Assembly: GCF_030162935.1 (NCBI RefSeq)
Contig: NZ_JASAUZ010000074.1
Location: 1 to 64,000, forward strand
From: Comamonas halotolerans
GTDB lineage: Bacteria > Pseudomonadota > Gammaproteobacteria > Burkholderiales > Burkholderiaceae_C
Direction: 5' to 3'
Length of the DNA stretch: 64,000 nt
Both the position numbers and the translations under genes were made by a program. The notes below the pieces were generated by a model. That model was not told the DNA's origin, searched no databases, and saw only the letters and a program-made list of their open reading frames with translations. Shown one piece after another: positions 1-64,000 of this stretch (positions are counted from its first letter, which is position 1; each line of letters begins with the position of its first letter).

Positions 1-91
1 GCTTCGCCTTGTCGTACGCCAGTACCGCCTGCGGCTTCGCGCCTCGTCTCAATCGCAAACCTTCGGTTTGCTGGGTAGTGTTAGCGGCTCA
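1..91 (-). repeat. Dispersed 123-bp repeat, copy 1 (cut by window start)
   Basis: This is the truncated minus-strand copy of an element found complete at 28919-29041 and 32495-32617. Read on the minus strand it starts with the same AGCCGCTAACAC end, then has a perfect hairpin of GCAAACC and GGTTTGC around a 3-base loop, then the shared GAGACGAGGCGCGAAGCC core. About 90 of 123 bases are inside the window. The end sits about 20 bp behind the stop codon of the beta-lyase gene, in the same orientation relative to the gene as the other two copies. It could be a miniature inverted-repeat element or a REP-like unit; function unknown. Confidence 0.85.
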
Positions 92-109
92 AAATGCAAG
101 CCTTGCGCA

Positions 110-1351
110 TCATTCCACCCAGGGCTGAGCAAATGCCTTTGGCCAAGCTTGAGCCAGATCAGCCAGCAAATCTTGCACATCTTCCAAACCTACACAGAAA
201 CGCACCACCGTTCCTGCTTGCACTGCACCACGACCGCAAGCTCGCATGCTTTCAATCTCATAAGGCATCACCAGGCTCATTGGGCCACCCCAGCTGTAAC
301 CCAGCTTGAACAGTTGCAAACTGTCGCAGAAATTGTCAATGGCCCCTTGTTCAAACTGCGCATCAATGACGATGCTGAACAAGCCTGCAGCAGCGCCTTT
401 CCCTTGTTGGGATGTCCCGCACAATTGCTGCCAATTCACATGCCCTGGCGCACCATCAAATGCGGGGTGCAGCAGTTGGACCACAGCTTTTTGCTTTTGC
501 AAAGCAGCGGCCAATACCCGCGCAGCTGCATCATGCGCGTGATAGCGCAATGCCACACTGGACAGTGAGCGCAACACCAGTTCTGCATCGTTGGCACCGA
601 TACCAATACCCAGACGCATATGGGTGAGCTTGATGCGCATGTGCAGTGCATTGTCGACCGTGATGATGCTTCCCATCAGTACGTCACCACCGCCGCTGGG
701 GTACTTGGTCAGCGCATGCGCTGAAACGTCGACACCCAAACTGCCGCCATCGGCCAATAAATCAAACGGCTGGAAAGCCAGACCTGCACCCCAGGTGTTG
801 TCAAGCACGGTGGTGATGCCACGTTCACGACAGGCTTGCACCAGCGCGATAAGGTCTGGAAACTCCATACTCACACTGCCGGGAGCCTCCAGCCAGACCA
901 GTTTTGTTGCTGGAGTGATCTTGGCTTGCAGGTCAGCCACATTCATCGGCTCATACCACTGGTGGCCAATGCCCCAGCGTGCCAACTCGTGCTCTGCAAA
1001 ATCCTTGTTAGGCCCATAAGCATTATCAGGAATCAGCACCTCGTCACCGGCAGACAACAAACCCAGCGCAACTGTGCTGATGGCACACAAACCGCTGGGC
1101 ACCAGCAGACATTGCTTGCCGCCTTCAAGGCTGCACAAGCGCTCTTCCAGTTGGTAAGTGGTGGGGGTGCCGTGCAGACCGTAAGTAAAGCCACTCTTGT
1201 CCAGCCAGCGGCGCGTACGCATGTCATGCACATTGTCAAAAATGACCGTTGAAGCCTTGTGCACTGCAGGCTGCGGCGCATTGAAAGCGGATGGGGCTTG
1301 GTAGCTGTGGTGCACCAAGTCAGTAGTGATGTGGCGTGCTTGATCCTTCAT
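110..1351 (-). CDS. metC: Cystathionine beta-lyase (PLP-dependent Cys/Met metabolism enzyme)
   Basis: A 413-residue enzyme of the Cys/Met metabolism PLP family, predicted cytosolic. It should cleave cystathionine to homocysteine, pyruvate and ammonia in methionine synthesis. The PLP lysine is K216 in SAHALTKYPSGG, and D184 in the LDNTWGAG segment is the usual partner of the pyridine nitrogen. The length is usual for the family. The gene stands alone: a terminator lies between it and the upstream lipoprotein gene on the same strand, and repeat copy 1 follows its stop codon. A related lyase or gamma-synthase activity cannot be excluded from sequence, but the overall pattern is MetC-like. Confidence 0.85.
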   Translation of the reverse strand: MKDQARHITTDLVHHSYQAPSAFNAPQPAVHKASTVIFDNVHDMRTRRWLDKSGFTYGLHGTPTTYQLEERLCSLEGGKQCLLVPSGLCAISTVALGLLSAGDEVLIPDNAYGPNKDFAEHELARWGIGHQWYEPMNVADLQAKITPATKLVWLEAPGSVSMEFPDLIALVQACRERGITTVLDNTWGAGLAFQPFDLLADGGSLGVDVSAHALTKYPSGGGDVLMGSIITVDNALHMRIKLTHMRLGIGIGANDAELVLRSLSSVALRYHAHDAAARVLAAALQKQKAVVQLLHPAFDGAPGHVNWQQLCGTSQQGKGAAAGLFSIVIDAQFEQGAIDNFCDSLQLFKLGYSWGGPMSLVMPYEIESMRACGRGAVQAGTVVRFCVGLEDVQDLLADLAQAWPKAFAQPWVE

Positions 1352-1392
1352 GCCGACATGTTAAGCCCAAGTGCTTAAGCACCAACAAAACA

Positions 1393-1414
1393 AAAGCTGC
1401 CCAAAGGCAGCTTT
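1393..1414 (-). terminator. Rho-independent terminator behind the BON lipoprotein gene
   Basis: A perfect 9-bp stem, AAAGCTGCC with GGCAGCTTT, closes a 4-base loop. On the minus strand it is followed by a T-rich run (TGTTTTGTT). It lies 29 bp past the stop of the BON-domain gene and just ahead of metC, so the two minus-strand genes are probably separate transcripts. Confidence 0.8.
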
Positions 1415-1442
1415 GCTATTTGAAAATGGGTTGTGCGGGTAA

Positions 1443-1934
1443 TTACTTCACAGTCAGCAGGTTGTTGACGGAAGTGACGCCTGAGACTGCCTTTGCCAGC
1501 TCTTCCGCACGATTCTTGGCTGCTTGATTGGGTGCTTCACCATTCAAGGTAACCACCGTACCTTTCGTATCCACATCAATTTTCAAAGCGCTCAACTCTG
1601 GATCTCCCACCAGCGCTGCATTAACCTTGGCAGTCACACCGGCTTCCCCTGCTGCATTGAGAGCATCTGAAGCTGCGTCTTTTGTCGCATCTGCCGCGTT
1701 GGAAGCTGCATCCTTTGTGGCATCCACAGCGTTGTCAATCTTTTGCCCTGCAGTCTCAGCAGCACGATCTGCTTCAGCCTTGGCATTGTCCGCTGCTTGC
1801 TCAGTTTTTTCGATGGCGTTATCCAGCTTTTGACCCGCTGTTTGACCATCATTGTTGGGGCCGCAGGCTGCCAAGCCCATTGCCAAAGCCGAAACTGCCA
1901 AAACCTGCAACAGACGCTTTTGAGAAATAGACAT
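1443..1934 (-). CDS. BON-domain lipoprotein with alanine-rich repeat region
   Basis: A 163-residue predicted lipoprotein. The signal peptide ends in the lipobox LAAC with the cysteine at residue 24, so the mature protein should be membrane-anchored in the envelope. Residues about 30-95 are a low-complexity, helical region rich in A, D and K with repeated units such as AGQKxDNA and DATKDAAS. The C-terminal half carries one BON domain (about 98-163) ending in GVTSVNNLLTVK. BON proteins such as OsmY and DolP bind phospholipid surfaces and are linked to envelope stress. One BON domain rather than two, and the long repeat linker, distinguish it from OsmY. Confidence 0.85.
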   Translation of the reverse strand: MSISQKRLLQVLAVSALAMGLAACGPNNDGQTAGQKLDNAIEKTEQAADNAKAEADRAAETAGQKIDNAVDATKDAASNAADATKDAASDALNAAGEAGVTAKVNAALVGDPELSALKIDVDTKGTVVTLNGEAPNQAAKNRAEELAKAVSGVTSVNNLLTVK

Positions 1935-2112
1935 AGTGTGAAAGCTCCTCTTCAGTTGTCGTAATTAGAAAGGTCCAGACCTTCTTTATCGAGACCGCCT
2001 GCAACGAATGTAAACAAGCTGTCAGTTACAACCGGTGGGGTGAGCACCAAACCAACCGTAGGACAAGCTCCATCGTCATATCTCTGGTGAAAGCGCCGAC
2101 AATAGCCACCCT

Positions 2113-3777
2113 ATGCAGTTGAAACAGTGGTTTCCTTTTCTCGCCTGGCCCAGATTGACTCCGGCATTGGCACGCAGCGAAATGCTGGCGGGCGTCACCG
2201 TAGGATTGATGCTTTTACCCCAGGGCGTAGCCTACGCAATTTTGGCTGGCATGCCTTTGGTCACAGGCATCTATGCAGCGTTGCTGCCGTCGCTGGTGGC
2301 CGTTTTGTGGGGAGCAACACCACGTCTGGGTGTCGGTCCAACGGCCCTTACAAGCTTGCTCATTGGTGCCTCGTTGGCTGGCATGGCCGAACCAGGCAGT
2401 GCCCAGTGGGTCATGCTGGCCGCATGGATGTCCATCATGGCTGGCGCAGTGCAGTGGTTGCTAGGGGCCTTGCGCAGTGGCTGGCTGGTTAACCTTGTCA
2501 CTTCACCTGTGCTCAACGGATTCACCCAAGCAGCTGGTATTTTGATCCTGCTGTCGCAACTGCCAGATTTGCTGGGCTTGCGCAGCTCGTGGAGCGCCTT
2601 GTATCACGACCCCAGCTGGCACCACTTTGATCCATGGGCTTTGATGTTTGGCTTGGCCAGCCTGGGTGGCTTATTGCTTTTCAAGCGCTTTGCCCCACGT
2701 TTACCGGCTGCAGTCTTGGTGATCGCAGTTTGCGGTGCAATCAGTGCAGCCCTGGGTTTCGCCGAGCATGATGGACAAATCGTAGGTCACCTGCCTGCAG
2801 GCATGCCCAGCCTATCGATACCCGGACACATCAGCATGGATGAGATAACGCGTCTGCTACTACCAGTCCTGATGATCAGCCTGGTCAGCTTTTTGGAAGT
2901 TGCCTCCAGCGCGCAGGTCGAGCACCGCCAAGCTGGTACGCGCTGGAATGAGAACCAGGATCTGATTGCTCAGGGCATGGCCAAAGTTGTCTCAGGCTTG
3001 AGTGGCAGCTTTGCCATCAGTGGCTCTTTCTCACGTTCTGCAGTCGCCCTCCACTCCGGCGCCAAGTCGGGCTGGGCCACCGTGTTTGCTATTGGCATGA
3101 TCTTGATCACCGTGCTTTGGCTGACACCGGTTCTCTATCACATCCCCCAGGCAGCGTTGGCAGCAGTGGTAGTTTCTGCCGTGATCAACCTGATTCAGCC
3201 CCGTACATTGCGCGCACTGTTTCGCATCTCGCGCGTTGAAGGCTCCATTGCATTAACCACGTTTGTGCTGACATTGCTGACAGCGCCCCGCTTGTACTGG
3301 GGCGTTCTGGCCGGGGTACTGCTGAGCCTGTGTCATTTTCTCTATCAACGGCTGCATCCTCGCATTCTGGAGCTAGGCGAACATGCAGATGGCAGTTTGC
3401 GTTCGCGCGAAGTCTGGAATTTGGCAGCCATAGCTCCGCATGTCTTGGCTCTGCGCATGGATGCTGAGTGGGATTTTGCTTCAGCTTCCGCACTGGAGCG
3501 CTACGTGACCAATGCACTGCAACAACGCCCTGATATAGAGACTGTATTTTTGGACGCTCAGCCCATCAACCGCATAGATGTAACCGGGGTTGAGAGCTTC
3601 ATGCGACTTCGTCAAAGCCTGCATAAGCAGGGTATTCGCCTGCATATCGGAGGACTGAAACTCCCCGTTCAAGCGATACTGGAAAAAGCGGGAGCACTGG
3701 TTCCCGGCCCCGACCTGCAACTGTCGCGCACAAATGAGCAAGCATTGCTTGCAATCCGTTTGTCTAGCACAACCTAA
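2113..3777 (+). CDS. SulP-family inorganic anion transporter with STAS domain
   Basis: A 554-residue inner-membrane protein of the SulP (SLC26) family. The N-terminal part has many hydrophobic segments, beginning with a conserved stretch near residues 28-50 (GVTVGLMLLPQGVAYA) typical of SulP. A cytoplasmic STAS domain follows from about residue 440, with the VFLDAQPINRIDVTGVESF core. Members carry sulfate, bicarbonate or dicarboxylates, usually with protons or sodium; the substrate here cannot be told. It stands alone between the divergent lipoprotein gene and a diguanylate cyclase gene 74 bp downstream. No strong ribosome-binding site precedes the ATG. Confidence 0.88.
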   Translation: MQLKQWFPFLAWPRLTPALARSEMLAGVTVGLMLLPQGVAYAILAGMPLVTGIYAALLPSLVAVLWGATPRLGVGPTALTSLLIGASLAGMAEPGSAQWVMLAAWMSIMAGAVQWLLGALRSGWLVNLVTSPVLNGFTQAAGILILLSQLPDLLGLRSSWSALYHDPSWHHFDPWALMFGLASLGGLLLFKRFAPRLPAAVLVIAVCGAISAALGFAEHDGQIVGHLPAGMPSLSIPGHISMDEITRLLLPVLMISLVSFLEVASSAQVEHRQAGTRWNENQDLIAQGMAKVVSGLSGSFAISGSFSRSAVALHSGAKSGWATVFAIGMILITVLWLTPVLYHIPQAALAAVVVSAVINLIQPRTLRALFRISRVEGSIALTTFVLTLLTAPRLYWGVLAGVLLSLCHFLYQRLHPRILELGEHADGSLRSREVWNLAAIAPHVLALRMDAEWDFASASALERYVTNALQQRPDIETVFLDAQPINRIDVTGVESFMRLRQSLHKQGIRLHIGGLKLPVQAILEKAGALVPGPDLQLSRTNEQALLAIRLSSTT

Positions 3778-3851
3778 CAGGCTTTAAAACCGCGTCCTGA
3801 CTGCATCGACTGCTACACTTCACTGCACTCTTTGCACTGGAATTTGATTTT

Positions 3852-4643
3852 GTGACTGGCTCATTCAACCTCTCTTCAGTAGCTTTGCAACAGCTCCGTC
3901 TAGACGGAGCTTTAGCCTTGCTGGGCCAAGCAGAGATTGCAGCCCTACCAGAAGCTCACGCCAATGCTACGGCCCATCTGCAGGCCATCATCAATGGCTT
4001 GTGTGATCTGTCATCGCGTGACCCACTTACCGGCATAGCCAACCGCCGCCACCTTGATGCCATCTTGGATCGAGAGCTTGACCGAGTGGCTCGCTCAGGG
4101 GACGTGGCACTGCTGCTCATTGTTGATATCGATCACTTCAAGAGAGTAAACGACAGTTACGGCCACCACATTGGGGATTTGGTGTTGCAGCAAGTAGCCA
4201 TGACACTCAACCGCTGTGTGCGCCCCATGGATACTCTGGCCCGCTATGGAGGTGAGGAGTTTGCCATTGTGTTGCCTGCCTGCCAGACTGCTTATGGACA
4301 GAGTGTTGCTGACCGCATCCGAAGAGCCGTAGAGACCTTAAGCATCAGCATCGCCCCCAATCACGAAATCAGTGTCACCGTCAGCATTGGTGGTGCTTAT
4401 GCCCTGCAATGGATTCGCAGCACGCGCAAGCTTTGGATTGAACGTTCGGATCAGCAACTCTATCGAGCCAAGGCCGCAGGGCGTAACCGCATCGCCATTG
4501 AACAGCAACCCGACAGTGCAGTAACTGCTGAGGAAAAAAACTTGCTCTTCATCCCTGGCTTGGCCACCGAGGCCTCGACGTGTTCTGGCGACTGGATGCA
4601 AGTGCTGGCAACTCCCACAGATACCAATGATGGCATCAACTGA
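3852..4643 (+). CDS. Small cytosolic diguanylate cyclase (GGDEF)
   Basis: A 263-residue GGDEF protein without membrane segments, predicted to make c-di-GMP from two GTP. The active-site motif is GGEEF at residues 133-137, and the metal-binding aspartate lies in DIDHF (92-96). An inhibitory I-site, RPMD at 124-127, sits exactly five residues ahead of the motif, so product inhibition is expected. The 50-residue N-terminal part has no recognised sensor domain. The start is a GTG at 3852 without a good ribosome-binding site, so it is less certain. The next gene, an FlhG/MinD-like ATPase, follows after 14 bp, which suggests one transcript. Confidence 0.88.
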   Translation: MTGSFNLSSVALQQLRLDGALALLGQAEIAALPEAHANATAHLQAIINGLCDLSSRDPLTGIANRRHLDAILDRELDRVARSGDVALLLIVDIDHFKRVNDSYGHHIGDLVLQQVAMTLNRCVRPMDTLARYGGEEFAIVLPACQTAYGQSVADRIRRAVETLSISIAPNHEISVTVSIGGAYALQWIRSTRKLWIERSDQQLYRAKAAGRNRIAIEQQPDSAVTAEEKNLLFIPGLATEASTCSGDWMQVLATPTDTNDGIN

Positions 4644-4657
4644 AGGTATGCTTTGAA

Positions 4658-5533
4658 ATGAACGACGTGCTGTCTCACTCAACTCCTAACCCGGCAACGG
4701 GTGCTGCATCAGGCACTCGTGCGCAGCATACAGCCGGTGCACGCATCATGGCTGTCACCAGCGGCAAAGGTGGTGTTGGCAAAACTTTCGTATCAGCCAA
4801 TCTGGCGGCATCACTTACACGCCAGGGCCTACGCGTTTTGGTACTAGATGCCGACCTGGGCCTGGCGAACCTGGATGTGGTGCTCAACCTGTATCCCAAG
4901 GTGACATTGCACGATGTATTTACTGGCAAGGCTTCCTTGCAAGAGGCCGTGGTGAAAGCGCCAGGAGGGTTCCATGTTTTGCTGGCCGGCTCAGGCATGG
5001 TGGAATATTCGCGCCTCACACCAGAGGTGCGTAATCAATTGATTCACGTGATTGATACGCTGGCACCCCATTACGATATTGTGCTGCTTGACACAGGTGC
5101 GGGCATTTCGGACGTAGTGCTGTTTTCTGTTTCACTGGCCCACGAAGTTTTGATTGTGGCTACTCCAGAGCCCACCTCTCTGACGGATGCCTACGCTGCC
5201 ATCAAAGTACTCGCCACACAGCAAAAACGCCACAACATGCGCCTGATCATCAACCAGGCAGCACGACCAGGCGATGGCAGAGCCATTACAGGCCAACTGC
5301 AGCAAGTGCTCAATCGTTTTGTTCACTCCGAATCAGGGATGCCCATGCGCCTTATCCACATGGGAGATATTCCCGCTGACAAGGCTGCGCGTGAAGCCAT
5401 CATGCGACGCCAGCTAATGGTTCAGTCGTCTCCAGGCTGTGCAGCCGCTTTAGCCATGGCGCAGTTGGCTCACCGCATCAAAACCATGGTCACGCCTAGT
5501 CAGCCGGCAGAACACTCATCTTCCACCTCATAA
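4658..5533 (+). CDS. MinD/FlhG-like P-loop ATPase
   Basis: A 291-residue ParA/MinD-superfamily ATPase. The deviant Walker A motif SGKGGVGKT is at residues 35-43 with signature lysine K37, followed by the switch region DADLGLANLDVVL. The N-terminal extension of about 30 residues ahead of the P-loop and the overall layout recall FlhG/FleN, which controls flagellar number and placement. No flagellar genes are seen around it; it is coupled instead to a diguanylate cyclase gene 14 bp upstream. A role in positioning flagella, pili or another surface structure is an inference. A strong terminator follows at 5532. Confidence 0.8.
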   Translation: MNDVLSHSTPNPATGAASGTRAQHTAGARIMAVTSGKGGVGKTFVSANLAASLTRQGLRVLVLDADLGLANLDVVLNLYPKVTLHDVFTGKASLQEAVVKAPGGFHVLLAGSGMVEYSRLTPEVRNQLIHVIDTLAPHYDIVLLDTGAGISDVVLFSVSLAHEVLIVATPEPTSLTDAYAAIKVLATQQKRHNMRLIINQAARPGDGRAITGQLQQVLNRFVHSESGMPMRLIHMGDIPADKAAREAIMRRQLMVQSSPGCAAALAMAQLAHRIKTMVTPSQPAEHSSSTS

Positions 5534-5564
5534 AAAAAGAGCTGCAAATTGCAGCTCTTTTTTT
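5532..5564. terminator. Bidirectional Rho-independent terminator
   Basis: A 14-bp perfect stem (seven A plus GAGCTGC, paired with GCAGCTC plus seven T) around a 5-base loop. Because it has A on one side and T on the other it can end the plus-strand cyclase/ATPase unit and the minus-strand pirin/DoxX unit. Confidence 0.9.
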
Positions 5565-5620
5565 GCCCGTATTCAGCCAGATGCTGACACACAGCATGCT
5601 CAAAAACGCAAATACATCAC

Positions 5621-6046
5621 TTAAAGGTTGTGAGCTAAGCGTGATCGCTTGGCGTCCACACTCAGGGCTCCTGCTCCAAATGCAGCGAATCCCAGCAAGC
5701 CACCGATAACAGCAATGTTTTTATTGAAAAGCAATTGCTGCATGGACGCTTGATCCGCTGGCAATGTCCAATAGGCATGAAAGAAAAAGCTAGCCACAAG
5801 CGTAAACAATGCCAGCAATACCGCCGCTGGACGTGTCATAAAGCCAATCAGCAGAAAGACACCTCCAATCAGTTCAATCAAAAGCCCGATTGCGACCCCT
5901 ATTTCTGGCATAGGCAGGCCCGCCGAGGCGGCGTAACCCACCGCTCCATTGAAACCTGCAATCTTGCTGAAGCCCGCAGGAATGAAAAGCCAAGCCATCA
6001 GCACTCGACCCAGCAACGCCAAAGTATTTGTCAAAGACTGATTCAT
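5621..6046 (-). CDS. DoxX-family membrane protein
   Basis: A 141-residue integral membrane protein with four hydrophobic segments, of the DoxX/YphA family. The early GRVLMAWLFIPAGFSKIAG segment is typical of the family. DoxX proteins are linked to thiol or redox balance, but their biochemistry is poorly defined. I chose the ATG at 6046 (MNQSL) because the family alignment begins there; an in-frame TTG at 6088 with a purine-rich stretch ahead of it is the alternative. The pirin gene ends 63 bp upstream on the same strand, and this pirin-DoxX pair divergent from a LysR gene looks like one regulated unit. Confidence 0.82.
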   Translation of the reverse strand: MNQSLTNTLALLGRVLMAWLFIPAGFSKIAGFNGAVGYAASAGLPMPEIGVAIGLLIELIGGVFLLIGFMTRPAAVLLALFTLVASFFFHAYWTLPADQASMQQLLFNKNIAVIGGLLGFAAFGAGALSVDAKRSRLAHNL

Positions 6047-6109
6047 AGAAGATATATTGCAAGCCATAGGACGTAGTGATCCATTCAATCCCTGGCATCA
6101 CAACCTGTC

Positions 6110-6823
6110 CTAAGCAGCCAAGTCAAACACCAGAAACTCCGCGTTTTGCCCGCCTTGAAATTGCAGGCTGGACTCATTGTCAGCAAGCAACGCATCTCCG
6201 CTTGTCAGCTTTTTACCCGCAACCTCTAGCGATCCCTGGATGACAAACACATAGGCTTTTCGCCCAGAAGGAATGGCATGCACCAATTGCACGATCTGGT
6301 CCGCAGCAGGCCGAAGCAGACTGGCGTAAATACGCGCATCAGCATTCAAATGCACTGAACCCTCTACTCCATCAGGTGATGCCACCAGCCGTAAAACATT
6401 CGTTTTTTCCGCATCACTGAATTTTTTTTGCTCATAGCCAGGCTCCAGTCCATTGCGACTGGGCAGCAACCAAATCTGCAAGAAATGTGTGCTCTGGCCC
6501 TGTGCATGGTTGTGCTCGCTATGAGTCACGCCTGTCCCCGCCGTCATGCGCTGCACCTCTCCAGGATGGATCGTTTGCACATTGCCCATGCTGTCTTTAT
6601 GCGAAAGCGCGCCACTCATCACGTAGCTCACAATTTCCATATCGCGGTGCGGGTGCGCACCAAACCCTGTGCCGGATGCAATACGGTCTTCATTGATCAC
6701 ACGCAGATTTCCCCATCCCATGTGTTTGGGATCGTAATAGCCTGCAAAGGAAAAGCTGTGGAACGACTTCAGCCAGCCATGGTCGGCGTAGCCACGCTCT
6801 TGAGATGGACGTACGTGAATCAT
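6110..6823 (-). CDS. Pirin-family protein (YhhW-like, cupin)
   Basis: A 237-residue two-cupin protein of the pirin family. The metal ligands expected for pirin are visible: H57 and H59 in AHPHRDMEI, then H101 and E103 in GVTHSEHN. Members of the YhhW branch have quercetin 2,3-dioxygenase activity in vitro; others act as redox-sensitive regulators, so the real substrate is open. The ATG at 6823 is preferred over an upstream TTG because an AGGAG box lies six bases ahead of it. The gene is divergent from a LysR-type regulator whose operator-like palindrome lies in the 111-bp gap. Confidence 0.88.
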   Translation of the reverse strand: MIHVRPSQERGYADHGWLKSFHSFSFAGYYDPKHMGWGNLRVINEDRIASGTGFGAHPHRDMEIVSYVMSGALSHKDSMGNVQTIHPGEVQRMTAGTGVTHSEHNHAQGQSTHFLQIWLLPSRNGLEPGYEQKKFSDAEKTNVLRLVASPDGVEGSVHLNADARIYASLLRPAADQIVQLVHAIPSGRKAYVFVIQGSLEVAGKKLTSGDALLADNESSLQFQGGQNAEFLVFDLAA

Positions 6824-6917
6824 GTTCAACTCCTATTAATTGGCAGCGGTGATGTCGCTGCAATAACTCCACTGTAAAAGTCTTCGCTGCTTCGATGTGC
6901 GCACTGGTTTGATGGCA

Positions 6918-6938
6918 TCATTCAAACTCTTTGAATGA
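6918..6938. promoter_or_regulatory. Perfect 21-bp palindrome, likely LysR operator over the lysR start codon
   Basis: TCATTCAAA and TTTGAATGA form a perfect 9-3-9 inverted repeat. It contains a T-N11-A arrangement typical of LysR-type binding sites. The ATG of the adjacent LysR gene (6935-6937) lies inside the right arm. Binding here would block the regulator's own transcription or translation start and touch the divergent pirin promoter. Confidence 0.65.
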
Positions 6939-7909
6939 GCGTACTCCATCGCATGCCCAGCCCTCGTGACGTTTTAACTCCAGACAGTCTTGCCATGTTG
7001 CAAGTCATTGCAGACACTGGCAGCTTTGCAGCCGCAGCCAGACAGTTGCGTCTGGTCCCAAGTGCACTGACCTACCGTGTGCGCCAAATGGAAGAAGCCC
7101 TGGATGTGCTCTTGTTTGACCGCAGCGCGCGTCAGGCTCAACCAACCGAAGCAGGCCAGGCACTGCTTGCAGAAGGTGCCCGCCTGCTCCTGGATATTGA
7201 TGCTGTCGCCCACCGTGTTCGCCGTGTTGCAACAGGCTGGGAACCCGAACTGACCATCATGGCTGACGGCGTCATTTCACAACATATATTGCTTGATCTG
7301 GTCGAAGCCTTTTATGCATTGAACTCACCCACCAAAATCAAGCTTGGCGCAGGTACGCTCACCGGCCCCATTGAATGTTTGACAACGGGCCGAGCCGACC
7401 TGGCGCTGGGAATAGCAGTTAACAACACCAGCACAGCAGGTCTGCAGCTCCATGATCTGGGAGATATGACCTTTGTCTTCACCGTTGCACCTTTTCATCC
7501 ATTGGCCCATATAGATACGCCGATTAGCGATGAAATGCTGCTTGAGCACCGTTTGGTGGTTGTCGCAGATTCCGCCCAAAAAGAGCGAACGTCCATGGGC
7601 TTGCTCAACGGACAGGACATTTTCACCGTCGACACGGTGCAGGCAAAAATCAATGCCCAGTTGCGCGGACTGGGCTGCGGGTTCTTGCCTGAAGCCATTG
7701 CTCGCCCTTATGTGAAAGCTGGCTTGCTCGTCATTAAAACCGTCACTCGCCCGACACGTCAGGTCCGCTTACGCTATGCATGGAAAAAGCCCAGCAACGG
7801 TGGTCTGGGCAAGGCCTTGCAGTGGTGGCTGGCGCAATTGGAAAGCCCTGTCACCCAGCAGGCACTCCTGGAACAACATCACCCCTTTCCCGAGGTGATC
7901 GCACGTTGA
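6935..7909 (+). CDS. LysR-type transcriptional regulator
   Basis: A 324-residue LysR-family regulator. The N-terminal winged helix-turn-helix covers residues about 15-75 ([21 protein letters not shown]), followed by a substrate-binding-like effector domain from about residue 100. It is transcribed away from the pirin/DoxX pair with a 111-bp gap, so it probably controls those genes and itself through the palindrome that overlaps its start codon. The gluQ start codon overlaps its stop as TGATG, so the two are translationally coupled. The effector is unknown. Confidence 0.9.
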
Positions 7910-8877
7910 TGGCTCACATGCATCTCCCCCATTACCGAGGACGCTTTGCGCCTTCTCCCACGGGCCCTTTGCACGCTGGATCTTTGGTGGCCGCGCTGGC
8001 AAGCTGGCTGGACGCACGCGCACACAACGGCACATGGCTGGTGCGCATTGAAGACATTGATCACCCTCGATGCCCTGCTGGTGCTGACAGGCTCATTTTG
8101 AGCCAATTGGCACAATGCGGCCTGCACTCTGATGAGCCCGTCGTGTGGCAGTCCCAACGTCACAACCATTACGCGCATGCTCTAGAACAACTGCAAACAG
8201 CTCAATTGGCTTACCCATGTGGCTGCACACGCAAAGATATTGAGGCCGCTTTAGAGCAGCAAGGGATGCCTCATGAACGTCATATCGAGCGCCCCTACCC
8301 TGGCACCTGCAGAAATGGTTTACACGGCAAGACCGCTCGCAGCTGGCGGTTTGCACTTGATGCATATCTTGCCCACCTAACTGAGACGCAGCATCCCCCC
8401 TTCAGCAATGCAGATTATTCATTGACCAATGGAGTCTTGACATGGCGTGACAGACGCTTGGGCTCACAACAGCAAGCACCTGCTCAGGTGGCTGGTGATT
8501 TTGTGCTAAAGCGTGCAGACGGTCTGTATGCTTACCAACTGGCCGTTGTGGTGGACGATGCATTGCAGTCAATCACCCATGTTGTGCGTGGTGAAGATCT
8601 GGCCGACAACACAGCACGCCAGTTGCTGCTGCAGCATGCCCTGGGCCTTCCTCATCCCATCTATATGCATACGCCTTTGGTCCGTATGCCCGATGGAGAA
8701 AAGCTATCCAAACAGCACGGAGCCCCTGCGCTGGAGCTTCATCAGCCCATACAAGCCTTGAACACAGCCGCCAGCTGTCTGCATTTAACTAAATTAAGCC
8801 CTGAAACTCCAGTGCCTGATGCGCTGTCGCAATGGGTCAAACAATGGCAAGCCACTTACAATGAGCGCCGTGATTGA
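7909..8877 (+). CDS. gluQ: Glutamyl-Q tRNA(Asp) synthetase
   Basis: A 322-residue truncated paralogue of glutamyl-tRNA synthetase that lacks the anticodon-binding domain. It attaches glutamate to queuosine in the anticodon of tRNA(Asp). The class I signature appears as [14 protein letters not shown] at residues 12-25 and the KMSKS loop as KLSKQHG near residue 265. A cysteine pair in YPCGCTRKD is part of the zinc site. I chose the ATG at 7909 because GAGGTGA lies just ahead; it overlaps the LysR stop codon. The reading frame stays open further upstream, but that part lies inside the LysR gene. Confidence 0.9.
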
Positions 8878-9622
8878 GCATCAAAACACCACTATGGCTG
8901 ACATCGATACAGCCCCATCAACGCCTGCCGCTGGCAAGCCGCCCGCTGATGTGGCATTCCCCAAAACCATCCGCAGCTATGTACGACGTACTGGCCGCGT
9001 CACCACCGGCCAAGCCAAAGCGTTTGAAGACATTGGCCCGCAGTACCTGCTGCCCTATACCAATGCTCCCCTGGATGCCAAAGCTGCGTTCGGCCGCGAA
9101 GGCAAGCTGATTTTGGAAATTGGCTTCGGTATGGGGGAAGCCACCGCGCACATTGCCCGCGTACGTCCTGAAGACAACTTCCTGTGCTGCGAAGTGCATG
9201 AGCCTGGCGTTGGTGCATTGCTCAAGCGCATTGGCGAGCAGGATATTCACAACATCCGTATCCTCCAGCACGATGCTGTCGAAGTCATCGACAATATGCT
9301 GCCAGAAGCCAGCATCGATGGCGTGCATATTTTTTTCCCTGATCCCTGGCACAAGAAAAAGCACAACAAGCGGCGCTTAATCCAGGGACCTCTGGTTGCC
9401 AAGTTGGCCAGCCGTCTTAAAAGCGGCGGCTACTTTCACTGCGCGACTGATTGGGAGCCCTATGCCGTTCAAATGCTGGAAGTACTCAGTGCTGAACCAC
9501 AACTTGTGAACACTTCACAAGGTTATGCGACCAAGCCGGAGTACCGCCCTCTCACCAAATTTGAAAACCGCGGCTTGCGTCTCGGTCACGGTGTTTGGGA
9601 CCTGGTTTTCAGCAAACGCTAG
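8861..9622 (+). CDS. trmB: tRNA (guanine-N7)-methyltransferase
   Basis: A 253-residue SAM-dependent enzyme that makes m7G46 in the tRNA variable loop. The SAM-binding motif is [16 protein letters not shown], and the TrmB-specific catalytic segment [17 protein letters not shown] is intact. Two starts are possible: ATG at 8861, overlapping the end of gluQ by 17 bp, or ATG at 8894; neither has a clear ribosome-binding site, and the first 40 residues are poorly conserved in the family. The gene is probably cotranscribed with gluQ. No terminator was seen after it. Confidence 0.9.
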
Positions 9623-10207
9623 AACGCTCACACTGGAGCTTCCTGCCCGAACTTGAAACACAGACTTCAGAACTTGAAGATGGCTCACAAGCACGACTGA
9701 CAGCAATTGGAGCCATTCATGCTTTCTGTGTGTCAACACATGCCAAGCGCAGGAATGCCCGGGCTTTGAAGCTTTCAAATGCAGACAGGCAATATGGAGA
9801 ACAGCCTCTCGCGTGACAGCAGCTATATCTTCGTTGAAAGGCGGCCTGATGCCGCCCAGTGCCTGCTCTCATGCTCTTGAATGCGATGCCATCTTCACAT
9901 GGCGGCATCACGCTCAGCAGCCACAAGACACTACACACTCTGCCTGCCGGGCAACATATTCGTGCTTCCAGGATGCATGCTGGATCAATGTGGCAGAAAT
10001 TGCCCCAACTCAACCATTTACCGCGCACAGTTGTGCTGTCATCGCAAGCATTTTGAGCGTCTTCAGCGGCCAGCCCAACTTGCTGAACGCCTGTAAAGGC
10101 AATGCTTTGCCAGAATTTCACCAGCAAACCCTTAGTTGAGACCTGTTGGCCTTATCTGAGAAGCCCATAACATCGGTGGCGCAAAGCTTTCACTTGCCTT
10201 CATTGAT

Positions 10208-10231
10208 ATTGGCCGCTTCAAGCGGTCCAAT
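10208..10231. repeat. Imperfect 24-bp palindrome
   Basis: ATTGG and CCAAT flank an inner CGCTT/AAGCG inverted repeat. It lies 65 bp past the stop of the minus-strand diguanylate cyclase gene. No T-run follows, so it is a weak terminator candidate; it could be a protein-binding site. Confidence 0.4.
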
Positions 10232-10265
10232 GGTTGTTTTGAATGTCTGGTTGCTTTGAATGTCT
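10232..10265. repeat. 17-bp tandem duplication
   Basis: Two adjacent copies of a 17-bp unit, GGTTGYTTTGAATGTCT, differ at one base (T or C at position 6). It is probably a simple slippage product. Confidence 0.6.
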
Positions 10266-10295
10266 ATTTGCTGGTGTTGCGACCAGCGGTATTCA

Positions 10296-11552
10296 TCAAA
10301 ATACTGCCTGAGAAGCACAAACCCGGTCACGCCCCATTTCCTTTGCCTGGTAAAGCAGGCTGTCAGCACGCTGCAGAAGGCTGTCCATGGTGTCGCCTTC
10401 TCGCAGTTGCGTAACCCCGAAACTACACGTCAAAGGCAGCACCAAAGTCCCACACACCCACGGCACCCCGCGCACCAGTTCCGCCAGCCGATTGGCTACA
10501 TGGGTTCCATGGCGGATATCTGTTTCAGGCATGAAGATGACAAACTCCTCACCACCAAATCGCACCAACCAGTCCACATTGGAGCGCAAACCCTGCTGTA
10601 AACGCTGGGCGACATCGCGAAGGACTTCATCCCCAACCGCATGCCCATACTGGTCGTTGATCCGCTTGAAGTGGTCTATGTCCGTAAAGATCACTGAAAA
10701 TGGGCGCCCGTAGCGCGCACTGCGCTCGATATCCAATGGCAGCCGCTGCTCCATGGCCCTGCGATTGAACACACCGGTTAAAACATCCAGTTGCGACATG
10801 CGCTGGACTTCCTCGACCAATTCTGAAAGCTCCCGGGTGCGTTCAAGCACAAGCCCATCCAAGTCTTTGATATGTCTGTCCAAGGCTGTTTGCAAGTGGT
10901 GGAAGCCTTCTATCATCAGATCGATTTCATCGGCACGTCGATGGTCTGGACGATGAATTTGCAACGGCTGATTCAACTGCTCTGGCTTCAGATCACGCAC
11001 AAATTCAGCAATCTGGCGCAACGGCTCTCCTAGCTCTCGACGCATCACCCAGGCCACCATAAAACACATCAGTAGCGTAAATATCAAATAGCCAGGGATG
11101 ACATGCTTTTGTGCTTCCCACAACAAACCACGGTGATAGGCGCGATCAGCCCATACCTCAATCGTACCCAACTCGATGTTCTTCACATCCGGGGAATAAA
11201 TCACCGTCTGATAAGAAGGGACGTCTTGGCCAGACCCCATTCGTCCAGCGGTAATGAGTTCTCCGGTCGCAGCAATATGCACTCTTACAAAACCAACCGC
11301 TTCAATTTCGGTGAGGCGCTGAATATTGCTTTGCAACACCTCACGATCAATGTCCCACAAAGCGTGAGCGATGGCACGGCTACTGGTCTCGACGATCAGT
11401 GCCATGGTTTTTGAAAACTGTCGCTCTTGCTTTTGACGATCCAGCCAGACTTGTATGCCGCCAATAACCATCAGGCACACCAACGCCAGCGCAATAATGC
11501 GCTGCAGCATCAATGAAGAAATCGAGCGAAAGTCGCAGTTTTCGCGGCTCAT
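10296..11552 (-). CDS. Membrane-bound diguanylate cyclase with periplasmic sensor region
   Basis: A 418-residue inner-membrane protein. Two transmembrane segments (about 17-35 and 152-170) enclose a periplasmic region of about 115 residues. A HAMP-like linker (about 172-225) leads through a coiled coil to a GGDEF domain with the active motif GGEEF at 333-337 and the DIDHF metal motif at 291-295. The I-site position reads SNVD, not RxxD, so product inhibition may be lost. The gene follows a periplasmic binding-protein gene by 11 bp. The layout recalls sensor pairs such as NspS/MbaA and LuxP/LuxQ, where a ligand-binding protein controls a membrane signalling enzyme; that role here is inferred. 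Confidence 0.88.
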   Translation of the reverse strand: MSRENCDFRSISSLMLQRIIALALVCLMVIGGIQVWLDRQKQERQFSKTMALIVETSSRAIAHALWDIDREVLQSNIQRLTEIEAVGFVRVHIAATGELITAGRMGSGQDVPSYQTVIYSPDVKNIELGTIEVWADRAYHRGLLWEAQKHVIPGYLIFTLLMCFMVAWVMRRELGEPLRQIAEFVRDLKPEQLNQPLQIHRPDHRRADEIDLMIEGFHHLQTALDRHIKDLDGLVLERTRELSELVEEVQRMSQLDVLTGVFNRRAMEQRLPLDIERSARYGRPFSVIFTDIDHFKRINDQYGHAVGDEVLRDVAQRLQQGLRSNVDWLVRFGGEEFVIFMPETDIRHGTHVANRLAELVRGVPWVCGTLVLPLTCSFGVTQLREGDTMDSLLQRADSLLYQAKEMGRDRVCASQAVF

Positions 11553-11563
11553 ACAGCAGATAT

Positions 11564-12718
11564 CTATCGCAGCAACTTTTCCATATCAAAGTCGTAGCTG
11601 CGCAATTTGGGATGCAAATGCTTGCTAAAAGGTTTGAAGTCCAAACGCTCAGTCGCTTGATGCGGTCCAAAGCGTTTTTCAAACTGAGCACTGCTATGTG
11701 CGTCAAACAACTTAAACATCGGGCGCACCTGCTCTATCCCCTCACTCGCGAAATCCACACCATGGTGATAGTCATACAGCATTACCAAGGACCATGCACC
11801 TGCCAAAAAATGTCCGCCAGCCAATGCTGTTAACTGCCCCTCACGGAGCTTTTCAAATGCATCCCCAGAGGTATTCACACCGCTGAACACGGCATCTTTA
11901 CCAGGCACCCCGCCTTTATCCTGCCATGCCTTCATTGCTCCCAGCGCCATCACATCATTGCCACTCCACACCAGACGTACCTGAGGATAGCGTTTAAACA
12001 GAACATCGGCCTGTAGCTGTGCCTTATCTTGCCTCCACTCTCCGTAGACCTCTTGCATCAACTGCACTGCACCGCCTGCATCCTTTACCGCTTTGCGCAT
12101 ACCGCGGTTACGTGCAATGGAGGATGGCGTGGAGCGGTCACCCGCAATCGCCACCATCTGCAATCGCCCTTGATCATCGCGCATGTTGGGCTGCTTGCTT
12201 GCGGCACGAATCAAAGCCCGAGCAGTGAGATAGCCTGCATCTTCGGCATTCGGCTCCAAACTACCCAGCCAGAAAGGATAGCGTTCCCTGGGCTGACCAA
12301 CTTGCTTGCGCAAATCGTCTTGTATGCCACTGAAGGCCATGAAAGCCTTGATCCCAGAGCCAGCCAGCGCCTGCAAAATACTGGGCGCCACACTGTAATC
12401 ATTCGTGAAGACCACGTAATCCGGACGTTGCTCTGGTGATTGCGCTGCAATGCTTTTTGCGATCTCAATGGGAGCCAGCCGATCGCGCTGCGCATACACC
12501 ACACGCAGTTGCATTCCCAAGCTATCGGCTGCCTTATGCATGACATCTGCCGCAGCAACCCAATAAGCCTCGTCCGATTTGCCAGGATTGATGAACACCA
12601 CAGACTGTGCAAATGTCCAGGGACTGCCCATCAGCAGTACTGCAGCAGCGCAGCAACGCAATGCATATATCCAACGCCACTTTCGGACTGCAGTGCAATG
12701 CCGCTCAATTGTTTCCAT
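11564..12718 (-). CDS. Periplasmic binding protein (sugar/autoinducer type), probable sensor partner of the cyclase
   Basis: A 384-residue secreted protein with an N-terminal hydrophobic signal (about 17-37, cleavage likely near TFAQS) and a type 1 periplasmic-binding fold of the ribose/LuxP kind. Segments such as VYAQRDRLAPIEIAKSI and VRLVWSGNDVMALGAMKAWQ match that family. No ABC permease or ATPase gene is nearby. The gene directly downstream, 11 bp away, is a membrane diguanylate cyclase, so the protein most likely reports ligand occupancy to it rather than feeding a transporter. The ligand is unknown. The start is the first ATG of the frame; later starts would remove the signal. Confidence 0.82.
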   Translation of the reverse strand: METIERHCTAVRKWRWIYALRCCAAAVLLMGSPWTFAQSVVFINPGKSDEAYWVAAADVMHKAADSLGMQLRVVYAQRDRLAPIEIAKSIAAQSPEQRPDYVVFTNDYSVAPSILQALAGSGIKAFMAFSGIQDDLRKQVGQPRERYPFWLGSLEPNAEDAGYLTARALIRAASKQPNMRDDQGRLQMVAIAGDRSTPSSIARNRGMRKAVKDAGGAVQLMQEVYGEWRQDKAQLQADVLFKRYPQVRLVWSGNDVMALGAMKAWQDKGGVPGKDAVFSGVNTSGDAFEKLREGQLTALAGGHFLAGAWSLVMLYDYHHGVDFASEGIEQVRPMFKLFDAHSSAQFEKRFGPHQATERLDFKPFSKHLHPKLRSYDFDMEKLLR

Positions 12719-12811
12719 CTGTATGAGCGTACAGCGAAAAGAGCCTCTACAGGAGGACAGTTAACAACTTCTGACTTTTGACTCACTAAAAAGAGCCGCT
12801 CACAAAACAAA

Positions 12812-12843
12812 AAAAGCCAGAAGGCTTACACCCTCTGGCTTTT
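12812..12843 (-). terminator. Rho-independent terminator behind alaS
   Basis: A 10-bp stem AAAAGCCAGA/TCTGGCTTTT, extended by two further pairs around a 6-base loop. On the minus strand the stem runs into a T-run (TTTTTTTGTTTTG). It lies 24 bp past the alaS stop codon. Confidence 0.85.
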
Positions 12844-12866
12844 CAATGGTTTATGCGCCGCGTTCG

Positions 12867-15491
12867 TTAGATACGCTCGGCCACCCAGGCTTGCACCGAA
12901 GCCAATGCCGAAGGCACTGCCGCAGCGTCAGTGCCGCCAGCCATGGCCATATCAGGCTTGCCACCGCCCTTGCCACCCACTTGCTGGGCCACAAAATTCA
13001 CCAGCTCACCTGCTTTGACCTTGGCAGTTTCAGCCTTGGTCACACCGGCGGCCAGTTGCACCTTGTCGCCGTCCACGGCTGCCAGCACGATCACGGCAGC
13101 ACCCAGCTTGTCCTTGAGCTTGTCCATGGTCTCGCGAAGGGTCTTGGCGTCAGCGCCTTCCAGCTTGGCAGCCAGTACCTTCACACCGCTGACATCGACA
13201 GCTTGCGTCACCAGCTCGTCACCCTGACTGGATGCCAGCTTGCCCTTGAGTGCAGCAATTTCCTTTTCCAGGGACTTGATTTGCTCCAGAGCCGAGGCTA
13301 TACGGTGATTCACTTCCGTGACAGGGGATTTCAGCGCTGCTGCCGCTTCATCCATGGTGGACTCCAGCGATTGCAGGTATGCCAGGGCGTTCTCTCCGGT
13401 CACAGCTTCAATACGGCGCACGCCAGCAGCCACGCCCGATTCGCCTACAACCTTGAACAGGCCAATATCACCGGTGCGGCGCACATGGGTGCCACCACAC
13501 AGTTCACGGCTGGTACCAATATCCAGCACGCGCACGGTTTCACCGTACTTCTCACCAAACAGCATCATGGCGCCGGTGGCCTTGGCAGATTCGATATCCA
13601 TCACGCGGGCATCGGTCGAGGTATTGGCCAGCACTTCGATATTCACGCGGCGTTCGATCTCGCGGATTTGCTCCGCAGTGACCGGGGCGTTGTGTGTGAA
13701 GTCAAAACGTGTGCGGTCTGCATTGACCAGCGAACCCTTTTGCTGCACATGAGCACCCAGCACTTCGCGCAATGCCTTGTGCATGATGTGCGTGACAGAG
13801 TGGTTGCGCATGGTGGCAGCGCGCAGCTGGGTGTTCACCTCGGCTTGCACGACATCACCCACACTCAGGCTTCCGGATGCCAGCACGCCGTGGTGACCAA
13901 ACACATCTGCCTTGATCTTTTGCGTGTCTTCCACAGTGAAGCTGCCTGCTGCAGAAGCAATCACGCCCTGATCGCCCACCTGACCGCCTGACTCTGCATA
14001 GAACGGTGTGGTATCCAGCACCACAACGCCGTGCTGTCCTGCTTGAAGTGCATTCACCGAGGTGCCATCCACATACAAAGCCACAACCTTGGCAGATTCA
14101 GCCAGAGAGTCATAGCCCGTGAATGCATTGCTCACACCGGAATACTCCAGAGCGCGGTCCATCTTGAACTTGCCTGCAGCCCGGGCTTTGTTCTTCTGCT
14201 CTTCCATGGCTGCATTGAAGCCAGCCTCATCCACAGAAAGGCCTCGTTCGCGTGCCACATCATTAGAAAGATCGAGCGGGAAGCCATAGGTGTCGTGCAA
14301 CTTGAAGGCCACATCACCAGGCAGCACCTTCACATCACCAGACAGCGCGCTGTCCAGGATTTCCATACCGTGAGCCAGCGTTTCGAAGAAGCGCTCTTCT
14401 TCCACACGCAGCACCTCGGTGATACGCGCTTCTTGTTCACGGATTTTGGGATAGGCATCACCCATGGTGGCAACCAGATCCTTCACCAGCTTGTGGAAGA
14501 ACGGAGTTTTCTGACCCAGCTTGTAGCCATGGCGAATGGCGCGGCGCACAATGCGGCGCTGCACATAGCCACGACCTTCGTTGGATGGAATCACGCCATC
14601 CGCCACCAGGAAAGCGGTTGCACGGATGTGATCGGCAATCACCTTCAACGAAGGGTTTTCCAGGTCGTCTGTATGAGTTTCTCGTCCAGCCGCCTTGATC
14701 AGATCCTGGAACAGGTCAATCTCATAATTGCTGTGCACGTGCTGCAAGATGGCGGCCAGACGTTCCAGCCCCATGCCGGTGTCCACGCAAGGCGCGGGCA
14801 GCGGCTTGACGTTGCCTTGCTCGTCCATGTCAAACTGCATGAACACGTTGTTCCAGATTTCGATGAAGCGGTCACCATCTTCATCGGGCGAGCCGGGAGG
14901 ACCACCGGCGATATGTTCACCATGGTCATAAAAAATCTCCGAGCAGGGACCGCATGGACCGGTGTCGGCCATCATCCAGAAGTTGTCAGACTTGTAGCGA
15001 CCGCCCTTGTTGTCGCCAATGCGGATCACGCGCTCTGGTGGCAAGCCGATTTCCTGGGTCCAGATGTCATACGCCTCGTCATCTTCGGCATATACGGTGG
15101 CCAGCAGCTTTTCCTTGGGCAGCTTGTACACCTCGGTCAGCAACTCCCAGGCCCACTTCAGGGACTCACGCTTGAAGTAGTCGCCAAAAGACCAGTTGCC
15201 CAGCATTTCAAAGAAAGTGTGGTGACGCGCTGTATACCCCACATTTTCGAGGTCATTGTGCTTGCCGCCTGCGCGCAGGCAGGTCTGCACCGACGTCGCA
15301 CGGTTGTATGGACGCTTGTCGGTACCCAGAAATACGTCCTTGAACTGGACCATGCCCGAGTTGGTGAACATCAGGGTGGGGTCGTTACCGGGCACCAAGG
15401 GGCTCGATTCCACAATGGTGTGGCCCTTGGATGCAAAAAATTCCAGGAACGTCTTGCGGATGTCCGCAACGGAGAATTTGGGTGTGCTCAT
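12867..15491 (-). CDS. alaS: Alanyl-tRNA synthetase
   Basis: An 874-residue class II aminoacyl-tRNA synthetase, full length for the family. The catalytic core is N-terminal ([18 protein letters not shown] is class II motif 2 region), the editing domain has the zinc-binding HSVTHIMH and [13 protein letters not shown] motifs, and a C-terminal C-Ala/DHHA1 part ends in [16 protein letters not shown] chose the ATG at 15491 ([16 protein letters not shown]), where the family begins; the frame is open for 31 more codons upstream but those residues are not conserved. It is a single-gene unit with its own terminator. Confidence 0.97.
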
Positions 15492-15636
15492 GGATGAATC
15501 GTTGTCTTGGTGCGCAAACGCTGCAGCACTAAATAACCTTTGATTATAGGTTTCATGCGCCACTTGACGTGGGAGATAAAACATCGTCCCGATAGGCTTG
15601 CACGGGCATGCAGGGAAAAATATGCAATGAAGTGCG

Positions 15637-16554
15637 CTAGTTAGAAGGCAAAGGCCCCAGGCTGCGTTGTGTCACGAACTCGCGTACGCTGCCCGTAATA
15701 GGGTCTTTGAAATACAAGCTTTGTGCCAGAAGCTTCAGAGGCCGAGAAAAGTCCCCCTCTGGCGCATCATCCACCACGGGATACAGGCCGTCGCCTTTAA
15801 GCCCCAGACCCAATGCCGCCATATGGACACGCAGTTGATGGCGCTTGCCGCTCACAGGTTTCAGCAGATAACGTGCCCAATGCGCATTGTGTTCGAGCAA
15901 TTCCATCTGTGTGAAGCTGTTTGGTGCCCCAGGCACTTCATGCATACGAATAAAGTTATCGCTCTCAACCATGCGACTGGCATGTTCCCGCGGGAAAGCC
16001 ACTGACGGATTCCAAGGCGCAATCGCCTCATAGGCCTTATGCACCGTGCGCTCCCGGAATAGTGACTGGTATGCACCTCGCTCGTGCCTGTGAATCGAAA
16101 ACAGTACCAGCCCCGCCGTGTCACGATCAATACGATGGACAGGAGACAAATCCGGCAGCCCCAACTCGTTTTTCAAACGCACCAGCAAGGTGTTTTGCAG
16201 ATAACGACCACCAGGCGTGACAGGTAGAAAATGGGGCTTGTCTGCAACCACTATGTGCGCATCTCGAAACAGCACCTGCGCTTCAAAAGGAATGTGAGGC
16301 TCGACCTCCACCTCACGGTAATAGTAGATGCGCAGCCCGCACAACAGAGGCGTATCAGCCCTCACGGGGCGTGCCAATTCGTCCACCACTTCACCACGCG
16401 CCATGCGCTGCAGCCAGTCTTCGCGTGAGACAGCGGGCAACCGAGCCTGCAAAAAATCCAGGCAGCTACCCTGCCCCACACTGGGTAAAACCACACAACT
16501 GGGCTTGACGCCATGTCGAATTGGCAAAACTTGGGGATCGTGGGTGTTGTACAT
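15637..16554 (-). CDS. RluA-family pseudouridine synthase
   Basis: A protein of about 305 residues that should isomerise uridine to pseudouridine in rRNA or tRNA. The catalytic aspartate lies in the [14 protein letters not shown] motif of the RluA/TruC group, and the KAYEAI and [14 protein letters not shown] motifs follow in the usual order. The N-terminal part resembles an S4-type RNA-binding lead-in. The start is uncertain: ATG 16554 is given, but an in-frame GTG at 16626 would add 24 residues, and neither has a clear ribosome-binding site. It lies 90 bp downstream of waaA, possibly in the same transcript. The exact target base cannot be told. Confidence 0.85.
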
Positions 16555-16644
16555 AGACCATGAAACTTGCCCATACATGCGTCGCAATACTGCCAACCAT
16601 GCACTGGACAAGAAATAACCGTTCACATCATTTCACTCGAACAC

Positions 16645-17943
16645 CTAGCGGATTGCTGGTGCCGCAATCTCTGCAATAGCCAGCGCTGTGGCCCTGGCCA
16701 CGCCCCGCTGCAACTGAGCAAATTGCAATGCCGCTTGGCGAGCTCGCTCCAGCCCTGTCTCATCTCGTGCCAATGCTGTAGCCAACTGCACGCCCTGCTC
16801 CATATCCAACACCCGAAATGCGGCCCCCATTTCGCATGCCTTTTGCGATGCCTGGGCAAAATTGAAAGTATGCGGCCCCAGCACCATCGGGCACGCACAG
16901 GCGGCTGCTTCAATCAGATTCTGCCCCCCCAAGGGCTCAAAGCTCCCACCTAGCAAGCCAATGTGTGCCGCTGCGTAATACATTGACATCTCGCCCACGC
17001 TATCCCCTAGCCAAACATCAACATCCGCAGGAGGCAGACCATCACCCCATTGGCTGCGGCGGGCAACTCGCAAGCCGGCTTGCTGCAACATGGCATATAC
17101 CGCATCAAAGCGCTGGGGATGACGCGGAACGATCAGCCACTGGCACTGCCCAGCCACGCCATGGAATTTGCGCCCATCCCATTGGGCAATCCATTGCGCT
17201 TCTTCTCCTTCGCGCGAGCTGGCCACAATCACCACGGGTTTGCTGCATGCAGCGCGCCAGGCAATACCGCGGGCCAGCAATGCCGCATCGGGCTGCAAAT
17301 CGAACTTCAAGTTGCCCAATACAGACTGAACAGGAGCGCCCAGGCTCCGCAAGCGCTGGGCATCGTCTTCCGTCTGCGCCCATGCCGCGTGCAAGGCACG
17401 ATACACAGGAATGAATAAAGAAGGCCAACGCTGTGCGCCCGCATGCGACTTCTCATTGAGCCGTGCATTGGCCAGCACCAAGGGCACGCCCGCTTTTTGG
17501 CAACCCAAAACCAAATTGGGCCAGACTTCGGTCTCCATCAAAACGCCCACAATCGGCTGGAACTGTCGCAAAAAACGCTGAACCGCACGGCGGGTATCCC
17601 AGGGCTGCCACACCTGTACATCGCCAGCCTGCAACAATTTTCTGCCTTCTGCCCGACCCGTTGCGGTGCCATGGGTCAGCAGCAAACGCATGCCCGGAAT
17701 TGCTGCTCGCAACTCCTGAACCAGGAGTGCAGCCGCACGTGTCTCACCCAGCGAGACTGCATGCACCCAAACCCACCGCCCCAGAGCATCGCGCCCCAGA
17801 TCCTTCGGCGTGTAGTAACCAAAGCGCTCTGGCACAGCCTCCGCATAGCCAGGCTCTGCCAGCGCACGCCGACGCAGCTTGCGCTTGAGCAAGGGCTGAG
17901 CAGCCCAAGCCAATGTGGAATATGCAGCCAGACTCCAGTTCAT
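16645..17943 (-). CDS. waaA: 3-deoxy-D-manno-octulosonic acid (Kdo) transferase
   Basis: A 432-residue inner-membrane-associated glycosyltransferase that adds Kdo to lipid IVA in lipopolysaccharide assembly. Typical WaaA segments are WVHAVSLGETRAA, LLTHGTATGRA, GVLMETEVWPNLV and the C-terminal GGSFEPLGGQNLIEAAACA. The N-terminal hydrophobic helix serves as membrane anchor. The ATG at 17943 (MNWSLAAYS) is preferred over an upstream GTG at 17964. The phosphohexomutase gene ends 29 bp upstream on the same strand, so sugar-phosphate supply and Kdo transfer are probably coexpressed. Confidence 0.93.
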   Translation of the reverse strand: MNWSLAAYSTLAWAAQPLLKRKLRRRALAEPGYAEAVPERFGYYTPKDLGRDALGRWVWVHAVSLGETRAAALLVQELRAAIPGMRLLLTHGTATGRAEGRKLLQAGDVQVWQPWDTRRAVQRFLRQFQPIVGVLMETEVWPNLVLGCQKAGVPLVLANARLNEKSHAGAQRWPSLFIPVYRALHAAWAQTEDDAQRLRSLGAPVQSVLGNLKFDLQPDAALLARGIAWRAACSKPVVIVASSREGEEAQWIAQWDGRKFHGVAGQCQWLIVPRHPQRFDAVYAMLQQAGLRVARRSQWGDGLPPADVDVWLGDSVGEMSMYYAAAHIGLLGGSFEPLGGQNLIEAAACACPMVLGPHTFNFAQASQKACEMGAAFRVLDMEQGVQLATALARDETGLERARQAALQFAQLQRGVARATALAIAEIAAPAIR

Positions 17944-17972
17944 GGCTCGCGCCTTTGTTGCCACTGCATCAT

Positions 17973-19361
17973 TTAGTGCGCGGCATTGCCGACCTTCGCA
18001 CCGGGCTTCACTCTTTCGAGCAAGGCCAGCATTTGCGATTCAATACGCTGCAAAGCCTCTGGCGTATGTCCTTCAAAGCGCAATACCAGCACTGGCGTGG
18101 TGTTGCTGGCTCGAATCAAGCCAAAGCCATCCGCCCAGTCCACACGCAAGCCATCAATGGTGCTGATTTGTGCGGGTGCAGCGAACACTTCAGGAGCAAG
18201 AGCCTGCAGCTGTGCTGTCAGCACGTGCGGCTCACCTTCGCCACACGCCACATTCAGCTCGGGCGTTGAGAAGCTGGAGGGCAATGCGTTGAGCACCGCA
18301 CTGGGATCTTGTTCTTTGGACAAAATTTCCAGCAAACGGCAACCCGCGTAAGTGCCATCGTCAAAGCCATACCAACGCTCCTTGAAAAAGATATGACCGC
18401 TCATTTCACCACCCAGCGGAGAGTTGACTTCTTTCATGCGCGCCTTGACCAGAGAGTGTCCTGTTTTGTACATCTCAGGCACACCACCAGCCTCTCGAAT
18501 TGCTGGAGCAAGACGCTGGGTGCACTTCACATCAAACAAAATCGTGCCACCGGGTACGCGCGAAAGCACATCTTTGGCAAACAGCATCATCTGGCGATCC
18601 GGATAAATGGTTTGACCGTCCTTGGTCACAATGCCCAAACGATCACCATCGCCATCAAAAGCCAGACCAAGCTCTGCATCCGTGTCTTGCAAGGCCTTGA
18701 CTACATCTCGCAGGTTCTCTGGCTTGCTCGGGTCGGGGTGGTGATTGGGGAAATTGCCATCCACTTCGGAGAACAGTTCCAGCACCTCACAACCCAGCGC
18801 ACGGAAAATAGCTGGTGCCGTCGCTCCTGCCACACCGTTGCCGCAATCGACCACCACCTTGATGGGGCGCGCCAGTTTCACATCACTCACAATACGGTCG
18901 GTGTAATCTGCCAGTACATCGGCCTGGCGAACACTACCGCCCTCCTTCAGGCTCCAGGCCTCAGCCTCAATGGTTTGGCGCAACGCCTGAATCTCAGGGC
19001 CGTAGATTGCACGGCCTGCCAATACCATCTTGAAACCGTTGTAATCCTTGGGGTTGTGGCTACCCGTCACCATGATGCCGCTGTTGCACAAGGTGGCTGC
19101 CGCAAAATACAGCATGGGCGTGGTACACATGCCCACATCAATCACCTCAACGCCCACATCCACCAAACCTGCCATCAACGCATTGCTCAAAGCCGGGCCA
19201 GACAAGCGTCCATCACGCCCCACTGCCACGACGCGCTCACCTTCCGCCAAGGCGGCCACTCCAAAGGCCCGACCAATACTGCGCGCAACATCTTCAGTCA
19301 ATGTGGAGGGCACCACACCGCGAATGTCATAGGCCTTGAAGATAGAAGCTGCAATCTGCAC
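17973..19361 (-). CDS. Phosphomannomutase/phosphoglucomutase (AlgC-like)
   Basis: A 462-residue alpha-D-phosphohexomutase that interconverts hexose 1- and 6-phosphates for lipopolysaccharide and exopolysaccharide precursors. The phosphoserine motif TGSHNP, the metal-binding AFDGDGDRLG and the sugar-specificity GGEMSGH are all present, with the C-terminal phosphate-binding RASNTTP. I chose the GTG at 19361 because an AAGGA box lies seven bases upstream and the protein then begins at the conserved SIFKAYDIRG. The frame is open to an ATG at 19397 inside a hairpin region. It sits 29 bp ahead of waaA. Product could feed the GDP-mannose step catalysed by ManC at the end of the window. Confidence 0.93.
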   Translation of the reverse strand: MQIAASIFKAYDIRGVVPSTLTEDVARSIGRAFGVAALAEGERVVAVGRDGRLSGPALSNALMAGLVDVGVEVIDVGMCTTPMLYFAAATLCNSGIMVTGSHNPKDYNGFKMVLAGRAIYGPEIQALRQTIEAEAWSLKEGGSVRQADVLADYTDRIVSDVKLARPIKVVVDCGNGVAGATAPAIFRALGCEVLELFSEVDGNFPNHHPDPSKPENLRDVVKALQDTDAELGLAFDGDGDRLGIVTKDGQTIYPDRQMMLFAKDVLSRVPGGTILFDVKCTQRLAPAIREAGGVPEMYKTGHSLVKARMKEVNSPLGGEMSGHIFFKERWYGFDDGTYAGCRLLEILSKEQDPSAVLNALPSSFSTPELNVACGEGEPHVLTAQLQALAPEVFAAPAQISTIDGLRVDWADGFGLIRASNTTPVLVLRFEGHTPEALQRIESQMLALLERVKPGAKVGNAAH

Positions 19362-19383
19362 AGTAAGTTCCTTAGCGGTTGTC

Positions 19384-19408
19384 AAAAAACAAGGCACGAA
19401 TTCGTGCC
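19384..19408 (-). promoter_or_regulatory. Terminator-like hairpin in the leader of the phosphohexomutase gene
   Basis: A perfect 16-bp palindrome, GGCACGAATTCGTGCC (19393-19408), is followed on the minus strand by TTGTTTTTTG. It ends about 22 bp ahead of the GTG start codon. The shape is that of an intrinsic terminator inside a 5' leader, which would suit attenuation; it could also be an operator, or stop antisense transcription coming from the plus-strand genes. No leader peptide was identified. Confidence 0.5.
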
Positions 19409-19695
19409 CGGTGCCATTTTAGTAGCGTCCCCAAGGGGTGGTGACAAGTCACCAGTACAACTCTTGCAAGACGAGTAAGGAGCGGCTATCACAAAATTAG
19501 TCCTTTAAAACTTTTGCGCCAGATATGGCTCGAGCGTCAAGGCAATATTTAAACAGTACCCACACCGCACCAATTTCTGCTTCCATCTCCACAAAGCAGT
19601 GCTTTCGTAAACAAAAACCTCTGTTAGAGCCTAACCCTAGGCAGTAAGCAGCCTGAACTTCCCTATCGTTGCTTTCAGATCAACGAAAGGAATGC

Positions 19696-20649
19696 ATGAA
19701 CAACTTGCTGCGCACATTGGTTATGGGTTCTGCTTTTACTGCAACGCTGGCTTGGTCTTCAGAATGGCCTGCACGTCCAATCACCATCGTGGTTCCAGCA
19801 GCTGCCGGTGGTACCACGGATATTGCCGCGCGCGTGCTGGCCGAAAAAATGGGGAAAGACCTTGGCACCTCGATCGTCATCGAAAACAAGGGCGGCGGTG
19901 GGGGCAGCATAGGCACGGCACAGGTGGCTCGTGCTGCGCCCGATGGTTACACCCTCCTCATGGGCAATATTGGGCCTGTGGCCATCAACTTCAGTCTGTA
20001 CAAAAACCTGAGCTACAAGCCCACCGATCTGCGCGGCATTACCAACGTCATTTCTGTTCCCAATATTCTGGTGGTGCACAACGAGTCACCCGTTAAAGAT
20101 GTTAAAGACCTGATCGCCCTGGCTAAAACTCGCACCTTGAATGTTGCCACCTCTGGCACTGGACAGTCGCCGCATATGTCGTCCGAGATGTTTCGGCAAA
20201 AAGCAGGTATCGAGGTAACGCTCGTGCCCTTTACCGGCGCAGCTCCGGCTGTAACTGCGCTGCTTGGTCAGCAGGTGGATTACATGATCGACAACCTGCC
20301 CAGTTCCATGCCACATATCAAGTCAGGCAAATTCCGTGCACTGGCCATCACCAGTGGCCAACGTGCACAGCAGCTGCCTGACATCCCCACCATGACAGAA
20401 GCGGGAGTTCCCATGCAGGTGACGGCATGGTTTGGATTACTGGCACCTTCAGGCACGCCCGACGCCATCGTCGAAAAAGTACAGCGAACAGCACGCAAAG
20501 CCATGGAAACCCCAGAAGTGCGGCAGAAGTTTGCCGATCTGGGTGGCGTGCCCGGTGGTGAGTCGCCAGCGCAATACGACGCTTTTATTGATCAAGAGCG
20601 CAAAAACTGGGCTCAGATCGTCAAGGCCTCAGGCATCACCTTGGACTAA
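19696..20649 (+). CDS. Bug/TctC-family solute-binding receptor 1
   Basis: A 317-residue periplasmic receptor of the tripartite tricarboxylate transporter (TTT) family. A signal peptide of about 22 residues ends near LAWSSEWPARP, and the family loop AAGGTTDIAAR follows. The ATG at 19696 has AAAGGA five bases ahead, which decides it over an upstream frame start. It binds a carboxylate in known relatives; the ligand here is unknown. No TctA/TctB membrane genes are nearby. It leads a probable operon with a CoA ligase, a second Bug receptor and a PaaI thioesterase, which ties uptake or sensing to CoA activation of the same acid. Confidence 0.92.
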   Translation: MNNLLRTLVMGSAFTATLAWSSEWPARPITIVVPAAAGGTTDIAARVLAEKMGKDLGTSIVIENKGGGGGSIGTAQVARAAPDGYTLLMGNIGPVAINFSLYKNLSYKPTDLRGITNVISVPNILVVHNESPVKDVKDLIALAKTRTLNVATSGTGQSPHMSSEMFRQKAGIEVTLVPFTGAAPAVTALLGQQVDYMIDNLPSSMPHIKSGKFRALAITSGQRAQQLPDIPTMTEAGVPMQVTAWFGLLAPSGTPDAIVEKVQRTARKAMETPEVRQKFADLGGVPGGESPAQYDAFIDQERKNWAQIVKASGITLD

Positions 20650-20761
20650 CTCCCTGGCAAAGCTGTTCCTGCAGAGTTTTGCTTGTCAGATGTGCTCATC
20701 CACCCTTTTTTGCATCGTTATGCCGCAGGCATTGAACCGCAGCCACTTATTTCTCTTCACC

Positions 20762-22330
20762 ATGTCCATTCACCCTGATGACCTGCTCACGCAAACTTTC
20801 GGTTCCCTACCTGATCTGCTAGCACAACAAGCCAAGCACTCTCCGCAGAAAACGGCTTTGGTGCTGGATGCGCAACAACTGAGTTTTGAAGCACTGAATA
20901 CCGGTGTTGACCGTGTGGCCTGCGCTTTACAGCGCCAAAGAGTGCAGCCTGGAGATGTGATTGCGATATGTGCCAACACCTCCATCCCCTACGTGCTGGC
21001 TTACTTTGGCACTCTGCGTGCAGGCGCAGTTGTAGCCCCTTTGGCACCGTCATCTACGGCGGCGCATCTCAGTGCCATGCTGGAAAACTCCGGTGCCACC
21101 GTGATCATGCGAGACAGGGCGATCGCAGATACTTGGCCCCTGGCTGCCTCCACTGACTTGCAATGCGTTGCGCTGGATGACGCGCCACAAGCAGGACAAC
21201 CATGGAGCCAGTGGCTCGCACCTGAGGGCAGTGTGCCCACGCCTGTTCAACCCAAACCTGACTGGCCCTTCAACCTGATTTACTCCTCAGGCACAACGGG
21301 GGTGCCCAAAGGCATCGTGCAATCTTGGGGCATGCGCTGGTCACACCTGCAACGTGCCATCCACAACGGCTATGGTCCGCAGGCCGTTTCTCTGTGCGCC
21401 ACACCGCTTTATTCCAACACCACCCTGGTGGCAGCGCTGCCCACGCTGGCGCTGGGCGGCACACTGGTGCTGATGCAAAAGTTTGATTGCAGCCGCTATC
21501 TCCAGCTTGCACAGGAGCACCACGCCACCCACTCCATGCTGGTGCCCGTGCAATACCAGCGCCTGATGCGCAGTCCAGACTTTGATGCCAGCCTGATACC
21601 TGCGCTGCAGCACAAGTTCTGCACCAGTGCGCCATTTCATCCCACACTTAAAGAAGAAATACTGCGCCGCTGGCCTGGCAAACTCATTGAGTACTACGGA
21701 CTCACCGAAGGTGGGGTGCGCTGCGAATTGCACTGCCATGAATTTCCCCACAAGTTGCACACCGTAGGCCGTGCGGGTCCTGGTGCCGATATTCGCTTCA
21801 TTGATGAGTCGGGCAAGGAGCTAGCTCCGGGTGAACAGGGTGAAATCGTGGGCCGCTCAGCGGGAATGATGACGGGCTACTACCGTCTGCCAGAAAAAAC
21901 CCAGGAAGCGGAGTGGTTCAGCCCCGATGGCCAACGCTTTATTCGCAGTGGAGACGTGGGCAGCATGGATGCCGACGGGTTCATCGTGCTGGGCGACCGC
22001 AAGAAAGACATGATCATCACAGGTGGCTTCAATGTATATCCGAGTGACATTGAAGCCGTGCTGCGCATGCATCCCGATGTGCAGGAATGCGCTGTGATTG
22101 GTGTTCCCAGCGAGGAATGGGGGGAAACACCTGTGGCCTATGTGGTGCAGCACCCTGAGACGCACTGCACAGAAGCTCAGTTGCAGCACTGGCTCAACGA
22201 GCGCTTGGGCAAGACCCAGCGTGTGGCTGCACTGCGGCTGACCGATACCTTGCCTCGCAGCGAAATTGGCAAGGTGCTCAAACGCGAGTTGCGCGAGATT
22301 TATCTGCAATCTCTCACAGCAACGCACTGA
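20762..22330 (+). CDS. AMP-forming acyl-CoA synthetase (class I adenylate-forming)
   Basis: A 522-residue ligase that activates a carboxylic acid with ATP and CoA. The phosphate loop is IYSSGTTGVPKGIV, the A5 motif YYGLTEGG, the hinge region DRKKDMIITGGFNVYPSD, and the catalytic lysine lies in PRSEIGKVLKREL. The acid substrate is unknown, but its place between two Bug receptor genes suggests that it acts on the transported compound. The ATG at 20762 fits the family start; no clear ribosome-binding site is seen, and an in-frame ATG at 20719 is possible. Confidence 0.9.
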   Translation: MSIHPDDLLTQTFGSLPDLLAQQAKHSPQKTALVLDAQQLSFEALNTGVDRVACALQRQRVQPGDVIAICANTSIPYVLAYFGTLRAGAVVAPLAPSSTAAHLSAMLENSGATVIMRDRAIADTWPLAASTDLQCVALDDAPQAGQPWSQWLAPEGSVPTPVQPKPDWPFNLIYSSGTTGVPKGIVQSWGMRWSHLQRAIHNGYGPQAVSLCATPLYSNTTLVAALPTLALGGTLVLMQKFDCSRYLQLAQEHHATHSMLVPVQYQRLMRSPDFDASLIPALQHKFCTSAPFHPTLKEEILRRWPGKLIEYYGLTEGGVRCELHCHEFPHKLHTVGRAGPGADIRFIDESGKELAPGEQGEIVGRSAGMMTGYYRLPEKTQEAEWFSPDGQRFIRSGDVGSMDADGFIVLGDRKKDMIITGGFNVYPSDIEAVLRMHPDVQECAVIGVPSEEWGETPVAYVVQHPETHCTEAQLQHWLNERLGKTQRVAALRLTDTLPRSEIGKVLKRELREIYLQSLTATH

Positions 22331-22403
22331 GCTTCACCCTCTTTCTCCATGCGCCGCCCCCGTGCGGCCTCCCCTGCCAGCCATCACTTCAAGTGAGGTT
22401 CCC

Positions 22404-23384
22404 ATGTCCAAAGCTATGTCCCGCCGCGCCTTTCTGACTGCAGCACTGGCCGCCACCTCCTTGGCCGCTCCCTCTGCCTTCGCCCAGGAATGGCCCAGCA
22501 AACCGATTCAGCTTGTCATTCCGTATCCACCTGGAGGCAGCGCCGAGCTGCTGGCACGCCCTTTGGCGTTGCAATTACAGCAACAGCTAGGCCAGCCCGT
22601 GGTTCTCGAATACAAGGCAGGCGCTGGTGGCACCGTGGCCTCGCAATATGTAGCGCGCGCCAAACCCGATGGACATACCATCTTGATGGTGCTGGCTGCA
22701 CATGCCATCAACGACAGTCTTTACCCCAAGCTGCCCTACGACACACGCAAAGACTTCACGCCAGTGTCGCTGGTGGCGAACCTGCCCATGATTGTGGTTG
22801 CCAGCAACAAACTTGCTGCACGCGATATCCCCGCCCTGATTAAGGCGGCCCAAGCCGAGCCAGGGGTGCTCACTTTTGGTTCGGCAGGCAATGGCAATAC
22901 CGGACATCTTGCTGGAGAGCTGTTCAGCAGCAGCGCAGGCGTCAAAATGACGCATGTCCCCTACAAAGGGAGCGCAGGCGTTGTAAACGCCATGCTTGCA
23001 GGTGATATTCACCTGACATTCGACAGCATTTCCACCTCCATGCCACACGTTCGCAGTGGTCGCATGCACGCCATTGCTGTCACCAGCAAGCAGCGCTCTG
23101 CGCTTGCGCCAGAAGTGCCTACCGTCCAGGAGCAAGGGTTGAAGGACTTCGATATCAATGGCTGGTACGCCATCATTGGCCCGGCACAGCTACCTGCATC
23201 CATCAGCCAGCGATTGAGTATTGAAATTGCCAAAGCCGTCGCCACGCCACAACTGCAGCAGCAAATGACTGCCGCAGGCTATGAAGCCGTAGGCTCCAGC
23301 CCCGCAGAGCTGGAAAAACACATTGACCAGGAGATACAGCGCTGGTCTGCCGTGGTGAAATCCACTGGTGCCCGTATTGACTAA
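22404..23384 (+). CDS. Bug/TctC-family solute-binding receptor 2
   Basis: A 326-residue periplasmic receptor with a signal peptide that starts MSKAMSRRAFLTAALAA, an RR-containing n-region compatible with Tat or Sec export, and probable cleavage at AFAQE. The family loop is PPGGSAELLARPLA, where aspartate is replaced by glutamate compared with receptor 1. GTGAGG lies ahead of the ATG. It lies 73 bp behind the CoA ligase gene and is followed directly by a thioesterase gene, in one probable transcript. The ligand is unknown. Confidence 0.92.
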   Translation: MSKAMSRRAFLTAALAATSLAAPSAFAQEWPSKPIQLVIPYPPGGSAELLARPLALQLQQQLGQPVVLEYKAGAGGTVASQYVARAKPDGHTILMVLAAHAINDSLYPKLPYDTRKDFTPVSLVANLPMIVVASNKLAARDIPALIKAAQAEPGVLTFGSAGNGNTGHLAGELFSSSAGVKMTHVPYKGSAGVVNAMLAGDIHLTFDSISTSMPHVRSGRMHAIAVTSKQRSALAPEVPTVQEQGLKDFDINGWYAIIGPAQLPASISQRLSIEIAKAVATPQLQQQMTAAGYEAVGSSPAELEKHIDQEIQRWSAVVKSTGARID

Positions 23385-23408
23385 GTGAATGACTTTTTAT
23401 TTCCATCC

Positions 23409-23885
23409 ATGAGTACACAGACCACCTCCGCTGCTATTGATAACACTGTTCTGGACCCCACCCGCTATGCCAACGCAGCTGACGGTGTGCTGTTTGGTCT
23501 GCCCATGCCCATGTCCCGCGTGATGGCGTTCAGGGGCGAACGCATTGGTGAAGATAGCGCGCAAATCCGCATGGCTTTTCAAGCCGAGCAAGCCAATAGC
23601 CGGGGTGAAGTACACGGTGGCTCCATTGCCACATTGCTGGACTGTGCCCTGGCCTCGGCTTGCCGCGCCCACGACCCAGAAGCCTACGGCGTGGCAACCA
23701 TTGATCTGTGCCTGCACTATGTCAGTGCCGGCTCCGGTGACTTGATTGCCACCGCACGCTGTGAGCGTCGTGGCCGCTCAATCAGCTTTGCGCGTGGTGA
23801 AGTGCGCATGCAAGACGGCACCTTGGTGGCCATGGCCACGGGCTCTTTCAAACTCATCTTGCGCCAACCAGCACCCGTGAACTGA
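23409..23885 (+). CDS. PaaI-family hotdog thioesterase
   Basis: A 158-residue hotdog-fold thioesterase. The segment NSRGEVHGGSIATLLDCALA carries the HGG motif and the acidic residue typical of PaaI-type acyl-CoA thioesterases. It would release acid from stalled acyl-CoA and free CoA. The ATG at 23409 is preferred; an in-frame GTG at 23385, directly behind the receptor stop codon, is possible. It is the last gene of the unit that begins at 19696. A hairpin without a T-run follows at about 24013-24044. Confidence 0.88.
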   Translation: MSTQTTSAAIDNTVLDPTRYANAADGVLFGLPMPMSRVMAFRGERIGEDSAQIRMAFQAEQANSRGEVHGGSIATLLDCALASACRAHDPEAYGVATIDLCLHYVSAGSGDLIATARCERRGRSISFARGEVRMQDGTLVAMATGSFKLILRQPAPVN

Positions 23886-24063
23886 CCACTCGCTGTATTG
23901 CATTGCAGGAATGCCACTCCCGCATCAGGCGGAACATGAACAGAGAAAAGATTGCCCTATCGAGCCGCCGTCCGCAAGCTCTGAGCAAGCATGCTACCGG
24001 ACGGCGTAGCATCTTCCCCAACCAAGCAGTGCTCGCGGGGGAAGCCGGTAGTGCAATACGCTA

Positions 24064-25428
24064 CTAGTTCAGCAACTTCGCAACACGCTCCCACTGGGCC
24101 ACTTGCCACAGCAGTTCAATCGATGTTTGTGCCTGATTTGCAGTGACGGCTCCCCCGTAAGCTGCCAGTCGCAAGGCCTTGTCCGTAATCTCCGCTCGCG
24201 ACAGGGTGTTGCCCGGGTCTCCCTTGGGCTCGTCCACGCGCCCTTGCAGCGTGCGTCCGTCCACGGTCTGCACGGTGACCTTGCCAATCCAGCGCTGCGG
24301 ATAGGCAGCATCCACTTCAGCGTCCAGCACCATCTGCACTTTCTCACGCACAGCCACAGTCTCCGGCGCTTGAAAGTGCGCGTCAAACTCGGTCAAACCC
24401 GCAAACCCAAAGCGTGCAGCCAGTGCCAGCACCGTTCCCATGGAAAACTTGCTCTGGTGCACCGTGCTGGGGCTCACAACGGGGCCCAGCACATCGATGG
24501 CACCCTGGTGCACATGGCAGGTGATATGCGCAATGTCTGCCACTTGCAGCTTGTTTTGCTGCATGACCTGCAGCAGTGCGTCTGCCGCAGGATGCGTGTG
24601 GCGGCAGGACGCGTGCCACTTGAAGCTGGTCTCTGCCGTGGCCCAGCGTGTGCCCAGACCGTCGGTGAGTTTGGCTGGGCTGGCATCCTGGCTCATGCCT
24701 GCCGCCAGGCCTTGCGGGCCGGTGAAGATGTCCTGCGCGCCGGTAAAGCCATCCTGGGCCAGATACGCAGCCATCAGACCTGCGCTGGCGGCGTGTGCGG
24801 TGTGCAGCTGCTTGCTGTCGGCAGCGGTGCGCAAAAATTCCCACAGACCTGCCGATTGCGTGCCCGCAGAACCCAGCGCATGCTGCATTTGCAAGGGCGT
24901 CAGGCCCAGCAAATTGCCCACAGCAGCGGCGGCAGCCAGCGTGCCCGCCGTGCCGGTGGTGTGGAAGATCTTGTAGTGGCTGCGGCCAAGAAACTCGCCC
25001 ACGCGAATGCCCACCTCATAGCCTGCCACGCAGGCTGCCATGAGTTGCGCACCGCTGGCACCGATGCTTTGCGCCACCGCGACCGCAGGTGGGAACACCA
25101 CGGCCGCAGGGTGAAACACCGAGCCGTTGTGCACATCGTCCTGCTCAGCCACGTGTGAGGCAGCCGCATTGGCCATGGCTGCCATCATGGGCGAGGTGGT
25201 GGCGCCTTGGGCAATCACTTCGCTGGCACCAGAGGCCGGCCCTTGCGACAGCGCAAAGCGGCAGATGCTTTGCACCGGGCGTGCACTTTGGCCTGCCAGT
25301 ACAGAGCCAAACCAATCCACCCACAGGTCTTCGGTTTTGCGTTGTACCGCTTCGGGCACATCGGCCCAGCGCAACTGGGCTGCAAAGGTGGCCAGTGGGT
25401 GGATCTGCACTGCTGTTTCATGTTTCAT
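24064..25428 (-). CDS. MmgE/PrpD-family protein
   Basis: A 454-residue protein of the MmgE/PrpD family, whose members include 2-methylcitrate dehydratase, cis-aconitate decarboxylase and several epimerase- or dehydratase-like enzymes. The segments HVAEQDDVHNGSVFHP and WHASCRHTHPAADALL match the active-site regions of the family. AAGGA lies ahead of the ATG. It follows an acyl-CoA dehydrogenase gene by 67 bp on the same strand. Its reaction cannot be assigned; a hydro-lyase acting on a polycarboxylate or CoA-linked intermediate of the island is an inference. Confidence 0.85.
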   Translation of the reverse strand: MKHETAVQIHPLATFAAQLRWADVPEAVQRKTEDLWVDWFGSVLAGQSARPVQSICRFALSQGPASGASEVIAQGATTSPMMAAMANAAASHVAEQDDVHNGSVFHPAAVVFPPAVAVAQSIGASGAQLMAACVAGYEVGIRVGEFLGRSHYKIFHTTGTAGTLAAAAAVGNLLGLTPLQMQHALGSAGTQSAGLWEFLRTAADSKQLHTAHAASAGLMAAYLAQDGFTGAQDIFTGPQGLAAGMSQDASPAKLTDGLGTRWATAETSFKWHASCRHTHPAADALLQVMQQNKLQVADIAHITCHVHQGAIDVLGPVVSPSTVHQSKFSMGTVLALAARFGFAGLTEFDAHFQAPETVAVREKVQMVLDAEVDAAYPQRWIGKVTVQTVDGRTLQGRVDEPKGDPGNTLSRAEITDKALRLAAYGGAVTANQAQTSIELLWQVAQWERVAKLLN

Positions 25429-25495
25429 AGGTGTTTCCTTGGCAGCTCAGCGGCTGCAAAGTCATGGGGCGCTTCACTTGGCTAGACAGAATTGG

Positions 25496-26662
25496 TCAGA
25501 ACGAACGTGGCAGGCCCAGCAGGTGCTCGGCCACGTAGGAGAAGATCAGGTTGGTGGAGATGGGCGCCACCTGGTACAGACGCGTTTCGCGGAATTTGCG
25601 CTCCACGTCGTACTCGCAGGCAAAGCCAAAACCACCGTGAAACTGCAGGCAGGCATTGGCCGCTTCCCAGCTGGCCTTGGCCGCCAGGTACTTGGCCATA
25701 TTGGCTTGCGCGCCCATGTGCTCGTGCTTGTCATACAGCTCACAGGCCTTCCAGCGCATCAGATTGGCGGCTTCCAGCTCGATAAAGGTCTCGGCAATCG
25801 GGAACTGCACGCCCTGGTTCTGCCCGATGGGGCGGCCAAACACGTTGCGATCCTTCACATACTTGGTCACGCGGTCCATGAACCAGTAGCCATCACCAAT
25901 GCATTCGGCGGCAATCAGTGTGCGCTCTGCGTTCAGACCATCAAGGATGTACTTGAAGCCCTTGCCTTCCTGTCCGATCAGGTTCTCGGCAGGAATCTCC
26001 AGGTCTTCAAAGAACAGCTCGTTGGTCTCGTGGTTGACCATGTTCGGGATGGGGCGCACGGTCATGCCCTTTTTCTCGGCCTCGCGCAGGTCCACCATGA
26101 AGATCGACATGCCTTCGCTCTTCTTGGTCACTTCGGCCAGTGGCGTGGTGCGCGCCAGCAAGATCATGAAGTCCGAGTGCTGGATGCGGCTGATCCAGAC
26201 CTTCTGGCCGTTGATGACGTATTTGTCGCCTTTCTTGACGGCGCTGGTCTTGATCTTGGTGGTGTCGGTGCCCGTGGTGGGCTCGGTCACGCCCATGGAT
26301 TGCAGACGCCACTCGCCCGATGCAATCTTGGGCAGGTACTTTTGCTTTTGCTCGGCAGAGCCGTGGCGCAGCAGTGTGCCCATGTTGTACATCTGGCCGT
26401 GGCAGGCTCCGGAGTTGCCACCGCAGCGGTTGATCTCTTCCATGATGACCGAGGCTTCGGTCAGTCCCAGGCCTGAGCCTCCGTACTCCTGTGGAATCAG
26501 CGCCGCCATCCAGCCCGCTTCGGTCAGTGCGTTGACGAATTGCTCCGGATAGGTTCGCGCTTCGTCCACTTTGCGGAAGTATTCATCTGGAAAAGCAGCG
26601 CACAGGTCACGGATCGCATCGCGGATTTCGTGGTGGTTGTTGGATTGGGTCAGCTCAATCAT
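25496..26662 (-). CDS. Acyl-CoA dehydrogenase 1, atypical active-site segment
   Basis: A 388-residue flavoprotein of the acyl-CoA dehydrogenase family. The FAD/substrate segments are MGVTEPTTGTDTTKI and KVWISRIQHSDF, and the C-terminal QFHGGFGFACEYDVERKFR is normal. The next segment reads LYQVAPISTNLI where medium-chain enzymes have YEGTxQIQ with the catalytic glutamate; the second dehydrogenase of this window keeps that glutamate. The base must therefore lie elsewhere, as in isovaleryl- and long-chain enzymes, or the enzyme is unusual. The ATG at 26662 fits the family start. It heads a minus-strand pair with MmgE/PrpD and is divergent from the SDR gene. Confidence 0.88.
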   Translation of the reverse strand: MIELTQSNNHHEIRDAIRDLCAAFPDEYFRKVDEARTYPEQFVNALTEAGWMAALIPQEYGGSGLGLTEASVIMEEINRCGGNSGACHGQMYNMGTLLRHGSAEQKQKYLPKIASGEWRLQSMGVTEPTTGTDTTKIKTSAVKKGDKYVINGQKVWISRIQHSDFMILLARTTPLAEVTKKSEGMSIFMVDLREAEKKGMTVRPIPNMVNHETNELFFEDLEIPAENLIGQEGKGFKYILDGLNAERTLIAAECIGDGYWFMDRVTKYVKDRNVFGRPIGQNQGVQFPIAETFIELEAANLMRWKACELYDKHEHMGAQANMAKYLAAKASWEAANACLQFHGGFGFACEYDVERKFRETRLYQVAPISTNLIFSYVAEHLLGLPRSF

Positions 26663-27066
26663 GGGTTGTCTTGAATGGATGGAAGTGAACCTTGCGGTCA
26701 GATCGCAACTGGCAATGGCACAGAGAAGACTTGAACAACGCACTTGCCAAAGCACGAGGGATGTACACGCTTTGAAATGAGCACGAGTTACACCTCTTGA
26801 AGCCATGCTCAACTGATAACGGCAGTAGTGCCTGTACAAGCAGCGCAAATTACCGCCATGGTTACAACAGCCGGGCGACAAGACAATCCATGTTTTTGAA
26901 AGCACGTCTTTGACACTGCCTAAGTGCAGGTGAAAGCACGCTGTACAACAAGCCAAACTTTCACAGAGACGAAGTCCTCCCTAGCCATTGTCAAATAGTG
27001 CTCAGGGCAGTTTGTCGGCATGCTCAACAATCAGCACTCGCAACAACAACCGAAGGAAGACAAGCC
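26663..27066. promoter_or_regulatory. Divergent intergenic region between dehydrogenase and SDR genes
   Basis: This 404-bp gap separates two divergent catabolic units and must hold promoters for both. A 10-bp sequence, TGAAAGCACG, occurs twice in the same orientation at 26897-26906 and 26931-26940, 34 bp apart (about three helical turns), and CTTTCA appears inverted near 26964. These could be binding sites for a shared regulator. No confident -35/-10 pair and no small gene were identified. Confidence 0.45.
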
Positions 27067-27984
27067 ATGACACAGAAAATGATGCAAGACAAAGTCGTAG
27101 TGGTCACCGGAGCCGGGGGTGGCATCGGCCGTGATATCGCTTTGGCAATGGCTGCCGCAGGCGCGAGAGTCGTGGTCAATGACATTGGCACTTCGACCAC
27201 GGGTGAAGGCACGGACGCTGGCCCAGCACAAAAAGTGGTGGACGAGATCAAGGCTGCAGGCGGTCAGGCCGTTGCCAACACTGACAGTGTCTCGGAAGCC
27301 AGCAGCGCCAGCAGCATCGTGCAATGTGCTGTGGATACCTTCGGTCGCATTGATGGCATTGTGAACAATGCCGGCATCTTGCGTGACCGCTTCTTCCACA
27401 AGATGAGTCTGGACGAATGGGACGCCGTGCTGAAGGTGCACCTGTACGGCAGCTACTACATGAGCCGTGCTGCTGCCAACCACTTCAAGGAGCAGGAAAG
27501 CGGCGCCCTGGTGCACATGACCTCCACTTCGGGCCTGATCGGCAACCTGGGGCAGGCCAACTATTCAGCCGCCAAGCTGGGCTTGACCGCTCTGTCCAAG
27601 AGCATTGCACTGGACATGGCCAAATTCAATGTGCGTTCCAACTGTATTGCGCCGTTTGCGTGGAGTCGCATGATTGGCTCCATCCCGACGGACACTCCAG
27701 AACAACAAGCACGTGTGGCCAAGATTCAGCAAATGACGCCCAACAAGATCGCGCCCCTGGCTGTGTACCTGCTGTCAGATGCCGCGCATGACGTCAATGC
27801 CCAGATCTTTGCCGTGCGCAACAACGAAATTTTCTTGATGAGCCAGCCAAGGCCACTGCGCTCGGTACACCGCAGCGAAGGCTGGACCCCGGAGTTCATC
27901 GCTGAGCACGGCATGCCAGCGCTGAAGGCGTCGTTTGTCCCCATGGACCGCTCAGCCGATGTGTTCAGCTGGGACCCCATCTAA
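27067..27984 (+). CDS. SDR oxidoreductase, (3R)-hydroxyacyl-CoA dehydrogenase type (HSD17B4-like)
   Basis: A 305-residue short-chain dehydrogenase. The NAD-binding TGAGGGIGRD, NNAG, the catalytic serine in TSTSGLIG and YSAAK are all present. The sequence pattern, especially VVVNDIGTSTTGEGTDAG and the long C-terminal part, resembles the dehydrogenase domain of peroxisomal multifunctional enzyme 2. The next gene is a MaoC-type hydratase, which is the second domain of that enzyme, so together they would perform the (R)-specific hydration and oxidation steps. GGAAG precedes the ATG at 27067. The acyl substrate is unknown. Confidence 0.88.
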   Translation: MTQKMMQDKVVVVTGAGGGIGRDIALAMAAAGARVVVNDIGTSTTGEGTDAGPAQKVVDEIKAAGGQAVANTDSVSEASSASSIVQCAVDTFGRIDGIVNNAGILRDRFFHKMSLDEWDAVLKVHLYGSYYMSRAAANHFKEQESGALVHMTSTSGLIGNLGQANYSAAKLGLTALSKSIALDMAKFNVRSNCIAPFAWSRMIGSIPTDTPEQQARVAKIQQMTPNKIAPLAVYLLSDAAHDVNAQIFAVRNNEIFLMSQPRPLRSVHRSEGWTPEFIAEHGMPALKASFVPMDRSADVFSWDPI

Positions 27985-28002
27985 GCAAGCGGGGGGTATT
28001 CC

Positions 28003-28896
28003 ATGGCGATTGATTACCACCATTTGAAGGGCCGCCATTTCGCACCGGTGCGCCAACAATACACGGCACGCGACAGCATGTTGTATGCGCTCAGCCTCGG
28101 GGTGGGCAACAACCCCCTAGACACAACCGCCCTGCCCTATGTCTATGAAGGCAGGGACGGAAACAGCTTGAAAACCGTGCCTTCCCAGGCTGTGGTGCTG
28201 GGTTACCCTGGTTTTTGGGCGCGTGAGCCTGACACCGGCATTGACTGGGTCAAGCTGTTGCACGGTGAGCAGCGCATGCGGCTGCACCAGCCGTTGCCCG
28301 CAGCCGCAGATGTGGTTGGCTACAACCAGATCACGCACCTGACGGACAAGGGAGATGGAAAAGGCGCCATCATGGTGACTGAACGCCGCCTGGAAACTGC
28401 CGACGGTCAACTGCTTGCCACGGTACAACAGGTCTCGTTCCTGCGCGGTGACGGTGGCTTCAGTGCCAACGGCGCACAACCATCAGATGCGCCACTTCCA
28501 CCACTACAGGCTGTGCCAGAAGATCGTGCGCCCGACTTTGTCGACACCCAGTCCATTCGACCAGAAGCCGCACTGCTGTACCGCCTCTGTGGCGACTACA
28601 ACCCTCTGCACGCAGACCCAGCCGTGGCACAAGCGGCCGGTTTCGAGCGCCCGATCCTGCATGGTCTGGCCAGCTACGGACTTGTCACCCTTGCACTGCT
28701 GCGCCAGTGTGCAGGTGGTGATGCGGCACGTTTTCGTGCGCTGGACATTCGTTTCACCTCTCCGGTATTTCCTGGTGAAACACTGGTCACAGAAATCTGG
28801 CATACGTCCGGCAATCCGAATCTGTATCAGCTCCGCGCGAGGGTACTGGAGCGCGACAAGATTGTGCTCAGCCATGGTCTCGCCGAACTGGCATAG
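28003..28896 (+). CDS. MaoC-type (R)-enoyl-CoA hydratase (hydratase 2)
   Basis: A 297-residue double-hotdog hydratase. The hydratase 2 motif with catalytic aspartate and histidine is seen as LCGDYNPLHADPAVAQAAGF, followed by PILHGLASYG. It should add water to a trans-2-enoyl-CoA to give the (3R)-hydroxyacyl-CoA. It follows the SDR gene by 18 bp and is the natural partner of that enzyme. Relatives serve in steroid side-chain and branched-chain acyl-CoA breakdown. Repeat copy 2 lies 22 bp behind its stop codon. Confidence 0.88.
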   Translation: MAIDYHHLKGRHFAPVRQQYTARDSMLYALSLGVGNNPLDTTALPYVYEGRDGNSLKTVPSQAVVLGYPGFWAREPDTGIDWVKLLHGEQRMRLHQPLPAAADVVGYNQITHLTDKGDGKGAIMVTERRLETADGQLLATVQQVSFLRGDGGFSANGAQPSDAPLPPLQAVPEDRAPDFVDTQSIRPEAALLYRLCGDYNPLHADPAVAQAAGFERPILHGLASYGLVTLALLRQCAGGDAARFRALDIRFTSPVFPGETLVTEIWHTSGNPNLYQLRARVLERDKIVLSHGLAELA

Positions 28897-28918
28897 CCCA
28901 CGGTCACAACCAACCTTT

Positions 28919-29041
28919 AGAGCCGCTAACCCCCCCCAGCAAACCGAAGGCTTGCGATTGAGACGAGGCGCGAAGCCACAGGCAGTACTGGCGTACGACA
29001 AGGCGAAGCAACGACGTATCAATGGTTGTGTTAGCGGGTCT
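28919..29041 (+). repeat. Dispersed 123-bp repeat, copy 2
   Basis: This copy is complete. The ends AGAGCCGCTAAC and GTTAGCGGGTCT are near-perfect inverted repeats. It differs from copy 3 at 11 of 123 positions by direct alignment. Inside are a GCAAACC/GGCTTGC hairpin with one mismatch and the conserved GAGACGAGGCGCGAAGCC block. It lies in the 267-bp gap between the MaoC and enoyl-CoA hydratase genes. No open frame longer than a few codons is supported in it and no target-site duplication is evident. Confidence 0.9.
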
Positions 29042-29163
29042 TAACAGAACCAGCCTGGCAGGTCGCGCATCAATGAATGCGTGCACTGCGCCACCTTGCC
29101 AAGGCAACCGCAGGCAGCACAGACACTGCCATTTTTTTTCATTTTGAGAAATTCGGGAGCCCT

Positions 29164-29961
29164 ATGAGCCAAGCCCCTGTGTTGACCCATATTGAAAACG
29201 GTGTGGGCACCATCACGCTCAACCGCCCGCAAGCACGCAATTCTCTGAGCCTGGAGATGCGTGATGGCTTGTCCAAAGCCGTGTTCCAGATGCGAGATGA
29301 CGAGCAAGTACATGCGGTGATCATTACCGGCGCTGGCGGTGCGTTTTGCTCAGGTGGCGACCTGCGCCTGATGATGGAAAGCACACTGGATAGCGTGGGC
29401 TACCGGGAGCGCATGCGCAAGCTGCACCAATGGTTCTCTGTGCTGGTGAATATGGAGAAACCCGTCATTGCAGCCGTTGACGGCGCCGCCTTTGGTGCGG
29501 GGTTAAGCCTTGCTCTGGCCGCAGATTTTGTGATTGCCACCCAAAGTGCCAAATTCTGCGCAGTGTTTGCGCGGATTGGCCTGATTCCCGATCTGGGTGC
29601 AATGCAGTTGCTGCCACGTATCGTGGGCTTGCAAAAAGCCAAAGAGCTGGTGTTTACAGCACGAACCGTGGCAGCCGATGAGGCCAAGCAATTAGGTATG
29701 GTCTACGACATTGTGGAAGATGCTGCCGCTTTGCAAACTGCCGCACAGACATTGGCCTCACGTTTCGGGGAGGCCTCCACGGCTGCCATCGGCATGGCCA
29801 AGAACATCATGAATCAGTCCTTCGAGCTCAATGCGCAAACCGCTGCCGAGCTGGAAGCTTATGCACAAGTGACCTGCCGCAACTCCGCCTACCACCAGGA
29901 TGCCCTCCAGCGCTTTCAAGCCAAGCAACCGCTGCGTTTTGACTGGGATCGGCAGACATGA
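29164..29961 (+). CDS. Enoyl-CoA hydratase/isomerase family protein (PaaG-like)
   Basis: A 265-residue crotonase-fold protein. The oxyanion-hole segments are AGGAFCSGGDLRL and AAVDGAAFGAGLSLALAAD. The segment around the second catalytic residue reads FARIGLIPDLGAMQLLP, with aspartate where classic hydratases have glutamate; this PD pattern is common in PaaG-type isomerases. It may be a hydratase or an isomerase acting on an enoyl-CoA. The ATG at 29164 matches the family start; the frame opens earlier at 29077. The CoA-transferase gene overlaps its stop as ATGA, so the two are translationally coupled. Confidence 0.88.
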   Translation: MSQAPVLTHIENGVGTITLNRPQARNSLSLEMRDGLSKAVFQMRDDEQVHAVIITGAGGAFCSGGDLRLMMESTLDSVGYRERMRKLHQWFSVLVNMEKPVIAAVDGAAFGAGLSLALAADFVIATQSAKFCAVFARIGLIPDLGAMQLLPRIVGLQKAKELVFTARTVAADEAKQLGMVYDIVEDAAALQTAAQTLASRFGEASTAAIGMAKNIMNQSFELNAQTAAELEAYAQVTCRNSAYHQDALQRFQAKQPLRFDWDRQT

Positions 29962-31247
29962 GCAACAGCGCGATTGCAAATCGCTTGCAAGCGCTGCTGC
30001 GTCCCAACGACACCATCTGGTGGGGACAGGCAACCGCCGAGCCACTGACACTCAGCCGGGCACTGGTGGAGCATCGCCATCAACTTGGGCAAGGTGGCCG
30101 TCTACAAGTTTTTGTAGGGCTGGGCCTTTCAAACACCTTGCTTCCTGAGCATGCAGATGTGCTGGATTTTTTGGGCTATGCAGCCAGTGGGCCGCACCGC
30201 GCACTGGCCCAAGCGGGCGTGCTGGACATCATCCCCTCACACTACTCGCTGTTGCCCGTGCTGATTGCGCAAGGCCGCATTCCAGCAGATGTGGTGTTTG
30301 TGCAAGTATCGCCGCCTGATGCGCAAGGTCGCTATAGCCTGGGACAGGTGCGCGAATACATACCCGCAGCAATGGAGCGCGCCCGTGTCATCGTTGGCGA
30401 AGTGCATCCCGATGTTCCCTGGACCTTTGGGGGACCATATCTGAAAGCCAGCGATTTTGCTTTGCTAGTCGATTCCGAATGCGCCTTGCCTGGCATGGTG
30501 CGCTCAGAGCCCGGCGTGACAGAAAAATCTATTGCCTCGCATATTGCAGCCCTGATCGAAGATGGCAGCTGCATTCAGTTGGGCATAGGCAATCTCCCCG
30601 AAGCGGTGACTGCCGCGCTGCGCCACCATAAAGACCTGGGGCTGCACAGTGGTGCCATTGGCGACGGCATTGCGGATTTGGCCGATGCAGGCGCGCTCAA
30701 CAATGCTCGCAAGAACATCAATGTCGGCATGGGGACAGCAGGCGTGCTGATGGGTGGAGAGCGCCTGCGGCGCTGGGCCCATCAAAACCAGCAATTGCAG
30801 ATGTGCGATACGGGCTATACACACGCCCCCGAGATACTGTCAGGCCTGAACAAGTTTGTTGCCATCAACTCCGCCATCGAGGTTGACCTGACCGGCCAAA
30901 TCAATGCGGAAGTCGCGGGTGGTATCTATATGGGAGCCGTGGGCGGAGCCATGGATTTTCTGCGCGGAGCAGCACGCAGCAAGGGTGGACTGCCGATTGT
31001 GGCCCTGCCCTCCACGGCCAAAGCCCACAGCCGCATCGTGGCGCAGCTGGCAGGCCCGGTCAGCACCCCGCGTGCAGATGCAGGTCTGATCGTGACCGAA
31101 TACGGTGTGGCGGACTTGCGTGGCCAGCCTCTGTCCAAAAGGGTTCGCCGCATGATTGATATTGCGGCTCCCGAACACCGTGAATCTCTCGATCAGCAAG
31201 CCCACAACTTGCTGCGCCAATGCGGCGCGGCCTTTCATGCCCGCTGA
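29958..31247 (+). CDS. Acetyl-CoA hydrolase/CoA-transferase family protein
   Basis: A 429-residue protein of the acetyl-CoA hydrolase/4-hydroxybutyrate CoA-transferase family. The conserved segments ALIEDGSCIQLGIGNLPEA, FVAINSAIEVDLTGQINAE and ADAGLIVTEYGVADLRG are intact. It would move CoA between short acyl donors and the acid substrate, or hydrolyse a CoA ester. Its start overlaps the crotonase stop codon by 4 bp, and a thiolase gene follows after 39 bp, giving a tight three-gene block. The acid partner is unknown. Confidence 0.88.
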   Translation: MSNSAIANRLQALLRPNDTIWWGQATAEPLTLSRALVEHRHQLGQGGRLQVFVGLGLSNTLLPEHADVLDFLGYAASGPHRALAQAGVLDIIPSHYSLLPVLIAQGRIPADVVFVQVSPPDAQGRYSLGQVREYIPAAMERARVIVGEVHPDVPWTFGGPYLKASDFALLVDSECALPGMVRSEPGVTEKSIASHIAALIEDGSCIQLGIGNLPEAVTAALRHHKDLGLHSGAIGDGIADLADAGALNNARKNINVGMGTAGVLMGGERLRRWAHQNQQLQMCDTGYTHAPEILSGLNKFVAINSAIEVDLTGQINAEVAGGIYMGAVGGAMDFLRGAARSKGGLPIVALPSTAKAHSRIVAQLAGPVSTPRADAGLIVTEYGVADLRGQPLSKRVRRMIDIAAPEHRESLDQQAHNLLRQCGAAFHAR

Positions 31248-31286
31248 GTTTTTTGACATCTGAATTACAAACAACAGGAGTTTCCC

Positions 31287-32495
31287 ATGCGCCGAGCCGC
31301 TATTGTTTCACCGCTTCGCACCCCCGTTGGCACATTCGGAGGCAGTTTGCGCCCCGTCTCCGTTGAAGAACTGGCAGCAACCACAGTACGAGCTGTTGTA
31401 GAAAAAAGCGGCATTGATCCTGCTCGCATTGATGACGTGGTGATTGCCCAGTCTTATGCCAACAGTGAAACACCCTGTGTAGGGCGCTGGGCTGCATTGC
31501 AAGCCGGTCTGCCCGTGGAAGTGCCTGGCATGCAATTGGACCGCCGTTGTGGCGGAGGGCTGCAAGCCATTGCCACAGCGGCCATGATGGTGCAAAGCGG
31601 AGCTGCTGACGTGGTGATCGCAGGTGGCGTGGAAAGCATGAGCAACATCGAATACTACAGCCCTGACATGCGCTGGGGTGCTCGCTCAGGCAATGTACGC
31701 ATGTATGACCGTTTGGAGCGTGGACGTGAGCGTTCGCAACCTGTGGAACGCTTTGGCAAGATCTCCGGCATGATTGAAACTGCCGAAAACCTGGCCCGCG
31801 ACTACAACATCAGCCGTGATGAGGCCGATGCATTTGCTGTGCGCAGCCATCAGAGGGCTGCTGATGCCTGGGAAGCTGGCCGCTTCAATGCCGAAATCGT
31901 GCCTGTTTCAGTTCCGCAGCGCAAAGGAGACCCACTGCTGTTTAGCCGAGATGAAGGTTTTCGAGCAGGCACAAGCATGGAGAGCCTGGGCAAACTCCGC
32001 GTACTCATGCCGGGCGGTACGGTCACCGCTGGGAATGCCAGCCAGCAAAACGATGCTTCTGCTGCCTGCCTGATTGTGGCGGAAGACAAACTGGCAGAGC
32101 TGGGGCTGACGCCCATGGCGGCCATGGTGGGCTGGGCTGCAGCAGGGTGTGAGCCTTCGCACATGGGAATTGGTCCGGTCCCAGCCGTGAAAAAACTGCT
32201 GGCTCGCCTGAACCTGAGCCTCAACGACATGGATCTGGTGGAACTCAATGAGGCCTTCGCATGCCAGGTTCTGGCTGTTCTCAAGGGGTGGGAATGGAGC
32301 GACAGGGATGCCATTGAGCACAAACTGAACGTAAACGGCTCAGGCATTTCACTGGGTCACCCCATTGGTGCCACCGGTGTCCGCATATTGGCCACATTGC
32401 TGCACGAGCTTGAGCGCCGCAAGGGACGCTATGGGCTGGAAACCATGTGCATTGGTGGCGGCCAGGGCATTGCCGCCGTATTTGAACGCTACTAA
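31287..32495 (+). CDS. Thiolase (acetyl-CoA acyltransferase)
   Basis: A 402-residue degradative thiolase. The nucleophile is C88 in QLDRRCGGGLQA (most relatives have CASG or CGSG; here the serine is glycine). The active-site histidine is in SLGHPIGATG and the second cysteine in MCIGGGQG. It would cleave a 3-ketoacyl-CoA with CoA to give acetyl- or propionyl-CoA. AACAGGAG precedes the ATG. The last base of its stop codon is the first base of repeat copy 3. Confidence 0.92.
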   Translation: MRRAAIVSPLRTPVGTFGGSLRPVSVEELAATTVRAVVEKSGIDPARIDDVVIAQSYANSETPCVGRWAALQAGLPVEVPGMQLDRRCGGGLQAIATAAMMVQSGAADVVIAGGVESMSNIEYYSPDMRWGARSGNVRMYDRLERGRERSQPVERFGKISGMIETAENLARDYNISRDEADAFAVRSHQRAADAWEAGRFNAEIVPVSVPQRKGDPLLFSRDEGFRAGTSMESLGKLRVLMPGGTVTAGNASQQNDASAACLIVAEDKLAELGLTPMAAMVGWAAAGCEPSHMGIGPVPAVKKLLARLNLSLNDMDLVELNEAFACQVLAVLKGWEWSDRDAIEHKLNVNGSGISLGHPIGATGVRILATLLHELERRKGRYGLETMCIGGGQGIAAVFERY

Positions 32496-32617
32496 GAGCC
32501 GCTGACACTACCCAGCAAACCTAAGGTTTACGATTGAGACGAGGCGCGAAGCCGCAGGCAGTACTGTTGTACGACAAGGCGAAGCAACGACGTATCAATG
32601 GCTGTGTTAGCGGGTCT
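32495..32617 (+). repeat. Dispersed 123-bp repeat, copy 3
   Basis: This copy is complete and in the same orientation as copy 2. Its first base is also the last base of the thiolase stop codon TAA. The ends AGAGCCGCTGACAC and GTGTTAGCGGGTCT pair with few mismatches. It begins a 383-bp gap ahead of Bug receptor 3; the remaining 261 bp (32618-32878) show no supported gene, only the AAGGAG box of the receptor. Confidence 0.9.
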
Positions 32618-32878
32618 AAAGCGAGAAGATTGCTCACCTCTGCCTAGGCCTGACGCAAGCCTGTATGCCGCTGACCTGTCGAGAGTCAGTGGCTTTTGTT
32701 GCGCACATGCAGTGCAGCTCAAGGGTTATCACCCACTAACTTCGCACAAAGCCAGGGTTCTCAAAAAGCAGATTCCAACCGAACTCGTGTCACAGCACCA
32801 TTGTTTCTCGCATTGAAAAAAACGTTCTTGTGTTCGCACTTCCATGCCACGCAAGACATCAACTCAAGGAGACAAGCG

Positions 32879-33859
32879 ATGGCTTCCACTCACACACGCC
32901 GAAAGCTTTTGTTGACCGCCGTGGCTCTTGCCGCCGCAGCCACGGCCCATGCACAAATATCCAATAACGCACCGGTACGCCTGATGGTGGGCTACTCGGC
33001 CGGTGGACCTGTCGATCAGGGCGCTCGGCTCTTTGCTCAAGCCCTGTCCAAAGAATTGGGTGTTCCTGTGACCGTGGAAAACAAAACCGGCGCCAACGCC
33101 ACGCTGGCCGGCTCCGAAGTTGTCCGTGCCAAACCTGACGGAAAAACGCTGTGGTATGCGGCAAGCCCCACCATCACCATCAGCCCCAATGTGATGAAGC
33201 AGATGCAGTTTGACCCCGCCAAAGATCTGACCGCTTTGGCTCCGGTACTGAGCTACTACAACGTGCTGGTGGTCAACAACAATCAACCCTACCGCAACGT
33301 CAAAGAACTGGTGGAGTACGCCAAGGCTCACCCCGGTCAACTCAGCTACGGCTCTGCAGGTATTGGTAGTTCCAACCACCTGGGCGCGCTCCTGTTTGCC
33401 ACCCGTAGCGGTATTGAAATGAATCACGTACCTTACAAGGGCAACGCCCCGGCGATGACTGATGTCATTGGCGGACAGATCCACATGATGAAGGACATCA
33501 TCAGCACGGCCAGCACCTATATCCATAGTGACAAGGTTCGCGCCATTGCAGTGACATCTCCCAAGCGCAATGCTTCTTTGCCGAATGTGCCAACTTTTGC
33601 TGAATCGGGTGTTCAGGGCCTTGAAGGTTTTGACGTAGGAGGCTGGTACGGTATCTACGGGCCCAAGGGGATGTCGCCTGAGCTGGTGACAAGCTTGAAC
33701 AAATCCATCAACGCAGCACTGAATCAGCCAGAGCTGAAGAAACGCTATGCCGAACTGGGGTATGACGAGTGGATTGGCACTCCCGAGGTCCTGAGCGATC
33801 GGGCTGCCAAGGAACGCACCATGTGGGCAACGGTCACCAAGGGCATCGAGGTCAACTAA
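32879..33859 (+). CDS. Bug/TctC-family solute-binding receptor 3
   Basis: A 326-residue periplasmic receptor with signal peptide MASTHTRRKLLLTAVALAAA and cleavage near AHAQI. The binding loop reads YSAGGPVDQGARLFA, and NHVPYKGNAPAMTDVIGG is the usual second signature. AAGGAG seven bases ahead decides the ATG at 32879. The CoA ligase gene starts one base behind its stop codon, so receptor and ligase are closely coupled. The ligand is unknown. Confidence 0.93.
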   Translation: MASTHTRRKLLLTAVALAAAATAHAQISNNAPVRLMVGYSAGGPVDQGARLFAQALSKELGVPVTVENKTGANATLAGSEVVRAKPDGKTLWYAASPTITISPNVMKQMQFDPAKDLTALAPVLSYYNVLVVNNNQPYRNVKELVEYAKAHPGQLSYGSAGIGSSNHLGALLFATRSGIEMNHVPYKGNAPAMTDVIGGQIHMMKDIISTASTYIHSDKVRAIAVTSPKRNASLPNVPTFAESGVQGLEGFDVGGWYGIYGPKGMSPELVTSLNKSINAALNQPELKKRYAELGYDEWIGTPEVLSDRAAKERTMWATVTKGIEVN

Positions 33860-33860
33860 C

Positions 33861-35372
33861 ATGACTGCGCGCATCCATCATCTGCTTGAACAAAGCCTTG
33901 AGCATGAAGGCAATGCCCCTTTCATTCTCCTGCCTGATCGCAGCTTGAGCTTCGCTGACATTGACCGCATGAGCACTCAGGTGGAAACTGAGTTGCGTGC
34001 ACTGGATGTACGTGCCGGTGATCGCGTCATGGTTGTTGCTGAAAACTGCCCTGAACATGCAGCGCTGATCTTTGCCTGCAGCCGCATCGGAGCATGGTCT
34101 TGTGGAGTCAATGCGCGTATGGCGCCTGCAGAGATTGATGCTTTCGCGCAGCGCGCCGATGCGCGCGTGGTGTATTTCACCGCCAATGCATCACAAAGTG
34201 CCCGCGACCATGCGATGCGCTTTCATGCCACACCAAGCTGCCTTGAAGGACTGGCCCACAGTGCTGTGCGTGTCGAAAGCCAGGCTGAAACTGGCCCGCT
34301 TCAAACCGAAGTTGCGGGGCTCATCTTCACTTCAGGCACCACTGGACAGCCCAAAGGGGTGATGCTGAGCCACGACGCCCTGTGCCACTTTGCCGAGCAA
34401 TCGGCAGCATCACGTGCGCTCTCGCCTGCCGACCGATGCTACGCCTTTGTGCCCATGACGCACATCTTTGGTCTGGCCACCGTCATGCTTACCGCATTGC
34501 ACGCACGCGCACAGTTGGTCATGCGCACCCATTTTGATCCGGCAGACCTGCTGGATGCTCTCGAAAACCACGGTGTTTCGCAGTTGCAAGGCCCTCCGGC
34601 TCTCTATTCCCGATTGCTGGGTTATCTGCAAACCCAAGGGCTCACACACATCTCAGCGCCCTCTTTGCGCTTTGTATACACGGGCGCAGGCCCACTGGAT
34701 TTGTCACTCAAACAGCGTGTTGAGGCACTTTTTGGTCAGGCACTGCATCATGGCTACGGCTTGTCTGAATACGCAGGCTCTGTGCATATCACGCGCATGA
34801 ATGAATGGCGCAAAGACACCAGTGCTGGTTATGCCGTAGCGCAAGCCGAGGTACAGGTCACAGATCCCGGAACCGGCCAGCCCATGCCATTCGGAGAGCG
34901 AGGCGAACTGTGGGTGCGAGGACGCGGCTTGATGCCCGGATATTTTCGTGACCCGCAGGCCACTGCTGCGGTCATGCGCCCCGGAGGCTGGTACGCCAGC
35001 GGAGACATCGGAGAAATGGCTTCCGATGGTGCGCTGTGGGTGGTAGGACGCCTCAAGGAAATGATCATACGCTCAGGTTTCAATGTCTATCCCGCAGAAG
35101 TCGAGACAGCGCTCAATGCCCATGCCAGCATCGAACGCTCCGCCGTGCTGGGACGCAAAGTCGCGGATGGCAATGAGCAAGTCATTGCTTACATAGAGCT
35201 GCGCCCCGGCTGCCAGGTGGATCTGCAGGACTTGCACGCCCACCTGCGTGAGCGTTTGGCGCCCTACAAGCTGCCCTCTCACATCGAAACCGTTGCCTCC
35301 CTGCCCACCAGCCCTAACGGCAAGATTCTCAAGCGCATGCTCCAAGAGCAAGTTGAAACGCTTTCCACCTGA
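33861..35372 (+). CDS. AMP-forming acyl-CoA synthetase 2
   Basis: A 503-residue adenylate-forming ligase, separate from the one at 20762. The motifs are FTSGTTGQPKGVMLSH, YGLSEYAG, GRLKEMIIRSGFNVYPAEVE and the catalytic lysine in SPNGKILKRML. It has the size of 4-coumarate/cyclohexanecarboxylate-type ligases. It lies between two Bug receptor genes, 1 bp behind one and 16 bp ahead of the other, repeating the arrangement receptor-ligase-receptor seen at 19.7-23.4 kb. The acid is unknown. Confidence 0.9.
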   Translation: MTARIHHLLEQSLEHEGNAPFILLPDRSLSFADIDRMSTQVETELRALDVRAGDRVMVVAENCPEHAALIFACSRIGAWSCGVNARMAPAEIDAFAQRADARVVYFTANASQSARDHAMRFHATPSCLEGLAHSAVRVESQAETGPLQTEVAGLIFTSGTTGQPKGVMLSHDALCHFAEQSAASRALSPADRCYAFVPMTHIFGLATVMLTALHARAQLVMRTHFDPADLLDALENHGVSQLQGPPALYSRLLGYLQTQGLTHISAPSLRFVYTGAGPLDLSLKQRVEALFGQALHHGYGLSEYAGSVHITRMNEWRKDTSAGYAVAQAEVQVTDPGTGQPMPFGERGELWVRGRGLMPGYFRDPQATAAVMRPGGWYASGDIGEMASDGALWVVGRLKEMIIRSGFNVYPAEVETALNAHASIERSAVLGRKVADGNEQVIAYIELRPGCQVDLQDLHAHLRERLAPYKLPSHIETVASLPTSPNGKILKRMLQEQVETLST

Positions 35373-35388
35373 ACCAGGAGTCATCACC

Positions 35389-36375
35389 ATGGCAACCGCT
35401 TCTACGCTTGCACGCCGCTACCTTCTGGCTGCAACCTGCCTCGTCCCATTGAGTCTGCTCGCTCATGCGCAAACTCCCGCATGGCCGAGCAAACCCGTGA
35501 AGTTCATTGTTCCCTTCCCTGCTGGCGGACCAGTGGACACCACAGCCCGCATTGCCGCACACAAGCTGGGTGAAGTCTGGGGGCAGCCCACCATTATCGA
35601 CAACCGCGCAGGTGCCGGTGGCGTGGTCGGTGCCACCGCAGCAGCCAAAGAAGCACCGGATGGCTACAACTTTTTTGTGGGCTCCATCCATCACTCCGTC
35701 AATCCCTGGCTGCTTGACAAACTCAATTACGACATCGAAAAAGACTTCGTGCCCGTCAGTTTCGCAGCCATGTTTCCGGTGTTCCTGGTCGCACACCCTT
35801 CAGTACCCGCCAACAATGTCAAAGAGCTGATTGCCTTGTCCAAAAAGGGCACCGGACTGAGCTACGGATCCTCGGGGAATGGAGGCGGCACCCATCTTGC
35901 CGGCGAGCTATTCAATATGGAAGCGGGTACTCAGCTCCAGCACGTTCCCTACAAAGGCAGTGCGCCAGCCATGACGGATTTGCTCGGGGGCCAGATTCAA
36001 CTGATGTTTGCCGATGCGCCATCCGCACTACAGCACATCAAAACCGGACGCGTGAAGGTGCTGGGTGTTGCCAGCAAAAAGCCATCGGCCATGTTGCCCG
36101 ATGTGCCAACCATCGCTGAATCGGGCGGTCTACCCAATTACGAGGCGTATTCATGGGCAGCCTTGTTTGCCCCCGCCAAAACACCAGAGGCCGTGCTGAA
36201 AAAACTCAATGCCGACTTCAACCAGGCCCTCAACGATCCCAGCGTCAAGAAGCGCTTGATTGAAGCTGGTGCCGAAGGAGACCCAGGCACTTCGGAAGAA
36301 ATGCGCCAGCGGCTGCACAACGAACTACAGAAATGGAAGCGCGTGATTGAAACTGCAGGCATCAAGCCAGGTTGA
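35389..36375 (+). CDS. Bug/TctC-family solute-binding receptor 4
   Basis: A 328-residue periplasmic receptor. The signal peptide MATASTLARRYLLAATCLV ends near AHAQT, the binding loop is PAGGPVDTTARIAA, and QHVPYKGSAPAMTDLLGG follows. AGGAG is placed eight bases ahead of the ATG. It is the last gene of the plus-strand unit and is followed by a strong terminator. The ligand is unknown; as with the other three receptors no TTT membrane subunits are present in the window. Confidence 0.93.
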   Translation: MATASTLARRYLLAATCLVPLSLLAHAQTPAWPSKPVKFIVPFPAGGPVDTTARIAAHKLGEVWGQPTIIDNRAGAGGVVGATAAAKEAPDGYNFFVGSIHHSVNPWLLDKLNYDIEKDFVPVSFAAMFPVFLVAHPSVPANNVKELIALSKKGTGLSYGSSGNGGGTHLAGELFNMEAGTQLQHVPYKGSAPAMTDLLGGQIQLMFADAPSALQHIKTGRVKVLGVASKKPSAMLPDVPTIAESGGLPNYEAYSWAALFAPAKTPEAVLKKLNADFNQALNDPSVKKRLIEAGAEGDPGTSEEMRQRLHNELQKWKRVIETAGIKPG

Positions 36376-36459
36376 GGCATAGACTGGCTGTGCCAGACTG
36401 TGCCCGCACAGCGAACAACGCTCCTTCCCTATCTATTTCGTCGTCTCCTCGACGTTCTT

Positions 36460-36483
36460 GGCAGCCGCAGGCTGCCTTTTTTT
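36460..36483 (+). terminator. Rho-independent terminator ending the plus-strand catabolic unit
   Basis: A perfect 7-bp G+C-rich stem GGCAGCC/GGCTGCC with a GCA loop, followed directly by seven T. It lies 84 bp behind Bug receptor 4. Confidence 0.92.
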
Positions 36484-36559
36484 GCATATCTCAGCCCCTC
36501 AATCTTGACGTTTGACAGCAGCGGCACAGCTCCTGCGCGCTGCGCCGCTGGATGCGAAC

Positions 36560-38017
36560 TCAATCTTCGCTGATCAGCTTGATATCGCAATAGGCCTGCA
36601 AGCCTTCGATCCCGCACTCAGAGCCCCATCCACTTTCTTTCACCCCGCCAAAAGGCGCCTCGGGCATGGATACCGTCAAACTGTTGATGCCCAGCATGCC
36701 GGTCTCCAGACCCCGAGCCAGTTGCATGCGGGTTGCACTGTCTTGCGTGAACGCATAGCTGGCCAAGCCATAAGGCAGACGGTTGGCACGTGCGATCGCC
36801 TCTTCCACGGAGTCCACGGGGTTGATCAGTGCCAAAGGGCCAAAAGGCTCTTCGTTCATCAGGCGCGCATCTTCTGGCACCCCGGTCAGCACCGTGGGTT
36901 GCCAGAAAAAACCGGGGCCTTTCATCTCCTGCCCACCGCATTCCACTTTAGCGCCACGTTGCACCGCATCGGCGATCAAGCTGCGCATGGCTTCAATACG
37001 CCTTGGATTGGCCATGGGGCCCATGCCACATGCGGCATCCAGTCCATTTCCCGGAACAATTTGCCGCACACGTTCCACAAACGCCGCGACAAAAGCGTCG
37101 TACTGGCTGCGGTGCACATAAAACCGGGTGGGCGCAATGCAAATCTGCCCGGCATTGCGGTACTTGCCCGCAACCAGCATATCGGCCGCTTGCTGCACAT
37201 GGGCATCGGCACACACGATCACAGGAGCATGCCCACCCAGTTCCATAGTGGCACGTTTGAGGGTTTTGGCCGCCTGCTGCGCCAGCAATTTCCCCACAGC
37301 GCTGGAGCCTGTGAAGGAGAACTTGGCAATCAGCGGATGATCCAACAAATACGCCGACACCTGCGATGGCACGCCAAATACGGCCTGCAGCACACCAGCA
37401 GGCAAGCCGCTGTCCTGCAATGCACGCACCAGCGCAAGACCGCAGCCAGGTGTTTCTTCGGCCAGCTTCAGCACCAGCGTGCAACCCGCGGCCAATGCCC
37501 CGGCAATCTTGCGAGCGGGCGTGATGACAGGAAAGTTCCACGGCGTAAAAGCTGCACACACCCCTACAGGCTCATGCAGCACGGTGATGCGCTGTGTCAA
37601 CGTGCGCCCAGGCACGACACGGCCGTAATTGCGACGACCTTCCTCGGCATACCAGTCAAATGTGTCGGCCGCGGCCAGCAACTCCAGCCGCGCCTCTCGC
37701 AGCGGCTTGCCTTGCTCCATCGTCATGGTCTGCGCAATCGCCTCCACGCGTTCACGCAGCAAATCGGCTGCCGCACGCAAAATGCGCGCACGCTCTTGCG
37801 GGGCCATCGCGCGCCAGCCTGCAAACGCTGCTTTGGCCCCCTGCACGGCAGCTTCCAGGTCTTGCTGCGTGGCATGGGGCAGCAGCGCCAGCACTTCACC
37901 CGTGGCAGGGTTGAGAACTTCTTCAGTCACACGCCCTTCGGCGCCCAGCCATTGGCCATCAATCAGCAGCTGTGGCGAGGGATAAGACGTTGCCCCGATA
38001 TTCATCACCTTGTTCAT
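36560..38017 (-). CDS. Aldehyde dehydrogenase (succinate-semialdehyde dehydrogenase-like)
   Basis: A 485-residue NAD(P)-dependent aldehyde dehydrogenase of the GabD-like group. The oxyanion-hole asparagine is in FTPWNFPV, the general base glutamate in MELGGHAPVIV and the nucleophilic cysteine in NAGQICIAPTR. It should oxidise an aldehyde to its acid. Its start overlaps the stop of the alcohol dehydrogenase gene by 4 bp (ATGA), so the alcohol-to-acid steps are coupled. Succinate semialdehyde is only one possible substrate. Confidence 0.88.
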   Translation of the reverse strand: MNKVMNIGATSYPSPQLLIDGQWLGAEGRVTEEVLNPATGEVLALLPHATQQDLEAAVQGAKAAFAGWRAMAPQERARILRAAADLLRERVEAIAQTMTMEQGKPLREARLELLAAADTFDWYAEEGRRNYGRVVPGRTLTQRITVLHEPVGVCAAFTPWNFPVITPARKIAGALAAGCTLVLKLAEETPGCGLALVRALQDSGLPAGVLQAVFGVPSQVSAYLLDHPLIAKFSFTGSSAVGKLLAQQAAKTLKRATMELGGHAPVIVCADAHVQQAADMLVAGKYRNAGQICIAPTRFYVHRSQYDAFVAAFVERVRQIVPGNGLDAACGMGPMANPRRIEAMRSLIADAVQRGAKVECGGQEMKGPGFFWQPTVLTGVPEDARLMNEEPFGPLALINPVDSVEEAIARANRLPYGLASYAFTQDSATRMQLARGLETGMLGINSLTVSMPEAPFGGVKESGWGSECGIEGLQAYCDIKLISED

Positions 38018-39150
38018 ACTTCCCCCATGCGAATAATTTGGCGGATAGCCTCGCCGCGCGCCAAACGGTCAAAACCCTCATTGATTTCATCGAGCGTGAG
38101 ATAACCTGTCACCAACTGCTCCACTGGCAAACGCCCTGCCTCATACAAGGAGATGTAGCGCGGAACATCTCGCCGCGGAATACAGCTGCCCATATAGCTG
38201 CCTTTGAGCGTGCGCTCTTCGGCCACCATCTGCGCCGAGGTGAAGCTGAAGATTTGATCGCTGATACGTGGCAGACCAACGGTCACGGTCGTACCTCCTT
38301 TGCGCGTGACTTGGTAAGCCAGCTCCAGCCCGGCGACAGCACCCACCATTTCCAATGCGTGGTGCACGCCTCCCTGGGTGATGCTACGAATCTGCGCCAC
38401 TGCATCCGCATCTTTGGCATTCACCGTGTGCGTGGCCCCCATGCGTTTGGCAATGGCCAACTTGTCATCGGCAATATCCACCGCAATCACTTGTGTGGCA
38501 CCCGCCGCCAACGCCCCCAAAATGCCCGAAAGTCCCACGCCACCCATGCCCACCACGGCCACACTCTGCCCTGGCTGGACACCGCACGCGTTAACCACCG
38601 TTCCCACCCCAGTCATCACGGCGCAACCAAAGAGTGCTGCGATGTCCAGTGGAATGCGCTTGTCGATCTTCTGCACAGCTTGCCGCGCCACCACCGTGTG
38701 CTCGGCAAACGCAGCAAGACCGACAAAGTGGTTGATGGGCTGACCGTTCTCCGACAAACGCCGCTCGCCATTGAGCAAGGTCCCTGCCACATTGGCAGCA
38801 CCCGCAGGCTCACACTGCACAGGTCGGCCTTCTGCGCATGGCAGGCAATGTCCACAGCTGGGCACAAACAGCAGTACCACATGGTCACCAACCTCCAGGT
38901 CCATGACCCCTTCGCCTACTTGCTCCACAATGCCTGCGGCCTCATGCCCCAGCACAATCGGTGTGGCGCGAGGGCGGTCGCCGTTGATGATGGAAAGGTC
39001 AGAGTGGCAGATGCCTGCGGCCATCACCTTGATCAGCACCTCATCACGCTGTGGAGCTTGCAAATCCACCTCCACCACATCCAGCGGACGCGACTGCGCA
39101 AATGGCATGGATGCGCCTGCCTGGCGCAATACGGCTGCACGTGTTTTCAT
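38014..39150 (-). CDS. Zinc-dependent alcohol dehydrogenase (MDR family)
   Basis: A 378-residue medium-chain dehydrogenase. The catalytic-zinc ligands appear in GICHSDLS and GHEAAGIVEQVGEG, and the structural-zinc cysteines in CGHCLPCAEGRPVQC. The Rossmann motif is VVGMGGVGLSG. The overall form is that of aryl- or long-chain-alcohol dehydrogenases. With the aldehyde dehydrogenase it would turn an alcohol into an acid ready for the CoA ligases of the island. It follows the LivK-type binding-protein gene by 15 bp. Confidence 0.9.
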   Translation of the reverse strand: MKTRAAVLRQAGASMPFAQSRPLDVVEVDLQAPQRDEVLIKVMAAGICHSDLSIINGDRPRATPIVLGHEAAGIVEQVGEGVMDLEVGDHVVLLFVPSCGHCLPCAEGRPVQCEPAGAANVAGTLLNGERRLSENGQPINHFVGLAAFAEHTVVARQAVQKIDKRIPLDIAALFGCAVMTGVGTVVNACGVQPGQSVAVVGMGGVGLSGILGALAAGATQVIAVDIADDKLAIAKRMGATHTVNAKDADAVAQIRSITQGGVHHALEMVGAVAGLELAYQVTRKGGTTVTVGLPRISDQIFSFTSAQMVAEERTLKGSYMGSCIPRRDVPRYISLYEAGRLPVEQLVTGYLTLDEINEGFDRLARGEAIRQIIRMGEV

Positions 39151-39165
39151 GGATCCTCCTTGTAT

Positions 39166-40389
39166 TTATTTCTTCACCAACGCGCATGTACTCTCGGACA
39201 GCGGTTTGAATGCCTTCTCGCCAGGAATGGTGCTCAAAATCTTGTAGTAGTCCCAAGTACCTTTGGACTCAGCAGGCGTCTTCACCTGCGCCAGATACAT
39301 GTCATGCACCATGCGCCCGTCTTCACGGATATGGCCACCCTGGGCAAACATGTCGTCCAGCTTCATGCTCTTGAGCTGCTTGGCAACTGTTAGCCCCTCA
39401 TCGGTTTTAGTGGATTCAATAGCTTTCAGATACTGGGTTACCGCCGAATACGCGCCTGCGTGAATCATTGAAGGCATGACATTCATGCGCGCTTTGAAAC
39501 GCTCTGCCCAAGCTCTTGTTTCTGGGGTCCGATCCCAGTAGAACGCTGTGGCAAACACCATGCCTTGCGCCAGTTTCAGGCCCAGAGAGTGCACATCACT
39601 GATAAACATGATTTGCGGCACCAAGGTTTGCTTGGGCATGAGGCCGAACTGGCTCGCAGACTTGATGGCATTCACTGTGTCGTTGCCGGCACTTACCAAG
39701 GTCACTACGGGTGATTTAGAGCCTTGGGCCTGCAAGATGAAAGAGGAGAAGTCATTCGCACCCAAAGGGTAGAACGTCTTGCCCGTGATCTTGCCTCCAC
39801 CTTTTTCCACCATATGGGTGATGGTGTTGGTCGCTGTCTTGCCGAAAGCGTAATCCACGGCCAGAACATACCAATCCTTCTTGCCCTGAGACATCAGCCC
39901 ATGTACTGCACCGCTTGCGAAGGCATAAGTATCGTAGGTGTAGTGAATGGCAGTAGGAATGCAATGCTCATTGGTCAACACATCGGAAGCCGCCGCTGTA
40001 TTCAGGATCAGCTTGTTGCGCTCTTTGGCCAGGTTGTAGACTGCAATCGATACAGCCGTATTGTTCAAATCCACCAGCGCATCAACACCTTCGCGGTCAA
40101 ACCAGGTACGTGCGCGGGTAGCACCGATATCGGCCTTGTTCTGGTGGTCAGCAAAAACCACCTCCACCTTTTTCCCCAGCACGCTGCCACCAAAGTCCTC
40201 CACCGCCATCTTCGCGGCCTCCACCGAGCCTTTGCCCGCCGTATCGGCATACAGGCCCGACATATCCGTCAACACCCCGATACGGACCACGTCATCTGAA
40301 ATGCTCTGGGCCTGAGCCAACGTGGTGGCACTCAACACCGCCATACATGCAGCGACGGCTGTGCTACGCTGAAGAAAATTGCTGGGCAT
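39166..40389 (-). CDS. LivK-type ABC transporter substrate-binding protein
   Basis: A 407-residue secreted binding protein of the branched-chain amino acid/amide type. The signal peptide ends near LAQAQS, and VVRIGVLTDMSGLYAD opens the mature domain. Relatives of this form bind aromatic or aliphatic acids as often as amino acids. No permease or ATPase genes are adjacent. It is the first gene of a minus-strand unit with alcohol and aldehyde dehydrogenase. AGGAG lies seven bases ahead of the ATG at 40389; a second ATG in the spacer is out of frame. Confidence 0.9.
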   Translation of the reverse strand: MPSNFLQRSTAVAACMAVLSATTLAQAQSISDDVVRIGVLTDMSGLYADTAGKGSVEAAKMAVEDFGGSVLGKKVEVVFADHQNKADIGATRARTWFDREGVDALVDLNNTAVSIAVYNLAKERNKLILNTAAASDVLTNEHCIPTAIHYTYDTYAFASGAVHGLMSQGKKDWYVLAVDYAFGKTATNTITHMVEKGGGKITGKTFYPLGANDFSSFILQAQGSKSPVVTLVSAGNDTVNAIKSASQFGLMPKQTLVPQIMFISDVHSLGLKLAQGMVFATAFYWDRTPETRAWAERFKARMNVMPSMIHAGAYSAVTQYLKAIESTKTDEGLTVAKQLKSMKLDDMFAQGGHIREDGRMVHDMYLAQVKTPAESKGTWDYYKILSTIPGEKAFKPLSESTCALVKK

Positions 40390-40780
40390 TCATGTCTCCT
40401 GTGAATTTGTGGAACATCCAAACCAGCATGCCCGAGGAAGCATGACGCTCCTTGAGGCTTTTCCCGGGTATGTCAGCAGACTTCGCGCCAAGGTCTATTT
40501 GTGCTGCGCTCGCTCATTCATAGCTATATCTCGCGCTGTGGCACTACGCAGCGTTGCTTGACGATATCTTCAGGCGAAGAAGTCTTTCAGATTGGCAAAG
40601 CACTGCTTTCACACATTCCAAGCCCTTCGCTGTACAACGCGAGAACAAGGGCAAACACACCCTTTCAGATTGCCAAATTGCTGCGACAGGCACTTGAAGG
40701 CATCCTGTTTCTAGCAGCGCCATCGTCAATCAAACGATGGCATTTACCCAACTGTCTTTTGGCGCTTCGCGTCTTCTTCT
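40390..40780. promoter_or_regulatory. Divergent intergenic region with a 17-bp direct repeat
   Basis: This 391-bp gap separates the LivK/ADH/ALDH unit from the DUF35/thiolase-like unit. CTTTCAGATTG followed by one variable base and CAAA occurs at 40584-40600 and again at 40662-40678, in the same orientation and 78 bp apart. It could be an operator pair for a local regulator. No small gene was found. Confidence 0.45.
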
Positions 40781-41155
40781 ATGCAACTGAGCGCACAGAA
40801 CCATTACCAGGCCGAACTGGATGCTGGCCGATTTGGCATTCAGCAGTGCACAGCATGCCAGCACCACGTATTCACCCCGCGCGAACTGTGCCCGCACTGC
40901 GGCAATAGCCCTCTGAAATGGGTGCGCAGCGCTGGTACCGGCACCGTCTACTCGCACACGACCATTGCGCGCAAAGCCGACGCAGGTGGTAACTACAACG
41001 TTGCGCTGGTCGACCTTGATGAAGGGGTACGCATGATGGGCCGCGTCGATGGCATGCCTCCAGAACAAGTGCAAATTGGCATGCGCGTGAAAGCACAAGT
41101 GATTCAACACAACGGCAAAGGCCTCGTGGTTTTTCTGCCTGAACAGAGCGCATGA
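40781..41155 (+). CDS. DUF35 zinc-ribbon/OB-fold protein, acyl-CoA binding
   Basis: A 124-residue protein with a rubredoxin-like zinc ribbon (C23, C26, C37, C40 in CTACQHHVFTPRELCPHC) and a C-terminal OB-fold. DUF35 proteins pair with thiolase-like proteins. The best-known case is the retro-aldolase that removes the last side-chain carbons in steroid breakdown (Ltp2 with ChsH2-DUF35). Here the thiolase-like gene follows at once. The start lies in an ATG with no strong ribosome-binding site. It is the first gene of a four-gene unit. Confidence 0.9.
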   Translation: MQLSAQNHYQAELDAGRFGIQQCTACQHHVFTPRELCPHCGNSPLKWVRSAGTGTVYSHTTIARKADAGGNYNVALVDLDEGVRMMGRVDGMPPEQVQIGMRVKAQVIQHNGKGLVVFLPEQSA

Positions 41156-41166
41156 GGAGATCTGCC

Positions 41167-42384
41167 ATGTCACAAGCTTTCCAAATACCCCAGTCTTCTC
41201 TCAATGCTGCTGAAGTGAACCGTGTTCTGCGTGGCAAAGTCGCCATTGCAGGCGCAGCAACGTATGGCTGCGGTGAATCACCGGGTCTGGACGACATGAC
41301 GCTGCTGGTGCGTGCGGCGCACGCAGCAGTGGCCGATGCCGGTCTGAGCATGCAGGATATTGATGGCATTGCCACTTGCAGTGTCACAGCCAGCATGTGG
41401 GCAATGCCTGTGATTGAGCATCTCGGCATCAACCCCAGCTACATCGACGGAACCATGCTGGGCGGCAGCAGCTTCATCGCACACCTGCTTCCGGCCATCC
41501 GTGCGCTTGAAGCAGGCCAGTGCAAGCATGTGCTGATCTGCTATGGCAGCGCACAACGCACCAGCAGCCATGGCCGCAAAGAGATTGTTGCCGCCCGGCG
41601 CATCATGGATCCACAGCCCTACGAGCATCCCTATGATCCGCTGCTACCGCCGTCCGCCTATGCCATGGCCGCACAGTGTCATATGCATGAGTTTGGCACC
41701 ACCAGAGAGCAGATGGCGGAAGTGGCCGTGGCTGCCCGCGCCTGGGCACAAATGAATCCGGAAGCCTTCATGCGTGATCCGCTGACCATTGAAGATGTGC
41801 TCAGCGCCCGCATGGTTTCATCCCCCTTTGGCGTGCGTGACTGCTGTCTGGTGACCGATGGCGCCGGTGCCATTGTTCTCAGTCGCGCTGACCGTGCGAA
41901 AGACCTGGCTCAGCCCCCGGTCTACATCCTGGGCAACGCCACCGCGTGCTGGAACCGCCAGATTTCCTGCATGCCCGATCTCACTGTCACCGCGGCCTCC
42001 CAGTCTGGCAAGCAGGCATTTGACATGGCGGGCCTGAAACCTGCCGATATGGACATGGCCCAGCTCTACGATGCGTTCACCATCAACACCATTTTGTTCC
42101 TGGAAGATCTGGGCTTTTGCGCCAAGGGAGAAGGTGGTGCTTTTGTCCAGGGTGGCGGCATCGCTCCAGGCGGGCGGCTGGCCGTCAACACCAACGGCGG
42201 GGGGCTGTCTTGCGTGCATCCGGGCATGTATGGCGTATTTCTGCTCATTGAGGCCGTGCGGCAGCTTCGAGGACAAGCTGGCCAGCGCCAACTGAGCAAA
42301 CACAACACTGCCGTCGTGCATGGCAACGGCGGCACGCTCTCCAGCCAGGCCACCGCCATCTTGGGCACAGCAGATGCCCTGTGA
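41167..42384 (+). CDS. Thiolase-like protein (SCP2/Ltp2 type), partner of DUF35
   Basis: A 405-residue thiolase-fold protein of the lipid-transfer/SCP-x type. At the position of the thiolase nucleophile it reads GTMLGGSSF (about residues 95-103), with no cysteine. The C-terminal half has YDAFT and HPGMYG in place of the usual thiolase histidine loop. This fits a non-thiolytic enzyme such as a retro-aldolase that works with DUF35, rather than a true thiolase; this is an inference. AGGAG seven bases ahead decides the ATG at 41167; an ATG at 41152 overlaps the DUF35 stop, but the box lies inside that reading. Confidence 0.87.
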   Translation: MSQAFQIPQSSLNAAEVNRVLRGKVAIAGAATYGCGESPGLDDMTLLVRAAHAAVADAGLSMQDIDGIATCSVTASMWAMPVIEHLGINPSYIDGTMLGGSSFIAHLLPAIRALEAGQCKHVLICYGSAQRTSSHGRKEIVAARRIMDPQPYEHPYDPLLPPSAYAMAAQCHMHEFGTTREQMAEVAVAARAWAQMNPEAFMRDPLTIEDVLSARMVSSPFGVRDCCLVTDGAGAIVLSRADRAKDLAQPPVYILGNATACWNRQISCMPDLTVTAASQSGKQAFDMAGLKPADMDMAQLYDAFTINTILFLEDLGFCAKGEGGAFVQGGGIAPGGRLAVNTNGGGLSCVHPGMYGVFLLIEAVRQLRGQAGQRQLSKHNTAVVHGNGGTLSSQATAILGTADAL

Positions 42385-42417
42385 TATCCACCACTCAAAA
42401 AGAACAAGGAAGACACC

Positions 42418-43578
42418 ATGATTCGTGATCCTGAAACCCTTGAAGCCCTGCTTGACAGCATTCGCCGCTTTGTCCGTGATCGCCTGGTTCCGGCTGAAAA
42501 TGAAGTAGCCGAAACCGATGAAATCCCTCCGACCATCGTGCAGGAAATGCGAGATCTGGGGCTGTTTGGTCTGACCATTCCAGAAAAATTCGGCGGCCTG
42601 GAGCTGACCATGGAGGAAGAAGTGGCCGTGCTGCTGGAGCTATGCCAGACATCGCCAGCGTTCCGCTCCATCATCGGCACCACGGTGGGCATTGGCTCGC
42701 AAGGGATTTTGATGGACGGCACCGCCGAGCAGCAAGCGCAATGGCTGCCTAAACTGGCCACTGGCGCAACCATTGCCTCATTTGCACTGACCGAGCCCGA
42801 AGCTGGCTCTGATGCTGCCTCCATCCGCACCACTGCCATCAAGGATGGCGATTTCTACATAGTCAACGGCACCAAGCGCTTTATTACCAACGCGCCGCAC
42901 GCCGGCATCTTCACCTTGATGGCGCGCACCAGCCCAGACGTCAAGGGTGCAGCAGGTGTGTCGTCATTTATCGTCGATGCCAAATCGCCTGGAATCAGCT
43001 TTGGCAAGTACGACAAGAAGATGGGCCAGCGCGGCGCTCACACCTGTGATGTGATCTTTGACAACGTCAAGGTGCCAGCAGCCAACCTGATCGGACTGCA
43101 AGAAGGCAAAGGCTTTGTGACGGCCATGAAGGTACTGGAAAAAGGCCGTATACATATTGCAGCCGTGGCCGTCGGAGTTGCCAAACGCATCCTGCGCGAC
43201 GCACTTGCATACGCACTCGATCGCAAGCAGTTTGGGCAACCCATCTGCGATTTCCAGCTGGTACAGGCCATGCTGGCCGACAGCCAGGCCGAGCTGTATG
43301 CCGCCGAGTGCATGACCGTGGACGCTGCGCGCCGGCGCGATGCTGGTGAAAACGTCTCCACGCACGCATCCTCCGCCAAAATGTTTGCCACCGAAATGTG
43401 TGGCCGAGTGGCAGACCGGGCTGTGCAGATTCTGGGCGGATCGGGCTATATGTCTGAGTACGGTATCGAACGCTTTTACCGCGATGTTCGCCTTTTCCGC
43501 TTGTATGAAGGCACCACCCAGATCCAGCAGTTGATCATTGCCAAAAACATGATCCGTGAAGCCCGTGCCAACGCATGA
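42418..43578 (+). CDS. Acyl-CoA dehydrogenase 2
   Basis: A 386-residue acyl-CoA dehydrogenase. The FAD segment is FALTEPEAGSDAASIRT, followed by RFITNAPHAGIF, and the catalytic glutamate is in RLYEGTTQIQQL. All motifs are standard. It should oxidise an acyl-CoA to the 2-enoyl-CoA with transfer of electrons to ETF. AAGGAAG precedes the ATG. The next gene overlaps its stop codon. In this unit it stands between the thiolase-like gene and a PaaI thioesterase gene. Confidence 0.92.
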   Translation: MIRDPETLEALLDSIRRFVRDRLVPAENEVAETDEIPPTIVQEMRDLGLFGLTIPEKFGGLELTMEEEVAVLLELCQTSPAFRSIIGTTVGIGSQGILMDGTAEQQAQWLPKLATGATIASFALTEPEAGSDAASIRTTAIKDGDFYIVNGTKRFITNAPHAGIFTLMARTSPDVKGAAGVSSFIVDAKSPGISFGKYDKKMGQRGAHTCDVIFDNVKVPAANLIGLQEGKGFVTAMKVLEKGRIHIAAVAVGVAKRILRDALAYALDRKQFGQPICDFQLVQAMLADSQAELYAAECMTVDAARRRDAGENVSTHASSAKMFATEMCGRVADRAVQILGGSGYMSEYGIERFYRDVRLFRLYEGTTQIQQLIIAKNMIREARANA

Positions 43579-44042
43579 TGAATGACAACACTTCTTTAGC
43601 AGCAGTGCAGGCAGCGGTGAATCAGGCAACGAGTGACCGCAATGCATTCATGCGCCTCATTGGCGCCACCCAAATTCCTGCCCCCGAAGGGAAGGTACGC
43701 ATACATCTTCCCCATCTGCGTGACGAACTGCTCAACCAACTACCTGCAGCACATGGCGGCGTGCTAATGACGCTGTTCGACGCTGTAATGTCTCGGGCTG
43801 CAGGCGAGCTTGCTGGTGCGCCATCACAAACAGCCGTGACCGTAGAGATGAGCAGCCGCTTCCACCGTCCAGGCAAAGGCGCTTTGCTGGCCGAGGGCTG
43901 GGTGGTGCATGCCAGCCGCAGCCTGTGCAGCTGTGCCGGGCAAATCACTGACGAAAAAGGCAGTTTGCTTGCTTCTGCCACCGGCACATTCAAGTACTGG
44001 CTGGCGCCCACCACATTGGATACACCATCGAACACCAATTAG
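43575..44042 (+). CDS. PaaI-family hotdog thioesterase 2
   Basis: A 155-residue hotdog thioesterase. The family segment AHGGVLMTLFDAVMSRAAG holds the HGG motif and aspartate. It would hydrolyse an acyl-CoA of the pathway. The start ATG overlaps the dehydrogenase stop codon (ATGATGA). It is the last gene of the unit that begins at 40781; no clear terminator was seen in the 111 bp before the LysR gene end. Confidence 0.87.
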   Translation: MMNDNTSLAAVQAAVNQATSDRNAFMRLIGATQIPAPEGKVRIHLPHLRDELLNQLPAAHGGVLMTLFDAVMSRAAGELAGAPSQTAVTVEMSSRFHRPGKGALLAEGWVVHASRSLCSCAGQITDEKGSLLASATGTFKYWLAPTTLDTPSNTN

Positions 44043-44153
44043 GGCATGAGCATGTGCCTCTCAGCGATATGTCTGATGTTTGGATGGACAAGCATCTGAT
44101 GCAAGAAATGGCTGCGTGAAAAGCGAATTCAGTCAGCCATTCTTATTGATCAT

Positions 44154-45071
44154 TCACGCTTTGTGAAATGGTTTGCCCTGCGCATCCGCCACCAGCATAT
44201 CCACCAGCTCACGCGCAAAACTTGGCAATCCCTCCAGGCTACGCATGCAAATTTGCATATCGCGCAACGACCAGGCATCCGACAGCGGCACGATCGCAAT
44301 GTCCATAGACTCTGCATGCCGACTCGCAGCAGACTCGGGCAATACGCCCACCCCCACGCCCGACTCAATCATGCGACACGCAGTCTCAAAATTGCTGACC
44401 TGAATGCGCTGCTTGATGGGACGGTGCAGCAAGTCGGAGGCTTGACGCAAGAAAGCATGGATGGCGCTGGACTCATGCAGACCCACATAGTCCAGGTCCA
44501 GCGTGTCAGCAAATGCCAGTTGCGTTTCACCACTCAGTGGGTGACCTTTGGGCACAACCAGTACCAAGCGGTCTCTGCGGTACGGCAAAGTTTCCAGATT
44601 TTCGGTACGCACCAGCCCTGCCACAATGCCAATATCCGTCTGCCCGTCCATGACGGCACGCACGATATCGTGCGAAAGACGCTCACGCAAATCCACATTC
44701 ACATCAGGATTGGCACCCAAGAATGCACGCAACACAGGTGGCAGGAATTCACTCAGCGACGTGGTGTTGGCGTACACCCGCAAATGCCCCTTGATGCCGC
44801 GCACATACTCTTGCATGTCTCCGCGCAGATGCTCAATCTGACCCAGCACCGTACGTGCATGCATGACAAAAGCCTGCCCAGGTGGTGTCAGGGTCACACC
44901 CAGGCTGGTGCGATAGAGCAGCTTGGTGCCAATGCTGTCCTCCAGATTTTTGATGCGGGTACTGGCAGCAGGCAGAGAAATGAACGACAGTTCAGCGCCT
45001 CGGGTCATGCTGTTGGCCTCCGCGATATTGCTCATCAAACGCAGGTCAACAAGGTCAAAGTGCATAGTCAT
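44154..45071 (-). CDS. LysR-type transcriptional regulator 2
   Basis: A 305-residue LysR-family regulator with the helix-turn-helix at about residues 15-65 and the effector-binding domain after about residue 90. The HTH reads SLPAASTRIKNLEDSIG, a common LysR form. It is divergent from a CoA-transferase gene with a 144-bp gap and lies tail to tail with the DUF35 unit, so it may control the neighbouring catabolic genes. The start is uncertain: ATG at 45071 is given, with ATG at 45065 and 45080 as alternatives. The same frame stays open further upstream but only as an overlap with the next gene. Confidence 0.88.
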   Translation of the reverse strand: MTMHFDLVDLRLMSNIAEANSMTRGAELSFISLPAASTRIKNLEDSIGTKLLYRTSLGVTLTPPGQAFVMHARTVLGQIEHLRGDMQEYVRGIKGHLRVYANTTSLSEFLPPVLRAFLGANPDVNVDLRERLSHDIVRAVMDGQTDIGIVAGLVRTENLETLPYRRDRLVLVVPKGHPLSGETQLAFADTLDLDYVGLHESSAIHAFLRQASDLLHRPIKQRIQVSNFETACRMIESGVGVGVLPESAASRHAESMDIAIVPLSDAWSLRDMQICMRSLEGLPSFARELVDMLVADAQGKPFHKA

Positions 45072-45138
45072 GGAGATCATTCTAGAAAGACTTGGAAGCA
45101 CTGAATGTCCCGTATTTGCGCGCCTTGGGTAAACCCGC

Positions 45139-45149
45139 ATTTCACAAAT
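45139..45149. promoter_or_regulatory. Short inverted repeat, possible LysR site
   Basis: ATTT-CAC-AAAT forms a perfect 4-3-4 inverted repeat between the divergent LysR and CoA-transferase genes. It is short and could be chance; its place is where a LysR site would be expected. Confidence 0.3.
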
Positions 45150-45215
45150 CCGAAGCCAGCTGGCCATCACTTTATCTACGATGGACAAAGTCTCTTGGCA
45201 TCTTTGGTTCTTCGA

Positions 45216-46502
45216 ATGACAGCATCCAATCACCCTACTGCTCCAACCTCTGCCCGTCGCGGCGCACTCAGTCACCTGCGTGTTCTTGACCTCTCTCGCG
45301 TGCTTGCTGGTCCATGGTGTACACAGAATCTGGCCGACATGGGCGCGGACGTCATAAAGATTGAAAAACCGGGCGAAGGCGATGACACGCGACACTGGGG
45401 CCCTCCATTTTTCGCTGATGCTGCAGGGGCCCCCTCCGAACACGCTTGCTACTTTGCTGCCTGCAACCGCAACAAACGCTCTGTCACAGTCGATATGGCC
45501 ACCCCAGAAGGTCAGAACATCATTCGCGAACTGGCCAAAGACAGCGACATCGTCGTGGAAAATTTCAAGACCGGCGGTCTCAAGCGCTATGGACTGGACT
45601 ATGAAAGTCTGAGTGCCATCAACCCGCGCCTGATTTACTGCTCGGTCACCGGATTTGGTCAAACCGGGCCTTACGCACAACGCGCAGGTTATGACTTGCT
45701 TATCCAGGCCATGAGCGGACTTATGAGCATCACGGGCCGTGCTGACAATGAACCCGGTGGCGGCCCCATGCGGGTGGGTGTCGCCGTGATCGACCTGTTC
45801 ACAGGCATGTACGCAACCAGCGCTATCTTGGGCGCACTGGAAGCGCGCCACAGCACTGGACGCGGCCAACATATCGACATGGCCCTGCTGGATGTGGCCA
45901 TGGCCATTTTGGCCAACCAGGGGGCAGGTTTCCACAATACCGGTAATATTCCTAGCCGCCAGGGCAACACCCACCCTAGCGTTGTGCCCTACCAAGACTT
46001 TCCCACCGCCGATGGCAATGTGCTGCTGGCTATCGGCAACGATGGACAGTTCGCCCGTTTTTGCGAAGCCGCTGGAGTGAACTGGCACAAAGATGCCAAA
46101 TTCACGACCAATGCTGCGCGCGTGATCAATCGCGTGGAAATGGTCGAGATCATGTCAGCACTGACGCGCTCGCGCTCCACGTCAGACTGGATCAGTCTGC
46201 TTGAATCGCGTGCCGTGCCCTGCGGGCCAATCAATAACATTGCCCAGGCTTTTTCCGATGCCCATGTACAGGCACGCGGCCTGCGTGTGCAGCAAGACCG
46301 CTACCCCGACGGCAAACTTCCGCAGGGAGAAAGCATCAACACCATCTACAGCACTGCCAGTCCGCTGCGCCTGTCTGATACCCCGACTTCATTGCGCTAC
46401 GCTCCCCCAGCGCTAGGTCAGCATACGCAAGAAGTGCTGCAAACGCAGTTGTGCCTGGATGAGCGGCAGATTGACTCGCTACGTGCCAAAGGCGTTATTT
46501 AA
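45216..46502 (+). CDS. CaiB/BaiF family III CoA-transferase
   Basis: A 428-residue family III CoA-transferase. The N-terminal LDLSRVLAGPWCTQNLADMG and IKIEKPGEGDDTRHWGPP are typical, and the nucleophilic aspartate is in GVAVIDLFTGMYA. It transfers CoA between an acyl-CoA donor and a carboxylic acid. The ATG at 45216 fits the family start; an ORF open from 45105 adds residues that are not conserved. It is divergent from LysR regulator 2, the probable controller. The substrate pair is unknown. Confidence 0.9.
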   Translation: MTASNHPTAPTSARRGALSHLRVLDLSRVLAGPWCTQNLADMGADVIKIEKPGEGDDTRHWGPPFFADAAGAPSEHACYFAACNRNKRSVTVDMATPEGQNIIRELAKDSDIVVENFKTGGLKRYGLDYESLSAINPRLIYCSVTGFGQTGPYAQRAGYDLLIQAMSGLMSITGRADNEPGGGPMRVGVAVIDLFTGMYATSAILGALEARHSTGRGQHIDMALLDVAMAILANQGAGFHNTGNIPSRQGNTHPSVVPYQDFPTADGNVLLAIGNDGQFARFCEAAGVNWHKDAKFTTNAARVINRVEMVEIMSALTRSRSTSDWISLLESRAVPCGPINNIAQAFSDAHVQARGLRVQQDRYPDGKLPQGESINTIYSTASPLRLSDTPTSLRYAPPALGQHTQEVLQTQLCLDERQIDSLRAKGVI

Positions 46503-46769
46503 TGGTATTTACCCGGTCAGTCAAAGAGCGACTGGCTTGCCGCCAAGGCCCTATGATTGCCTGCGGCACCTTTGCTCCACAACGACGCCAATGAAATTTG
46601 GGCGAAACCAAGCTTGCGCAGCAGAAGATCACCATTGATCTCATAAAGGCTAAAGACGGCGTTGCTCACGCCATCAAGGCAATTCATCTCTTGATAATCA
46701 AACCTGCTCGAATTCGATACCTCCGCGCACCCAGACAAATTCCTCGTATACGTAAAATAAGGCGCATAA
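46503..46769. other. Intergenic region between CoA-transferase and prpE
   Basis: Together with the terminator hairpin this gap is 323 bp. A weak 86-codon frame on the minus strand (46517-46777) runs into the terminator stem and has no domain or ribosome-binding site, so I do not call it a gene. Nothing else is seen. Confidence 0.5.
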
Positions 46770-46802
46770 AACACCAAGGGCGCTTCTGCCGCCCTTGGTG
46801 TT
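46770..46802 (-). terminator. Rho-independent terminator behind prpE
   Basis: A perfect 13-bp stem AACACCAAGGGCG/CGCCCTTGGTGTT with a 7-base loop, followed on the minus strand by TTAT. It lies 23 bp past the prpE stop codon. It may also stop plus-strand transcripts from the CoA-transferase gene, though the T-run there is short. Confidence 0.75.
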
Positions 46803-46825
46803 GACGCAGGATTTACTTCGCTGCT

Positions 46826-48727
46826 TTATGCATCCAGCAATGCTTTTACCTGAGCCAGCGCAGCCGGGTCTTCCATGGTTGTCAGGTCCCCTGGATCACG
46901 CCTCTCAGCCACCGCCTGCAGTGCTCTGCGCAGCAGTTTGCCACTGCGTGTTTTCGGCAATGCGGTGACAAACAGCACCCTCGATGGGCGCGCAACCGCT
47001 CCCAACTGGCTGTCCACCAGCTTCATGACATCAGCTTCCATGGCCGCTTGCTGCTGGGCAGCTGCCACTTTGCTCGCATCTCGCACGACCGCGAAGGCCA
47101 TTGCAGCCTGCCCTTTCAAATTATCCGCAACTCCCACAACGGCTACTTCTGCAATGTCCGAATGTGCTGAAATGCACTCTTCGATTTCTCGCGTACCCAA
47201 ACGGTGCCCTGCCACATTGATCACATCGTCAGTTCGTCCAAGGATGAAGTAATAGCCATCCTCATCGCGGATACCCCAATCGAACGTGCTGTAGATCAGT
47301 TTGCCCGGAATGCTTTCCCAATACGTTTTGATAAAGCGCTCATCATCTCCCCAAACGGTTTGCATACAACCAGGAGGTAGGGGGCCTTCAATGGCAAGCA
47401 CGCCTTTTTCATTGGGTTGGACAAGCTCATCACCCGTCTTGTCGTCAATCAACTTGACGTTGTAGCCATATACCGCCTTGCCTGGACTACCAAACTTACT
47501 GGGCTGTTGCTCCACCCCATTGCACAGGGTCATGATCGGCCAGCCTGTTTCGGTTTGCCAATAGTTGTCAATGATCGGAACTTGCAGCGCGTCACTGATC
47601 CATTTCGCTGTCGGTTCATCCAGAGGCTCTCCAGCCAGCCAGAGTGCTTGCAGGCTTGAGAGGTTGTATTTGCTCAAATACGCTGGATCATGCTTTTTCA
47701 ACACACGCACAGCGGTTGGCGCTGAAAACATGTGCGTGATTTGGTACTTTTCCACCAGATTCCACCAAATACCGGCATCTGGCCGTATTGGCAAACCTTC
47801 ATAAAGTATGGTCGCCATGCCCGCAATCAGTGGTGCGTAGACGATATAGCTGTGTCCGACAACCCAGCCAATATCGCTGGTACAGAAAAAGGTTTGTCCT
47901 GCTTTGGCGTTGAAAATATTGGGCATGCTGGCCGCCAGCGCCACGGTATATCCACCTGTGTCACGCTGAACGCCTTTGGGCTTCCCTGTTGTTCCACTCG
48001 TATACAGGATATAGCTTGGATCCGTGGATTTGACCCATGTACATGGCACGCATGCATCCATATGCTGATCTCGCAACTCAGCCCACAAATGATCACGACC
48101 TGCTCGCAAATCCATGGGCGCCAAACCGCGGTTAACCAAAATCACTGCTTCGGGTTTGTGCGCGCTGATTTTGAGTGCTTCATCCAAAAGTGGCTTGTAA
48201 GGCACCACACGCCCTCCCCGCGAGCCAGCATCTGCGCTGACAATCACCTTGGGTTTTGCATCATCTATTCGTGATGCCAAAGACGCTGATGCAAATCCAC
48301 CAAAAACCACGCAGTGAATGGCCCCCAGACGCACGCAAGCCAGCATGGCAAATACGGCCTCGGCCATCATCGGCATGTAAATCTGAACGCGATCCCCTTT
48401 GTCTACACCGAAAGACTTCAAAACCGCAGCCATGCGCTGCACTTCAGTATGTAGCTCGCGATAGGTGTATGTCTTCTCCGTTTCTGTCTCAGTTGAAATC
48501 GCAATCAATGCCGCCTGATCTGCACGCTCTGGCAAATGCCGGTCGACAGCGTTGTAGCAGAGGTTGAGCTCTCCATCTGCAAACCAGCGCGCGAATGGCG
48601 GATTGCTGTAATCGCAAACCTGTTGTGGCTTCTGGTGCCATGTCACATAGTTGGCTTGCTCCTGCCAAAAAGTGTCTCGGGACTGAGATGCTATTGAAGA
48701 GTGATGGAACTCGTTAAATCGTGTCAT
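46826..48727 (-). CDS. prpE: Propionyl-CoA synthetase
   Basis: A 633-residue AMP-forming ligase of the acetyl-/propionyl-CoA synthetase group. The signature YILYTSGTTGKPKGVQRDTG, with RDTGG in place of the HTTGG of acetyl-CoA synthetases, points to PrpE. The catalytic lysine lies in PKTRSGKLLRRAL, the usual target of regulatory acylation. It converts propionate to propionyl-CoA, the entry to the methylcitrate cycle. No other prp genes are beside it, apart from the MmgE/PrpD-family gene 21 kb away. It has its own terminator. Confidence 0.87.
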   Translation of the reverse strand: MTRFNEFHHSSIASQSRDTFWQEQANYVTWHQKPQQVCDYSNPPFARWFADGELNLCYNAVDRHLPERADQAALIAISTETETEKTYTYRELHTEVQRMAAVLKSFGVDKGDRVQIYMPMMAEAVFAMLACVRLGAIHCVVFGGFASASLASRIDDAKPKVIVSADAGSRGGRVVPYKPLLDEALKISAHKPEAVILVNRGLAPMDLRAGRDHLWAELRDQHMDACVPCTWVKSTDPSYILYTSGTTGKPKGVQRDTGGYTVALAASMPNIFNAKAGQTFFCTSDIGWVVGHSYIVYAPLIAGMATILYEGLPIRPDAGIWWNLVEKYQITHMFSAPTAVRVLKKHDPAYLSKYNLSSLQALWLAGEPLDEPTAKWISDALQVPIIDNYWQTETGWPIMTLCNGVEQQPSKFGSPGKAVYGYNVKLIDDKTGDELVQPNEKGVLAIEGPLPPGCMQTVWGDDERFIKTYWESIPGKLIYSTFDWGIRDEDGYYFILGRTDDVINVAGHRLGTREIEECISAHSDIAEVAVVGVADNLKGQAAMAFAVVRDASKVAAAQQQAAMEADVMKLVDSQLGAVARPSRVLFVTALPKTRSGKLLRRALQAVAERRDPGDLTTMEDPAALAQVKALLDA

Positions 48728-48987
48728 GTACCTTGTCTCCTTATCGTTTTATCAGTAACGCATTATTCATTCGGCACTTTCTACAACCTGACATAGAAGG
48801 CAATACAGCTTCATTCCATATCAATGCAGGGTGTGCAAAGACAGCTCTCCCTTACAAAAAACCTGCAAAATAAATTCAGATATATCTCACGTAGTACTTT
48901 CTTTGTTGTGATTGATATACAATGTCACTCATCATCGAAGGCAAGCATTTCAATGCTGCCAGTTTTTTTCTTCATATCTACCGCTAG

Positions 48988-49296
48988 ATGACTACTTACA
49001 AAGAACTGCTGGCGCAACGCGCTGAACTCGAAAAGCAAATTGAAGCGGCACGTAAAGAAGCCTTGGCATCTGCCATTGCCCAAGTTCGCGCCATTGTTGC
49101 CGAGTACGAATTGACTGAAGACGACATTTTCTCCAAGAAGTCTGCGCGTGCTTCCTCGGCTGGTCACAAGACCGTAGCACCCAAGTATCGTGATCCAGAA
49201 ACTGGTGCAACCTGGACAGGCCGCGGTAAGCCCCCTCTTTGGATTGCAGGCAAGGATCGTCTGAACTTCCTGATCCAAGAACAAACCGCTGAATAA
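48988..49296 (+). CDS. H-NS-family nucleoid protein (BpH3 type)
   Basis: A 102-residue H-NS-like protein. A coiled coil (about residues 5-45) serves for dimer formation, a flexible linker follows, and the C-terminal DNA-binding segment is YRDPETGATWTGRGKPPLWI. It would bind AT-rich DNA and silence it. The region upstream (48728-48987) is AT-rich with TATACAAT near 48916 as a possible -10 element. It has its own terminator. Its place next to a decayed insertion sequence and an exopolysaccharide operon is noted but has no clear meaning. Confidence 0.93.
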   Translation: MTTYKELLAQRAELEKQIEAARKEALASAIAQVRAIVAEYELTEDDIFSKKSARASSAGHKTVAPKYRDPETGATWTGRGKPPLWIAGKDRLNFLIQEQTAE

Positions 49297-49317
49297 GCTT
49301 TCACTTAGCAGCAAGTC

Positions 49318-49347
49318 AAAAGCCCAAAGCTAATGCTTTGGGCTTTT
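49318..49347 (+). terminator. Rho-independent terminator behind the H-NS gene
   Basis: A perfect 13-bp stem AAAAGCCCAAAGC/GCTTTGGGCTTTT around a TAAT loop, followed by T. It lies 21 bp past the stop codon. Confidence 0.92.
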
Positions 49348-49759
49348 TGTATAAGTACCCACAGCCCATCCGATATCCTCTTGCTTGGTGTGTTGTTCGA
49401 ATCAAGACTGGATTGCTGCCTAAAGTCACTCCAATCTGATTAGATATTCTCGCACCTTTACACCCCAGCCATTGCCAACGGCCTGCTTTCATTGATTGGA
49501 TGCCGAACTGAATTACCTGGTAGACCTCTGCCTTCGTATCCCTATCAGAGAATATTACGAAACAATTGGGATATTTTGCAAAATTCCTAGCCCCCCCCCT
49601 TGCGCGTTCAAACTTCTGGCTGGCTCCAACACCTAAGAGGTCAGCCTGAAGTAAAAAACAAAAACAATGGTGCAAGCAGATACGCTCAGAACGATAAACT
49701 GCACTTTCGGATGAGCAGGCTTTTTAGGCATATATCTGGGTGACACGCAACAGGTCTAG

Positions 49760-49868
49760 GAACCCTCTGTATAACTCGATTTCGAGAGTGATAGAGCTTT
49801 AACAAGCGTGATGTTCGCTTGCCTCTGGCACTCAAGATGCCCGCGTTTCGCGGGTATCTTGCTTTTTA
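49760..49868 (+). ncRNA. Candidate small RNA ending in a strong terminator
   Basis: No protein gene precedes the terminator at 49833-49866, yet the stretch ahead of it can fold into two further hairpins: CTCGA/TCGAG near 49775-49786 and CAAGCG/CGCTTG at 49803-49821. Three stem-loops in about 90 bp with the last followed by CTTTTT is the shape of a small regulatory RNA. TATAAC at 49770-49775 could be a -10 element, but then the transcript would start inside or behind the first hairpin, so the 5' end is uncertain. It matches no RNA family that I recognise. The rest of 49348-49944 shows no supported gene. Confidence 0.4.
49833..49866 (+). terminator. Strong Rho-independent terminator without an upstream gene
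   Basis: A 13-bp stem with one G-T pair, CAAGATGCCCGCG against CGCGGGTATCTTG, a TTT loop and the tail CTTTTT. Confidence 0.85.
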
Positions 49869-49982
49869 AGCACCCACAACAGGCTTGGATTGGCTGTTTT
49901 CTAGCAAACGGCCACGGACCATCCACAAGTTCGCCAAGGCAAACGGTAATTCCCCCTTAAACCATCGCTCTGAGAAGTAGAG

Positions 49983-50796
49983 CTATGCGGCCATGGTCAA
50001 CCGCCATTTGGGGCGATGCCGCCCAATGCCAGATTTGGGCGTTCATGGTTATATCACCACATCCATTGCGTGGAGTAATCTCGAACTTCATCAAGATTGC
50101 GCCAATGGTATTGCGACAGCTATTCATAGCGAACAGTTCTATTAAAGCGCTCCACCTAGGCATTTTGCTGAGACTTGCCAGGCTGGATGTATTCCAATCG
50201 GATGCCTTTTTCACTCGCCCAGTTTTGCAGTGTTGCGCTGATGTATTCAGGACCATTGTCACAGCGAATGACTTGTGGCTTGCCCACGCCACTGCATGAT
50301 TTGCTCCAACAGCCGAATCATGCGCTGTGAGGGCAATGAGAAGTCCACATCAATGCCCAAAGCTTCACGGTTGAAGTCGTCAATAACGTTGAGCAGCCGG
50401 ATACTGCTCCCCTCTTCAAGCTTGTCATGCATAAAATCCATCGACCACACAACATCCCTGCTGGCAGGCACTGTCAGTGGTTCAGGTTTGGCACGGTCTA
50501 AGCGCTTTCCTGGCCGAATGCGTAAACTGCCTGTGAATGCGGCACACCCGCTTGTGGTTCCATTGGAAGCCTCTGACGGTGCGTAAATACAGGAAGCACG
50601 AACCCAAGTCCCAATTGCGCTTGTTGTCCGTCAGGCGTAGCAGCCACTGCGCAATCTCATCGGCCTCGATACAGCGCTTTGCCTTGTACTGTTAGCAGGC
50701 TTGGCTGATTTGAAACGCTTGGCAAGCTAGGCAAATGTTCAGCCCTCACTGTGCAACTGCAAGTTCTGCCATCTCGCGTCTGCGAGATGGGTTCAC
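49983..50796 (-). pseudogene. IS3-family transposase orfB, inactivated
   Basis: Reading the minus strand, the DDE integrase core can be followed as VNPSRRREMAELAV, RLTDNKRNWDLGSCFLYLR, WSMDFMHDKLEEGSSIRL, NVIDDFNREALGI, IRCDNGPEYISATLQNWA, QQNA-stop-VERFNRTV and YNHERPNLALGGIAP. Lesions seen directly: in-frame stops after VAQ and QAC; a frame change near the RIHRQ segment; a one-base G insertion near 50283 in the WRGKPQ codons; stops in place of Y, W and C in the last third; and a one-base A deletion shortly before the end. The three catalytic acidic positions are still recognisable, but no product is possible. Confidence 0.9.
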
Positions 50797-51059
50797 GACT
50801 TTTTTGCAAGCGCCTCAGCCACCACCTCGGCTTTGATTTTTTCTTCGATGTACATCTTGCGCAGCCGGTGGCTCTCTTCTTTCAGTTCCTTCATCCGGGC
50901 CATCAGGGATGCATCCATGCCACCGAATTTGGCACACCACTTGTAGAACGTCGCTGCGCTAATGCCAAGTTCTCCACATAGCTCTGGCACTGCCAAGCCA
51001 GCCTCTGCACGCTTGATTGCATTGATGATTTGGCTGTCTGTAAAACGTGACTTCTTCGT
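50793..51059 (-). pseudogene. IS3-family transposase orfA, start codon probably lost
   Basis: The reading frame is intact from KKSRFTDSQIINAIKRAEAG through the helix-turn-helix ELCGELGISAATFYKW to KAEVVAEALAKKS. It is the DNA-binding subunit of the transposase. At the expected start, 9 bp behind AGGAG, the codon is ACG (51057-51059) instead of ATG. An in-frame ATG at 51095 lies inside the terminal region and has no ribosome-binding site, so expression is doubtful. Confidence 0.75.
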
Positions 51060-51171
51060 AGTAGAGATTCTCCTTGCGAGGTCTCTACTTCTCAAGATGC
51101 TGATTTTGCGGGGGGATTACCCTGTGGCCTGCCCTGTTTGTACTAGTCACCTCTTGCCTTGAGCACAGCTC

Positions 51172-52599
51172 TCACTCACTCGCTGAAGGTAATACAACCT
51201 TCCATGGCCGCAGCCAAAACAGTAGCCAAGCCAACAGCACAGCACTGCACAATGAAGTAAGCAACAATTGCAGCAGCGGCGATGGCACAGGAAATAGCAG
51301 TAATCGTGCGAGAGCCAGCATCACCAAACTCAAACCCCATTGCTGTCTCCAGGGCAGCGCATGCCGTAATCGCATTTGGCGCATCAGCAACCAGCCCGTA
51401 AGTACTGCCCCCCCCCAAGCCGCTAATGCGATACCTGCTGCTCCATACAAAAATGGTAACGCTAGAAGGAGCAAGGCATTAGCCAAACTACCCGTCAATT
51501 CGCACCGCAACGGCAAGCGCGTATCTCCTCCAGCATAGGCGTAACGTGCCAACATGGCGTTCCACGCACCAAAAACCAATGGAAGAGCAAACCAGGTCAA
51601 CAACATTGGTAGAGGCCCCGTACTGCTCGAAGCTGGTAACAGCCAATATACCAAAGCAGGCGCAGCCCCTGCCATGGCTACTGCAGCAGGCAGGCTCAGC
51701 ACGGAGGTAATGGCAATACCTTGCTGCAATATTGCCAAACGTTGCCCTCCTTGCTTAGCACTCATCAGACCCAGCAAAACCTGATTCAGGCTCATCAGAG
51801 CCACCAAGGGCAGATTGACTAATTTGCGTGCCAAGTTCACCCAAGTCAAAACACCTTCGCCGAGCAAGCTCGCAATCATCCGCTCCATTAGTGCGAGTCC
51901 GTGGCTGGCCAAATTACTACCTAACAGTGGCCATAACCGGGCACAGAGTTCTCTTAATGCTTCTGGTCTGGCACTAATGTTCCAGGGACGCCAGCCCTGG
52001 GTCCAGGTGGCTACAAGCAATGGAAGCCACATCAAAGAACTGCCAAGCACGCAACTGGCTGCCAGATTCTCGTCACTGGCAGCAGCTCCACTCCACGCCA
52101 AATAAAACGTTGGAGGAAGGTTGAATAGCAACGAACCAAGACCAGCCAAAACATATCTGTCATGCGCTTGCAAAGGGATTGCTAACAGTGCATGAATGAC
52201 AAAGCCTGGTAAACACCAGGCAAGCCATTGCAAATTGGCTGCGACCTGTACACGCCCTTCCGGTGACAACCCAGATCCCAGCAATGCCGCCCATTGCGAC
52301 GCCCCCACCCCTAGTACCGCAGTCATTGCCAATGCAATCAGCAGCATTTGCGGTACAAGCATGGACAGCCACTGACGCCTGCCTATGGCATCGAGGGCAC
52401 GAAAAATCGGCAGAGCTGCTGACGCCAGCAATCCACCAGCCAGCGTCATGCGTACAGCTTCGGGCACAAACAGCGCCAGGACAAATGCATCACTTTGCCC
52501 TCCACCACCCCAAGCGGCTACCAACAACCACTCGCGCGCAAAGCCTGCGGCGAGACCTGCCAGTGTGACCAGCGTCAGCCACAGCGTCTTGCCTCCCAT
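51172..52599 (-). CDS. MurJ/MviN-family lipid flippase of the exopolysaccharide cluster
   Basis: A 475-residue inner-membrane protein with about 14 hydrophobic segments, of the MurJ/MviN branch of the MOP superfamily. The N-terminal GFAREWLLVAAWGGGGQSDAF matches the family start. It is the last gene of the exopolysaccharide unit, so it most likely moves the lipid-linked repeat unit across the membrane, in the place where Wzx usually stands; a peptidoglycan role is less likely here. It starts 10 bp behind the acetyltransferase gene. No terminator was seen before the insertion-sequence remnant. Confidence 0.83.
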   Translation of the reverse strand: MGGKTLWLTLVTLAGLAAGFAREWLLVAAWGGGGQSDAFVLALFVPEAVRMTLAGGLLASAALPIFRALDAIGRRQWLSMLVPQMLLIALAMTAVLGVGASQWAALLGSGLSPEGRVQVAANLQWLAWCLPGFVIHALLAIPLQAHDRYVLAGLGSLLFNLPPTFYLAWSGAAASDENLAASCVLGSSLMWLPLLVATWTQGWRPWNISARPEALRELCARLWPLLGSNLASHGLALMERMIASLLGEGVLTWVNLARKLVNLPLVALMSLNQVLLGLMSAKQGGQRLAILQQGIAITSVLSLPAAVAMAGAAPALVYWLLPASSSTGPLPMLLTWFALPLVFGAWNAMLARYAYAGGDTRLPLRCELTGSLANALLLLALPFLYGAAGIALAAWGGAVLTGWLLMRQMRLRHALPWRQQWGLSLVMLALARLLLFPVPSPLLQLLLTSLCSAVLLAWLLFWLRPWKVVLPSASE

Positions 52600-52609
52600 T
52601 CCAAGACAC

Positions 52610-53431
52610 TCAGTGCAAGAAAGTGAACAGCCCCTTGCCGCCCACCTTGTAGTTCAAATCATGGGGCCTCTCACCAATGGCTCTAGCACCGCTGCCTCCA
52701 ATGATTTTGTATGGAGGAACAGCCTTGGACACTATGGTGTTGGCCGTCACAACAGCACCACGCCCGATGTGTGCTCCATGCCCAATCAATGCACGGCTGG
52801 CAATCCAGGCATAGTCATCAATGTAGATGGGTGCTGAGACCGACCAGAATTCAGGTGCAGTCAGATCGTGACTACCGGCAATTATCAACACGTGCGAGGC
52901 TATCGCCACATGATCTCCGATGGTCAAGCCTGCCCGTGCATCTACCTGACAGTGCCAGCCAATCACACTGTCGTCTCCGATGCGCAGGTTCTCAATGCCC
53001 AGCACTTCCGTATTGCGCCAGATACTGGAGCCTTTACCTATGCGCGCGCCTCCCAGACGCAACCAAGCCAGACGCACATGATGACTGGGAATCTTGTTGA
53101 CGAACATGTTGTACAACTGCTCCCATACTCGAAGGCTGCGGTCTTTCAAGGTCCTCCAGTTCAGACCATACAAGGGAACAAGCTGTGTCGGTATTTCCTG
53201 TTTAAGGAACTCATACAAACGCCGTCCCAAAGGATGCGAAATACGTGGTGTGATGTCTACTGAACAGATAGAGTAACTCCGCCCTAAGCCTTCGCCTTCT
53301 TCAAAAATAACGTCGTTCGCCAGGCACCACTCCAAGGCCTCCAGCAACGACTCTGGAGACACATGCAACACATCGGCAAGTTCCGGGACACGTTCTCGCA
53401 GGTCGTTGGAGTGATAAATGCGGTGTTTCAT
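52610..53431 (-). CDS. Left-handed beta-helix acetyltransferase (WcaF/LbH type)
   Basis: A 273-residue protein. The N-terminal 110 residues form an unrecognised helical part; from about residue 130 hexapeptide repeats such as IGKGSS, IGDDSV, IGDHVA and IGRGAV form a left-handed beta-helix with the usual catalytic-histidine region ASHVLIIAGSHD. It would O-acetylate a sugar of the exopolysaccharide using acetyl-CoA. Its start overlaps the stop of the polymerase gene by 4 bp. Confidence 0.87.
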   Translation of the reverse strand: MKHRIYHSNDLRERVPELADVLHVSPESLLEALEWCLANDVIFEEGEGLGRSYSICSVDITPRISHPLGRRLYEFLKQEIPTQLVPLYGLNWRTLKDRSLRVWEQLYNMFVNKIPSHHVRLAWLRLGGARIGKGSSIWRNTEVLGIENLRIGDDSVIGWHCQVDARAGLTIGDHVAIASHVLIIAGSHDLTAPEFWSVSAPIYIDDYAWIASRALIGHGAHIGRGAVVTANTIVSKAVPPYKIIGGSGARAIGERPHDLNYKVGGKGLFTFLH

Positions 53432-54837
53432 GGTTGCTCCTTCGTTTCACGGGGCTCGACAAACTTGCCTACTGTGGCCGTTGGGTCCAGACGCACCTGC
53501 TGCAAGGACATCCCCAACAGCAACCAGAACAGGGCCACTAGCACCGGGGTAAAACTGAAATAGTGATCAAACAAGCCCGTGAGCAATGCGGCCAAAACTC
53601 CCGCTGTACATCCCAGCCAAATCGCGTTGTCAGCTGTCACACGACGCACAGCTCCCAATGGTCGGACCTCACGCCACCATGCGACCGTGATGGCTACGAA
53701 TAACAGCATTCCGGGCACACCTATCTTGTAAATAAAGTTCAGCCACAGATTGGAGATCCCCAACAACCCACTCCCTGGAACTGGCGGATCGGTCTTGAAG
53801 CCGATTCCCAACGGATAACGCGACATAGCCTCTGGGAAACGCGCGTATTCGTCAAAACGGATCTCAGTACTGGCGTTGGTCGAAGAAAACATGGTGGCCA
53901 AACGCTCCTGCAAGGGGGGATAAAACAATACCAAGGCAACTGCCAAAGCCATTCCCAGACCCAGGATGCGGCCGCTATACGGTACACGGCGAAAACTCAA
54001 CCAAAGCAACACCAATGCCAGGGCCAAAATAGCACCACGGGAAATACTGAATAGCAACCCAGCACACCCCAGCAGCGCCACCCCCAAACCCAGCAGCCGC
54101 CGCCACCCCCGCTGTGTCCAGCCATAAAACAAGGCCAGCGGGATGAACAAAGCCAGCACACCACCCGTGAGATTGGGATGGACCCATGGAGAAGCCATGC
54201 GCTGATAGTTGGCGGAGAAAATATCCTTTACAGCCTCTGGGTGGGCGTAGCGTAAGTCAGCAAGCAGCGGGATCATGCTCATCGCATTGCGGTCCTTGAG
54301 GAACATACCGACAGACAGCAGCAACATCAGCAAGTTGCCCAGTAGCAATGCAACCACCAATTGGTCGCGCTCTTGCGCGCCGCGCAGCAATAGCGGCACC
54401 AGCAGCAATGGTGAAAGATTGCTGAGCCATCGCAACCAATTGGATAATCCAGCTCCTTCGGCATTGACCATCAGCATGCCAGCCACCAAGGGAACGCAGC
54501 TAAATAGCATCAGCGCGCACATTATTCGCTCAGGTACCCGCCATGGCGTGACCAAACCCTGCTGAACAAATGGCGCCTGACACAGCAGACCGCACCAAGT
54601 CAATGCCAACATGGCTTCGCTCAACGTTGTGCGTACCCCAAGATTCACCGTCGTGTACGGAATACTAGTTGCCAGCACCGCAAACAGCAGCAACCCCCAC
54701 AGAGGACGTCGCAGCAATGTGAGTGCCAGTGCTGCACCTGCCAGCAGCACAGCCACACTGCCACCTGGCAACACCCATAAAAGAGCACCGAACGCAAGAC
54801 CGGAAACAACGGCAACCAGTATGCCTGCGGGCATCAT
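53428..54837 (-). CDS. O-antigen polymerase/ligase-like membrane protein (Wzy type)
   Basis: A 469-residue membrane protein with about 12 hydrophobic segments and a long periplasmic loop (about residues 300-380), which is the layout of the Wzy/WaaL family. A glutamate/arginine-rich segment around SPWVHPNLTGGVLALFIPLA is typical. It should join repeat units in the periplasm. It overlaps both neighbours by 4 bp (ATGA), which shows a tightly coupled operon. Polymerase is favoured over ligase because of the exopolysaccharide context. Confidence 0.85.
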   Translation of the reverse strand: MMPAGILVAVVSGLAFGALLWVLPGGSVAVLLAGAALALTLLRRPLWGLLLFAVLATSIPYTTVNLGVRTTLSEAMLALTWCGLLCQAPFVQQGLVTPWRVPERIMCALMLFSCVPLVAGMLMVNAEGAGLSNWLRWLSNLSPLLLVPLLLRGAQERDQLVVALLLGNLLMLLLSVGMFLKDRNAMSMIPLLADLRYAHPEAVKDIFSANYQRMASPWVHPNLTGGVLALFIPLALFYGWTQRGWRRLLGLGVALLGCAGLLFSISRGAILALALVLLWLSFRRVPYSGRILGLGMALAVALVLFYPPLQERLATMFSSTNASTEIRFDEYARFPEAMSRYPLGIGFKTDPPVPGSGLLGISNLWLNFIYKIGVPGMLLFVAITVAWWREVRPLGAVRRVTADNAIWLGCTAGVLAALLTGLFDHYFSFTPVLVALFWLLLGMSLQQVRLDPTATVGKFVEPRETKEQP

Positions 54838-55940
54838 GCACGCATCTCCAGCAGCAAATGACGAAGGCGCTCACGGTAAGCCTCGGCGTTGAAGCGCTGC
54901 GCCCACTGCATCAACTGACCTGCTGACAGTGGATAGTCCTGGACTGCATAACGCAACATGCATTGCAACAGCGCTGCAGGATCATGTGGCGGAAATCGTG
55001 GCGCTTGTCCGGGAGCGACTTCGTCAAGGGCAGAGCCGCTGGCGACAATCACCGGTGTACCAGCATGGCAAGCCTCAATCACAGGCAGACCAAAACCTTC
55101 CGCAAACGATGGTTGCCACAAACACAATGCATGGGCATACAGCTGATGCAATTGTGCATCGCTGAGTCCCTGCCTCCAATGCACTCCGGGCAATGATGCC
55201 AGCTCTGCAGGTACATCCGAGGGGTGCCCTACCAGCACCAACTCAGGCACCCTCTCAGAGGACAAACGCGCTTTGTGCCAACTCTCCAAGAAAAGCACAA
55301 TGTTTTTGCGTGGTTCCCGCGTACCTACCAGCAGCCAGTAGCGTTGCGGCACGTCTGATGGTGATATGCCGGCCTCTTCCAGAACAAAGGACTCAACTTG
55401 ATTCGGCAACAGGCGCAGACGTTGTACTGCCCACGGAAAACGCCGCGCCACTTCACGACATGTGAACAAAGAGGGGCACCACACCTGGTCTGCGCGCCAC
55501 AGCGACCAGGCAATCGACAGCGTGTCGATGCCCCGGTAGGCCATTGCCTGCAGCCATAATCGGTGGGCATTGCGCTCCGTGAGCTGGAAAAGATCATGGA
55601 GTAAAAGCACATGCCGCACGCCTGCCGGCTTGTGTGCAATCGGCAACCCCATATTGGCTGTTGCTATATATAGTATGATGTCATGCTGGCGCAATGCTCG
55701 CGGCAAAAAACGCCGTTCAAACGCCCAGCGTCTTTGCGGGCGCTGCACGCCTTGCAAAGCACCTCCCCAGGGAGGGCATTGAACATGCTGACGCTCAGGT
55801 GCATCCAGAGGGGCTTCCCCGAACAATAGCAGCTCAGCCCCTTCTTCAGCGCGCAGGGCTTGCTCCAGCGCGAAGACCTGGCGTGCAATTCCTGATTTTG
55901 GCGCCACCATTGCAGGACGGTAGTCAAGACCTATGCGCAT
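54834..55940 (-). CDS. GT4-family glycosyltransferase A
   Basis: A 368-residue retaining glycosyltransferase of the GT-B fold. The C-terminal donor-site segment ALCLWQPSFAEGFGLPVIEA has the E-x7-E pattern of GT4, and LVGTREPRKNI is the hinge region. It adds a sugar to the lipid-linked repeat unit in the cytosol. I chose the ATG at 55940 (MRIGLDYRPAMV), overlapping the stop of the upstream gene by 10 bp; the frame opens earlier but that part lies inside that gene. Donor and acceptor are unknown. Confidence 0.88.
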   Translation of the reverse strand: MRIGLDYRPAMVAPKSGIARQVFALEQALRAEEGAELLLFGEAPLDAPERQHVQCPPWGGALQGVQRPQRRWAFERRFLPRALRQHDIILYIATANMGLPIAHKPAGVRHVLLLHDLFQLTERNAHRLWLQAMAYRGIDTLSIAWSLWRADQVWCPSLFTCREVARRFPWAVQRLRLLPNQVESFVLEEAGISPSDVPQRYWLLVGTREPRKNIVLFLESWHKARLSSERVPELVLVGHPSDVPAELASLPGVHWRQGLSDAQLHQLYAHALCLWQPSFAEGFGLPVIEACHAGTPVIVASGSALDEVAPGQAPRFPPHDPAALLQCMLRYAVQDYPLSAGQLMQWAQRFNAEAYRERLRHLLLEMRA

Positions 55941-57151
55941 GTCGCCTCCACATCCACCGTCATTGACTGGGCCTGACGGTAGACCTGCTCCAGCGCTTGA
56001 GCTACTCTCTCCCAATCATGGTTAAGGCATACGTACTGGCGCCCCGCCTCACCGAACTGGGCTGCCTTCTGCGGTGAACGCAGTAATTCATCCAGTGCAC
56101 CAGCGATCGACCGGGCATCTTCTCCAAGCAAATAATGCTCTCGGGAAAAAATGTCCAACCCCGAAACACCTTGGCTCGTGCTCACGAGTGGAAGCCCTCC
56201 TGCCAGGGCTTCCAACACCTTGAGTTTAGAACCACCTCCATGCCGCAAAGGGGCCACAAATGCTGCACATTGGCGTTGCAACACCCTCAAATCGGAAACG
56301 AATCCATGCCACTCAATGCGCTCATCCGGCCAGCGCTCTGCCCAGGAGGCAGGCAACGCATGTCCCGCAATTGCTAGTTTGGCCTCGGGCTGTTGCCGCC
56401 ACAGTTGAGGAGCTACTTCATCCAACAACCACTGCACTGCATCAACATTCGGTGCATATTCGTAGTTCCCCACAAACAGCACGCGTTTGGAAGCTGGCGC
56501 CGGATGCACCTCAGCAAAGGCTTGGCAGTCCACCCCATTGACGACCACATCCACCGGCGTGCGAGTTAATGCACGCATACGCTCCGCGTCTGCCTCTGTA
56601 ACGGCAATCACGCGCTGCGCCGCATTGAACACCTGCCGCTCCCAGCGTCTACAGCGCCACTGATCCCACTTCACAAATGGCCAAGCCCACCGAGGGAAAC
56701 GTCCATAGGTCGCCCCACCCAAGCTGGATTCCAGATTGTGCTCGGTCAGCACAAATGGCTGAGAGCACTTCCTCAGCCCCTCTGCATAAGGCTGAAAGCT
56801 GTAGCTATGCTCAATCTGCACAATATCCCATCGCTCTTGCAGGAGAGCTTCAAACCGATCACTCAACGCGGGGGCCAGGCCATTGACAGTGGCCAGCAAG
56901 GGCCAGGGAGCACACAGCGCTGCAGCCAATGTTTGAGGATGCCTCAACGCGCGCCTGGGTAAAACAATCAGGCGCTCAAGCATAGGCTCCAGTGCCTGGC
57001 ATGTTTGTGCATCCAATGCTTGCTTGGACTGAACCAGCAAGGTGATGCGATGGCCTCGTGCACTCAGGTTGCGCAAGAGGTGGTACTGGCGCGTTTTGCC
57101 ACCACTGCTGGTTGGCCATGGCAGATAAGGAAGAATCCACAGAACCTTCAT
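55931..57151 (-). CDS. GT4-family glycosyltransferase B
   Basis: A 406-residue GT-B glycosyltransferase. The N-terminal MKVLWILPYLPWPTSSGGK is typical of the family branch often found with exopolysaccharide clusters; the donor-site segment is GGGSKLKVLEALAGGLPLVS. It is followed by GT4 gene A with a 10-bp overlap and lies 7 bp behind the glycosidase gene. Donor sugar and linkage are unknown. Confidence 0.88.
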   Translation of the reverse strand: MKVLWILPYLPWPTSSGGKTRQYHLLRNLSARGHRITLLVQSKQALDAQTCQALEPMLERLIVLPRRALRHPQTLAAALCAPWPLLATVNGLAPALSDRFEALLQERWDIVQIEHSYSFQPYAEGLRKCSQPFVLTEHNLESSLGGATYGRFPRWAWPFVKWDQWRCRRWERQVFNAAQRVIAVTEADAERMRALTRTPVDVVVNGVDCQAFAEVHPAPASKRVLFVGNYEYAPNVDAVQWLLDEVAPQLWRQQPEAKLAIAGHALPASWAERWPDERIEWHGFVSDLRVLQRQCAAFVAPLRHGGGSKLKVLEALAGGLPLVSTSQGVSGLDIFSREHYLLGEDARSIAGALDELLRSPQKAAQFGEAGRQYVCLNHDWERVAQALEQVYRQAQSMTVDVEATCA

Positions 57152-57158
57152 GTACTTT

Positions 57159-58481
57159 TCACCAAATCAAGATCTGCAAGCTGGGCAACACGGGTAACTG
57201 CAACCCTTTTTCGTCATGCCATTCACGCTGTGAACCATCCAATGGCTGATGCAGGACTGCTTGAAGCAAGCCAGGAAACCGAAGTTGTCCAGCGTGAGCC
57301 CCCCAGAACATCAGAAGCTGTCGACCATCCTCACGTTGCCAAGCAATGGCATGCAGGTCATGCGTTACGCCCTCCATTGCCGGCAATTCGGCGGGTGTCA
57401 GCGCGGGACCAGTGATTTGCAGGAAACGTTGTAAAGCCATGTATACGGGTTTGGGCTGTCCTTGCAGATCCAACAACCCATAGCTGCGATCGCGAACCGT
57501 GGCTCGGCCGTCCAAATCGGACAAAGCGAACAAGAAGACCCTGTCAAAGTCCAGCGCACTCATCAATGCCAATCGGCGCAGCAGATAATCTGCCTGCCCG
57601 TGCTCGCCAATGATTTCCTGCTCTTCTTTGGGGCCCGCATAACTGGACCACCCCCATTCTGTGGCCCAGATTCGTCGCACACCCGCAGTCCGCAGCGTGC
57701 GGTTAAGTTGCTGCGCACGCAATACAAAGTCACTGTCACGTGGTACATCTCCTTCTGGGTGCAGTGAGTACGGGTGGTATGCCACCACGGTGTCGAGTTT
57801 CACCACCCCCATCTTGCCCAGAGCCTCCAGCATCAGCCCACCACGCCCGGGCATCTGGCTGTAATAAGCCATCCCTCCCATGACCACCGTCTTGCCAGGG
57901 ACCGCCTGACGCAACGCACGTACTGAGGCCTGCAACAACTTGCCATATTGCTCGGGGTGAGCCCAAGGTCGCCAAAAAGACGGAAGATTGGGTTCATTCC
58001 ATACTTGCCATGCATTGATACTGGGATAACGACGCGCCAGCAAAACCATGCGTTCAGCGAAGACCTCGGGCTCACGCGGCGGATATTGATCAGGAGTCTT
58101 TGAAACGCGAGGTGCAGTGGTTGCAAATGGCGCCGAGCCGACCAAGTAAAACACCGATTTCAGTTGTTTGGTCTTCAGGACCTGGACCAACGCATCCAGC
58201 TCGCTCAATCGATACTGCTGGGCCTCAGGCTCCAGCCGATCCCAGTGCAAATCCACACGCAGCCATTCCAGCCCCAAGTCCTTCCACGACTGAAGCTGCT
58301 GTTGATACTGGTCGGAGGTGAACCACAAAAGATGGGCATTCACACCTAAGAAATCCTTCCAGTGCACGGTCCTCTGCGGCCTTAGTAACCTGGCCGAGGA
58401 AGGAGAAGAAGCCGCAAGCGTGCATCCTCCTGCCCCCAGCCAGGCCGCAGCGATGATTTGGTGAAAGCTGCGACGTTGCAT
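57159..58481 (-). CDS. Clan-A glycoside hydrolase of the exopolysaccharide cluster (PslG-like)
   Basis: A 440-residue exported protein with a TIM-barrel glycosidase domain. The acid/base glutamate is E163 in WQVWNEPNLPSFW and the nucleophile E275 in WATEWGWSS, the pattern of GH39/GH5 enzymes. The N-terminus MQRRSFHQIIAAAWLGAGGC has an RR-pair and a cysteine at 20, so Tat export or a lipoprotein anchor is possible but the lipobox is weak. PslG of the Pseudomonas Psl cluster is a comparable enzyme that trims its own polymer. The ATG at 58481 lies one base behind the previous stop codon. Confidence 0.85.
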   Translation of the reverse strand: MQRRSFHQIIAAAWLGAGGCTLAASSPSSARLLRPQRTVHWKDFLGVNAHLLWFTSDQYQQQLQSWKDLGLEWLRVDLHWDRLEPEAQQYRLSELDALVQVLKTKQLKSVFYLVGSAPFATTAPRVSKTPDQYPPREPEVFAERMVLLARRYPSINAWQVWNEPNLPSFWRPWAHPEQYGKLLQASVRALRQAVPGKTVVMGGMAYYSQMPGRGGLMLEALGKMGVVKLDTVVAYHPYSLHPEGDVPRDSDFVLRAQQLNRTLRTAGVRRIWATEWGWSSYAGPKEEQEIIGEHGQADYLLRRLALMSALDFDRVFLFALSDLDGRATVRDRSYGLLDLQGQPKPVYMALQRFLQITGPALTPAELPAMEGVTHDLHAIAWQREDGRQLLMFWGAHAGQLRFPGLLQAVLHQPLDGSQREWHDEKGLQLPVLPSLQILIW

Positions 58482-58482
58482 G

Positions 58483-59661
58483 TCAGCGCCCTTCCTCGAT
58501 GACCTGACGGAACATGGCCGCAAAGCGTCCGGCGATCTGCGTCCAGCCACGCGCTTGTCCGATGGACTGAGCTCGAGTGGCCCACTGTTGCGCTAGCGCA
58601 GGCTTTTGCAGCAACTGTGCAATAGCTGCAGCCAGCGCAGCCACATCTCCCTGGGCATATGTTGTCCCATTGCCACTGATGACTTCCTCGCCAAAGGCTC
58701 GTGCGTCCGACGTGATCACACCACGCCCACAGGCATTGGCCCAGGACAGTGCACCACTGGTACCACGCATTTCCCCTAACCAGGCCAATTTGCGTGACTC
58801 TCTGTACGGCAGCACCATCACATGATGCGACTGGATAGTTGCAGCAATCTCTGCAGCAGGCAGATCTGGCAGCCAGTCCACCATATCACTCAAACCACGT
58901 TCAGCGACACGCTGACGCAATTGGTCCAGGTAATTGCCATGGCCCTGGAAAGCCATATCAGGCGCTGTTCCTCCTGCCAGCGTCAAGCGCACCTTGTCAC
59001 TCAGATCGGGCTGTGCTTGCAGGACCTGCGCCAGCGCATCCAAGAGATTTTCAATTCCTTTGCCTCTGTAAATGAAACCGAAATACAGCAGGCGCAAAGG
59101 TTGCAATGGCGGCAATGGCTGCTGCGCCAAGGTGAGATTGCCGTGCGGTATTACCGTCAACTGCTCCGGACGAAGATGCATGCGCTGCTTCAAGCGCTGG
59201 CCGCCCAACTCGGTCAGTGTCACAAGTCGACGCACTCCCCGTGCTAGGCTGCGTTCTTCACGCAATGTCCACGGATCCGCCAGAAGTGCTGCTGCCTGTG
59301 GAAATGGCGATGGCAGGTGCTCTGCAGGACGCAACAGCCACGGCAGTTGCGCTCGGCGCCAGACTAGACGTTCAGGGTCATGCACTGTAGCCGTCAGAGG
59401 CAATGCCGGAAAGTATTGCTGTAAATGGCGTAAAGCTTGGAACTCGCCCGTTCGCCCTCCCCCCAGTTCTGCGTGAACCAGAGAAAAATTACGCCATTCG
59501 ATTGTGCGCATTCGCTCACAGCGCTCCTTTGCATCATGACAGCCGAGCAAAGGCGTTTCCACCACAACTCCGTGTTCCGTCAGTGCTGCCCGAAAATGTG
59601 CAGCATAGTCCGCGATGCCGGTCTGCTCTGGCGGCAGTGGTGCCAATAGTGCTATCCGCAT
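58483..59661 (-). CDS. GT4-family glycosyltransferase C
   Basis: A 392-residue GT-B glycosyltransferase. It begins MRIALLAPLPPEQTGIADYA, the usual start of the family, and has LLYFGFIYRGKGIENLLDAL in the donor domain and GTSGALSWANACGRGVITS near the C-terminus. The ATG at 59661 overlaps the stop codon of the Wzc-like gene (ATGA). It is the third GT4 of the cluster, so together with the GT2 enzyme four sugar-adding enzymes are visible; the initiating transferase is not in the window. Confidence 0.88.
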   Translation of the reverse strand: MRIALLAPLPPEQTGIADYAAHFRAALTEHGVVVETPLLGCHDAKERCERMRTIEWRNFSLVHAELGGGRTGEFQALRHLQQYFPALPLTATVHDPERLVWRRAQLPWLLRPAEHLPSPFPQAAALLADPWTLREERSLARGVRRLVTLTELGGQRLKQRMHLRPEQLTVIPHGNLTLAQQPLPPLQPLRLLYFGFIYRGKGIENLLDALAQVLQAQPDLSDKVRLTLAGGTAPDMAFQGHGNYLDQLRQRVAERGLSDMVDWLPDLPAAEIAATIQSHHVMVLPYRESRKLAWLGEMRGTSGALSWANACGRGVITSDARAFGEEVISGNGTTYAQGDVAALAAAIAQLLQKPALAQQWATRAQSIGQARGWTQIAGRFAAMFRQVIEEGR

Positions 59662-61643
59662 CACTGCACACTCCGCCAACGCTGAAGGATATTCATCAGC
59701 CGTGCTGGAACTTCAAACCGGCGACGATTCAAGATGATGCCATCCACTTTTTTAAAGGCCGTGAGCAACAGCGACAAGGCGTTTTCCACCATTGGTACCG
59801 TACTGGTACGCGCCTGTACGACCAAAACAATCAAATCGGCACGACGTAAAACCAAGAACGCGTCTTGATTGCTGAGCAACGCCGAGACATCGAGCAATAC
59901 CAGTTCACCGGGTGCTGCTGACGCATCCCCTCCGCGACGCACCACAAAGCCGTTTTCCTTCAGAAGTGGTTCCAATTGGTCCATGATGAAATTCACTCCC
60001 TCGCCAGAACGAGCCGAGGTCAAGGCCAGAGCAACACCCTCTGAGCGAATGCGTTCCAGCGGTAGCAGTCCATACAAACGATAAACACTGGCAATCAGTG
60101 CATGACGGTCTACACCGTCGCTATCAGGGATGCTTGCCCACAGCGGCACACCAAAACGCTGCTGAATGCGTGCACCGTCATGAATGCGCTGGTCGAGCAA
60201 ATAGCAGATATAGATGACCAGCAATCCAACGCCAATCGCTGCAGGAAACGCAGCCAGCAAAATCATCAGGCTCTTGGGAAAAACGCGAGCAGCGTTCAGT
60301 GTGGCTTCTTCGATCTGCGCAATATTGCTGATCTGGCTGCTGTCCAAAGCATGGTCAATACGCGCCTTCTCCAAATTTTCAGCGTAGAGGGCATAGCTCT
60401 TTTCTGCAGTTTCCAGTTCAAGCTGCAGCCGGTTGAGCTCTGGTTCATCGCGGAGTACACGGTCACGCTCCTTGCGCAGGGCCTGTAGCTCTCGGTCGTA
60501 GTCCCCAATCTGCGCAGCCAGTTGCTGCTGTCTCAACTCCGCATCCATCAGTTGTTGGCGCGCATTGCTCACCAACGCATTAGGGGCAAGATTTTGAGAT
60601 CGTTCCAGCCGTTCCTTCTCCTGCTTGACCAAAGCCTCGACGTTGCGGATGTCCTGCTCAATGAGGCGTACCGGCGGTGCTTCATCTGTATAGGTCCGTA
60701 GCAGCCTTGTGCGCTCCACCTGCAACGCATTGAGCTGACGCTTCAGATCCAGCTGCGTCGGGTTAAGGCTGATTTCACGATCCGTCACCACTTCTGCCGG
60801 TTGATTGCGAATTTGCTGTCGTGCACCACCGGCCAAGCTCGCCAAACCTGTTCGTTCATTCTGCGCCGTGACCCGGGCATCGGTCAGCCGGTCAATCTGA
60901 TTGGTCAGATTCTCCAGCCGCGCTTTGGCACTAATGGAATCTATATCCTGTAATCCTTCCTGCAATTGTTCTTTAAGACTGCGGATACGGTGCGCCGTCT
61001 TGTCCATCTCACCTTGGTAGAAGCCGTGCAAGCTGGTGCGTCCGAGCACACGGGCACGTTCAGCTAAATACACCTCCACCCAGGTATTCAGCACTTTTTG
61101 CGCAACCACAGGGTCATCCCACACAAAGCGCATCTCAATAACGGCAGAGCCCGCTTCATGACTGGCCTGGAAGCTTTTCTCAAGCTTGCGGGCCAGACGC
61201 TGTTCATCGGTTTGCGGCTCCACAATGCCCAGTACCTGCAGCACACTACGCACACCATTCAATGTAGCTCCAACGGCACGCTTGACATGGTGCTTCACGG
61301 TCTTCCAGAAGCCTGTCGGCTGCTGGGCAGCAATTTCAGCCAGATAACGTTGTGCCACCTGGTGCACGATCGGGCGACCAGTGAGCAGCTTTTCTTCGTC
61401 GACAATCGGGTCACGCTGGGTGCTTGGCGCAACTAGAGTCTGGCGATTCTGAGCCTCAATGGGCAACGTTGTACTCTGGCGGTCCGGCTTGACCAGCAAA
61501 CGCGCATTGGATTCGTAACGTGCAGGCAGCAAGAACGCGCCCAGCACTGCCACCATTACCGTCACCAGTACAGCCCAACGGAATTCGCGCTGAAAAATAA
61601 AAAATAGGCGCAAGAGATCACGCAATGAGCGAATATCGATCAC
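59661..61643 (-). CDS. Wzc-like chain-length protein with degenerate tyrosine-kinase domain
   Basis: A 660-residue inner-membrane protein. A transmembrane segment (about 24-42) begins a Wzz-type periplasmic region with long coiled coils (about 200-450), a second transmembrane segment follows near 466-486, then a cytosolic domain shaped like a BY-kinase. At 542-550 the Walker A motif reads TSARSGEGV, without the lysine of the usual GEGKS/T. The second Walker region is VLLDVSALLSNQDAF and the C-terminus has no tyrosine cluster. It should still control chain length and contact the Wza-like channel, but kinase activity is not expected. It overlaps both neighbours by 1 to 4 bp. Confidence 0.9.
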   Translation of the reverse strand: MIDIRSLRDLLRLFFIFQREFRWAVLVTVMVAVLGAFLLPARYESNARLLVKPDRQSTTLPIEAQNRQTLVAPSTQRDPIVDEEKLLTGRPIVHQVAQRYLAEIAAQQPTGFWKTVKHHVKRAVGATLNGVRSVLQVLGIVEPQTDEQRLARKLEKSFQASHEAGSAVIEMRFVWDDPVVAQKVLNTWVEVYLAERARVLGRTSLHGFYQGEMDKTAHRIRSLKEQLQEGLQDIDSISAKARLENLTNQIDRLTDARVTAQNERTGLASLAGGARQQIRNQPAEVVTDREISLNPTQLDLKRQLNALQVERTRLLRTYTDEAPPVRLIEQDIRNVEALVKQEKERLERSQNLAPNALVSNARQQLMDAELRQQQLAAQIGDYDRELQALRKERDRVLRDEPELNRLQLELETAEKSYALYAENLEKARIDHALDSSQISNIAQIEEATLNAARVFPKSLMILLAAFPAAIGVGLLVIYICYLLDQRIHDGARIQQRFGVPLWASIPDSDGVDRHALIASVYRLYGLLPLERIRSEGVALALTSARSGEGVNFIMDQLEPLLKENGFVVRRGGDASAAPGELVLLDVSALLSNQDAFLVLRRADLIVLVVQARTSTVPMVENALSLLLTAFKKVDGIILNRRRFEVPARLMNILQRWRSVQ

Positions 61644-62464
61644 GGTCTGGCCCCATTGAAATAGTTGTTGGTGTTGCCACTGTTGGATATGTCTTGACCG
61701 CGTAGGTCATAGTTAAAGCCCAGCCCAATACCTTTGTTAATGGGGATCAACTTAGTGAAGTACATATCAATCGCTTCTACCGTGCGACCAATGCCAGAGG
61801 TGGGCACAAAAATCAGGTCGCCGCGCTGAAGCGCTACCGTTGGCCTGTCTGTGCTCTGCAGCATGGCGGCCAAATCAAAGAAGTACAGCTTGTAGCGCAG
61901 ATCTGCGCCCAACCGCATCAGCGCCACATTGTGGCTATCGGCCGAAGGGAGTACTCCGCCCGATGACAGCAACGCCTGCTCAATGGTCACCGTCCCGGAG
62001 AGATTGAAGAACGCTGGGTTAGGAACCGCCCCGCCAATAAACACACGGTTGCTGGGTGCAATCGCAATATTTACCGTCACCTGCGGTTCGCGATATATGC
62101 GCGCATTGCGCGTAGTGATTTCTTGCTGCACTTGCTGCGGCGTGCGTCCTGCCACATGTACCAAACCCACCATGGGCATCGAGATCAATCCATCAGGACG
62201 GACAAGAAAAAGTGTCATGTCATCCTTCTCTGCGGGCTCTTGCGCATCTCGAACGATACGCAGACTATCACCGGGCTGGACCAGAACCTCTGGAGCGGGC
62301 AAATCTGCAAGACTGTAGACCTCTGCATGGCGCAGCTTCAGCAAGTCAGCATCGGGCAGTGCAATATGGGCTGGCGTTGAGCATGCGCTCAGCAACGCTG
62401 CAATCAAACCAGCACAAGCACACCCACGCAAACGCGAAATCAAAGGAAAGGGCAAAGAAGGCAT
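61640..62464 (-). CDS. Wza-like polysaccharide export lipoprotein
   Basis: A 274-residue outer-membrane lipoprotein. The signal peptide ends in the lipobox LLSAC (cysteine 28). A Poly_export domain (about 55-145, with VLVQPGDSLRIVRDAQEP) and a SLBB-type domain (VFIGGAVPNPAFFNLSG) follow. It should form the export channel together with the Wzc-like protein. At 274 residues it is shorter than E. coli Wza (about 380), with only one clear SLBB domain. The C-terminus, GQDISNSGNTNNYFNGARP, is polar and has no evident transmembrane amphipathic helix. Confidence 0.9.
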   Translation of the reverse strand: MPSLPFPLISRLRGCACAGLIAALLSACSTPAHIALPDADLLKLRHAEVYSLADLPAPEVLVQPGDSLRIVRDAQEPAEKDDMTLFLVRPDGLISMPMVGLVHVAGRTPQQVQQEITTRNARIYREPQVTVNIAIAPSNRVFIGGAVPNPAFFNLSGTVTIEQALLSSGGVLPSADSHNVALMRLGADLRYKLYFFDLAAMLQSTDRPTVALQRGDLIFVPTSGIGRTVEAIDMYFTKLIPINKGIGLGFNYDLRGQDISNSGNTNNYFNGARP

Positions 62465-62467
62465 AGA

Positions 62468-63382
62468 TCAGTTCCAATAAGCCGAGAACATGCTGAGATG
62501 GCGCTTGACCCAAGGCGGCAGCGATTTACCGTGATAGCCCATGCGGTAGCCCAATAGCTTCAACGCACTACGCAACAGCACCTCAGGCACACGATGAAGA
62601 GCACCTGCTTTTTCCAGTGCGCGCAGTTCCGCAACTACAAAACGGCGCCCTTCACCACCTGCTTGCCCAAAAGCATCTGCGATCCATGGCTCACTACCGT
62701 AAAAGCTGCCTATATCGAAATAACGACGGAATTCCTCCACCAACCGATAGTCATGCGAATGAAAAACCCGGGCACTCGCTGCATAGCGCACCGCATGACC
62801 AGCCAGCAACATACGCGCAGCCACATACGCGTCTTCGCTGCCAATAACATCCTCAGGAAATCCGCCAACGGCTTCAAGCGCCGTGCGCCGATATGCCGCA
62901 AACGAGTCTGAGCTAAAGCAGGTTTTGATACCCAGTCGTGGCGCATCCGTCAGACGCTTGGTCTGTCCCTGCTCCGGATAATTGAACCGCCGTGCCTGCG
63001 CACCAAGCAAGCCGGCACCCAAATGTGGCAACTGTCTTCCATAAGCCACTCCAATGTCGGCTTCTGCATGCAATTCATCAACCAGATGGGCAAAGCTGTC
63101 AGCATCCGCCGGGATTGCATCCTGGGTCATCACAATGAGCGTTTCTGCCTGTACCAGAGTACTTGCCCAGCGGCGCGTGCCGCCATGGTTAAAACGACGT
63201 GCCCCCAGTACTTCGACACGTGCTCCCGCAGCTCGCATGCGATCAACAGTGCCATCACTGGAGTTGCTGTCAACGACCAGAAACTCCGTGGGCTGTAGCC
63301 GCTGCATGGCCAGTGCTGGTAACAGCTTGTCCAAAAACGGAGCCGCATTCCGGGTAGGAATAATCAGTGCTGTACGCGTCAC
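62468..63382 (-). CDS. GT2-family glycosyltransferase (rhamnosyltransferase-like)
   Basis: A 304-residue inverting glycosyltransferase of GT-A fold. The N-terminal ALIIPTRNAAPFLDKLLPAL and the VVDSNSSDGTVDRM segment bind the nucleotide sugar; MTQDAIPAD holds the metal-binding acidic motif. The overall form resembles RfbN/WbbL-type rhamnosyltransferases. It lies 3 bp ahead of the Wza-like gene and overlaps the ManC stop codon by 4 bp. The donor sugar is inferred only. Confidence 0.87.
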   Translation of the reverse strand: MTRTALIIPTRNAAPFLDKLLPALAMQRLQPTEFLVVDSNSSDGTVDRMRAAGARVEVLGARRFNHGGTRRWASTLVQAETLIVMTQDAIPADADSFAHLVDELHAEADIGVAYGRQLPHLGAGLLGAQARRFNYPEQGQTKRLTDAPRLGIKTCFSSDSFAAYRRTALEAVGGFPEDVIGSEDAYVAARMLLAGHAVRYAASARVFHSHDYRLVEEFRRYFDIGSFYGSEPWIADAFGQAGGEGRRFVVAELRALEKAGALHRVPEVLLRSALKLLGYRMGYHGKSLPPWVKRHLSMFSAYWN

Positions 63383-64000
63383 AGCACCTCCTGCGGCTCG
63401 GGCGTGGATCGACCATAAACGTCATCGAAACGCACGATGTCATCCTCACCCAGATATTCACCGCTTTGGACTTCAATCATTACCAGATCAATCAAGCCAG
63501 GGTTGCGCAGTCGGTGACGGTGTCCGGCAGGAATGAAGGTGGACTCATTGGTATGCAGCAAAAACTCTCGTTCACCATTGGTGACACTGGCTGTGCCGCT
63601 GACCACTACCCAGTGTTCGCTGCGGTGATGATGCATCTGCAGAGACAGCGCTGCTTTGGGGTGTACGACGATTCGCTTGATCTTGAAGCGCTCTGCATCC
63701 TCGAGCACAGTGTAGACCCCCCATGGGCGATTCACTGACCTGTGCTGGCGATAGGTCGCATCATCACGCTGCTTGAGCGTTTGTGCAATGAAGCGTACAT
63801 CTTGAGTGCGCCGCGCATCGGCAACCAACAGTGCATCGGGAGTATCTACAATCACCAAATTCTGTACACCGACCACACCTACAGTACGGCGTGGAGCATC
63901 GATATAACAGTCGTGCACATCATGAAGTACACAATCACCATGGACCTGATTGCCGTTGCTGTCTGCAGGTGTCAGGGATCTCAATGCCTCCCAGGAGCCT
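63379..64000 (-). CDS. manC: Mannose-1-phosphate guanylyltransferase/mannose-6-phosphate isomerase, C-terminal part
   Basis: Partial gene; the N-terminus lies beyond the window. The frame is open to the last base, where GSWEAL is the end of the nucleotidyltransferase domain. The C-terminal cupin isomerase domain has RPWGVYTVLEDAERFKIKRI, MHHHRSEHWVVVSGTA and IPAGHRHRLRNPG, so it is complete. The enzyme makes GDP-mannose, and the phosphohexomutase at 17973 could supply its substrate. It is the first visible gene of the minus-strand exopolysaccharide operon. Confidence 0.92.
   Translation of the reverse strand, partial: GSWEALRSLTPADSNGNQVHGDCVLHDVHDCYIDAPRRTVGVVGVQNLVIVDTPDALLVADARRTQDVRFIAQTLKQRDDATYRQHRSVNRPWGVYTVLEDAERFKIKRIVVHPKAALSLQMHHHRSEHWVVVSGTASVTNGEREFLLHTNESTFIPAGHRHRLRNPGLIDLVMIEVQSGEYLGEDDIVRFDDVYGRSTPEPQEVL

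Follow-up and report, generated by a model that had tools for sequence, protein, structure and literature searches.

The repeat and the genes around it

The window, that is, the whole 64,000-nucleotide stretch of Comamonas halotolerans DNA analysed here, contains three copies of a short repeat (A, B and C), which lie by the ends of a MaoC-like hydratase gene, a thiolase gene and a gene for an enzyme of Cys/Met metabolism. The features are the following.

1–90, minus strand: copy C, incomplete; flanking triplet TTT, not TNA
110–1351, minus strand: Cys/Met metabolism PLP-dependent enzyme gene, preceding copy C
28003–28896, plus strand: MaoC-like hydratase gene, preceding copy A
28917–28919, plus strand: left target duplication of copy A, TTA (read off the sequence; TNA duplication from 113 copies)
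28920–29040, plus strand: copy A, element proper, 121 bp, GAGCC...GGGTC (sequence, BLAST, fold)
28977–29003, plus strand: core of copy A, with one deviation from the pattern (register of copy B, read off the sequence)
29041–29043, plus strand: right target duplication of copy A, TTA (read off the sequence)
31287–32495, plus strand: thiolase gene, with copy B on its stop codon
32493–32495, plus strand: TAA, left target duplication of copy B and at once the thiolase stop codon
32496–32616, plus strand: copy B, element proper, 121 bp (sequence, BLAST, fold)
32517–32529, plus strand: side hairpin AAACC..GGTTT of copy B (fold)
32553–32579, plus strand: conserved core of copy B, CGCAGRCAGTRC-loop-GYACGRCAAGG, common to neisserial Correia elements
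32617–32619, plus strand: right target duplication of copy B, TAA (read off the sequence)

As the first-pass annotation had described, the two full copies (28919–29041 and 32495–32617) agree at 112 of 123 bases and a shortened third copy is present on the minus strand, placed here at 1–90; this copy was shortened by the assembly, because the window begins at the end of contig C74. The inverted ends are real, "near-perfect" being an overstatement for 12 matching positions out of 14 bp in both full copies, and the internal hairpin was recovered on folding, each full copy forming one long hairpin with a side arm. Compared with shuffled sequences, the fold of copy B stands out (z −2.7) and that of copy A does not (z −0.8). 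The gaps to the preceding stop codon also agree with the earlier description (22 bp for copy A and 19 bp for copy C), and the thiolase TAA shares one base with the 123-base repeat of copy B. No gene was called within the window copies by a codon-based gene finder, a simple scan detected no promoter-like or terminator-like sites inside either full copy, and the three matches to known RNA families were all at chance level (E 1.1 to 9.9, far under the gathering score) and none of them lay over the copies. In phages, the repeat was without match.

Target duplications, stop codons and recent spread

The occurrence of copies beyond the window, a point raised in the first pass, was borne out by 26 BLAST matches in the organism's own genome and by matches in 45 of 53 genomes of the genus. 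Our main sample consisted of 113 distinct copies (18 from the own genome, 93 from the same genus and 2 from two other genera); copies of one lineage are non-independent. The element proper measures 121 bp, GAGCC...GGGTC, and lies between 3-bp TNA duplications: identical TNA triplets flank 62 of the 113 copies (32 TTA, 29 TAA and 1 TCA), and 49 are without identical triplets. Where both triplets are TNA (70 copies), 62 agree in their middle base and in none are the middle bases complementary. Genome G343, in which the element ends are different, has the duplication at 20 of 25 copies (TTA 7, TCA 6, TGA 5, TAA 2), and among 128 stem-bearing copies at other loci, delimited with a crude automatic end finder, identical TNA triplets were present in only 23. 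Such 3-bp duplications are the mark of insertion; the 49 copies without identical triplets and the low count at the other loci weigh against it.

The triplets TAA and TGA are themselves stop codons, and TTA and TCA are stop codons on the opposite strand. Using genes called with our own codon-based finder, we found that 25 of the 61 perfect TAA or TTA duplications lie exactly on a stop codon, compared with 29 of 323 YTWAR sites (9%; p = 2e-11); over all 113 copies, 42 lie exactly on a stop and 53 within 3 bp, compared with 92 of 1091 non-coding TAA/TTA triplets. Stop codons were also found at 15 of the 25 copies in G343, and at the other loci convergent stops peak 36–37 bp past the core (37 of 152 copies). 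Together with the duplications, these counts give good support to the first-pass proposal of a non-autonomous mobile element that targets gene ends.

The stricter claim, that the repeat always sits directly behind a gene in one orientation, holds for the three window copies and fails beyond them: among the 18 copies of the own genome with both ends mapped, the upstream gene is co-directional in 10 and not in 8. A fixed 3'-end orientation was therefore rejected, as both orientations occur, and the "directly behind" placement arises because the duplicated TNA is often a stop codon. Flanking genes over the 113 copies were (−,−) in 39, (+,−) in 31, (+,+) in 28 and (−,+) in 8, with one side uncalled in 7; divergent intergenic regions are depleted of the element (8 of 103 versus 25 of 115). 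Random orientation had been named as grounds for abandoning the earlier idea, and orientation does vary; a bias nevertheless exists, opposite to the one described, in that stops favour the other end of the element by 103 to 36. Symmetric insertion would not be expected to produce such an asymmetry at a palindromic target, and it counts against the explanation that we consider best.

Genome G031 carries nine other copies that are 95–100% identical to the query copy at unrelated genomic places, which implies recent spread. One of its genes ends GAA-TAA with the element; in ten relatives, all without the element, the gene stops at the same codon with TGA, indicating that the stop position is native. 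At the locus of copy A, 15 congeners have no element. The claim of mobility gains from near-identical copies at unrelated places and from ten element-free relatives sharing a gene end; a base-exact empty site was not obtained, because intergenic sequence is too diverged between species.

Kinship of the core with Correia elements

When a window copy was compared by blastn with 72,556 PLSDB records, the only matches were to two gonococcal records, at 16 places (84.7% identity over positions 44–100, E = 1e-6). A profile built from the 113 copies matched, with nhmmer, the core of the textbook Correia element (CREE) L172 (E = 3e-10), a sequence that had been chosen by its core pattern; the published Correia repeat letters do match L172 (PMC5039591, PMC2911385). 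These alignments show homology between the core and that of the Correia element of Neisseria (CREE/NEMIS). Of 399 genomes belonging to the order, 46 contain the core pattern, with arms that are unlike one another and mostly self-complementary. The core was found in Comamonas, Acidovorax, Aquitalea, Vogesella, Cupriavidus, Undibacterium, Methylophilus and further records.

While the arms vary, the core retains its hairpin form, and its unpaired bases are conserved. Its helix covaries, with 68 double-changed cells compared with 28.3 (sd 4.6) in shuffles, a value reached in 0 of 500, for a longer helix taken from a structure that we specified; RNAalifold, given a 48-row alignment, returned no more of it than the 4-bp stem at the apex. 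Mispairs in the inner helix were G-T in 46 cases and A-C in 74, which gives no sign of a favoured RNA strand there; those in the outer stem (G-T 107, A-C 41) are dominated by shared ancestral mismatches.

CREE/NEMIS resemble the present element in being short and palindromic, with inverted ends, a target duplication, many copies and no encoded protein, and both are without a known mobilising enzyme (PMC5039591, PMC2649163, PMC2229807). Correia elements affect gene expression in gonococci and meningococci, their mobilisation being left undetermined in the same account (PMC2649163). The ends differ: instead of the 26-bp Correia inverted repeat (TATAG[CT]GGATTAA...), the ends here read GAGCSGCTAACAC, with only a resemblance between the ends GAGCSGCTAACA and TAGTGGATTAACA. 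Likewise, CREE duplicate TA, sometimes CA (PMC2649163), whereas the duplication here is TNA, 3 bp; CREE number about 100–250 copies per Neisseria genome (PMC5039591), more than the 26 matches seen here in the own genome, and are reported to lie mostly immediately upstream of genes (PMC10969869), the present element being placed at stop codons.

Among other repeats, compared by description only, BRE is also short and mostly intergenic, is known from Comamonadaceae, Bordetella and Azoarcus, and in some cases overlaps ORF ends by a few bases, but is 75–91 bp long in Bordetella and often tandem, unlike the present element (Hot et al. 2011, PMC3110155). ERIC (127 bp, enterobacteria; PMC2759123) shares an intergenic position, inverted ends and a target duplication with it (PMC2229807). 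BRE is a possible earlier description of part of the core. Our searches of the open literature turned up no account of the Correia core from any bacteria but Neisseria.

The ERIC target duplication is 2 bp, and Tourist/PIF-Harbinger and IS5-type MITEs have a 3-bp TWA/TNA duplication, as does the present element. By its duplication it would fit the IS5/IS1031-type MITEs; a hairpin core that is conserved while the ends change runs opposite to what is usual among MITEs.

Nature of the element and its wider reading

We consider the repeat to be a non-autonomous insertion element (MITE) of Correia kind, with a probability of about 0.86. It combines the terminal inverted repeats, target duplication, absence of a gene and high copy number of a MITE; ends common to a resident autonomous IS were not found in G028, G343 or G803. 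In these genomes 90, 79 and 25 end sites, respectively, were screened, and none formed an inward-facing pair at IS-sized spacing (0.5–3 kb) other than two neighbouring copies. Two IS-like pairs in G028 were explained by similar neighbouring copies, and the G343 pairs 1023246–1024115 and 2404931–2405840 were rejected as IS-sized or unpaired ends, being pairs of separate copies. An unrelated membrane-protein gene lies between the two copies of the former pair. The own genome has about eight end-like sites outside the listed copies, and the four inspected were degenerate or partial copies and one chance in-gene match; inspection by eye of the core-less 53-bp and 270-bp versions recognised no transposase remnant. 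An IS partner, if any, may be distant, lost or asymmetric.

The TNA duplications mark insertion, and a gene keeps its stop where the duplicated triplet supplies one. Under the MITE reading, the element, being non-coding, would be moved by an enzyme acting in trans, probably, to judge from the duplication alone, a DDE transposase with TNA preference, IS5/PIF-Harbinger-like. Insertions within genes and at promoters would be purged. In transcripts running beyond the stop, the hairpin would form part of the 3' UTR and could be acted on by RNase III, as has been reported for CREE. For its own spread the element probably requires the core, because this part persists where the ends differ.

The covarying core helix, the enrichment at stops with depletion in divergent regions, and the end asymmetry would also be consistent with the second possibility raised in the first pass, an RNA element domesticated at the 3' ends of mRNAs, with a hairpin kept behind genes for protection of the mRNA, termination of transcription or recruitment of RNase III. 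We regard this as unlikely: both orientations occur, exact duplications mark insertion, the sites are unconserved (15 congeners at copy A and ten relatives at the G031 site lack the element), promoter-like and terminator-like sites are missing from both full window copies, and the mispairs of the inner helix give no sign of a favoured RNA strand. Retention of a hairpin core with conserved unpaired bases while the arms change would suit a palindrome of the REP/BIME type, mobilised by a tyrosine transposase (RAYT/Y1) through recognition of the hairpin, an origin that appears very improbable here, as to our knowledge target duplications are not expected for that family and 3-bp ones are present. 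REPs are, moreover, palindromes of 20–40 bp (PMC3733652), shorter than the roughly 100–123 bp of this element.

Compatible with the insertion of a MITE, the excess at stops could be a by-product of losing in-gene insertions, the target triplet itself reading, by coincidence, as a stop on one of the two strands. We think this possible and rather doubtful, since the null was already restricted to non-coding TAA/TTA and YTWAR sites, of which 8–9% are stops, compared with 25 of 61 duplications; in-gene loss alone does not yield such an excess, to which loss elsewhere in intergenic regions (promoters) may add.

A broader reading, which we offer tentatively and hold to be rather unlikely, is a Correia-type superfamily, order-wide or at least betaproteobacterial, whose lasting part is the hairpin core and not the terminal repeats. 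A mobilising system, perhaps host-encoded, would recognise the core by its fold, as a hairpin of DNA (or RNA), and insert with polarity at stops, leaving the arms free to change provided that they pair. The Correia core in further genera gives an evolutionary series with different ends, and harmless laboratory species in which to seek the enzyme that mobilises the element and the part played by the core. Placement at stop codons lets a mobile element land on a gene harmlessly, with the duplicated triplet rebuilding the stop, and the bias in which end meets the stop is a testable feature of this element.

Distribution of the element and its copies

The two full copies and the truncated copy located by the first-pass annotation were confirmed on the window sequence, with the following limits for the 121-bp GAGCC...GGGTC repeat, together with one neighboring feature:

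28920-29040: full copy A
32496-32616: full copy B
1-90, minus strand: truncated copy C
29113-29130: terminator-like hairpin and T run in the gap separating copy A from an enoyl-CoA hydratase gene

The inverted ends pair at 12/14 positions in each of the two full copies, and copy C is incomplete because the first base of the window is the end of its contig (C74), where the assembly cut it. Our search of the whole genome (4.05 Mb, 74 contigs) yielded 26 matches, a figure that in some cases counts fragments of a single copy separately. Contig boundaries fall inside a copy at several places (C74:1, C19:1, the end of C18 and C26:2 among them), and therefore the element probably breaks this assembly and its copy number is probably undercounted. 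Among relatives, 45 of 53 genus genomes had a match at E <= 0.001, with at most 16 first-look candidates scored in each, such that copy numbers per genome are lower bounds. In one compared genome (G031) the query copy was 95-100% identical to nine others, and full-length profile matches among named contigs included Comamonas sp. B21-038 (L218) and Lampropedia aestuarii (L222).

Variant forms were also observed. Genome G028 carries core-less derivatives of about 53 bp that keep both ends and a side hairpin (L411:1001-1054, L412:1001-1054 and L416:1164-1217), two of the three with a perfect TTA duplication; these are either internal deletions or independently mobile. A genome of another genus in the same family, with different element ends (G343), contains a 270-bp version whose core is enlarged by additional sequence and whose duplication is TGA (L441:1250-1519). 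It also has a single membrane-protein gene flanked by two copies (L462:547-1416).

Kinship with Correia elements

The element is of a known kind, a Correia-type MITE, in a variant with different ends, a 3-bp TNA duplication, placement at stop codons and an order-wide range. A family-wide search, scoring two candidates per genome, found matches in 43/399 genomes and 24/141 genera, our own included, and beyond the genus these mostly covered query positions ~45-98. The core pattern occurred across the order in 46/399 genomes and 25/158 genera, with no control match among the matches listed, and in at least 111 stretches of named contigs, which among the matches listed included Neisseria gonorrhoeae DSM 9188, N. 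sicca, N. bergeri, Aquitalea, Vogesella, Cupriavidus, Undibacterium, Methylophilus and Dechloromonas. The N. gonorrhoeae locus (L172) starts and ends with the Correia repeat letters given in PMC5039591. A profile built from 113 copies alone found this locus at E=3e-10, a value flattered by selection since the core pattern had served to choose the searched loci, and matched no shuffled locus. An unselected blastn of a window copy against 72,556 PLSDB records matched only two gonococcal records, both of 2.17 Mb and each with 8 matching places (positions 44-100 at 84.7% identity, E=1e-6), and the core is thus, judged by sequence, a Correia core. Relative to the neisserial element, the Comamonas element has this core in common but differs in its ends and duplication length.

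A tandem Correia-type pair lies in a Neisseria MAG (L156: 6625-6652 and 6734-6761, 109 bp apart). The core was also matched in records labeled Clostridia MAG (L152), Streptococcus sp. 121 (L196), Avibacterium paragallinarum (L184) and Cardiobacteriaceae MAG (L143), through either transfer or contamination. The betaproteobacterial repeat element (BRE; PMC3110155) may be a part of the Correia-type superfamily that was observed earlier; searches of the open-access literature brought up no description of the Correia core from beyond Neisseria.

The arms tend to self-pair across lineages despite unlike sequences. Over 201 distinct contexts, all four Watson-Crick pairs occurred at several single positions of the core-adjacent helix, pairing was best in register 0 at 5/6 positions from -2 to -7, and the conserved-loop purines R1/R2 were A-G in 110, G-A in 61, G-G in 16 and A-A in 14. 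For 48 dissimilar sequences with 4-base loops, double-changed cells (68 versus 28.3, sd 4.6) and covariation score (0.215 versus 0.097) were each equaled in 0/500 shuffles, and the paired fraction was 77.9% in the named register versus at most 42% in slid registers. Two further counts were no higher than in shuffles: pairs showing double changes (79 of 500) and pair types (176 of 500). RNAalifold predicted only the apical stem on this alignment. Core letters are invariant there by construction of the search pattern; their conservation rests on the family-wide search, the 113-copy profile and the PLSDB blastn.

Target duplication and placement at stop codons

Both ends were mapped in 113 distinct copies (18 from our genome, 93 from other genus genomes and 2 from two other genera). 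Flanking triplets were identical in 64, of which 62 were TNA (TTA 32, TAA 29, TCA 1). Over all 113 copies, the preceding base was Y in 93 and the following base R in 88. Where TNA stood on both sides (70 copies), the two middle bases agreed in 62 and were complementary in 0, the opposite of expectation for a palindromic element end. In G343 (25 copies from 30 fetched loci; 26 rows, two being one copy), the two triplets agreed in 20/25, with each of the four TNA possibilities represented. At other loci, where ends were located by a simpler, arm-blind method, identical TNA was recovered in only 23 of 128 stem-bearing copies (terminal stem >=12/14; 167 core copies in all).

The stop codons TAA and TGA read as TTA and TCA from the opposite strand. 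With genes called by our own codon-based finder, the duplication fell exactly on a stop codon in 42/113 copies and within 3 bp of one in 53/113; the background was 92 of 1091 TAA/TTA triplets outside coding sequence at the same loci (8.4%). In the strictest set, 25/61 perfect TAA or TTA duplications lay on a stop versus 29/323 YTWAR sites (9.0%; p=2e-11, with copies treated as independent though not fully so). In G343 the figure was 15/25. At other loci (152 copies, including three from Comamonas or Lampropedia), core-to-convergent-stop distance peaked at 36-37 bp (37 copies). A G031 gene bearing the element ends GAA-TAA; in ten relatives lacking it the gene stops at the same codon, there TGA, and thus this stop position is native. 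Fifteen congeners lacked the element at the locus orthologous to 28919. Intergenic parts were too diverged to yield a base-exact empty site.

The earlier proposal that the element always lies directly behind a gene in one orientation did not hold over the 113 mapped copies. Stops were met about three times as often by the right (GGGTC) end as by the left (GAGCC) end, 103 versus 36 cases. These comprise 29 versus 13 in the genus set and 11 versus 4 in G343, both exact, and 63 versus 19 at other loci, counting stops 20-60 bp from the core. A palindromic target triplet predicts equal use of both ends; the bias has p=1e-8 pooled if copies are independent, 0.02 for the genus set alone and 0.12 for G343 alone. 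Divergent intergenic regions were poor in elements (8/103 versus 25/115).

Mobilization and potential effects on transcripts

TNA duplication is the rule for IS5/PIF-Harbinger-type DDE transposases, and from this duplication alone we infer a mobilizing enzyme of that type. At the number of end mismatches allowed, and with pairs of neighboring copies set aside, G028 (90 end sites), G343 (79) and G803 (25) yielded no inward-facing, IS-sized end pair. An enzyme supplied in trans would cut at TNA, insert the element and duplicate the triplet; the rebuilt triplet would preserve the stop, and surviving insertions would accumulate behind genes. The hairpin would then be part of transcripts running past the stop. 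RNase III is reported to process Correia transcripts (PMC10969869, PMC2229807), and by analogy similar processing of read-through transcripts carrying the Comamonas element is possible.
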